Shown here piece by piece: positions 1 to 37,052 of a stretch of DNA of 37,052 nucleotides. Every line of letters starts with the position of its first letter. The stretch's first letter is position 1. The translations under genes and the position numbers were made by a program. Source of the DNA: an uncultured Clostridia bacterium (GTDB lineage: Bacteria > Bacillota > Clostridia > Oscillospirales > Oscillospiraceae); assembly GCA_947058885.1 (NCBI GenBank), contig CAMSIF010000012.1:1-37052 (forward strand). The letters are read 5' to 3'. The notes under the pieces were generated by a model that did not search any database, was not told the DNA's origin, and was given only the letters and a program-made list of their open reading frames with translations.

Positions 1-261
1 CAAGGCTGTGCGCTGGGAGGGCGTAGCTTTCGCCGTGCCAAGTATCGCCAGTTTAGATAGATCTCGCCTGAGTGAATGAGCGTCCAGCGCATACAGGTTT
101 AGAAACAAAGTGTTGATTACACCTTGTTCACGTTCTGCCTCCATTTTTCTAAATTCGGCCGCAACCGTCTGGATAGACGATGTGAAGTCGGCGTCTGGAT
201 CACGGCCGACCTCTTCTTTGAATTTTGACAGAAGCATTTCATGCTTACCCGGAATCAACGC
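1..261 (-). CDS. Hypothetical protein, 3' end cut by the window edge
   Basis: An open reading frame runs off the left edge with no stop. The first in-frame ATG is at 237, giving 79 visible residues. A strong SD (AAGGAGG) lies upstream, but the ATG is too far from it. The best-spaced in-frame codon after the SD is ATT near 261, and a TTG follows at about 255, so the start is uncertain and may be non-AUG. The visible protein is charged and helical (KFKEEVGRDPDADF, then EFRKMEAEREQG) with no motif I recognise. It sits about 40 nt downstream of the 86-aa gene on the same strand and probably shares its transcript. It belongs to the mobile-element segment. The reading frame is clear, but the function is unknown. 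Confidence 0.55.
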
Positions 262-298
262 AATGGGAAGCACCTCCTTTTCAAACTACCCCATCGGC

Positions 299-559
299 TT
301 ACCGCAATCCGAAGAACACCCTGAAGTATCGGGCTGCCAAATCTCCCTCGATGACAATTTGCTCGTCTGTGGAGACAGGAACGGCATCCGTCACGCCGTC
401 CAGATCAAGGCGTTCAAGGGCCGCTCTTGCGGCATCGACTGTGTCTACCGCTTGCAGGCATATCCACGACACCACCCGATGGCTCTTGAGATCACGCAGG
501 TGAGGTTGGCAAATGCAGACTTTCCCCGGATGCCCACGCCGCAAGTCTTGGAATCTCAC
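299..559 (-). CDS. Hypothetical 86-aa protein of the mobile element
   Basis: The frame stays open upstream, but the best start is the GTG at 559, because AGAGGAGG lies 7 nt before it. An overlapping ATG two bases upstream runs straight into TGA. The product is small and soluble, with no membrane segment. It has two N-terminal cysteines in a KVCICQPHL context and a W-x-C motif near residue 32, followed by an acidic helical middle (VDAARAALERLDLDGV). I do not recognise the family. A promoter at 695-723 precedes it, and a second unknown gene follows after about 40 nt. GGGGTAG heptamers flank the gene on both sides (287-293 and 658-664), so the same factor that reads the upstream repeat array could act here. 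That link is inference. Confidence 0.55.
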   Translation of the reverse strand: MRFQDLRRGHPGKVCICQPHLRDLKSHRVVSWICLQAVDTVDAARAALERLDLDGVTDAVPVSTDEQIVIEGDLAARYFRVFFGLR

Positions 560-694
560 ATACTCACCTCCTCTCCCAACAGAAGAATCAGGACTCATTT
601 CGGGGTCGCTTCGAGCGTTTTTGGGGCATTCGTAACAAGAAATGCGAAGCGCCGTTACTACCCCAAAACGCCCAGACAAACCCAGAGTGGTGGT

Positions 695-723
695 ATGTTA
701 GCTCTGGCTTTAACAGTTGTCAA
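695..723 (-). promoter_or_regulatory. Sigma-A type promoter of the two-gene unit at the left edge
   Basis: On the minus strand there is a perfect -35 TTGACA (718-723), a 17-nt spacer and a -10 TAACAT (695-700, 4 of 6 matches). The predicted transcript starts near 688 and leads to the GTG start at 559 through a ~130-nt leader that carries one GGGGTAG heptamer (658-664). Two more heptamers lie just upstream, at 769-775 and 799-805. Confidence 0.5.
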
Positions 724-830
724 GCAACTCATATGACCTTATTCAGAAATGTTTTAGGGGATAAATAACTACCCCGGAAATCACCGTTTTTTCGGAATCT
801 ACCCCTAATAACTAACATTTTTCCAAAATA

Positions 831-857
831 AAAGGCCATAGATTGTCTATGGCCTTT
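831..857. terminator. Perfect 12-bp hairpin, terminator-like
   Basis: AAAGGCCATAGA at 831-842 and its exact complement at 846-857 enclose a 3-nt loop. On the minus strand the stem is followed by a T-rich run (TATTTTGG). It could end transcription coming from the repeat array, or insulate the promoter at 695-723 from it. No gene that needs a terminator is apparent upstream, so the role is uncertain. Confidence 0.4.
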
Positions 858-948
858 GAAAGCTAAATGAAGCGGTTTATTCAGTTTTAACGGAGGGTAA
901 CTACCCCGATACTGGCGAGGGACAATCAACTACATCAAACAAGTGATA

Positions 949-1322
949 CTACCCCGCACAGAAAACAGCTACCCCACCAAGGGACCAATGCCGCCAACGG
1001 CGGAGAACTACCCCAAGCAAGAGGCCAACGCCGCCAGCTGCGGGAAACTACCCCATCGAGGGGCCAATGCCGCCAGCTGCGGGAAACTACCCCATCGAGG
1101 GGCCAATACCGCCAACGGCGGGAAACTACCCCAAGCAAGAGGCCAACGCCATCAGCAGCGGGAAACTACCCCACCAAGGGGCCAATGCCGCCAACGGCGG
1201 GAAACTACCCCAAGCAAGAGGCCAATGCCGCAAGCAGCGGGAAGCTACCCCAGGACTGGCAAATACCAATCAAATCATGGCAAAAACAGTCACCTCTACC
1301 CCGTACAGAAAACGGCTACCCC
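949..1322. repeat. 39/40-bp tandem repeat array built on CTACCCC
   Basis: The heptamer CTACCCC (GGGGTAG on the minus strand) starts at 969, 1008, 1048, 1087, 1126, 1166, 1205 and 1245, so the spacing alternates between 39 and 40 bp. A typical unit holds GGGAAACTACCCC, then a variable pentamer (AAGCA, ATCGA or ACCAA), then GRGGCCAAYGCC and a small dyad such as CCGCC-AAC-GGCGG. Both ends of the array carry the same paired motif, CTACCCCG-Y-ACAGAAAAC-R-GCTACCCC (949-975 and 1296-1322), where two heptamers are 20 bp apart. Isolated heptamers also occur at 287, 658, 769, 799, 901 and 1886. The mix of 39 and 40 bp breaks every reading frame, so the array is not coding. Iterons or a protein-binding array are the leading ideas, but neither is proven. 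Confidence 0.85.
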
Positions 1323-1447
1323 AGAGAAAGGAGACAGGCCAAATACATTCCACAGCTTTCTCATACGGCAATCTGCGCAAACAAAAACTCCCCCTGAGAC
1401 AGTCTCTCCACTATCCCCAAACGGGAAACAGGATGTACCACATACTC

Positions 1448-1633
1448 GACAGGACTCCCGGCTACGAACCGCCACGGCGGGGGACTCGGGGTGCTGTCTG
1501 CTATAGCCGGGTCGCTACGTCCTCTGCCAATGCGGTCAGTGGCTGACTGAGTAACAGCATCAGCACACCGCCAGTCTCCATTGCATATCTGACGGAACTC
1601 CCGTGTGTGTATCGCCACGGCGGGGGGACTCGG
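1448..1633. repeat. Pair of imperfect ~43-bp direct repeats with internal dyads
   Basis: Blocks 1448-1489 and 1591-1633 share the pattern GAC-R-G-R-ACTCCCG, a variable stretch, then CGCCACGGCGGGGGACTCGG. Each contains a small dyad, such as CCGCC-AC-GGCGG. The first block also starts an 8-bp perfect inverted repeat, CCCGGCTA (1457-1464) with TAGCCGGG (1504-1511). The stretch 1323-1866 otherwise holds no gene I can support. Structured non-coding DNA of this kind in a mobile element could be a transfer origin, a replication origin or a small RNA. The sequence alone does not decide between them. Confidence 0.6.
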
Positions 1634-1866
1634 TGACCTCTCGAAGACAATCAAAAGACAGCAAACTCAGGGGGAGGGTGTGGACTGTTTTGAGATGGGC
1701 GCAGGGGAGCTCTTTCTCAATTTGTAATCACTGTCGTCCTCGAAACATTTGTGTAATTTAGAATGAGATTAAATTGTTTGAGTCAGATATTAAGGAGGGT
1801 AATTGCTGGGGATTAATAGGAAAAGCCAATCCTGTCTATTACTATTTGTTATATAATGGCGGACTA

Positions 1867-2001
1867 TCAGCCTTGAGCACTTGCACTACCCCTGAGACAA
1901 ACACCCACACCATGCGTCAACATATCATCTTCTGCTCGGCACTTAATGAGCTGCTGACGCAGTTTAGCGACCTGTTTTTTTGGCAGTTTTAGCTTTGCCA
2001 T
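1867..2001 (-). CDS. Possible 44-aa small basic protein
   Basis: The start ATG at 2001 has AAAAGG 4 nt upstream, and the frame ends with TGA at 1867. The N-terminal half is basic and helical (MAKLKLPKKQVAKLRQQL), while the C-terminal half is low in structure. The frame is co-directional with the methyltransferase gene and lies about 100 nt downstream of it. I do not recognise the product. One GGGGTAG heptamer falls inside the frame, near its 3' end. With this length and SD it may be a small DNA-binding protein, a remnant of a longer gene, or chance. Confidence 0.3.
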   Translation of the reverse strand: MAKLKLPKKQVAKLRQQLIKCRAEDDMLTHGVGVCLRGSASAQG

Positions 2002-2099
2002 TTAACCTTTTTTACCTTAATGTCAATTGACAGCTCCGCAAAGGTCTCCAAAGTAGGCCACCATTTCCCAGCTTGCCAAAAGTGGAAAACGAGAGTGCC

Positions 2100-4055
2100 T
2101 CATACAGCAAGTCCGCCCATGTAATTTTTTGTGATATGTTCTTCCCTCCAAGTAATTGCCCGCTGCACGATTTCTTTATAGGCTTTGCCAGCGTCAGCGC
2201 ATTGTAAGAACAGCTTGAATGGAAGAACAACCGCAGTATCATGCAGCGGGATTGTTCGCAAGCAGTCAAAATTTACCACCAGCATCTCGATTGTTCTCGA
2301 ATAAATCTTTTGCTTCTTTCTCTTGGCGGCATCAGCATCGAATAATATTACAAACAGCTTTGAGGCAGTCCTTTTTGGAGCATCTGTTGGTATATATTTT
2401 TGGTCTCCATCCAACTGAAGCGGAGCATAGAACCCTCTATAATAGTTTCCATAATTTTCTATAATGTGTTTTTGTCCTTTGCGTGTTTTTTTGCCGGTAA
2501 GCCAATCCCTATCAGAGGGGTTATATTGCATAGAAAAAATCCATCTCCACTTTGCGCTCCGTAAGATGTCCAGCATTTCTTTGTGGTCTTTATCAGAAAA
2601 ACGCACGTTATAACCAGTCGTGAGGAAATATGGACTGTCCAAATAATAAACTCTATCAGAGGGGCCATTCGGTAATATGCTTCTGAAATCTTGGGAGTAG
2701 AATTTCGCATTTTGCAGATGTCCAGAGAAATCCCCGATATACTTCAAGTTGAGCGACGCTGGATGAAGCCGAAGCTTCGATAGTAACTTAGCCTTTTCCG
2801 CCCGATCCTGTCCATCTATGGCATCGAGGGTGATGCTTAATCTCTTTAAAAATGAATAATAATTGTCTTCATCTACGCAGGTCACATGAAAAACACTTTT
2901 CCCCCGCGGCTTGAATGAGTAATAATAAAACACGGCTAACGCATAATCGAGAATGTTATCAACCTGATTGTCGTTAACCTGATTATTATTCATATCCTTT
3001 AGGAAGGCACTGAAATCCATATTTTCCAAAGTAGTTCTGCAATGTTTCAAATATTCGTCAACAGCCACATACCAGCTACGTATTCTTATAATAAACTCCT
3101 TATGGCGTTGGGCCTTCTTCTTGGCCTTTGCAATGTAAGATTTTGAATACCCCAACTGAATCACAAAGTTATCCCAAATTTGGGGGTTTGTGAGCAGTTC
3201 TCTCTCCCAAAATTTTTTGGACTTGTCCCCCCAATACTCGTCTGGCTTTAGCCGCATAAGTGAGTCCATAAATCCATAATGATTTTCATACTCGCTCTCC
3301 GTATAGTTCAAATTAATGTGATTGAAATCCTCTGTCATCACACTATTTATAAATTGTGCGAGTCGGCTGCGAAGTTCTTTCTGGTAATAGGTGAATGCCC
3401 AGATAAAGCAGATCATGAGTGGATCTGCATCATTTACAACCGGGGCCGGGCACCCCTTTGGAACTTTTGATCCCCTTCCTACCATAGACGCAGCCACTGT
3501 TGCGGTGCCAGCAAACACATCAACAAACCGAGGTAGTTTTTTTAATGTCATAGATTGGATTTTAGATTTAGCCTTAGATTCGCTTGCTTGCCGACCAGCC
3601 TCGTAATACAGTTGTTTAACTGTGGAGACAATATATTTTTGCTTTACACCGTTGCGGAATAATTTTATAGCTGAATATGTATCAGCTTCCGCATACCTAC
3701 GAAATTGCGGGGAGATTTTCCACGTCCTGAAACGGGTTACTTGGAGACCAATCCGCTTCATAAAATCACTTCCGCTGAGCGTTCCCTTAACCATCAAATA
3801 AAAGCAGATCTTCTTGAAAAGCAGGGGAAGATGGGCGCGTCCATATGCAGCCTTCCACTGCCGAAGCCAGTCTACATCATTAAAAGCCTCCTGTTGAACA
3901 CAACAATGGAAGCCTGAAAACAAATCATGAAGCATGGATTGTGGCTGCTGATAATTCCCAGACAAAATATTATCTATGTATATTTTTTCCACTTGAAGAA
4001 ACTTTTCAAACGGCTCGTAGGAAAGAAGCTCGAGCATCAGTTCTCTCACAATCAT
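2100..4055 (-). CDS. D12-class DNA adenine-N6 methyltransferase with long extra domains
   Basis: This protein should transfer a methyl group from S-adenosylmethionine to adenine in a specific DNA sequence. From the ATG at 4055 (AAAGGTGG just before it) it is about 651 aa, against roughly 270-300 aa for a plain Dam-type enzyme. Motif I (FVDVFAGTATVAAS) is at about residues 177-190, a D12-style NDADPL segment follows at about 208, and the catalytic motif appears as DSPYF near residue 473, a DPPY variant. About 175 residues precede motif I. The spacing between motif I and the catalytic motif is about twice that of Dam, so a large, partly charged insertion replaces the usual target-recognition part. 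No restriction gene is visible next to it. It lies 106 bp downstream of the HEPN gene on the same strand and is AT-rich compared with the chromosome. Either GTG or TTG could also serve as start (TTG at 4082). Confidence 0.8.
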   Translation of the reverse strand: MIVRELMLELLSYEPFEKFLQVEKIYIDNILSGNYQQPQSMLHDLFSGFHCCVQQEAFNDVDWLRQWKAAYGRAHLPLLFKKICFYLMVKGTLSGSDFMKRIGLQVTRFRTWKISPQFRRYAEADTYSAIKLFRNGVKQKYIVSTVKQLYYEAGRQASESKAKSKIQSMTLKKLPRFVDVFAGTATVAASMVGRGSKVPKGCPAPVVNDADPLMICFIWAFTYYQKELRSRLAQFINSVMTEDFNHINLNYTESEYENHYGFMDSLMRLKPDEYWGDKSKKFWERELLTNPQIWDNFVIQLGYSKSYIAKAKKKAQRHKEFIIRIRSWYVAVDEYLKHCRTTLENMDFSAFLKDMNNNQVNDNQVDNILDYALAVFYYYSFKPRGKSVFHVTCVDEDNYYSFLKRLSITLDAIDGQDRAEKAKLLSKLRLHPASLNLKYIGDFSGHLQNAKFYSQDFRSILPNGPSDRVYYLDSPYFLTTGYNVRFSDKDHKEMLDILRSAKWRWIFSMQYNPSDRDWLTGKKTRKGQKHIIENYGNYYRGFYAPLQLDGDQKYIPTDAPKRTASKLFVILFDADAAKRKKQKIYSRTIEMLVVNFDCLRTIPLHDTAVVLPFKLFLQCADAGKAYKEIVQRAITWREEHITKNYMGGLAV

Positions 4056-4161
4056 CACCCACCTTTTCGACAAGTATATCAAAAAGCGGATGAAAAATCT
4101 ACTCCAAATTAACTTCCCTGAAGCAAGGCCCCCCTCAAAACCTTACCGCAATACGACTAAT

Positions 4162-4563
4162 TCAAAGGATCGATTGATCCCGCAAGTATTTTTCCACAGT
4201 GGCAATAAACAGGGATGCTTGGTCAAAGACATCGGAGGCTTCTTCCTGTGTCGCCTCATAGAAATCCTCATAATCTGCCTGTTCACGCAGTTCAGAGGCG
4301 TTTCGGATAATTTTTGAGACCTCTTTTTGAAATATCCCCGTCTTGACATATTCCTGATTAAAATGAGAAATGACTCCGCTGTGTTTGCTGCTGTCAAAGC
4401 CATCTAAGGCGTTAACAGCACGGATGGCATGAAAAATAGCGTAATAAGATCGGTTAATGGAGGAGCGGAAATTTGTGCTGTGCAGCAACAGCTCAGCAGT
4501 TGACAATTCCTCTTTTGCCCTCTTGAAGCGGTGCGCAGATAATACCGTCAGGCTGCCTGCCAT
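4162..4563 (-). CDS. HEPN domain protein, likely toxin partner of the MNT protein
   Basis: The 133-aa product has the features of the HEPN family (PF05168 type): a helical bundle with INRSYYAIFHAIRA near residues 37-50, followed by a SSKHSGVISHFNQEY segment and ADYEDF near 95. The R-x6-H arrangement in RSYYAIFH fits the family's Rx4-6H RNase motif. The known role of many such proteins is as an RNase toxin (HepT type) neutralised by an MNT nucleotidyltransferase. Its ATG at 4563 lies inside the 3' end of the MNT gene (16-nt overlap), so translation is probably coupled. The gene sits close to the element's attachment site, as expected for a maintenance or defence module. Toxicity is inferred from family and context, not seen. 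Confidence 0.8.
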   Translation of the reverse strand: MAGSLTVLSAHRFKRAKEELSTAELLLHSTNFRSSINRSYYAIFHAIRAVNALDGFDSSKHSGVISHFNQEYVKTGIFQKEVSKIIRNASELREQADYEDFYEATQEEASDVFDQASLFIATVEKYLRDQSIL

Positions 4564-4877
4564 AAAACAACACCGTCCTTTCGGATATTCTTATAAAATG
4601 GGAGAACATCCTTCCATTCTGTGAACTTTTCATAATCAATGCAGAGTACAGATAAAACTTTCCCACAGGCAAGCTCTAAATCAACGATTAAATCCAGCAT
4701 CTGGTCACGCATTTTTTTTGTGGCCCCAGAGTGCATCAGAATTGCCACATCAACATCTGAGTCATCCTGCCGTGTTCCACGGGCCGTTGAGCCATACAGA
4801 ATGATACTATCAATCAGGTCGCCATATATACTTTGCAACCCAGGGATCATCTGCTCCAATGCCAATTCGACCGTCAT
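4548..4877 (-). CDS. MNT-type nucleotidyltransferase, likely antitoxin (MntA-like)
   Basis: The protein is 109 aa from the ATG at 4877, which has AAGGTGG 5 nt upstream; the frame could be extended to a GTG at 4886. It carries the minimal nucleotidyltransferase signature GSTARGTRQDDSDVDVAIL near residues 30-48, with the GS-x2-RG and SD-x-D metal-binding pattern intact. In MNT-HEPN pairs, the family enzyme can silence its HEPN partner by transferring AMP groups to it. Here it is the first gene, and its stop codon lies 16 nt inside the HEPN frame. A promoter is recognisable just upstream (4914-4942). It acts in the cytoplasm. Function as an antitoxin is inferred from the pairing; a housekeeping role cannot be excluded. 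Confidence 0.8.
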   Translation of the reverse strand: MTVELALEQMIPGLQSIYGDLIDSIILYGSTARGTRQDDSDVDVAILMHSGATKKMRDQMLDLIVDLELACGKVLSVLCIDYEKFTEWKDVLPFYKNIRKDGVVLWQAA

Positions 4878-4913
4878 ATTACCCACCTTCTTCCAAAGCT
4901 GATGCTTACTTCG

Positions 4914-4942
4914 ATTATAGTATAAATTGTCTCATTTGAAAA
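4914..4942 (-). promoter_or_regulatory. Promoter of the MNT-HEPN pair
   Basis: On the minus strand a perfect -10 TATAAT lies at 4914-4919, 17 nt from a weak -35 TTTTCA (4937-4942). Transcription would start near 4907, giving a leader of about 30 nt before the ATG at 4877. Confidence 0.45.
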
Positions 4943-5025
4943 GAGAAATCATAGAAATCCTATATTATTATAACCGATTTTAATGCAAAAATCAACCGAG
5001 GCTTTTGTAAAAATGCAAGGACCTT

Positions 5026-5089
5026 GCTGCTGGTCAGTGTTGACTAACTGGCAGCTTGCCTACAAATCTGCCTACAAACTGCCCAACAT
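5026..5089. repeat. Dyad and 12-bp-spaced direct repeats next to the att site
   Basis: An imperfect inverted repeat (GCTGCTGGTCAGT at 5026-5038 with ACTAACTGGCAGC at 5043-5055) is followed by TGCCTACAAA twice (5057-5066 and 5069-5078) and a degenerate third copy starting at 5080. Short direct repeats at this distance inside an element end are typical of arm-type binding sites for tyrosine integrases. The integrase itself is not in the window, so this is inference. Confidence 0.4.
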
Positions 5090-5215
5090 CGGCTAAAACC
5101 GGACAATACGAAAAGCAATCTTTTAGCAATTAAAACCCAGCTACCCCTAGGGACAGAGGAGATTTCCGGGTATCATCAGGAGTCCCCCAAACCACTCAAA
5201 AGCCGATACGTCGTA

Positions 5216-5260
5216 CTCCTAAGCGAAAGGCCATGCGTTCGAATCGCATCGGGGGTGCCA
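5216..5260 (+). other. att site: 3' half of tRNA-Arg(CCU) at the element end
   Basis: From 5216 the sequence matches the second half of a tRNA. It shows anticodon loop CTCCTAA (anticodon CCU), stem strand GCGAA, variable loop AGGCC, T-arm ATGCG-TTCGAAT-CGCAT, acceptor strand CGGGGGT, discriminator G and an encoded CCA ending at 5260. Upstream of 5216 nothing pairs. An intact gene would need TTCGC before the anticodon loop and RCCCCCG at its 5' end, but neither is present, apart from an isolated CCCCC run near 5184. The simplest reading is that an element integrated at the anticodon loop, leaving this 3' fragment at its right end, with the tRNA 5' half at the other end beyond the window. Confidence 0.75.
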
Positions 5261-5292
5261 AAACGCCGGATATTTTTCAATATCCGGCGTTT
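5261..5292. terminator. Terminator of the interrupted tRNA, also facing fruK
   Basis: AAACGCCGGATAT (5261-5273) pairs exactly with 5280-5292 around a 6-nt loop, immediately after the CCA of the tRNA fragment. On the minus strand the stem ends in a short T run, so it may also end the kinase transcript. Confidence 0.75.
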
Positions 5293-5337
5293 CTGCTATT
5301 TATTTTCGCGGTATCATTCGCTGCTTGTCCTGCGGTT

Positions 5338-6252
5338 TTATACGGAGGCTTTTTCTATCTGCACCTGTCCCAGCAGCTCCATCGTCTGCTCCTTACTGCC
5401 CAGCCAATCGCTGAAAGCAGTAGCCCCTCCGGCGGCGATACCCATCTGCAACGCCTTGCCATAGTCTCCTGTCCGCTTCAGACCGTGCAGAAAACCGGCA
5501 ATCAAGGAGTCCCCTGCGCCCACCGTATTGCGTACCTGTCCGATGCAGGCGTTTGCAAGATACAGTTCCTGCTCCTCCGTCAGCAGAAACGCGCCTGCGC
5601 CGCCCATAGACACCAGCACATTGCGCGCGCCGTCCCGCTGAAGCTGGTGGGCCAGCTCCACAGCCTCGTCGTACTCCAAGTCCTCCACTCCGTAGAGTGC
5701 GCCCAGCTCCACCAGATTAGGCTTGACCAGAAACGGACGGCATTCCAGACACTGCCACAGAGTTTCTCCCGTGCAGTCCAGCACAGTCATGCAGCCTGTC
5801 CCCGCCAGCTGCCGCAGAATTTCCACATAAAAAGATACGCTTCTGGTCCAGCCGCACAGAACCACCGCATCCTCCTGATTTACATCCCGCAAAAGGGCCA
5901 TCAGGTTATCCAAATCAGCCTTCTCCAACTGCGGTCCGATGCCGTTGACCGCCGTTTCCGGCGTTCCCATAAACTTCACGTTAATACGGCTCTCCCCGCC
6001 CCCGCTGAGCTCCAGCAAGGCGTGAGGACACCGCAGGTCGTCCAGCAGCGCACGGATAGTCCGGCCAATATGGCCCGCCGCAAAGCCTAGGACCCTGGTC
6101 TCCTCCCCCAGCCGCTGTAAAGAAACAGATACGTTGATTCCTTTGCCGCCTGGATAAATTGCTTCACTCCGCGCACGGTTCACCTGCCCGGGAATCAGGT
6201 CCGCCTCCATGGTATAGTCAATGGACGGATTGGTTGTAATGGTATAAATCAC
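5338..6252 (-). CDS. fruK: 1-phosphofructokinase family (PfkB) sugar-phosphate kinase
   Basis: The protein is 304 aa, the normal length for FruK/LacC enzymes, which phosphorylate fructose 1-phosphate or tagatose 6-phosphate with ATP in the cytoplasm. The PfkB glycine signature GGKGINVS is at about residues 35-42. The second signature, NTVGAGDSLIAGF, with the catalytic Asp, is near residues 244-256. NPSIDYT near the N-terminus fits the FruK subgroup. The start is GTG at 6252, with GGAGGGGG about 10 nt upstream. The usual partners, a fructose PTS permease and a fruR regulator, are not next to it, so the substrate is inferred and tagatose-6-phosphate kinase is the alternative. A good promoter precedes it at 6285-6313. 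Confidence 0.82.
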   Translation of the reverse strand: MIYTITTNPSIDYTMEADLIPGQVNRARSEAIYPGGKGINVSVSLQRLGEETRVLGFAAGHIGRTIRALLDDLRCPHALLELSGGGESRINVKFMGTPETAVNGIGPQLEKADLDNLMALLRDVNQEDAVVLCGWTRSVSFYVEILRQLAGTGCMTVLDCTGETLWQCLECRPFLVKPNLVELGALYGVEDLEYDEAVELAHQLQRDGARNVLVSMGGAGAFLLTEEQELYLANACIGQVRNTVGAGDSLIAGFLHGLKRTGDYGKALQMGIAAGGATAFSDWLGSKEQTMELLGQVQIEKASV

Positions 6253-6284
6253 GGCGCTGCACCCCCTCCAAAAAAGATACTATC

Positions 6285-6313
6285 AGAATATCATAAAAAC
6301 CGTCTTCTTTCAA
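6285..6313 (-). promoter_or_regulatory. Promoter of the PfkB kinase gene
   Basis: The minus strand has -35 TTGAAA (6308-6313), a 17-nt spacer and -10 TATTCT (6285-6290). The start codon lies about 33 nt beyond the -10. Further upstream, an 8-bp inverted repeat (TTACCGGA at 6394-6401 and TCCGGTAA at 6417-6424) could be an operator or the end of the spoVAE transcript. Confidence 0.55.
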
Positions 6314-6472
6314 GCTCTTTTTGGAAAGAAATTGGATATTCCCGGTAATTATTGGCCTCCAGGGTACGTCTAAAGTTCTGCTTATTCCGTATTTTACCGG
6401 ACGCCCGGTCTCTTTCTCCGGTAAGCCGCCGCCAGTCGCCGGACCTGGAAGAATTCGCACACCCCTTCTATT

Positions 6473-6829
6473 CTACCGCTTCTCCCCCGGCTTGAACACA
6501 AGCGCCGCCAGAAACCCAAACAGCACTGCCGCCGCGATACCTCCCGCCGCAGCCGTCAGACCGCCGGTCATAACCCCCAGCCAGCCCTTCTCCCCCACGG
6601 CCTTTGCCACACCCTTCGCCAGGTTAGAACCAAACCCCGTCAACGGCACGGCCGCTCCCGCACCGCCCCATTCCGCAATGGGCCCGTACACACCGATGGC
6701 CTCCAAAAATACGCCTGCTACCACAAACCCCGTCAAAATACGGGCAGGCGTCAGTTGGGTTTTGTCGATGAAAATCTGTCCGATGGCACATAGGATGCCG
6801 CCGCACAGGAACGCGTTCAGATATTGCAT
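6473..6829 (-). CDS. spoVAE: Stage V sporulation protein AE (SpoVAE/AEB)
   Basis: This small integral membrane protein, 118 aa from the ATG at 6829, belongs to the SpoVA complex. The complex moves dipicolinic acid into the forespore and releases it on germination, and it lies in the spore inner membrane. Three to four hydrophobic segments are visible (about residues 2-20, 30-55 and 85-110), with the family's Gly/Ala-rich GVYGPIAEWGGAGAAVPL loop in the middle. GGAGGAGG lies 8 nt before the chosen ATG. The frame also continues upstream to an ATG at 6856 inside the 54-bp palindromic element, but no SD supports that start. It follows spoVAD, from which it is separated by that element. Confidence 0.88.
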   Translation of the reverse strand: MQYLNAFLCGGILCAIGQIFIDKTQLTPARILTGFVVAGVFLEAIGVYGPIAEWGGAGAAVPLTGFGSNLAKGVAKAVGEKGWLGVMTGGLTAAAGGIAAAVLFGFLAALVFKPGEKR

Positions 6830-6851
6830 ACATAAGTCCTCCTCCTTTTTC

Positions 6852-6905
6852 GGCATACATACTTTTTCTTTTCGCGAAAAGAAAAAGTATCAAAAAGAAA
6901 AGCTG
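6852..6905. repeat. 54-bp palindromic element, copy 1 (spoVAD-spoVAE junction)
   Basis: This copy is identical over 54 bp to 31228-31281. The core at 6859-6890 is a perfect 32-bp palindrome whose centre is CGCG, flanked by TTTTC and GAAAA runs. On the minus strand it ends a few bases before the SD of spoVAE, and it supplies an ATG in frame with that gene. It looks like a dispersed REP- or MITE-like repeat. Confidence 0.85.
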
Positions 6906-6906
6906 A

Positions 6907-7914
6907 TCAGGCCTCTATCGTTACTGCGTGGCAAATCCCAGGTACGCTCTCCCCCTGGAAACTGCTCGTCGGTGACAGCAGCGCACCCGTCGGCGCGAAA
7001 AGCAGCTTCTTCCACCGTCCCTCCGCCATTTCCCGCAGCAAATACCCGCACAGCACCGACGCCGAACACCCGCACCCGCTGGCCCCCGCGTGCATGTCCT
7101 GCTTCTCAATGTCGTAGAGCAGCATCCCACAGTCCAGATAGTTCTCCCCCATCTCCACGCCATCCTGAGCAAAAAGGTCTATCACAATCTGATGCCCCAG
7201 CACACCCAAATCCCCGGTCAGCACCAAGTCATAGTCCTTCGGTCCGGTACCCGTGGCCGCAAAGTGGGCCGCGAGGCTGTCGTAAGCCGCCGGCGCCATC
7301 GCCGCCCCCATATTGTTCGCGTCGGTAACGCCCTTATCCACAATCTTCCCACAGGTGACAGTAGTAACCCTCGGCCCCTTCCCCTCCGCCCCGAGAATCA
7401 CGCACCCAGACGCCGTGGCTGTCCACTGTGCCGTAGGAGTCCGCTGATTCCCATACGGCACAGGCATCCGGTACTGCCTCTCCGCAGTACAGAAGTGACT
7501 GCTGGTCATTGCCCCCGCCCGCTCCGCGAAGCCCCCCGCAATCAGCAGCGACCCCAGCGCCAGAGACTCCCCCATCGTGGAGCAGGCCCCGTACAGGCCG
7601 TAGAAGGGGATGCCAAAATCCCGCAGGCCAAAAGATGTTCCAATACATTGGTTCAGCAAATCTCCCGCCAGGATATAGTCCAAATCCTCCGGTGACAAGG
7701 TAGCTTTCTCCAGGGCCTTGCTGAGAGCCATCTTCTGCATGGCGCTCTCTCCCTTTTCCCACGTCTTCTCCCCGAAAAAGCTGTCGTCGCTCAAATGGTC
7801 AAAGTACGCGGCCAGAGGCCCTTCCCCCTCCTGCTTCCCGCCTACGGCGGCGTGAGAGAGGATGACGCTGGGCCGTTCCAGGGCGACGGTCTGCCGCCCC
7901 AATCGTTTCTGCAT
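6907..7914 (-). CDS. spoVAD: Stage V sporulation protein AD (SpoVAD)
   Basis: The 335-aa protein has the length and thiolase-like fold pattern of SpoVAD, the dipicolinic-acid-binding peripheral subunit of the SpoVA channel in the spore inner membrane. Visible family features are LGRQTVALERPSVI at the N-terminus, the GLYGACSTMGESLALG segment near residue 115, SSHFCTAERQYRMPVPYGNQ near 150, and the HAGASGCGCSA stretch near 280. The start is ATG 7914 with GGAGG 9 nt upstream; the frame extends 17 codons further without support. spoVAC, which usually precedes it, is absent here: the gene upstream is the divergent hutH. spoVAE follows after the 54-bp palindromic element. Confidence 0.92.
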   Translation of the reverse strand: MQKRLGRQTVALERPSVILSHAAVGGKQEGEGPLAAYFDHLSDDSFFGEKTWEKGESAMQKMALSKALEKATLSPEDLDYILAGDLLNQCIGTSFGLRDFGIPFYGLYGACSTMGESLALGSLLIAGGFAERAGAMTSSHFCTAERQYRMPVPYGNQRTPTAQWTATASGCVILGAEGKGPRVTTVTCGKIVDKGVTDANNMGAAMAPAAYDSLAAHFAATGTGPKDYDLVLTGDLGVLGHQIVIDLFAQDGVEMGENYLDCGMLLYDIEKQDMHAGASGCGCSASVLCGYLLREMAEGRWKKLLFAPTGALLSPTSSFQGESVPGICHAVTIEA

Positions 7915-8086
7915 GGTCTCTCGCCTCCAAAAAAACCAAATCCGGGATATTTCCCGTGCTGTCACCCAGTATGCGCAATTTTAACAAGAATATCCCACCG
8001 CCGCCGGATAAAGCTGTTCACTTCTTATACATTAATTCATTACTTGACTAAATTGTTATATATTTTTTGTTTTTCAGCGAAAATTA

Positions 8087-8114
8087 TTGACAAATCATCG
8101 ACGAATTATATAAT
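8087..8114 (+). promoter_or_regulatory. Promoter of the hut operon
   Basis: A perfect -35 TTGACA (8087-8092) and a perfect -10 TATAAT (8109-8114) are separated by 16 nt. The predicted start is near 8121, about 50 nt before the hutH ATG. A second, weaker TTGACT lies upstream at 8044. The AT-rich 255-bp divergent region must also hold the spoVAD promoter, which I could not assign. Confidence 0.75.
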
Positions 8115-8121
8115 GACAATA

Positions 8122-8144
8122 TACCATTTTGCACATACATGGTA
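8122..8144. promoter_or_regulatory. Candidate operator over the hut transcription start
   Basis: TACCAT (8122-8127) and ATGGTA (8139-8144) form a perfect inverted repeat with an 11-nt gap, at about +1 to +24 of the predicted hut transcript. This is a suitable place for a repressor to block the operon until histidine or urocanate appears. No regulator gene is next to the operon, so the protein that reads the site is unknown. Confidence 0.4.
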
Positions 8145-8169
8145 CACCAAAAATTATGGGGGATACGAT

Positions 8170-9693
8170 ATGATTGCAATTGACGGAAAGAGCCTTACCT
8201 TGGAACAGGTCATCGCCGCCGCCCGGAGCGGCGAGCTCGTGGAACTGACACAGGAATCCAGAGAGGCTATCAATAAAACCCGCGCCTATGTAGACAAAAA
8301 GCTGGCGGAAAAGGCGGTGGTCTACGGTCTCACCACCGGCTTCGGAAAATTCTCCGATACCTTTGTCCCCGAGGACCAGACTGCCGCCCTCCAGCGGAAT
8401 CTGATTATCAGCCATTCCTGTGCCATGGGCCAGCCCCTCCCCACAGAAGTGGTCCGCGCCGCCATGCTGCTGCGCTGCAACGCCTTGGCCCGGGGGAACT
8501 CCGGCATCCGCCTGAGCACTATCGAGACCATGCTGAATATGCTCAACAAAGGCGTTCATCCCATTGTTCCGGAGAAGGGTTCCCTTGGCGCCAGCGGCGA
8601 CCTGGCTCCCCTGGCCCATCTGGTGCTGGTGATGCTGGGCGAGGGCGAAGCTGAATACCAGGGCCGGCGTATGCCGGGCAGAGAGGCCATGGAGACCGCC
8701 GGAATCCCAACAATTGAGTTGGCGGCCAAGGAGGGCCTTGCCCTCATCAACGGTACCCAGATTATGACAGCCATCGCCTGCAACGTTCTCTGGGATGCCT
8801 TCCATCTGTCCAAGACGGCGGACATTGCCGCCGCCATGACCTGCGAGGCCCAGCTGGGCATCAAAAAGGCCTTTGACCACAAGGTCCACGCCGCCCGGGG
8901 CCACAGAGGCCAGCAGGAGTGCGCGAAAAACCTGCTGCAAATTCTGGAGGACAGCAAGCTGGCTATGGAGCTGAACCCCGACAAGGTCCAGGACGCCTAC
9001 TCCATTCGCTGCGTGCCCCAGATTCACGGCGCCAGCCGGGACGCCATTGAGTACGTCCGCGGAGTGCTCTCCAACGAGATTAACGCCGTCACCGACAATC
9101 CCATCATTTTCCCCGACGAGGACGAGGCCATTTCCGGCGGCAACTTCCACGGCCAGCCGGTAGCCCTGGCGATGGACTTTTTGGGTATCGCTCTGGCGGA
9201 GTTCGCCAACGTGTCCGAGCGGCGCATTGAACGCCTGGTGAACCCCTCCCTCTCCAACGGCCTGCCCGCCTTTTTGACCAAGCACGGCGGCGTCCATTCC
9301 GGATTTATGATTGCCCAGTACTCCGCCGCCTCCATGGTGAGCGAGAGCAAGGTCTACGCCCACCCCGCCTCTGTGGATTCCATCCCCTCCTCCGCCGGGC
9401 AGGAGGACCACGTGAGCATGGGTACTACCGCCGCCCGCAAGGCCCGCATGATTTTGGACAACAGCCGGAAAGTACTCGCCATTGAGCTCTTTGCCGCCGC
9501 CCAGGCCCTCTGGCTCCGGGGCGAGGACCAGCTCTCGCCCGCTACCAGGGCGGTCTACGACCGTATCCGCCAGGACGTGCCTCCCATCGACGAGGATGTC
9601 GTGATGCATCCGCTGATGGTCCGCTGTGAGGAAATGATTGCGGCGGGTGAAATTGTGAAGGCCGCTGAGAGCGTCTGTGGAGAACTGCGCTAA
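8170..9693 (+). CDS. hutH: Histidine ammonia-lyase
   Basis: This enzyme removes ammonia from L-histidine to give urocanate, the first step of histidine degradation. From the ATG at 8170 it is 507 aa, the normal size. The self-forming MIO cofactor triad Ala-Ser-Gly is at residues 141-143, inside GSLGASGDLAPLAHL. Other conserved parts are VYGLTTGFGKF near residue 51 and TDNPIIF with GGNFHGQP in the second half. The frame is open further upstream, but GGGGGATACGAT before this ATG and the promoter position favour it. It is the first gene of a five-gene operon in catabolic order, with 28 nt to hutU. The long frame antisense to it is a composition shadow. Confidence 0.97.
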   Translation: MIAIDGKSLTLEQVIAAARSGELVELTQESREAINKTRAYVDKKLAEKAVVYGLTTGFGKFSDTFVPEDQTAALQRNLIISHSCAMGQPLPTEVVRAAMLLRCNALARGNSGIRLSTIETMLNMLNKGVHPIVPEKGSLGASGDLAPLAHLVLVMLGEGEAEYQGRRMPGREAMETAGIPTIELAAKEGLALINGTQIMTAIACNVLWDAFHLSKTADIAAAMTCEAQLGIKKAFDHKVHAARGHRGQQECAKNLLQILEDSKLAMELNPDKVQDAYSIRCVPQIHGASRDAIEYVRGVLSNEINAVTDNPIIFPDEDEAISGGNFHGQPVALAMDFLGIALAEFANVSERRIERLVNPSLSNGLPAFLTKHGGVHSGFMIAQYSAASMVSESKVYAHPASVDSIPSSAGQEDHVSMGTTAARKARMILDNSRKVLAIELFAAAQALWLRGEDQLSPATRAVYDRIRQDVPPIDEDVVMHPLMVRCEEMIAAGEIVKAAESVCGELR

Positions 9694-9721
9694 GTGAATG
9701 CTTTGAATAGGAGAAGGAAAT

Positions 9722-11740
9722 ATGCTGACTAACCAAGAAATCGCCAACGCCATGACCATCAAGCTGGAGGGCGGCCTCCCGGCATACCCCGCCTTTGAAG
9801 AGGGGATCCGCCGGGCCCCGGACCGGGGCTTCCGGCTGACCCAGGAGCAGACCAAGCTGGCTCTGCGCAACGCCCTGCGGTATGTGCCCGAGGAGCTCCA
9901 CGAGCAGCTGGCCCCGGAATTTCTGGAGGAGCTGCGTACCCGGGGCCGCATCTACGCCTACCGCTTCCGCCCCGAGGGCCGTATCTACGGCAAACCTATT
10001 GATGAATACAAGGGTAAATGCGTGGAGGGCAAAGCCTTCCAGGTGATGATTGACAATAACCTGGACTTTGACGTAGCCCTTTATCCCTATGAGCTGACCA
10101 CCTACGGCGAGACTGGCCAGGTCTGCCAGAACTGGCTCCAGTACCGCCTGATTAAAAAGTACTTAGAAGAACTGACAGAGGACCAGACCCTGGTGGTTGA
10201 GTCCGGCCATCCGGTGGGACTCTTCCCCTCCCGGCCCGAAGCGCCCCGGGTTATTATCACCAACGCCCTGATGGTGGGTCTCTTTGACAACATCGACGAC
10301 TGGGAAATCGCCGAGGAGCTGGGCGTGGCGAACTACGGTCAGATGACCGCCGGCGGCTGGATGTACATCGGCCCCCAGGGTATCGTTCACGGCACCTTCA
10401 ACACCATTCTCGGCGCGGGACGCAAGTTCCTGGGCATTGACCCTATGGGCGACCTGCGGGGCCACACCTTCGTTTCCTCCGGCCTGGGCGGCATGAGCGG
10501 CGCGCAGCCCAAGGCCGCCAATATCGCCAACGCCGTGGGTATCTTCGCGGAGGTGGACCTCTCCCGCATTGAAACCCGCCACAGCCAAGGCTGGGTGGAC
10601 GTGGTGGAATCCGATCTGGCGAAAGTCTTCGCTACCGCAAAGGACTATCTGGACCGTAAAGAGGGCGTCAGCATTGCCTACCACGGCAACATCGTGGACC
10701 TGCTGGAGTACGCCGCCGCCCACGATTTCAAAATCGACCTCCTCAGCGACCAGACCTCCTGCCACAACGCCTATAACGGCGGCTACTGTCCCGTTGGGAT
10801 GACCTTCGAGGAGCGCACAGAGCTGCTTCACAGCGACCGGGAGCAGTTCCGCCGCCGGGTGGACGAAACCCTCCACCGCCACTTTGAGGTCATCAAACGC
10901 CTCACCGCAAAGGGTACCTATTTCTTTGACTACGGTAATTCCTTCATGAAAGCCATCTATGACAGCGGCGTGAAGGAGATTTCCAAAAACGGCGTGGACG
11001 AGAAAGACGGCTTCATCTGGCCCTCCTATGTGGAGGACATTATGGGACCCATGCTCTTTGACTACGGCTACGGTCCCTTCCGGTGGGTGTGCCTCTCCGG
11101 CAAGCCCGAAGACCTGCACAGGACCGACGAGGCCGCTATGGGCTGCATCAATCCGGAGCGGCGCTTCCAGGACCGGGACAACTATATCTGGGTCCGGGAC
11201 GCGGAGAAAAACCGCCTGGTGGTGGGCACCCAAGCCCGTATCCTCTACCAGGACGCCGAGGGCCGGCGGGACATTGCCCTGAAATTCAACGAACTGGTAC
11301 GCCGTGGCGAGATTGGCCCCGTGATGATTGGCCGGGACCACCACGACGTCTCCGGCACCGACTCCCCCTTCCGGGAGACCAGCAATATCAAGGACGGCTC
11401 CAACATGATGGCGGACATGGCGGTGCAGTGCTTCGCCGGCAACGCCGCCCGGGGCATGAGCCTTTGCGCCCTCCACAACGGCGGCGGCGTCGGCATCGGC
11501 AAGGCCATCAACGGCGGCTTCGGTCTGGTGCTGGACGGCAGCAAGCGGGTGGATGAGGTGATTCGTTCCGCCATGATGTGGGATGTAATGGGCGGCGTGG
11601 CCCGGCGGAACTGGGCCCGGAACGAGGCGTCTATCGAGACGTCCGCCCGGTATAATCAGACCTACGGCGACAGGGGACAGATTACCATCCCCTATCTGGC
11701 TAATGACGAATTGATTAATCGACTTGTGGAGGGAAAATAA
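9722..11740 (+). CDS. hutU: Urocanate hydratase, long form
   Basis: The enzyme adds water to urocanate, using tightly bound NAD+, to give imidazolonepropionate. At 672 aa it is the longer type of urocanase; classic proteobacterial HutU is about 550 aa. Family segments seen include SGHPVGLFPSRPEAPRV near residue 160, YGQMTAGGWMYIGPQGI near 207, the Gly-rich SSGLGGMSGAQPKAA near 252, and NGGGVGIGKAINGGFG near 588. The SD GGAGAAGGAA lies directly before the ATG. It follows hutH by 28 nt and overlaps the ftcD leader, so the order matches the pathway. Confidence 0.97.
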   Translation: MLTNQEIANAMTIKLEGGLPAYPAFEEGIRRAPDRGFRLTQEQTKLALRNALRYVPEELHEQLAPEFLEELRTRGRIYAYRFRPEGRIYGKPIDEYKGKCVEGKAFQVMIDNNLDFDVALYPYELTTYGETGQVCQNWLQYRLIKKYLEELTEDQTLVVESGHPVGLFPSRPEAPRVIITNALMVGLFDNIDDWEIAEELGVANYGQMTAGGWMYIGPQGIVHGTFNTILGAGRKFLGIDPMGDLRGHTFVSSGLGGMSGAQPKAANIANAVGIFAEVDLSRIETRHSQGWVDVVESDLAKVFATAKDYLDRKEGVSIAYHGNIVDLLEYAAAHDFKIDLLSDQTSCHNAYNGGYCPVGMTFEERTELLHSDREQFRRRVDETLHRHFEVIKRLTAKGTYFFDYGNSFMKAIYDSGVKEISKNGVDEKDGFIWPSYVEDIMGPMLFDYGYGPFRWVCLSGKPEDLHRTDEAAMGCINPERRFQDRDNYIWVRDAEKNRLVVGTQARILYQDAEGRRDIALKFNELVRRGEIGPVMIGRDHHDVSGTDSPFRETSNIKDGSNMMADMAVQCFAGNAARGMSLCALHNGGGVGIGKAINGGFGLVLDGSKRVDEVIRSAMMWDVMGGVARRNWARNEASIETSARYNQTYGDRGQITIPYLANDELINRLVEGK

Positions 11741-11741
11741 T

Positions 11742-12638
11742 ATGGCCAAATTAGTTGAGTGCATCCCCAACATCAGCGAGGGGAGAAGAACGGACGTTAT
11801 CGAGGCGGTGGTGGACCAGGTCCGGCAGACGGCGGGAGTTACCCTGCTGGACTACAGCTCCGATGCCAGCCACAACCGCACCGTTATCACCTTCCTGGGC
11901 AGTCCCGAAGGCGTGGAGAACGCCGCCGTGGCCCTGGCAAAGAAGGCTGCGGAACTCATCGACCTCACCCAGCACCAGGGAGAGCATCCCCGGATGGGCG
12001 CGGTGGACGTGGTGCCCTTTGTGCCGGTGAAGGATATCACCAAGGAGGAATGCGTAGAGCTTTCCAAGCAGGTGGGCCGGCGCATCTGGGAGGAGGCCAA
12101 AATGCCGGTATTCCTCTATGAGGACTCCGCCAGCGCACCCCACCGGGTAAATCTGGCCAGCGTCCGGAAGGGACAGTTTGAGGGCATGGCGGAAAAGGTG
12201 CTCCAGCCGGAGTGGGAGCCGGATTTCGGCGGCAGGACCATCCATCCCACCGCGGGCGTGGTGGCCGTTGGCGCGCGGATGCCTCTCATCGCCTACAACA
12301 TCAACCTTAACACCAGCGACCTCTCCATCGCCTCCGCTATTGCCAAAATCATTCGCCGGTCCAACGGCGGCTTCGACTGTGTAAAGGCTCTGGGCGTGAT
12401 GCTGGAGGAGCGGAACATCGCCCAGGTGTCCATCAACATGACCGATTTCAACCGGACCCCTCTCTACCGGGTGGTGGAGCTGGTGAAGGCCGAGGCCAAA
12501 CGCTGGGGCGTCACCGTGGTGGGCACCGAAGTGGTGGGACTCACCCCCATGGACGCGCTTCTCGACGCGGCGGAATACTACCTGCAAATTGAGAACTTTG
12601 ACAAGAAAAAGCAGGTCCTCGAAAATTACATCCTGTAA
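11742..12638 (+). CDS. ftcD: Glutamate formimidoyltransferase (single-domain)
   Basis: The enzyme transfers the formimino group of N-formimino-glutamate to tetrahydrofolate, giving glutamate and 5-formimino-THF. The 298-aa protein starts MAKLVECIPNISEGR, the classic N-terminus of the family, and contains GEHPRMGAVDVVPFVP near residue 78. The cyclodeaminase half that is fused in the mammalian enzyme is absent here and is supplied by the separate fchA at the operon's end. The chosen ATG, one base past the hutU stop, has GGAGG 9 nt upstream inside the hutU end, which suggests coupled translation. Using this route instead of HutG saves the one-carbon unit for folate metabolism. Confidence 0.96.
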   Translation: MAKLVECIPNISEGRRTDVIEAVVDQVRQTAGVTLLDYSSDASHNRTVITFLGSPEGVENAAVALAKKAAELIDLTQHQGEHPRMGAVDVVPFVPVKDITKEECVELSKQVGRRIWEEAKMPVFLYEDSASAPHRVNLASVRKGQFEGMAEKVLQPEWEPDFGGRTIHPTAGVVAVGARMPLIAYNINLNTSDLSIASAIAKIIRRSNGGFDCVKALGVMLEERNIAQVSINMTDFNRTPLYRVVELVKAEAKRWGVTVVGTEVVGLTPMDALLDAAEYYLQIENFDKKKQVLENYIL

Positions 12639-12647
12639 GGTGACGCC

Positions 12648-13883
12648 ATGCTGCTGATAAAAAATATCGGCGTCCTGCAAACCCCGGCGGGCAGTTTCGC
12701 CCACCGGGGTCCCCAGCAGGGCCAAAACCTGAAGCTATGCAACGCCGCCGTTTTAGTGGAGGACGGGAAAATCCGGTCCATTACTGCGGATGGCCAGCTC
12801 CCGGAAGGAGCCGGACGGGCGGAGACAGTCCTGGACGCCGCCTGCCGGCTGGCTACGCCGGGACTTATCGACTGTCACACCCACATGGTCTTCGGCGGCT
12901 ACCGCCAGGGCGAGATCCCCTTGAAACTGCAAGGGGCCGGATATCTGGACATCCTAAGAGCCGGAGGCGGCATCCTGGATACGGTTGGCAAAACCCGTGC
13001 CGCTGCGGAGGACGAACTCTTCGAGAAGTCTATGGGCTTTCTGGATGAGATGCTGGCCTTGGGGATCACGTCTGTAGAATCCAAGAGCGGCTACGGCCTG
13101 GACCAGGAGAATGAGCTCAAACAGCTCCAGGTCAACCGGCGCCTGCAAGAGGCCCACAAAATGGACGTAGTCTCCACCTTCCTGGGGGCCCACGCCATCC
13201 CGCCGGAGTACGCGGGCCGGGCGGACGCCTACATTGACATGCTCTGCGCCAGCGTACTGCCTATAGTGGCGGAGGAAAAGCTTGCCGGTTTCTGCGACGT
13301 ATTCTGCGAAACCGGGGTTTTTGACGTACCCCAGAGCCGGAAAATGCTGCAAGCCGCTCAGAAGCTGGGCCTGCGCGCCCGCATCCACGCAGACGAAATT
13401 GACGAGATTGGCGGCGCGGCCTTGGCGGGAGAGCTCTGCGCGGTGTCGGCGGAGCATCTTATCGCCACCGGAGACCGGGGCATGTCCGCTATGGCGGAAG
13501 CGGGCGTTATCGCGGACCTTCTGCCGGGCACCTCCTTCTATCTGGGCAAGACCTACGCTCCGGCCCGGGAGATGATTGCCCGGGGAATTCCTGTCGCGAT
13601 TGCCTCGGACTTCAATCCTGGTTCCTGTCCGTCCCTGAACCTCCAGCTGGCTATGTGCATGGGATACCTCAAGTACCGCATGACTCCGGAGGAAGTTCTC
13701 ACGGCGGTGACCGTCAACGCCGCCTGCTCTCTGGGTTTGGAGGCCCGTGTGGGTACTCTGGAGGAGGGCAAGCAGGCGGATATTGTCCTCTGGAACGCCC
13801 CGGATATGGAAATGCTGGTGTACCGCTTCGGCAGTAATCTGGCGGAAACGGTCATCAAAAACGGAGAGGTAGTGAAAGCATGA
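12648..13883 (+). CDS. hutI: Imidazolonepropionase
   Basis: This amidohydrolase opens the ring of imidazolonepropionate to give N-formimino-L-glutamate. The 411-aa length is standard. The metal-binding HxH is in DCHTHMVFGGYR near residues 75-86. The histidine of HADEIDEIGG lies near residue 247, and SDFNPGSCPS near 320 carries the conserved Asp. AAGGTG lies 5 nt before the ATG, 9 nt after the ftcD stop. Its TGA overlaps the fchA start as ATGA. In the pathway the step comes before FtcD, although the gene comes after. Confidence 0.97.
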   Translation: MLLIKNIGVLQTPAGSFAHRGPQQGQNLKLCNAAVLVEDGKIRSITADGQLPEGAGRAETVLDAACRLATPGLIDCHTHMVFGGYRQGEIPLKLQGAGYLDILRAGGGILDTVGKTRAAAEDELFEKSMGFLDEMLALGITSVESKSGYGLDQENELKQLQVNRRLQEAHKMDVVSTFLGAHAIPPEYAGRADAYIDMLCASVLPIVAEEKLAGFCDVFCETGVFDVPQSRKMLQAAQKLGLRARIHADEIDEIGGAALAGELCAVSAEHLIATGDRGMSAMAEAGVIADLLPGTSFYLGKTYAPAREMIARGIPVAIASDFNPGSCPSLNLQLAMCMGYLKYRMTPEEVLTAVTVNAACSLGLEARVGTLEEGKQADIVLWNAPDMEMLVYRFGSNLAETVIKNGEVVKA

Positions 13884-14512
13884 AACTGACGGAAATGACG
13901 GTAAACACCTATCTGGACACCATGGCCTCCGACGCCCCCGCCCCTGGCGGCGGCAGCGCGTCGGCCCTTTGCGGGGCTCAGGGCGCGGGACTGGTTACCA
14001 TGGTGGCGGGACTCACCGTTGGATCAAAAAAGTACGCGGACTACAGAGAACGCTGCCAGGAAACGCTGAATAAAGGCCTGCCCTATGTTTCCAGCCTGAC
14101 GGCGCAGATTGACCGGGACACAGACGCCTTTAACCTGGTCTCCGCCGCCTTCAAGATGCCGAAAAACACCGATGAGGAGCGTTCCGCACGCTCCCAGGCT
14201 ATTCAGGCGGGCACTCTGGCCTCCACCGAGGCGCCCTTGGAGACCATGCGGCTCTGCCTCGCCGCGCTGCGTAACGCGGAAACCCTCCTGGCGGGCTTTA
14301 ACGCCAGCGCGGCAAGCGATTTGGGCGTGGCTGCCCTGGACCTGCTGGCGGCGGTAAAGGGCGCGTGGCTGAATGTGCTTATCAATATTGGCAGCCTGAA
14401 GGACCGGGAAAAGGCGGAGAGCTTCCGGCGGGAAGGCGAAGAGGTTCTCCGGGAGGCGGAGACCCTGGCCAACGGTATTTACGCGGAAGTGGAGAAGATG
14501 ATTCAAGAATAA
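13880..14512 (+). CDS. fchA: Formimidoyltetrahydrofolate cyclodeaminase
   Basis: The enzyme converts 5-formimino-THF to 5,10-methenyl-THF plus ammonia, finishing the transfer of the histidine one-carbon unit to folate. The protein is 210 aa, as usual for the stand-alone form. The N-terminal signature DAPAPGGGSASALCGAQG at residues 15-32 and the repeating Ala-rich helices (helical-bundle fold) identify it. Its ATG overlaps the hutI stop by 4 nt (ATGA), so translation is coupled. It is the last gene of the hut operon and is followed by a strong terminator. Confidence 0.95.
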   Translation: MKLTEMTVNTYLDTMASDAPAPGGGSASALCGAQGAGLVTMVAGLTVGSKKYADYRERCQETLNKGLPYVSSLTAQIDRDTDAFNLVSAAFKMPKNTDEERSARSQAIQAGTLASTEAPLETMRLCLAALRNAETLLAGFNASAASDLGVAALDLLAAVKGAWLNVLINIGSLKDREKAESFRREGEEVLREAETLANGIYAEVEKMIQE

Positions 14513-14520
14513 CGCGGACA

Positions 14521-14558
14521 AAAAGGCCGCACGGGCTGTAACAACCGTGCGGCCTTTT
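14521..14558 (+). terminator. Terminator of the hut operon
   Basis: AAAAGGCCGCACGG (14521-14534) pairs with CCGTGCGGCCTTTT (14545-14558) around a 10-nt loop, 9 nt after the fchA stop, and ends in a T run. Confidence 0.85.
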
Positions 14559-14641
14559 ATTTTCCCCAGCGACAGGATTTGATTCCATTTGCGATGGACA
14601 AGCCGTAAAATGGAAAAAACCGTGGAAAAGGGGAAATGACT

Positions 14642-15451
14642 ATGGAGAAGAAGCAGTCCCTCTACCAGTCCAACCGTATCTACCAGATCCCCATTGAGAA
14701 CATTGTCCCCAACCCCCGCCAGCCCCGCCGTCACTTCGACGAGCGGTCCTTGCGGGAGCTGGCGGATTCCATCCGGCAGCACGGCGTCCTCCAGCCCCTC
14801 AGCGTACAGAAGGGCGGCGGCGGCTATCTGCTGGTGGCCGGGGAGCGGCGGCTGCGGGCCGCGGGTATGGCGGGACTTACCCGGGTACCCTGCATTTTAG
14901 TGCGGGCGTCCGAGCGGGACAGCGCGCTGCTGGCCCTAATCGAAAATCTCCAGCGGTGCGACCTGCACTATATGGAGGAGGCCGCTGCCATCGCCAAGCT
15001 CATTTCCACCTACCAAATGAGCCAGGAGGAGGCCGCCAAACGGCTGGGCCGGTCCCAGTCCGCCGTGGCAAACAAGCTGCGGCTGCTGCGGCTGAGTCCT
15101 GGATGCGTGGAGCTGCTGCGGCAGTACGGCCTGACGGAACGCCACGCCAGAACCCTCCTGCGGCTGGAAGGCAAGGACGCCCAGACCGCCGCCCTGCGGC
15201 ACATCGGGGAAAAGGGTCTGAACGTAGCCGCGTCAGAGGAGTACATAGAGGAACTGCTCCAGAAAAAACAGAGGGAGCCTCCAGCAAAGCGTTCTGTCTA
15301 CGTCATCAAGGACGTGCGGCTCTTTCTCAACAGCGTCAGCCGGGGCATGGAGACTATCCGCCGGGCCGGCGTGGACGCCAAGTGCGACAAGCAGGAGAGC
15401 GACGACGAAATCACAATTACCATTCAGATTCCCAAAAAGAAGTCTCCCTAG
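14642..15451 (+). CDS. ParB/Noc-family CTP-binding DNA-binding protein
   Basis: The 269-aa protein has the ParB layout. It has an N-terminal nuclease-like CTPase domain with NPRQPRRHFDE near residue 20 and GERRLRAAG near 65, followed by ENLQR near 100. A helix-turn-helix follows (QEEAAKRLGRSQSAVANKLRLL, about residues 125-146), and a short C-terminal dimer region. Family members clamp onto DNA at parS or NBS sites to segregate chromosomes (Spo0J) or keep division off the nucleoid (Noc). The usual neighbours of either role (soj, rsmG, mnmG) are absent, so I do not assign a symbol. The start is taken at the second ATG because AAAAGGGG is 8 nt upstream; ATG 14636 is the alternative. The stop codon shares CTAG with the convergent GNAT gene. 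Confidence 0.85.
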   Translation: MEKKQSLYQSNRIYQIPIENIVPNPRQPRRHFDERSLRELADSIRQHGVLQPLSVQKGGGGYLLVAGERRLRAAGMAGLTRVPCILVRASERDSALLALIENLQRCDLHYMEEAAAIAKLISTYQMSQEEAAKRLGRSQSAVANKLRLLRLSPGCVELLRQYGLTERHARTLLRLEGKDAQTAALRHIGEKGLNVAASEEYIEELLQKKQREPPAKRSVYVIKDVRLFLNSVSRGMETIRRAGVDAKCDKQESDDEITITIQIPKKKSP

Positions 15452-15909
15452 CCGTTGTACTCCAGCACGCGGACCGTCACCTGGAACGCCTCGTTGCCAG
15501 GCATGGCGCCTGTCTGGGTATCCACAATATGAAAGCCCAAGGACTGATAGAGAGCCAGAGCGGGTTCATTTCCCGCCAGGACTTCGATGATAAGGGGCCG
15601 GGCGGCGGTGTGCTCCCGCACATACCGGACCAGCTGAGACCCGATTCCCCGGCGCATATAGGCGGGGTCCACATAGAGCCAGGCCAGCTCATCCTCCGTA
15701 TAGGCGGCAAAGCCGGCAATCTGCCCATCCCATTCCGCCACCCGGAGAGTGTAGTCAAAGAGGTTCTCCCGTTCCGCCGCAATTTCCAGGGGGAGGAACG
15801 CCTCCTCCAGGCCCGCCAGCCAAAGCTCCTGGAGCCGGGCGGCGTCGTGGACAGCGGCCAGACGGGACCAGTCCTCGGGACGGTAAGGACGTATCGTGAG
15901 ATTTTCCAT
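15448..15909 (-). CDS. GNAT-family N-acetyltransferase
   Basis: The 153-aa length fits a single GNAT domain, which moves an acetyl group from acetyl-CoA to an amine. Motif A, with the acetyl-CoA pyrophosphate loop, is RRGIGSQLV near residue 87, following LAWLYVDPAYM. NEPALALYQSLGFHIVDTQ near residue 115 is the usual motif B. The substrate cannot be read from sequence. AAGGAGG lies directly before the ATG. The gene begins 9 nt after the punA stop on the same strand, so the two are probably co-transcribed. Its 3' end meets the ParB-family gene tail to tail, sharing the bases CTAG. Confidence 0.88.
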   Translation of the reverse strand: MENLTIRPYRPEDWSRLAAVHDAARLQELWLAGLEEAFLPLEIAAERENLFDYTLRVAEWDGQIAGFAAYTEDELAWLYVDPAYMRRGIGSQLVRYVREHTAARPLIIEVLAGNEPALALYQSLGFHIVDTQTGAMPGNEAFQVTVRVLEYNG

Positions 15910-15918
15910 GAATCCTCC

Positions 15919-16749
15919 TTAACTGATGCCAATCATCAGCTCCAACAGTCTGGTGAAATTCCCTCTGGCCCTGGCGGCGGCCTCCACCACCTCCGCGTGG
16001 TTCAGGGCTTGGGGCAGGACTCCAGCCGCCATATTGGTGATACAGCTGACGCCCATCACCCGCATACCACAGTGCCGGGCTATAATGGCCTCCGGAACGG
16101 TGGACATGCCCACCGCGTCCGCCCCCAGCGCACGGAAGGCCCGGATTTCCGCCGGGGTTTCGTAACTGGGGCCGCTGTACATCATGTACACGCCCTCCCG
16201 AAGCTCCAATCCCGCCTGAGCGGCCAGCGGTCTCAGCTTCTCCCGAAGCCCGCGGGTGTAGATATCGCTCATATCAGGGAACCGGGGGCCGAATTCGTCC
16301 AGGTTCGGACCGATAAGGGGATTTGTGCCTGAGAAGTTGATATGGTCCGCAATCAGCATCAAATCTCCGGGGTGGAAGTCCAGGTTCACGCCTCCGGCGG
16401 CGTTGGTGAGAATGAGTGTTCTAACGCCTAGCTTCGCCATAACACGGACCGGGAGGGTAATGTCTCCCTGGGGGTATCCCTCGTAGTAGTGAACCCGGCC
16501 CCGGAGAGCGGCAATGCTCCGTCCCGCGAATGTGCCAAAGACAAAGGACCCCTGATGGCCCTCCACAGTGGGGGTAGGAAGGCCGGGAATCCGGGAAAAG
16601 GGTATCTCTAACCGGTTCTCCAACCCGTCGCAGAAATCTCCCAGTCCGCTGCCCAGAATAAGGCCCACGCTGGGCGCGGCGTCCGTTTCCGCGCGGATGG
16701 CCTTGCAGGCCGTATCAATACGCTCCTGGTAGTTTAAAGTCTTTACCAT
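15919..16749 (-). CDS. punA: Purine nucleoside phosphorylase, trimeric type
   Basis: The enzyme splits purine nucleosides (mainly inosine and guanosine) with phosphate into base and ribose 1-phosphate for salvage. The 276-aa length is typical. Seen are the phosphate-binding LGSGLGDF near residue 31, GHQGSFVFG near 65 with the family's conserved His, RVHYYEGYP near 85, LTNAAGGVN near 115, and the PNP signature region MYSGPSYETPAEIRAFRALGADAVGMS near 192. The SD is AAGAGGTG before the ATG. A promoter at 16803-16831 precedes it, and the GNAT gene follows in the same unit. Confidence 0.95.
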   Translation of the reverse strand: MVKTLNYQERIDTACKAIRAETDAAPSVGLILGSGLGDFCDGLENRLEIPFSRIPGLPTPTVEGHQGSFVFGTFAGRSIAALRGRVHYYEGYPQGDITLPVRVMAKLGVRTLILTNAAGGVNLDFHPGDLMLIADHINFSGTNPLIGPNLDEFGPRFPDMSDIYTRGLREKLRPLAAQAGLELREGVYMMYSGPSYETPAEIRAFRALGADAVGMSTVPEAIIARHCGMRVMGVSCITNMAAGVLPQALNHAEVVEAAARARGNFTRLLELMIGIS

Positions 16750-16802
16750 ATCACACCTCTTATCCTTTTGGACGGCGGCCGGAATGGGACCGCCTTTTTC
16801 TT

Positions 16803-16831
16803 ATGGTAACATGAAAACGAGGAAATTTCAA
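16803..16831 (-). promoter_or_regulatory. Promoter of punA-GNAT
   Basis: The minus strand has -35 TTGAAA (16826-16831), a 17-nt spacer and -10 TACCAT (16803-16808), located between the upstream terminator and the punA ATG. Confidence 0.5.
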
Positions 16832-16844
16832 CGAAAAACAGGAG

Positions 16845-16878
16845 AAAAAGGGGCCGGGAGATACCTTCACTCCCGGCC
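16845..16878 (-). terminator. Terminator of the SpoIID-like gene
   Basis: On the minus strand, GGCCGGGAG and CTCCCGGCC (16852-16860 with 16870-16878) enclose a 9-nt loop and are followed by CC and a T run, 10 nt after the gene's stop. Confidence 0.8.
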
Positions 16879-16887
16879 TCCCGGCTG

Positions 16888-18126
16888 TCAGGCCAACCCC
16901 GCCACCGCCACAAAAATATTGGAAATCTCATACCATGCGGCAAAGTCCACGCTGCCAGTCTGAGGCAGATGGAAAATCTTTTGGAATTCTGTCACCGCCG
17001 CCTGCGTGGCCGGACCGTAAATCCCGTCTGCCGGTACCCTGGGAATCGCCGGGTAATTCCCGGAGATGCGGTTAAGCTGCTCCTGAATGGTCCGCACGTC
17101 CTCCCCCTCGCTGCCAAGAGAGAGCACCTGACCGCCGTAGGATATAGGCACGCCTTCCACCTTCTCCGCGCTTTTCAGGTAGATATCCGCGCCGTAATAT
17201 TTTCGCAGGATGCTCACCGCGTCCCAGCCCTGCTCTCCCAGAGCCTGGGAACCCCACTGGCTCAGTCCGGCGCACTGGACCCGCCGGCCGTCGCAGTACT
17301 GGGCAAACAAGGGCTGCGAAATCCCCTCCTTGGTGATATAGGTGGTGAAGAGGTCATCCACCACCACGCCAATTTCCTCAAAAATTGTCCGGTCGTGGGA
17401 ATAGGATTGGTCAAAAGCGGTGGAACTGGTGATGGTAAAGTCGTAGCCCTTCCCCCGGTACCACTCCGTATACACCCGGTTGAGGGTAAAGGAGAGAATT
17501 GCCAGGACGTTGGCCTTAATGGCTTCGGTTTTCCAGGTGGAGTAGATTTCGCTGCACGCCACGTTTTTGATATAGTCTTTGAACCGAACCCAGTAGTTGG
17601 GGGCCGAGGGGTCGTCGGGCCGTCCGGCGTGGACCACGATGAACTCCGGAATCACCGGCTCCGGCAGCACCACCAGTCCCCCCGGAGCGGGCAGGGGCTT
17701 GACCTCCTCCTCCGGCTCCCGGGAAGGCGGCTCTCCCCAGAGAGCGTGAGGAGCCAGCAGAAGGTTTCTCACATTAAAGCCCCCAGGCCGGGCCGGCGAC
17801 AGAGACGCACGCTGGATAGAACGGCCTGTGGGCAGCACCTCCACGCCCCCCAGATGGAGGGTCTCCCGCCCTCCGGCGGAGACGGTGACGTTATAGACAG
17901 CGTAGGGCCGCTGTCCCGACTCCCCCTCCACAACCGACAGTTCAACCGGCGGCGCGGGCAGTTCAATAAACGGCGTCTGGCCTGAGCTGTCGGTGGCAAC
18001 CTCCTCCAAAACCTTGCCGTTTTCCGGGTCAGTGATACGTACCCGGGCGTCTGGGATGGGCTCGGGCGCCTCCCCCGCTGTGACAAAAATTTGCAGATTG
18101 CCTGTGTCCAAATAAGCTGGATTCAT
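16888..18126 (-). CDS. SpoIID-like protein with peptidoglycan-binding domain
   Basis: The 412-aa protein has three parts. Residues 1-110 look like a beta-sandwich, carboxypeptidase-regulatory type (DARVRITDPENGKVLEE near 24). Residues 170-310 resemble SpoIID/LytB, with VARFKDY-like entry, AIKANVLAILSFTLNRV near 204 and CAGLSQWGSQALGEQG near 281. Residues 320-390 are a PG_binding_1 domain (LGSEGEDVRTIQEQLN, then VPADGIYGPATQAAVTEFQ). SpoIID proteins are lytic transglycosylases acting on peptidoglycan during engulfment; activity here is inferred. There is no clear signal peptide. AGGAGG precedes the ATG. Transcription diverges from the Csp proteases across a symmetrical promoter region, so sporulation expression is likely. 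Confidence 0.8.
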   Translation of the reverse strand: MNPAYLDTGNLQIFVTAGEAPEPIPDARVRITDPENGKVLEEVATDSSGQTPFIELPAPPVELSVVEGESGQRPYAVYNVTVSAGGRETLHLGGVEVLPTGRSIQRASLSPARPGGFNVRNLLLAPHALWGEPPSREPEEEVKPLPAPGGLVVLPEPVIPEFIVVHAGRPDDPSAPNYWVRFKDYIKNVACSEIYSTWKTEAIKANVLAILSFTLNRVYTEWYRGKGYDFTITSSTAFDQSYSHDRTIFEEIGVVVDDLFTTYITKEGISQPLFAQYCDGRRVQCAGLSQWGSQALGEQGWDAVSILRKYYGADIYLKSAEKVEGVPISYGGQVLSLGSEGEDVRTIQEQLNRISGNYPAIPRVPADGIYGPATQAAVTEFQKIFHLPQTGSVDFAAWYEISNIFVAVAGLA

Positions 18127-18151
18127 AACGGCAGTCCTCCTTTCCGTATAC

Positions 18152-18196
18152 TATCCTATGCGGGCGGCGTCCGGCGGGAGACGCCTGCATAGGATA
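18152..18196. promoter_or_regulatory. Symmetrical divergent promoter region with paired CATAGGATA boxes
   Basis: TATCCTATGC (18152-18161) and GCATAGGATA (18187-18196) are exact inverted copies, with an inner GGCGTC/GACGCC pair (18166-18171 and 18180-18185). Read outward on each strand, the arm gives CATAGGATA, which fits the CATA-n3-TA form of -10 boxes used by sporulation sigma factors such as sigma-K. Each box lies 14-17 nt before an AGGAGG-type SD. The -35 parts are not clear. Confidence 0.5.
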
Positions 18197-18212
18197 TAGA
18201 CAGGAGGGCTGT

Positions 18213-19769
18213 ATGGAGTACATCATCAAATATACAGGGGATATCCTATCTCTGGGGTACCCAACAGAGCTGCTGGACGCCCAGTTCGCCATTATGGAGT
18301 TGGGGGAACAGGCCCCCCAGCGGCTGCTGGAACACCGGCAGGTGACCTGTTTTGAGGCGGCGCGGCATCTCAGCGGTCTGGCGGACCGGAGCATGGAGGC
18401 AGCCTGTATTCCGCCCGTTCAAAGAGAAAACGGGCTCGGTCTGCGGGGAAAGGGGGTGCTTATCGGTTTTGTAGACTCCGGGCTGGACCTGAGCCACCCG
18501 GAATTTATGGGAGAGGACGGGATCAGCCGGGTAACGGCCCTCTGGGATATGACCGCCCAGGGAACCCCGCCGCCAGGTTTCCTGCACGGCGCGGCGTACT
18601 CCCAGGCGGAGATTGCCGCCGGTCTGGCCCCTATCCCGGACCAAACTGGCCACGGTACCGCTGTGGCGGCTATCGCCGCCGGGCGGAGCGGAGTTGCGCC
18701 CGAAGCCTCCATCGCGGCGGTGAAGCTGGCCAGTGCGCGGACTACGGATATTATGCGGGCGGTAAAATTCCTGCTGGACCAGGCGGAGGAGCGGGGAATG
18801 CCCTGCGTGGTAAACATCAGCTACGGAACGAACTGGGGGTCCCACCAGGGGCAGACCCTGTTTGAATCCTACATCGACCAATCCGCGCAGCGGGGGCGGA
18901 GCGTGGTGGTCTGCGCCGCGGGGAACGAGGGCTCTGGGGCCCACCATTTCCGGGGGAAGCTTATAGAGGGCGGAACTGTGGACGCGGAGTTTACCATCTC
19001 CACCCGGCGGGAAATGGTGTATCTCTCCCTGTGGAAAAATTTCGCCGACGAGGTGGTTTTTGAACTGCTTCTGCCCAACGGACAGTCCACAGGTCCTCTG
19101 ACCGAGGGCACACGGTTTCTTCGCTTCGGCTCTATCCGGGTATCGGTGTTCTATGGCGTTCCCACCCACTACAGCGCCTCTCAGGAGGCCTTGTTCCTGC
19201 TGGCCGCGCCCGCCGGGGAACTGGACGGTCTCTGGCGTCTGCGCTGCCAGGGAAAGCGGGTGGCGGACGGACGCTTCGACGTGTGGCTGCCCACGGTGGA
19301 GGAGGTCAGCGACCGCACCGCCTTTCTTCAGCCGGAACCGGACCTCACCATCACCCTGCCAGCCACGGCGTTGTATCCCATCTCTGTCGGAGGCTTTCGT
19401 CCGGAGACGGAGACCGTCAGTCCCTTTTCTGGAAGAGGAGACCAGGACTGCGCGGGCCGGGTGCTTCTGGACTTGACGGCCCCGGCGGAGGCTGTGCGCT
19501 CCGCTAAGGCGGGCGGGGGCTACGACGTGTTTACCGGCACCAGCATGGCCGCGCCCTTCGTCTCCGGGGCGGCCGCGCTGATGATGGAATGGGGCGTCGT
19601 ACAGGGCAACGACCTGTTTCTCTATGGCCAGCGGGTAAAGGCGTTCCTCTGCAAGGGAGCTCTGCGCAGTCCCTTCCTGACCTACCCCAATCCCCTGTGG
19701 GGTTACGGGCGGCTGAACCTGTGCGGAACAATGAACGAGCTGGTCAATCACTTGGAAAGGGGGCTGTAA
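18213..19769 (+). CDS. Csp-type subtilisin-like (S8) germination protease 1
   Basis: The 518-aa protein has the Csp layout: a ~75-residue prodomain, then an S8 domain with a long insertion before the serine. The full triad is visible: Asp88 in GFVDSGLDLSHPEF, His147 in GHGTAVAAIAAG and Ser444 in GTSMAAPFVSGAA. AAGNEGSG near residue 235 carries the oxyanion Asn. In clostridia, Csp proteases sit in the spore and activate the cortex-lytic pro-SleC on germination. No signal peptide is seen, as expected. AGGAGGG precedes the ATG. A second S8 gene follows one base after the stop. Assignment to the Csp group rests on layout and on the neighbouring spore genes. Confidence 0.85.
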   Translation: MEYIIKYTGDILSLGYPTELLDAQFAIMELGEQAPQRLLEHRQVTCFEAARHLSGLADRSMEAACIPPVQRENGLGLRGKGVLIGFVDSGLDLSHPEFMGEDGISRVTALWDMTAQGTPPPGFLHGAAYSQAEIAAGLAPIPDQTGHGTAVAAIAAGRSGVAPEASIAAVKLASARTTDIMRAVKFLLDQAEERGMPCVVNISYGTNWGSHQGQTLFESYIDQSAQRGRSVVVCAAGNEGSGAHHFRGKLIEGGTVDAEFTISTRREMVYLSLWKNFADEVVFELLLPNGQSTGPLTEGTRFLRFGSIRVSVFYGVPTHYSASQEALFLLAAPAGELDGLWRLRCQGKRVADGRFDVWLPTVEEVSDRTAFLQPEPDLTITLPATALYPISVGGFRPETETVSPFSGRGDQDCAGRVLLDLTAPAEAVRSAKAGGGYDVFTGTSMAAPFVSGAAALMMEWGVVQGNDLFLYGQRVKAFLCKGALRSPFLTYPNPLWGYGRLNLCGTMNELVNHLERGL

Positions 19770-19770
19770 A

Positions 19771-21483
19771 ATGCGCCTGTCACCGGAAGCTCTGGAATTT
19801 ATTCACGCGCCGGATACCGTGGATTTCGTCACCCGTGCCACGGACAGCTTTTTTGAGTACGTGCAGAGCTCCACGGACGTTATCGTAGGGCAGAAGCTCT
19901 CCGGACAGTACGTGCTGGGCTATGTGAAGAGGGAAAATTTCCACCGGCTGGAGGAGGCCTTGGGGGCGTCTTTTGTCAGCTCCGCGTCTGTGGTGCTGGG
20001 ACTGCTGGACCGGCCAGCCCTGGACGCGGCCGGCGTCTCCCAGGTCCACAACCAGCCTTACCTGAACCTGAAAGGCCGGGGGGTGCTGCTGGGATTTGTG
20101 GATACGGGGATCGACTACACCCAGGATGTGTTCCGCTACGAGGACGGCACCAGCAAAATTCAGTACATCTATGACCAGACCGCTGAGGGAGACCCGCCCT
20201 CCGGATTCCTGCTGGGCAGGGAGTACAGCAAGGCGGATATCGACGCCGCCCTGGCCTCGGAGAACCCCTACAGCCTGGTGCCGGAACGGGACGAGGACGG
20301 CCACGGCACCTTTCTCGCCTCAGTGGCCGCCGGCCGCCAGACGGAGGACTTCTCCGGCGCGGCCCCGGACGCGGAGATTATTGCCGTAAAACTGAAAAAA
20401 GCCCGGCCCTTTTACCGGGAGAGGTTCTGTGTTCCGGCGGACCAGGAGCACGCCTATGAATCCAGCGCGGTCATGGTGGGCGTGGAGTACATTCTCCGGA
20501 AAGCCCGGGAGCTGGGCCGTCCGGTGGCCATCTGCATTGGGCTGGGTACCAACTCCGGAAGCCACGACGGAACCAGCGTTTTTGAGGAATATTTAAGCGC
20601 GGTGTCCATCCAGAAAGGGGTCTGCCTGTGCGCGGCGGCCGGCAACGAGGCGGAGGCCCGCCACCATACCGGCGGGATTCTTCAGCCGGGCGAGAAGCCC
20701 GGCCACGTGGATCTGAAGGTCGGCGAGAACGCCGGGGACGTATATATGGCGGTGTGGAACACGGTGGCGGACCGGCTGTCGGTATCGGTGCGCTCTCCCT
20801 CCGGAGAACTGGTGGGCCGGGTACCGGCCCGGCCAGGGTTTGTCCCCGCCGCAGACGTGAAGCTGGTGCTGGAGGCCGCCAGGGTGCAGGTGGAGTATCA
20901 CTTCCCCGTGGAGGGCAGCGGCGGACAGCTGACCATTATCCGGATATTGGGGGCCACCCCCGGCGTGTGGACCATTCAGCTCCATGGAGATATTCTGTTG
21001 AATGGCAGCTATCAGGTATGGCTGCCCATGGCCGGATTTGTATCGCCTACGGTGGAGTTTCTCGCCGCTACCCCGGACTATACCATCACCTGTCCCGCCT
21101 CCGCCGTTGGGGTAATTTGCTGCGGGGCCTACGACAGCGCCAGCAAGAGCCTGTACGCCAAATCCTCCCGGGGTCCCGCCTGGGATGGCAGAATCCTGCC
21201 GGACCTGGTAGCCCCCGGCGTAGGGGTGGGGGGCATCTATCCCTACGGCTTTGGCGTTATGAGCGGAACCAGCGCGGCCGCGGCGGTGCTGGCAGGCATA
21301 TGCGCTCTGCTGCTTCAGTGGGGCGTCCGGGAGGGGAACGACCCCTCTATGGGAACCTACCAAATCCGGGCTTATCTTATCCGGGGCTGTCTGCGGCGGG
21401 CGGACATGACCTACCCCAACAACCAGTGGGGCTATGGGGCCGTGCAGCTGATGCAGAGTTTCCACCTGATGCGGGAGCTTTAG
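19771..21483 (+). CDS. Csp-type subtilisin-like (S8) germination protease 2
   Basis: The 570-aa protein parallels the preceding gene and is probably a diverged duplicate. It has a prodomain of about 95 residues, Asp111 in LGFVDTGIDYT, His178 in DGHGTFLASVAAG, Asn292 in AAAGNEAEA and Ser501 in SGTSAAAAVLAG. All triad positions are therefore kept, unlike the pseudoprotease members CspA and CspC of Clostridioides difficile. The region after the serine (NNQWGYGAVQLMQSF) matches the end of protease 1 (NPLWGYGRLNL). The ATG is one base after the first gene's stop, so the two are translated together. The role in spore germination is inferred from family and context. Confidence 0.85.
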   Translation: MRLSPEALEFIHAPDTVDFVTRATDSFFEYVQSSTDVIVGQKLSGQYVLGYVKRENFHRLEEALGASFVSSASVVLGLLDRPALDAAGVSQVHNQPYLNLKGRGVLLGFVDTGIDYTQDVFRYEDGTSKIQYIYDQTAEGDPPSGFLLGREYSKADIDAALASENPYSLVPERDEDGHGTFLASVAAGRQTEDFSGAAPDAEIIAVKLKKARPFYRERFCVPADQEHAYESSAVMVGVEYILRKARELGRPVAICIGLGTNSGSHDGTSVFEEYLSAVSIQKGVCLCAAAGNEAEARHHTGGILQPGEKPGHVDLKVGENAGDVYMAVWNTVADRLSVSVRSPSGELVGRVPARPGFVPAADVKLVLEAARVQVEYHFPVEGSGGQLTIIRILGATPGVWTIQLHGDILLNGSYQVWLPMAGFVSPTVEFLAATPDYTITCPASAVGVICCGAYDSASKSLYAKSSRGPAWDGRILPDLVAPGVGVGGIYPYGFGVMSGTSAAAAVLAGICALLLQWGVREGNDPSMGTYQIRAYLIRGCLRRADMTYPNNQWGYGAVQLMQSFHLMREL

Positions 21484-21509
21484 GCGGAAAAGAAAAAGCG
21501 AATTGAAAG

Positions 21510-21567
21510 TTGCCATATCCCTGAAGCCGCGTTATAATAATGAAGGGCGGCTCCATAGCCGCCCTTC
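21510..21567 (+). promoter_or_regulatory. Promoter and start-site hairpin of the NifX-like gene
   Basis: -35 TTGCCA (21510-21515), a 17-nt spacer and a perfect -10 TATAAT (21533-21538) are followed within a few bases by an 11-bp perfect hairpin, GAAGGGCGGCT (21542-21552) with 21557-21567. The hairpin has no T run after it, so it more likely sits at the 5' end of the transcript as a stability element than as a terminator for the protease genes. Confidence 0.6.
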
Positions 21568-21592
21568 ACAACAAAAACAAAGGAGAAGCATT

Positions 21593-21982
21593 ATGCGAAT
21601 TGCAGTTACCTATGAAAACGGTCAGATTTTCCAGCATTTTGGACACACCGGACAATTTAAAGTTTACGACATAGAGGAAAACCGCGTCGCCTCCTCCGAG
21701 ATTGTGGATACCAACGGGCAGGGTCACGGCGCGTTAGCCGGTGTGCTGAAAAACCTGCGCGTGGACAAGCTGATTTGCGGCGGCATCGGCGGCGGGGCGC
21801 GTGACGCGCTGGCGGCCAGCAGCATTGAGGTGTACGGCGGCGTTTCCGGCAGCGCGGACGACGCCGTGGATGCACTGCTGAAGGGCAGGCTGTCCTACGA
21901 CCCGGAGGCCCGGTGCAGCCACCACGGCCATGGGGAGGGCCATCATAACTGCGGCCGCCACGGTGGAGCCTGCCAGGGATAA
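21593..21982 (+). CDS. NifX/NifB-type Fe-Mo cofactor family protein with His-rich tail
   Basis: The 129-aa protein starts MRIAVTYENGQIFQHFGHT, the opening of the dinitrogenase FeMo-cofactor fold (PF02579). ICGGIGGGARDAL near residue 60 is the conserved turn. Members bind iron-sulfur or metal cofactors, and many occur in anaerobes that do not fix nitrogen. The last ~20 residues are rich in His and Cys (CSHHGHGEGHHN), suggesting a metal-binding tail. No nif genes are nearby, so a general metal-cluster role is more likely than nitrogenase assembly. AAGGAG lies 7 nt before the ATG; the frame upstream of it has no SD. It is a single-gene unit with its own promoter and terminator. Confidence 0.85.
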   Translation: MRIAVTYENGQIFQHFGHTGQFKVYDIEENRVASSEIVDTNGQGHGALAGVLKNLRVDKLICGGIGGGARDALAASSIEVYGGVSGSADDAVDALLKGRLSYDPEARCSHHGHGEGHHNCGRHGGACQG

Positions 21983-22023
21983 AACTGGGTTTTTTACGCT
22001 GAAAACAACTGTGGCTGCGATAG

Positions 22024-22075
22024 GGCCGCAGGTCCGCGAAATGTGGTATTCCTGCGCGGACCTGCGGCCTTTTTA
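22024..22075 (+). terminator. Terminator after the NifX-like gene
   Basis: GGCCGCAGGTCCGCG (22024-22038) pairs exactly with 22055-22069 around a 16-nt loop, followed by TTTTTATTTG. It separates this gene from the convergent clpB. Confidence 0.85.
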
Positions 22076-22117
22076 TTTGTCCCGTCCAGCTGCCGCAGAG
22101 GACGGAAAAGAACTCAA

Positions 22118-24727
22118 CTAAACGCTCACACACTCCGCCACCCGGAAGGTAAGCGAATCACCGCCGCTTCCCACAACAACCCGCTGGCCGTCGGAGAGCT
22201 GGCCGCGGATAAGCATAGCCGCCAGTTCTGTTTCCACATGCTTTTGCAGGTAGCGCTTCACCGGGCGTGCGCCAAAAGCGGGGGTGTAGCTGGCACGGGC
22301 GATGAAAGCGCGGGCCTCGTCCGTCAGTTCCAGGGTGATGTCCCGGTCCCGCAGGCGGCGGCGTACCGCCTCCATAGCAATGTCGATAATACCGGAAATC
22401 TGGGCCTCTGTCAGGGGGGAGAATACTACAATGTCGTCCACCCGGTTGATAAACTCGGGCCGGAAATATTTGTTCAGCTCCTCCCGGACCTGGTCCTTCA
22501 CCGCCTGGCCGATACTCCCGTCCTGGCGGATACTCTCCGTAAGATAACCGCTGCCGATGTTGCTGGTCATGATAATAATTGTATTTTTGAAATCCACTGT
22601 CCGGCCTTGGTTGTCCGTAAGCCGTCCGTCGTCCAGAAGCTGGAGGAGGATGTTAAAAACATCCGGGTGGGCTTTCTCAATTTCGTCGAAGAGAACCACG
22701 CTGTAGGGCTTGCGGCGGACGGCCTCGGTGAGCTGTCCCCCCTCGTCGTAGCCCACGTAGCCCGGAGGCGCGCCTACCAGACGGCTGACAGAATGCTTCT
22801 CCATATACTCCGACATGTCGATACGCACGATGTTCCTCTCGTCGTCGAAGAGGGACTGCGCCAGAGTTTTCGCCAGCTCGGTCTTGCCGACGCCGGTGGG
22901 ACCCAGGAAGATGAAGGAGCCGATAGGCCGGTTTTCGTCCTTCAGCCCCGCCCGGCCCCGGAGGATGGCCTCGCTGACGGCGGCGACCGCCTCATCCTGT
23001 CCGATGACCCGGCGGTGGAGAATCTCCGGCAGGCGCAGCAGCTTTTCCTTCTCGCTCTCCACCAGCTTGCTCACCGGGATACCGGTCCACTTGCTCACCA
23101 CCCCCGCAATTTCCTCCTCAGTGACCTCCTCCTTGATGAGCCTCTGGTCCTGGCTGCTGTCGATGTGGCGGCGTTCCTCCTCCAGCTGCTTTTCCAAAGT
23201 GGGAAGCGTTTCGTATTTCAGCCGGGCCATTTTCTCCAGGTCGTAGCCTCGCTCCGCCTCCTCCATCTGATGGCGGGTATCCTCAATCTCCTGTTTGACG
23301 CGCTTCACCCCGGCAATGGACTGCTTCTCTGTCTCCCACCGGGCCCGGAGAGCGTCGTTTTGGGATTTCAGCTCCGCCAGCTCCGCGTCGATGTGGGCCA
23401 GACGGTTTTTGGAACCCGCGTCCTCCTCCTTGCCCAGGGCCTGCTTCTCAATCTCCAGCTGCATGATTTTCCGGCTGATTTCGTCCAGCTCCGCCGGAAG
23501 ACTGTCAATTTCCATCCGGATTTTGCTGGCCGCCTCATCCATGAGGTCAATCGCCTTGTCAGGCAGAAAACGGTCTGTGATATACCGGTCGGAGAGAGTG
23601 GCGCAGGCAATCAGGGCGCTGTCGGTAATACGCACGCCATGGTGAATCTCAAACCGCTCTTTCAGACCCCGAAGGATGGATACGGTGTCCTCTACCGTGG
23701 GCTGGCCGATGAGTACCTTTTGGAACCGGCGCTCCAGGGCCGCGTCCTTTTCGATATATTTCCGGTATTCGTCCAGGGTGGTGGCGCCGATGCAGTGGAG
23801 CTCTCCCCGGGCCAGCTTGGGTTTGAGAAGGTTGCCCGCATCCATACTGCCCTCGGTGCGGCCCGCGCCTACGATGTTGTGAAGCTCGTCAATGAAGAGC
23901 AGAATACGGCCCTCGCTCTTCTCCACTTCGTTCAGCACCGCCTTTAGGCGTTCCTCGAACTCGCCCCGGTACTTGGCTCCAGCGATAAGCGAGCCCATGT
24001 CCAGGGCAAAGATGGTCTTGTCCTTAAGGCCTTCGGGGACGTCGCCGTTGAGAATCCGCTGGGCCAGCCCCTCCACCACGGCGGTTTTGCCCACGCCCGG
24101 CTCGCCGATGAGAACGGGATTATTTTTTGTTTTGCGGCTGAGAATCTGAATGGTGTGACGGATTTCACTATCCCGGCCGATGACCGGGTCCAGCTTACCC
24201 TGCCGGGCCAGCTCCACCAGGTCCCGGCCATATTTAGAGAGGGCCTCGTAGCTCTCCTCCGGGTTCTGGCTGGTGACCCGCTGGCTGCCCCGGACCTTGG
24301 TAAGGGCCTGGAGAATTTTTTCCCGGTCAATGCCATACTGGCGGAACAGCTTTGCGCTGGGGGTACCGTTCTCATCCACCAGAGCCAGGTACAGATGCTC
24401 TACGGACACGTATTCGTCTTTAAACTGCTGGGCGTTTTTCTCCGCCGCCATCAGCAGCTGGGAAAAACGGCGGCTGGCGTAAAGCTGGTCCGCGCCGCCG
24501 CCAGAGACCTTTGGCAGACGGTCGATTTCCCGCTGGACCTCCCCGGCCAGAGTCTCCACATCCAGGCCCATATAGGTCAGAAGGCGGGGAACAAGACCCT
24601 CCCGCTGGCGCAGTAAAGCTAAATGCAGGTGTTCGCCTTCCAGCTGCTGCTGCCCATTTTCTATAGCGATGGACTGACAGTCCGCCACCGCCTGCTGGGC
24701 GTTTTGCGTGTACAAATCAAAATTCAT
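22118..24727 (-). CDS. clpB: ATP-dependent disaggregase ClpB
   Basis: ClpB is a hexameric cytoplasmic chaperone that pulls polypeptides out of aggregates together with DnaK. From the ATG at 24727 it is 869 aa, the usual length. Domains in order are the N-terminal domain (two Clp_N repeats, residues 1-150), AAA+ module 1 with Walker [14 protein letters not shown] near 205, the coiled-coil middle domain (about 400-520), and AAA+ module 2 with [12 protein letters not shown] near 600. The arginine-rich C-terminus follows. GGAGG lies 6 nt before this ATG; the 39 extra upstream codons overlap the leader and are not likely to be used. A perfect CIRCE operator upstream indicates control by the HrcA repressor. 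The leader also has a small hairpin (24748-24768) next to the SD. Confidence 0.96.
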
Positions 24728-24747
24728 AGTGAGCCTCCTTTGCTCTA

Positions 24748-24768
24748 GTATGCCCGAAGGGGGCATAC
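24748..24768 (-). promoter_or_regulatory. Leader hairpin before the clpB SD
   Basis: GTATGCCC and GGGCATAC (24748-24755 with 24761-24768) enclose a 5-nt loop about 10 nt before the SD. It does not include the SD, so it is more likely a spacer or stability hairpin than a thermosensor. Confidence 0.35.
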
Positions 24769-24831
24769 CCACTCGTTTTCTTTTTTCATTTTGCATTGTA
24801 CACCCGCCAGACCTCCCTGTAAAGAGGAAAA

Positions 24832-24858
24832 TTAGCACTCTCATGACGAGAGTGCTAA
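24832..24858. promoter_or_regulatory. CIRCE element (HrcA operator) of clpB
   Basis: TTAGCACTC, nine bases, GAGTGCTAA: every position of the consensus is matched. HrcA binds this site and is released on heat stress. On the minus strand it lies about 105 bp before the clpB ATG, preceded by a possible TTTACC...TATTAA promoter (24866-24896, long spacer). The gene on the other side, ending at 24905, is transcribed in the same direction and is not a target. Confidence 0.95.
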
Positions 24859-24904
24859 TTTTTTATTAATAATCTGTAAATTCTCAGACCGGTAAAACCG
24901 GTTG

Positions 24905-26986
24905 CTAATTATACGGCACAAAAGCAATATCCATATCCACCTTTGTGCTGATTCCCGGCACGGTACCCTTATCGCTGTACTGCCAAATGCGGTAATTATA
25001 ATACATCGTGGGTTTTTGGCTGTACTGCGGGAACCAGAAATCATATCCGGTAAGGCGGCTGAGGTCCATACGCAGATAGCTGACGTCAAAGCCGCTGTAA
25101 ATGATGGTCTTATACCCCGCTTGGGCGATAGTGTCGCAGAAAGCGATGGTGCAGTCTGTAAGGGCGTCCACGCCCAGTCCCTTTGTCCGGGCGCCGCTCT
25201 CGTTTACAATTTCCCAGTCGTAAGCTACCGGGTACTCCAGGGCCACGCCGCCCAGATGATCTAGAACAAACTGCGCCTCTTCTCTAGCCTCTTCTGTGGT
25301 AATGGCCTGAGAATAGAAGTATACGCCCACTTTCAGTCCCGCGGCCTTAGCCCCTCTCAGGTTCTCCTCAAAACGAGCGTCCAAATTCACCTTTCCTTCG
25401 GAACCCCAGCCCCGGTAGCCCAGCCGGATCATGACAAAATCAATCCCGGATGCCGCCACCTTGGTCCAATCAATCTCCTCCTGATGCCGGGAGACGTCAA
25501 TACCAATTTCCGTGGTATAATTGGGGTCGTTATAGTACATACGGCTGCCGTCCAGAACGAACAGGTTTTTGTTGTAGGGGGCCACCGGTACATCCCAAAG
25601 TACCGGCAGGTACTGCTTTCTGAATTTAATAAATCCAGATTTACTGGGGTCGTTGACCTCCTCGTATTCCCAGCCGTTAATCCGGGAGACGATGGCGCAC
25701 ATCTCCGCCCGGTTAATACCGTCCTCGGGATGGTAGTACCGCTGGCCGCTGACAACAGAGCCGTTCAGGATCCCTTCCTCATAGAGGGCCAGGGTATAGC
25801 CGTCGTTCACATCCGCGAAGGGCGACTCTCCCTCCCGGGGCAGCAGGCCCATAGCTACCGCCGCAATCCGGGCGATGGTCAGGCGGCTGATGGAGCCATC
25901 CAAATTAGCGATTTCCCCGGCGTACACGCATCCCAGGCTCTCCGCCAAAGCCAGGTAATTTTCCGCCCAATGCCCGCTGGCGGAATTGCCTGGGTCCTGA
26001 TATCCCGCCGCCACCAGAATGAGCTTCAACGCTTCTCCCGCGCTGAGCTCCTTGGCGGCCTGGAAGGTACCGTCGGCGTAGCCGCCCACAATCGCTTTAA
26101 CGCTCAGTTCCCGGACATAGGTGTAATACCAATCTGTACTGGACACATCTCTATAGGGGTTAACCCACTTTGTTACGTCTACCTCATCAGCGGACCCGGT
26201 CCCTTCGCCGTCCCAGCGGGCGGTGACGGTGATATCTTCCATAGCTGTCTCCAGGCCCGTTATCTGAGTGCCGTCGTCCAGATACCATCCTAAGAATGTG
26301 CGGCCCTTCTGGACAGGGGTCGCCAGCGTTCCGTAGGGCTGGCCCACAGGATAAAAGACCGTCCGGTTTTCCACAGTACCGCCGTTGGGGCTGTAATGTA
26401 TGTAAGTGTAATTGTCCGGTCCCGCGTTGTCGTACTGCCCATAGAGGAACAAATACGCCTCTCTCAGCCGCCGGTTCACCAGACTTTCCCGCACCATAGA
26501 CCCCTGGTGGCACCAGGTCGCGATAGCGTTGACCACCTCTGTCTCGGTATACTGCCAGATACCGCTGATGAGGTAGCCGCAGAACCGGTACTCAGGCACA
26601 ATCCACTGCGTCCCCAGGTTGTAGGTCATACTGACCATGGCGTCAAACTGGTATTGTGTAACGGAGATGCTGTAATCCATCAGCAGGTTGTTCACCACAT
26701 CCTCCGCTACCACCAGGGCATCCCGCATCAGCTGGTCCGCCTCCAGCTCAGAAATGCCGTTGGGATAGTCCGACGGCTCGCAGAGCGTGCCGTAGCCGAT
26801 GTACCACTTCCCGTTATCGGCATATGCTGTACTGCTGAAGCCCTCGAATTCCTCTATCATCCGCACCCCCTCGACGCTGGTGGTATAGGTATCCACTGCC
26901 AAAGCCCCTGCGGGCAGCAAAGTTAGTACCAGCAGAAGGCTCAGGCTCAGGGCCAATATCCGTTTCATGGGTTCACTCATTTTCAT
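24905..26986 (-). CDS. Secreted dual muramidase: GH24 + B-repeat + three SLH + GH25
   Basis: The ~693-aa protein has a signal peptide (MKRILALS... to PAGALA). A GH24 phage-lysozyme-like domain follows (about residues 38-190; catalytic Glu in EEFEGF and Asp in AYADNG nine residues later, with Tyr where T4 lysozyme has Thr). A Listeria-Bacteroides B-repeat comes next (NGGTVENRTVFYPVG to FLGWYLDDG, about 205-255). Three SLH modules lie at about 275-430 (YRDVSSTDWYYTYV, HWAENYLALAES, SPFADVNDGYTLAL). A GH25 lysozyme ends the protein (from about 480; GIDVSRHQEEIDW, then AYDWE with the catalytic acids). It should cut the glycan strands of peptidoglycan while held at the wall by the SLH modules. Start choice: ATG 26986 or 26968. 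The open frame to 27043 begins upstream of the likely transcription start. Confidence 0.85.
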   Translation of the reverse strand: MKMSEPMKRILALSLSLLLVLTLLPAGALAVDTYTTSVEGVRMIEEFEGFSSTAYADNGKWYIGYGTLCEPSDYPNGISELEADQLMRDALVVAEDVVNNLLMDYSISVTQYQFDAMVSMTYNLGTQWIVPEYRFCGYLISGIWQYTETEVVNAIATWCHQGSMVRESLVNRRLREAYLFLYGQYDNAGPDNYTYIHYSPNGGTVENRTVFYPVGQPYGTLATPVQKGRTFLGWYLDDGTQITGLETAMEDITVTARWDGEGTGSADEVDVTKWVNPYRDVSSTDWYYTYVRELSVKAIVGGYADGTFQAAKELSAGEALKLILVAAGYQDPGNSASGHWAENYLALAESLGCVYAGEIANLDGSISRLTIARIAAVAMGLLPREGESPFADVNDGYTLALYEEGILNGSVVSGQRYYHPEDGINRAEMCAIVSRINGWEYEEVNDPSKSGFIKFRKQYLPVLWDVPVAPYNKNLFVLDGSRMYYNDPNYTTEIGIDVSRHQEEIDWTKVAASGIDFVMIRLGYRGWGSEGKVNLDARFEENLRGAKAAGLKVGVYFYSQAITTEEAREEAQFVLDHLGGVALEYPVAYDWEIVNESGARTKGLGVDALTDCTIAFCDTIAQAGYKTIIYSGFDVSYLRMDLSRLTGYDFWFPQYSQKPTMYYNYRIWQYSDKGTVPGISTKVDMDIAFVPYN

Positions 26987-27041
26987 GGGTTCTCTCACTT
27001 TCTTTGGCCGCGGGTTGCGCGGAAATTTTTTATTCGACAAC

Positions 27042-27070
27042 ATTTTACCATATTCGCGCTTAAATTAAAA
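27042..27070 (-). promoter_or_regulatory. Promoter of the dual muramidase gene
   Basis: The minus strand has -10 TAAAAT (27042-27047), a 17-nt spacer and a weak -35 TTTTAA (27065-27070). The start near 27035 excludes the most upstream open-frame start and supports ATG 26986 or 26968. Confidence 0.4.
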
Positions 27071-27161
27071 GAGAAAATACGGAAATTAATATATTTGTAA
27101 CAGGGAACGCCAAACTATCCCGCCTCCGCCTCAATTGGAAGAAAAAGGTGCAATTTCGCTC

Positions 27162-27190
27162 TTGCCAATCCTGCCCAAGTAAGGTATAAT
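27162..27190 (+). promoter_or_regulatory. Promoter of the chemoreceptor gene
   Basis: -35 TTGCCA (27162-27167), a 17-nt spacer and a perfect -10 TATAAT (27185-27190). The ~85-nt leader contains a small GGGCC-GCT-GGCCC hairpin (27236-27248). I could not match it to a known riboswitch. Confidence 0.6.
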
Positions 27191-27283
27191 CAGAGCAATT
27201 GTGGTTGCTGGCAGGGAAAGCGTTTCTGTCCGGCTGGGCCGCTGGCCCGCTATTAAATTGTAACAGAGAAAGGATGCTTGCTT

Positions 27284-28945
27284 ATGCGTAATAGTATCAA
27301 AAAACTGGTGGGGATCCGGATAACGGCGGCTCTTGCCTCAGTGCTGCTGTTCAGTTTTGTAACCACCTACAACATTTTCCATATCCAAAGCATACAGGTG
27401 GATAACGCTCAAGCCAACGTTCTTCTGAATAACGCGCAAAAGGCGGAGACCGCCCATTACAAGTGGGCCTCCAATCTCAGCAACGCCCTCTACGCGGGCA
27501 CGGAGTTCACCGGCAGCATTGACCCCACCACCTGCGTTCTGGGCCAATGGCTTTATGGCGAGGCGGGTACAGAAGACGAGTCTGTGCTCTCCCTGCGCTC
27601 TCAGCTGGAGCCCCTCCACAAGCAGCTTCACGCCTCCGCTACCGAAGCCCTGGAAATGTCCAGCAAGGCCAGAGCTCAGGAGTTTTTCCAAACTAGCATT
27701 CAGTCCAACCTGACAACTCTGGTGGGCCTGCTGGATCAGGTGGTAGAGCGCGGGACCGCCCTCAGCCAGGAGAGCGAGGCCCGCATGGAGCGTACGATTG
27801 TCACCATGCATCTGACCTGCGCTTTCTGCCTTGCGCTGGCTCTCATCTGTCTGCTCAGTCTGGTACAGTATGTACTGCGGCACGTGGTTAAATCTATTAT
27901 TAAGATTACCAGCAGCAGCAAGCCCCTTCAGGAGGGCCGTCTGGATCTTGAACTGGATTTCACCGCCGAAGACGAGCTGGGCAGTCTGGCGGATACCCTG
28001 CGGAAATCCATGGGGCAGATCAACGGCTACGTTGCCGACATCAACCGCATCATGGGCCAGCTCTCCCAGGGCAATTTTGACGTACATACCTCCACGCCCT
28101 TTATTGGGGACTTCCGCTCCATTGAGACCTCTATTGAGAGCCTGACTACCAATCTCTCCAACACTCTGGACCAGATTGGCCAGGCGGAGCGGCGCATCTC
28201 CGGCAACGCTGAACAGCTCTCCAACAGTTCTCAGGCCCTGGCTCAGGGCGCAACCGAGCAGGCCAGCGCCATTGAGGAGATGTACGCCACCCTGGACGAC
28301 CTCTCCAAGAGCGCGGAGCGCAATGTCCAAAGCGCGGGCCGCGCCCAGGAAAACGCCCGCCTCACCGGCGAGCAGGTTACCCTCAGCGGCCAGCAGATGG
28401 AGCAGATGGTAGCCGCCATGGGCGATATCACCAACGCCTCTCAGGAGATTGGCCGCATCCTCTCCACCATTGAAAACATCGCCTTCCAGACCAATATCCT
28501 GGCTCTGAACGCCGCCGTGGAGGCGGCCCGGGCCGGCGCGGCGGGCAAGGGCTTCGCCGTTGTGGCGGACGAGGTCCGCAGTCTCGCCTCTCAGTCCGAC
28601 CAGGCCGCCAAGGCCACCAAGGACCTGATTGAGAACTCCGTCCACGCCACGGAGCGGGGCAGCGAAATTGTCAGCGAGGTTTCCGGTACCTTGCAGAAGA
28701 CCTTGGAGCTTGTCACCCGTTCCAACAGCGATATCCACACCATCACTGAGGCGGTCCGCAGCGAGGCGGAGGCTATCGCCCAGGTAGCGGAGGCCGTGGG
28801 TCAGATTTCCGCCGTGGTTCAGACCAACTCCGCCACCAGCGAGGAATCCGCGGCGGTAAGCTCGGAGCTCTTCGACCAGGTCCGCCTGCTCCAGGACCAG
28901 ACCAGAAGGTTCCACCTCAAGGGCAGCGGCAGCCTGCCCGGCTAA
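27284..28945 (+). CDS. Methyl-accepting chemotaxis protein with CZB-like extracytoplasmic sensor
   Basis: The 553-aa receptor has TM1 at about residues 12-32, an outer domain to about 172, TM2 at about 175-200, HAMP-like linkers to about 270 and a signalling domain. The latter contains the hairpin tip [23 protein letters not shown] and [15 protein letters not shown]. The outer domain carries the pattern of a chemoreceptor zinc-binding (CZB) domain: His58 in HYKW, Cys84 in CVLGQW, and His112 and His116 in LHKQLH. CZB domains bind zinc and are usually cytoplasmic; here the pattern lies between the membrane segments. AAAGGA precedes ATG 27284 by 9 nt. It is a single-gene unit with its own promoter and terminator; no che genes are next to it. 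Confidence 0.9.
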
Positions 28946-28961
28946 GACCTGTTATACGGAA

Positions 28962-28996
28962 AAAAGGGCTGATACCACCCCGGTATCAGCCCTTTT
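28962..28996. terminator. Shared terminator between the chemoreceptor gene and recD2
   Basis: AAAAGGGCTGATACC (28962-28976) pairs with 28982-28996 around a 5-nt loop, with A and T runs at the two ends, so it works in both directions. The recD2 stop codon lies within it. Confidence 0.85.
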
Positions 28997-31211
28997 CATC
29001 TTTTCCGCTGTTTCTCAGCCGCCACCGCAGCCCGCTGTAACGCCGCTGCTGGCGGTCATTTTCCGCCATGCGTCCCAGGGCGGCGTCATCCCCCACTACC
29101 ACCAGCAGTTCCCGGGCCCGGGTGATACCAGTGTACAGCACCCCCCGCACCATCAGCGCCGGAGCGGCTGGCAGAGCCGTCAGCACCACCGCGCGGTATT
29201 CGCTGCCCTGGCTTTTATGTACCGTCACCGCGTAGGCCAGCTCCAGTTCCGACAGCATATCTGCGGTATAGACAGCGGTCCGGTCGTCAAACCGGATGGT
29301 CAGCAGTTCTCCGCCCGGCTCGATATCCTCTACTACTCCCACGTCGCCGTTGAAGATGCCCGATCCGGTAACGCCGTCGTTCCGCGTCCAAAGAACATCG
29401 TAATTATTGCGCACCTGCATTACCCTGTCCCCGGTTCGGAACACCGCCTCGCCCCAGATTTTCTGCCGTTTTTCTGGTCCCGGCGGGTTCAGCGCGGCCT
29501 GAAGCGCACGGTTCATCGCCCAGGTACCCCATTCCCCGCGCCGGGTGGGACACAGCACCTGAATCTGTCCGGATTCTATTCCCATATTCTGTGGCAGCCG
29601 CGTCCCGCACAGCTCCACCACCAAATCCACCGCCGCCAGCGGGTCCCGGCGGCGCATAAAAAAGAAGTCGCTGTTTGGCTGGTTTCTCAGCTCCGGAAGC
29701 GCCCCCTGATTCACCGCGTGGGCCGCCCGGACAATAGCCGAAGCCTCCGCCTGCCGGAAAATCTCCGTCAAGCTCACGGTTTCCACCCGTCCGCTGCGAA
29801 TAAGGTCTCCAAACACGTTCCCCGGTCCCACGGACGGCAGCTGGTCCGGGTCGCCTACCATCACCAGACGGCAGCTGTCCTTCACCGCCGCCAGCAGTGC
29901 GCTCATCAACGGCAGGTCCACCATGCTCATCTCATCCACGATGACCGCCTCCGCCTGCAAAGGCTCCTTCTCGTTTTTCTGGAAGACTACCGCGTCTTCC
30001 TTCCAAATCATTCCCAAAGCCCGGTGGACAGTCTGCGCCTCTCTGCCGCACAGCTCCCCCAGACGCTTCGCCGCCCTCCCCGTAGGAGCCATCAGCAGAG
30101 TAGTGCATCCCATCCGGTCCAGCATCGCCAGAATCCCCCGCACCGACGTGGTCTTTCCCGTACCTGGACCGCCAGTCAGCAGCACAACGCCCTGCCGCGC
30201 CGCCAGCTCCACTGCCCGCCGTTGGGCCGGGGCATAGGTGACCTGCTGTTCTTCCTCTATCTGCTCCAAAATCTGGTCCACCCGGTTTGCCACGTAATCC
30301 AGCCGGTCCGCATGGCATTGCATCATCCGCTGCAATTTTTCCGTCACGTAGATTTCCGCCTCATACAGCCGTCTCAAATAACAGGCCTCCACCTTGGCTA
30401 CCCGCTCGCATTTGACGTTTCCCCGGCTGATAAGATTATCCAGAGCTGCCTCAATTAAGTCAGCGGGGCAGTCTATCAGCTGCACCGCCGCCCCAATCAG
30501 CTTGTCCCTTGGCAAAAAAACATGTCCGTTATTCAGGTTGTGGCTCAGCTCAAAGAGTACCGCCGCCTCCATTCTGCGCCCGCTGTCTCCAGCCATCCCC
30601 ATAGATAGCGCAATTTCATCCATAACGGCGAAATCTACACCGTATATCTCATCCACCAGCATATACGGATTTGCCTTCAAAGTTTCCAGAGCCCCAGCCC
30701 CATACCTCCGGTACAGTTGCAGCGCCAAACTCAACGGCAGATCGTTCAAGGACAAAAACTCCAGCAGACGCCGCATCCCCGTCAGATACCGGTAGCTCTC
30801 GCAGATTTCCCTGGCCCTCTTGGGCGTAATCCCTTTTACCTTCGCCAGTTCCTCCGGCTCATCCTCCAGCACCGCAAGCGTATGAACCCCAAACATCTGC
30901 ACCAGCCTGTCTGCGGTTGCCGGACCAACGCCCTTGATAATCCCAGAGGAAAGATAATCCAAAATTTCATTCTCTGTAGTGGGCATATGCCGCTCCACCT
31001 GGTCCGCCTGCACCTGCTCCCCATGGACAGGATGGCTCACCCACTGCCCCGTTACAATCAGATTCTCTCCCGGCGCGGCGCAGGGGATGGTGCCTACTAC
31101 CGTCACCGCCTCCCCGTCGCCGGTCACAAGGCGCAGCACCGTATAGCCGTTCTCCTCGTTCTGGAAGATCACATGCTGGATGGTTCCATCTATGGTACAA
31201 CGCCCGTTCAT
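28986..31211 (-). CDS. recD2: RecD2 family 5'-3' DNA helicase
   Basis: The 741-aa protein is a superfamily 1B helicase of the RecD2 type, found in bacteria without relying on RecBC. The N-terminal region has an OB-like fold (residues 1-80) and helix-hairpin-helix motifs (IKGVGPATADRLV near 92 and KGITPKRAREI near 123) that RecD from RecBCD lacks. Walker A GGPGTGKTTSVRG is near 345, Walker B DEMSM near 425, GDPDQLPSVGPG near 452, and the C-terminal TVHKSQGSEY near 655 is motif VI. It unwinds DNA in recombination and repair. GGAGG lies 7 nt before ATG 31211. An in-frame ATG at 31232, inside the palindromic element, is a less likely start. It ends a minus-strand cluster that starts with uvrB. 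Confidence 0.94.
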   Translation of the reverse strand: MNGRCTIDGTIQHVIFQNEENGYTVLRLVTGDGEAVTVVGTIPCAAPGENLIVTGQWVSHPVHGEQVQADQVERHMPTTENEILDYLSSGIIKGVGPATADRLVQMFGVHTLAVLEDEPEELAKVKGITPKRAREICESYRYLTGMRRLLEFLSLNDLPLSLALQLYRRYGAGALETLKANPYMLVDEIYGVDFAVMDEIALSMGMAGDSGRRMEAAVLFELSHNLNNGHVFLPRDKLIGAAVQLIDCPADLIEAALDNLISRGNVKCERVAKVEACYLRRLYEAEIYVTEKLQRMMQCHADRLDYVANRVDQILEQIEEEQQVTYAPAQRRAVELAARQGVVLLTGGPGTGKTTSVRGILAMLDRMGCTTLLMAPTGRAAKRLGELCGREAQTVHRALGMIWKEDAVVFQKNEKEPLQAEAVIVDEMSMVDLPLMSALLAAVKDSCRLVMVGDPDQLPSVGPGNVFGDLIRSGRVETVSLTEIFRQAEASAIVRAAHAVNQGALPELRNQPNSDFFFMRRRDPLAAVDLVVELCGTRLPQNMGIESGQIQVLCPTRRGEWGTWAMNRALQAALNPPGPEKRQKIWGEAVFRTGDRVMQVRNNYDVLWTRNDGVTGSGIFNGDVGVVEDIEPGGELLTIRFDDRTAVYTADMLSELELAYAVTVHKSQGSEYRAVVLTALPAAPALMVRGVLYTGITRARELLVVVGDDAALGRMAENDRQQRRYSGLRWRLRNSGKDEKG

Positions 31212-31227
31212 GCTGGTCCCTCCTTTT

Positions 31228-31281
31228 GGCATACATACTTTTTCTTTTCGCGAAAAGAAAAAGTATCAAAAAGAAAAGCTG
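31228..31281. repeat. 54-bp palindromic element, copy 2 (before recD2)
   Basis: This copy is identical over 54 bp to 6852-6905; the perfect 32-bp palindrome is at 31235-31266. As in copy 1, it lies on the minus strand directly before the SD (AAAAGGAGG) of the downstream gene and supplies an ATG in frame with it. Confidence 0.85.
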
Positions 31282-31295
31282 TACAGCGGATGGTT

Positions 31296-31631
31296 CTACC
31301 CTGCCAGATATCCGCTTATCTCGTCCTTCCGGCACACTGCTACCCAACGGTCCTTCCTCTCCAGCATTCGTGAAAGCTTCTCCCCTTCCTCGCTGAGCCC
31401 GCAGTCCACCAGCAAAATCATCCCTATCACACCCTGTTCCTGCCTCAACCGCTCCAGAACATGTACCTGTTCCTCCAGAGACTCCCCGTCCCCCTGAGCG
31501 GGTATCACCGCTACCACACCCTGCCGTTTCTCCGGCCCAGCGTACAAAACCACTTTAACCGCCGCCCACATCAGAGACGCCAGCCCTACCGCCGCCAGCA
31601 TTGCTACCAGCCCATCCTGCCATAGCTGCAT
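31296..31631 (-). CDS. Hypothetical 111-aa protein with one membrane segment
   Basis: One hydrophobic helix lies at residues 7-29 (DGLVAMLAAVGLASLMWAAV). It is followed by a soluble domain that begins GVVAVIPAQGDGESLEEQ and continues with GMILLVDCGLSEEGEKL. The beta-alpha-beta look of this part resembles the start of a glycosyltransferase-like fold, but it is too short for an enzyme and no catalytic motif is present. I cannot name a family. CGGAGGAAG precedes the ATG. It lies between the small exporter gene and recD2 on the same strand, separated from recD2 by the palindromic element. Confidence 0.65.
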   Translation of the reverse strand: MQLWQDGLVAMLAAVGLASLMWAAVKVVLYAGPEKRQGVVAVIPAQGDGESLEEQVHVLERLRQEQGVIGMILLVDCGLSEEGEKLSRMLERKDRWVAVCRKDEISGYLAG

Positions 31632-31717
31632 AATCTTCCTCCGTTCCGCCGCGCCTGCGGCTTCAAGACTTTCCTATGCCAGCTTATGCGCCCCGCCGGG
31701 CTTTTGACAGTGGGCCC

Positions 31718-32236
31718 TCAGAACAGACTCGCCACTCCGTAGGTGAGAATACTGATTGCCACTCCTGCAATCACAATCCCCGCAAAAATGGACGGCAAAG
31801 CTTTCCTCAGCGGCATTTCTAAGAACGCCGCAGCCAAAGACCCGGTCCACGCTCCGGTCCCCGGCAGAGGAATCGCCACGAAAACCAACAGCCCCAGATA
31901 TTTATACTTTGTCACCTTCTGCCCCTTCAGATGGGCCTTCCGCTCCAGACGGTCCACCAGACCGTCCAGCCAGGGCAGCCTCCGGCGAATCCATTGAAAA
32001 ATCCGCCGGATGTAAACAATGATGAAGGGAACCGGCAGAAAATTTCCCACAATAGCCGCCAGAAAAGCCGCCCAAACCGGCAGTCCCCTCGCCACGCCGA
32101 AGGGAATGCCCCCCCGCAGCTCCACCACCGGAATCATAGACACCAGGGCGGTAAAGCAGAATTCTCCGATAGGATTCTCCGTCAGCCAGGGCATCAGATC
32201 CGCCGGCAGGGGCTGCGTCACCAGATTCATATCCAT
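31718..32236 (-). CDS. Small multidrug export family membrane protein (PF06695 type)
   Basis: The 172-aa protein has four to five hydrophobic segments. The conserved features of this family are visible: PVVELRGGIPFGVARGL near residue 36, PVPFIIVYIRRIF near 67, and VAIPLPGTGAWTGSLAAAFL near 117. The proteins were named as small multidrug exporters, but the transported substrate is poorly known. It lies 16 nt downstream of uvrA on the same strand and so is likely part of that transcript. The two Pro-Gly-rich re-entrant-like segments resemble DedA/SNARE-type membrane proteins, the closest alternative. Confidence 0.82.
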   Translation of the reverse strand: MDMNLVTQPLPADLMPWLTENPIGEFCFTALVSMIPVVELRGGIPFGVARGLPVWAAFLAAIVGNFLPVPFIIVYIRRIFQWIRRRLPWLDGLVDRLERKAHLKGQKVTKYKYLGLLVFVAIPLPGTGAWTGSLAAAFLEMPLRKALPSIFAGIVIAGVAISILTYGVASLF

Positions 32237-32252
32237 TCAGGAAACCTCTTTT

Positions 32253-35081
<2,829 letters not shown>

Positions 35082-35116
35082 AAGATGAATCCTCCAAGGA
35101 AGTGCGCGAAGCGCGA

Positions 35117-35145
35117 ATAAAAGTTTTGTCCATCTTTTTTGTAAA
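35117..35145 (-). promoter_or_regulatory. Promoter of uvrA
   Basis: The minus strand has -35 TTTACA (35140-35145), a 17-nt spacer and -10 TTTTAT (35117-35122), about 35 nt before the ATG. I see no clear LexA box in the region. Confidence 0.5.
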
Positions 35146-35210
35146 GCTGTTTTAGGAAATTTTTGTCCCAATAAAATATTTATAACAAGATGGGATTCCG
35201 GCGGAGCGGT

Positions 35211-36083
35211 TCACCGCAGAACATACACGGAAGCCAGAATACATCCTAAGCCTAAAGCTACCCAGATACTCATAGGTTCCCCAAAAACGGCAACTCCAAC
35301 CAGAGCGGCTACCACCGGTTCCACGCTTGCGAGGATGGATGCCTTTCCGCTTTCCACATCCGAGAGACCGCGGGTATAGAGGATATAGGGCAATACGGTG
35401 GCTACAGCGATCAGTCCAAGGGCAGACCAGATCAGTACGGCGTTGGAGGTCAGAAGGGATACGGCCTCCATCGGGTTAGTGACAAAGCAGGAACCCAGTC
35501 CGGCAAATACAAAGGTGTAATAGGTGACAGTCATGGGTTTATAGCGGGCAAGGGCATAGCGTCCAAAAATAGAGTACATAGCGTAAAAGAAGCCGCTGCC
35601 AAGGCCAAAAAGAAAGCCCTGAAGCGTGACGGAAACCCCGCCGCTGAAGATGCCGCTGACACAGGCGCAGCCGAGAAACGCCAGCGCAAGAGCGGCAAGC
35701 TTTTTCTTTGTGACAGGCTCCTTCCACAGAAGCGCGCTTGTTATGACAACAAAGGTGGGAGCGGTATAGAGCAGGACCGCCGCCACCGCAAGAGAGCACT
35801 GCTGCTGGCAGGAAAAATACAGGAGCGTAAAGAGCAGCACGCTGATTATGCCAGTACCGAAAAAGCAGGGCAGGTGCCGCCAGTTTATCTTCAGCGCGGA
35901 GCGGTCAAACAGGAGGAAAATTACCGTCAGCAGAAGCAGCCCGCCCATGTTGCGAACAAGAACGATGTTTCTGGGAGAAAGACCGCCGTTTAACAGATAG
36001 CGGCTGAACAGGCCAATCATCCCCCAGCTTGCCCCTCCCAGGAGGATGCACAGATGAGGGAGGTATTTTTTCCAGGCGGACAT
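35211..36083 (-). CDS. EamA-family (DMT) transporter
   Basis: The 290-aa protein has ten hydrophobic segments in two EamA repeats (about residues 8-135 and 150-285), the layout of drug/metabolite transporters in the inner membrane. Typical segments are GGASWGMIGLFSRYLL near 16 and SVEPVVAALVGVAVFGEP near 251, the latter being the conserved helix-9 motif. The substrate is unknown. Its ATG lies two bases after the uvrB stop, so it is translated with uvrB. The gene thus sits between uvrB and uvrA, which are normally neighbours. Confidence 0.9.
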   Translation of the reverse strand: MSAWKKYLPHLCILLGGASWGMIGLFSRYLLNGGLSPRNIVLVRNMGGLLLLTVIFLLFDRSALKINWRHLPCFFGTGIISVLLFTLLYFSCQQQCSLAVAAVLLYTAPTFVVITSALLWKEPVTKKKLAALALAFLGCACVSGIFSGGVSVTLQGFLFGLGSGFFYAMYSIFGRYALARYKPMTVTYYTFVFAGLGSCFVTNPMEAVSLLTSNAVLIWSALGLIAVATVLPYILYTRGLSDVESGKASILASVEPVVAALVGVAVFGEPMSIWVALGLGCILASVYVLR

Positions 36084-36085
36084 GT

Positions 36086-37052
36086 CTAATGCAAATCCTT
36101 TCTCAGCTCGATGAGCCGGTCCCGCAGAACGGCGGCGTATTCGTATTCCATCATCTTGGCGGCCTCGCGCATCTGTTTCTCCAGCTTGGCAATCTCTTCC
36201 TCCACTTCCCGCTTGGTGAGCTTCTTACCGGATTTTTTCTGCGCCTCAGCCTCGGATTTGGAGAGCTCCAGAATTTCCCGGATGGATTTAATGACCGTCT
36301 TCGGCACAATGCCGTGGGCTTTGTTGAAACCGTCCTGAATTTTCCGGCGGCGCTCTGTTTCGTCCATGGCGGCACGCATACTGCGGGTAATCGTGTCGGC
36401 GTAAAGAATCACCAGACCTTCCGCGTTTCGGGCGGCGCGGCCGATGGTCTGGATGAGGCTTGTTTCGCTGCGGAGGAAGCCCTCCTTATCGGCGTCCAAA
36501 ATAGCTACCAGACTGACCTCGGGCATGTCCAAGCCCTCCCGCAGGAGGTTGATGCCGACCAGCACGTCAAATTCTCCCAACCGCAGGTCACGGATAAGCT
36601 CCATGCGCTGAATGGTCTCCACGTCATGGTGCATATAACGGACCTTAATGCCGGATTTCGTGAGATACTCCGTCAAATCCTCCGCCATTTTTTTCGTCAG
36701 AGTCGTTACGAGAACACGTTCGTTACGCTGGCTGCGGGCGTTGATCTCCCCGATGAGGTCGTCGATTTGTCCGGATACGGGCCGTACCTCCACCCGGGGA
36801 TCCAGGAGGCCTGTGGGACGGATAACCTGCTCCACAATCTGGTCCGCCTGAGAACGCTCGTAGTCCGCCGGAGTGGCGGAGACATAGACGGCCTGGTGGA
36901 AGCGGGTCTGGAACTCGTCAAATTTTAAGGGCCGGTTGTCGAACGCGCAGGGAAGGCGGAAACCGTACTGAATCAAGCTTTCCTTTCTGGCCCGGTCTCC
37001 GTTGAACATAGCCCGGACCTGGGGCAGGGTAACATGGCTTTCGTCCACAAAC
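36086..37052 (-). CDS. uvrB: Excinuclease ABC subunit B, 5' part cut by the window edge
   Basis: The visible 321 codons are the C-terminal half of UvrB, the helicase-like subunit that verifies damage and recruits UvrC. Seen are [18 protein letters not shown] (motif II region), [60 protein letters not shown] and QTIGRAARN (motif VI). The C-terminal UVR domain ends in [27 protein letters not shown]. The reading frame runs off the right edge, so the first ~340 residues lie outside. EamA follows without a gap. Confidence 0.97.

Follow-up and report, generated by a model that had tools for sequence, protein, structure and literature searches.

The window, a stretch of 37,052 nucleotides from an uncultured Clostridia bacterium of the Oscillospiraceae, is the entire contig C12 of a fragmented genome, and its start falls within a gene. 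This gene, B (1–273, minus strand), is truncated at the contig end, and its homologues in two related genomes, G654 and G473, are 134 aa long. Gene A of the same operon (299–559, minus strand) encodes 86 aa, and its homologues are 98% (G654) and 67% (G473) identical. Before gene A there is a promoter-like site, TTGACA-17-TAACAT (695–723, minus strand). The scan found one such site vs. 1.3 expected by shuffles, and the argument for this site is conservation, with both hexamers identical in the window, G654 and the G473 locus L025. Farther from gene A lies a repeat array, which is GC-rich (62–65% GC) and adjoins an AT-rich stretch (700–900, 35–39% GC in 100-bp windows). After the array in its reading sense, there is a terminator-like hairpin with a T-rich tail (831–857, minus strand), which is also found in G654; in L025 the stem is changed and there is one mismatch. 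The region 560–2100 contained five terminator-like sites vs. 2.2 expected, and the scan found no promoter-like site upstream of the array.

On the other side of the array is a conserved non-coding block with CCGAGTCCCCCGCCGTGGCGG (1423–1551, minus strand), which is 98% identical in G654. A partial second copy is found at 1584–1626, and the block folds no better than shuffles. The gene next to the array (2100–4082, minus strand) encodes 660 aa and matches a D12-type adenine methyltransferase; its homologue in G473 (L006 6028–7994) is listed as two ORFs. It is followed by a gene pair encoding HEPN and nucleotidyltransferase (MNT-type) proteins (4162–4886), a toxin-antitoxin-like module within the element. 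The presumed right end of the element is the 3′ half of a tRNA gene (5216–5260, plus strand), read by eye from its anticodon loop (CTCCTAA), T arm, and CCA. ARAGORN found no complete tRNA in the window. A pfkB-like gene lies beyond the tRNA-like sequence.

The heptamer CTACCCC, which is GGGGTAG on the minus strand, occurs 16 times at 286–1322, and GGGGTAG is absent from the plus strand there. The earlier note had counted the same 16 heptamers in one orientation, and 15 of its starts agree with ours, while the first is 286 rather than 287. Eight of them form the phased array (969–1251, minus strand) with starts at 969, 1008, 1048, 1087, 1126, 1166, 1205, and 1245. The spacings are 39, 40, 39, 39, 40, 39, and 40 bp, so the regular alternation of 39 and 40 described earlier is not strict, and Tandem Repeats Finder reported periods of 39, 79, and 118 in the phased region. 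The whole window contains 22 heptamer matches on both strands vs. 5.55 on average (sd 2.43) among 100 dinucleotide shuffles, and no shuffle reached 22. Two more sites on the same strand had been missed, one between the array region and the methyltransferase gene (1886–1892) and one close to where the element presumably ends on the right (5141–5147). Thus, with the array included, the element side of the window (1–5215) has 18 GGGGTAG on one strand and none on the other. The region 286–1322 had been called non-coding. This is right only in part, since it contains gene A, and the site at 286 lies between genes A and B. A DNA search of the same genome found this array locus only once.

In 20 array units, 6 of the 7 heptamer columns and 20 of the 32 spacer columns were at least 90% conserved. 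The heptamer is therefore not clearly distinct inside the array, and the view that a constant heptamer is separated by degenerating spacers is not supported. In the array units, the sequence CCGCC-GTT-GGCGG or a variant of it comes after GTAG. Compared with shuffles, the array folds only slightly better (z −2.15; 1 of 100 shuffles as good), and the hairpins of the units showed no covariation beyond shuffles, 374 of 500 of which paired at least as well. No Rfam family reached the gathering score in the window. A CRISPR array was rejected because the entire 39/40-bp unit repeats and there are no unique spacers.

The earlier note placed the array in a mobile element and suggested a search of related elements for phased arrays that precede homologues of the 86-aa gene. 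The placement in a mobile element is supported. We carried out the search, and both G654 and G473 have such arrays. The same kind of array precedes the same genes A–E, and thus operon and array are conserved in three elements, whose carriers belong to one family and three genera. The window is 95% identical to G654 over the array, leader, and gene A, and 68% identical to G473 in the DNA search. Protein D has a GmrSD_N (DUF262) domain and protein E a DUF3846 domain, while A, B, and C have no match in Pfam or NCBIfam. Gene E is a single 404-aa ORF in G473 and two ORFs in G654 (L034 7741–8924). The locus is complete on one 245-kb contig in G654. A search of genome contigs with the methyltransferase-like protein found two loci, L005 and L006, and L006 terminates within a 39-bp array of the same kind. 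The gene A search led to G473 contig C2, which starts inside an array of this kind, followed by genes A, B, C, D, and E, and the DNA search found an array match at the extreme end of G473 contig C8, which we take as the contig of L006. Thus, the array breaks the G473 assembly.

The ends of the G654 and G473 elements are the N- and C-halves of SigK, and a large serine recombinase gene is next to the C-half. The halves cover positions 10–117 and 109–213 of TIGR02846 in G654 and 5–122 and 102–224 in G473; as fragments they score below the whole-protein cut-off. Since these two elements lie between sigK halves, they are skin-type (sigK-intervening) elements. Such elements occur in B. subtilis and C. 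difficile (PMC5025042), and ours are similar to them in position and in the recombinase by the C-half but differ in gene content, the array, and the polar motif described below. L005 has the same SigK C-half and a homologous recombinase, and its contig ends 186 bp past the methyltransferase, before any array could show. Unlike the skin elements, the window element has no sigK beside its visible right end, where the tRNA-like 3′ half and the pfkB-like gene are found; its left side is off the contig. Therefore, the module of array and operon is present at two or more kinds of integration site. Another contig of the same genome (C71, L088 767–2781) has a different large serine recombinase beside a sigK-N-like stretch, and thus the sigK of this genome is probably interrupted by a different element. 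A proline-rich coding repeat was seen in a protein of a different locus (L077 17219–17594), where a sigK N-half and a related recombinase are close by.

The module is rare in the genomes searched. Gene A was found in 2 of 200 genomes of the family, own genome included, and in the genus of G654 in 1 of 10, which is G654 itself. The DNA from array to gene A matched 5 of 400 genomes, 3 of which we counted as genuine, own genome included; G593 had a 28-bp match in this search. Across the order, the only genome of 394 with the array-to-A DNA was the own genome, and the methyltransferase gave the same result in a sample of the same size (1 of 394). There was no match to the methyltransferase in viral contigs, phages, and plasmids, to window positions 600–2100 in plasmids and phages, to genes A and D in viral contigs, to gene C in plasmids and phages, or to the leader sequence in viral contigs. 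Gene D had only partial matches of less than 60% identity in plasmids and phages (12 and 6 records), many of them annotated as DUF262. A pair-pattern search matched 8 of 25 genomes, with seven places in the own genome and one place in each of the 7 others; these single places were set aside as unrelated (L007 was inspected). We also set aside a viral contig with one pattern match and no array (L022), four viral contigs that match the conserved block over 18 nt but no further, and two G007 contigs whose repeats look coding and lack GGGGTAG by eye.

The heptamer is not confined to the array. Without the array, the array-sense strand of the G654 element (18.1 kb) has 18 GGGGTAG and the opposite strand has 1, while 0.86 and 0.51 are expected from dinucleotides. 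The G473 element (20.2 kb) has 19 and 2, while 1.07 and 0.53 are expected. The array-sense enrichment outside the array is thus roughly 20-fold in the two complete elements, and GGGGTAG is the most over-represented heptamer in both. Poisson P is about 5e-18 (G654) and 2e-17 (G473), and the strand binomials are 4e-5 and 1e-4; these values are uncorrected for word choice. The word came from the array, and the elements, being homologous, are not independent. The one-strand enrichment across two whole elements, array excluded, supports the proposal of the earlier note that the heptamer is a meaningful unit. With the array again excluded, GGGGTA is the top hexamer in both elements, 28:4 in G654 and 36:2 in G473; of 64 sites, 37 continue with G and 17 with T. 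None of the one-letter variants counted (9 of 18) is comparable, and their counts do not exceed 11 on one strand and 6 on the other. Under a maximal-order Markov model, whose 5-mers already contain the motif, GGGGTA occurs 28 times vs. 21.3 and 36 times vs. 23.9. In L005 the hexamer is 4:0 in 6.7 kb, and in the window element outside 961–1330 it is 9:0. The site, a GGGGTA core usually with G or T next, runs along a family of integrative elements.

In 1-kb bins, GGGGTA is densest in the array and the A–E part. Some presumed cargo genes, namely those for DUF927, SLH, and ATPase proteins in G654 and the two methyltransferase ORFs in G473, are without any GGGGTA, while genes found only in G473 have it, among them L025 5557–7146 (four) and 7291–9285 (two). 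Between G654 and G473, 13 of 21 aligned GGGGTA sites outside the array are kept, whereas local conservation would predict 6.79 (P 0.0036). For GGGTAG, 11 of 13 sites are kept vs. 4.51 expected, which ranks it first among 18 hexamers with at least 10 aligned sites. In the G654 element (L034, L035), GAGAAGGG, which we take to be the B. subtilis SpoIIIE recognition sequence, occurs five times on the array-sense strand and not on the other, while 0.43 is expected.

To compare with the chromosomes, we counted GGGGTAG on both strands of 200 kb of each chromosome and found 19 (G654) and 18 (G473) vs. 32.5 and 35.1 expected. Chi and KOPS/SRS are polar chromosomal motifs. Since the chromosome samples show no enrichment, GGGGTAG is unlikely to be the Chi or KOPS/SRS site of the host. 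Among 20 loci around recombinases of 40–55% identity, several of them short or including chromosome, none resembles the two elements; the largest excess is in an unrelated locus (L071) with six GGGGTAG vs. 2.15 expected on one strand and one on the other. Among nine comparison elements or loci, the strong polar k-mers of G522 come from a local coding repeat, and the others are weaker.

We also carried out synonymous shuffling with proteins and codon use held fixed (1000 shuffles). In genes read along the array sense, GGGGTAG occurs 5 times vs. 0.85 in G654 and 8 times vs. 0.95 in G473. In genes read in the opposite direction, the array-sense strand still has 4 vs. 0.26 (reached by 0 of 1000 shuffles) and 4 vs. 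0.42 (1 of 1000), and for GGGGTA the numbers are 5 vs. 1.05 (3 of 1000) and 7 vs. 1.89 (0 of 1000). The opposite strand has 1 vs. 0.41, 0 vs. 0.01, 1 vs. 0.53, and 1 vs. 0.12 GGGGTAG under the same shuffling. This null fits 245 chromosomal ORFs, with GGGGTAG at 15 vs. 13.1 and CTACCCC at 19 vs. 25.1 (12 shuffles). The enrichment in genes read both ways favours a strand preference that is a property of the DNA strand, but not conclusively: the sites in opposed genes are few, GGGGTAG reaches only rank 5 and rank 7 among the heptamers there, and several sites are common to both elements and within conserved protein motifs. Because the enrichment outside the array is polar, is found also in opposed genes, and is not seen in the chromosome samples, the array is the densest cluster, or peak, of an element-wide, strand-polar signal. 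The array described in the earlier note thus exists, but the signal to which it belongs is element-wide and polar rather than local.

We tentatively favour the reading that the GGGGTA sites serve replication-type machinery of the element itself, although we give it less than an even chance. A direction-sensitive, element-specific DNA machine would read GGGGTA, and this machine would be the element's own replication apparatus. The array and the adjacent AT-rich stretch would be the origin or loading site, and the scattered copies would be used, for example for priming or re-loading, as replication runs one way round the excised circle. One orientation over an excisable element, the absent chromosome signal, the sharp core, and the dense array by a stretch of 35% GC fit a directional process of the element. 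Furthermore, in G654 a gene just upstream of the array encodes a protein with a DUF927 match (3.6e-15) and a match to Cch HTH_56 (1.5e-4; 22.2 bits, below the cut-off of 26.2). In SaPIs, the short repeats that the Rep helicase recognises lie just downstream of the helicase gene, and in SCCmec the direct repeats bound by Cch2 are likewise downstream of the gene for Cch2 (PMC7581432). The layout in G654 is similar to these, which favours the origin or loading reading, and an origin at the array is possible on the basis of the DUF927/Cch-type gene in this one element. The main weakness of the replication reading is that the helicase-type gene adjoins the array only in G654, while the same slot has the methyltransferase gene in the window and G473, and no helicase or primase was found by Pfam among the G473 ORFs scanned. 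The 39/40-bp spacing also counts against it, as it is unlike the short iterons described in PMC7581432. The smaller excess of GGGGTA under the maximal-order Markov model, the rank of GGGGTAG in opposed genes, and the excess at L071 weigh against it as well. Not every unit requires the exact word, since the ten phased units of G654 have GGGGTAG in 3, GGGATAG in 6, and GGGGTAA in 1, while GGGATAG is not enriched outside the array (0 vs. 1.07 and 0 vs. 1.29).

Other explanations place the function elsewhere. Protein binding to DNA without replication is rather unlikely in our view. The array would be the binding cluster of an element regulator, a silencer, or a partition protein, and a helix-turn-helix product or the DUF262 protein D would load on it and reach the scattered sites. 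The elements do encode helix-turn-helix proteins, the array is beside the promoter-like site of A–E, and GGGGTA is densest in these parts. However, a plain double-stranded site needs no single orientation over 18 kb, and the 39/40-bp spacing does not keep one helix face. CsrB-type sponge RNAs titrate an RNA-binding protein, and by analogy the array might be transcribed on the minus strand as a non-coding RNA that ends at the hairpin at 831–857, with GGGGUAG titrating a protein that also binds the leader and the A–E junctions. The terminator-like hairpin right after the array in the window, G654, and L025 and the separate promoter-like site of gene A with conserved hexamers agree with such control, as do the copies of the motif that G654 and G473 have in the A leader and at both ends of gene B, the copy at its start lying immediately ahead of GGAGGTG. 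However, the strand preference persists in genes read in the opposite direction. The failure of the scan to find a promoter-like site upstream of the array, the lack of covariation in its hairpins, and the small gain of its fold over shuffles also count against RNA control, which we likewise consider rather unlikely. The terminator-like hairpin is conserved in place, however, and so the sequence may leave a role for RNA.

Somewhat less probable is that only the scattered polar motif is functional and that the array is a minisatellite grown by slippage from a motif-bearing unit. The number of units varies, units are locally homogenised, GGGATAG units have been amplified in G654, there is a higher-order 118-bp period, and the conservation of the heptamer columns barely exceeds that of the spacers. 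On the other hand, three elements have the array at one position and in one orientation, including an element that has diverged to 68% identity, and further heptamers cluster just outside the phased part. The array may have grown partly by slippage. The single orientation is also reminiscent of phage T7, which has 36 EcoP15 sites, all in one orientation, and is not restricted (PMC3874151). The GGGGTAG sites are asymmetric and likewise in one orientation, and both the window and G473 have a methyltransferase-like gene close to the array; still, escape from a type III-like enzyme that needs two opposed sites accounts for the orientation and not for the roughly 20-fold excess of sites, and we think it very improbable. 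The least probable explanation is a family of GTAG-type REP repeats, in which a RAYT transposase spreads a GTAG foot followed by a palindrome. REP families that end in GTAG and form tandem groups have been described (PMC3733652), and the units have GTAG and then CCGCC-GTT-GGCGG or variants. However, the DNA search found one locus only in the own genome and no dispersed palindromic copies, most scattered sites have no palindrome after them by eye, and the enriched core is GGGGTA, not GTAG.

The reading in terms of the element's own replication can be compared with several known systems. Similar to SaPI origins and proposed SCC origins, G654 has a DUF927/Cch-type gene just upstream of an array of direct repeats, an AT-rich neighbour, and a large serine recombinase, and multiple short direct repeats are a feature that the array shares with an iteron origin of the SaPI/SCC type. 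Unlike these origins, the units here are 39/40 bp, the motif runs along the whole element on one strand, and there is no helicase gene by the array in the window and G473 and no primase among the ORFs scanned. The start consensus of the SCC primase is reported to have a vague homology with the origin repeat (PMC7581432). The T7 primase recognises 5′-(G/T)2GTC-3′, a short, G-rich, asymmetric site on one template strand (PMC12839067), and GGGGTA shares these features with the site as described there, but no primase gene was found among the ORFs scanned here. AIMS are short asymmetric words that keep one orientation over a long distance (PMC5993296). GGGGTA is similar to polar chromosomal motifs such as AIMS, Chi, and KOPS/SRS in being short, asymmetric, and in one orientation over distance, but it is private to the element, has no orientation switch inside it, and forms a dense array, and the chromosome samples are not enriched. 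In a partial literature collection, none of the papers listed for the word GGGGTAG deals with a motif of this kind in mobile elements, as judged by titles and the starts of abstracts.

Taken as a whole, our tentative proposal, for which we claim less than even probability, is that a family of integrative elements in Oscillibacter-related bacteria carries a private strand-polar code, GGGGTA(G/T), on one strand along the whole excisable element and concentrated in a phased array. The code would be read by an element-specific directional machine, that is, by one-way replication with its own priming or loading sites, and the module would have moved between sites (sigK with a serine recombinase, and a tRNA-like end). 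Polar short motifs are known from chromosomes and phage priming, and a motif private to an element and without enrichment in the host chromosome, if true, would point to undescribed directional machinery of integrative elements. The polarity of GGGGTA would then be a handle for finding its reader protein and a signature for recognising these elements in fragmented assemblies, whose contigs can break at the array, as in G473.
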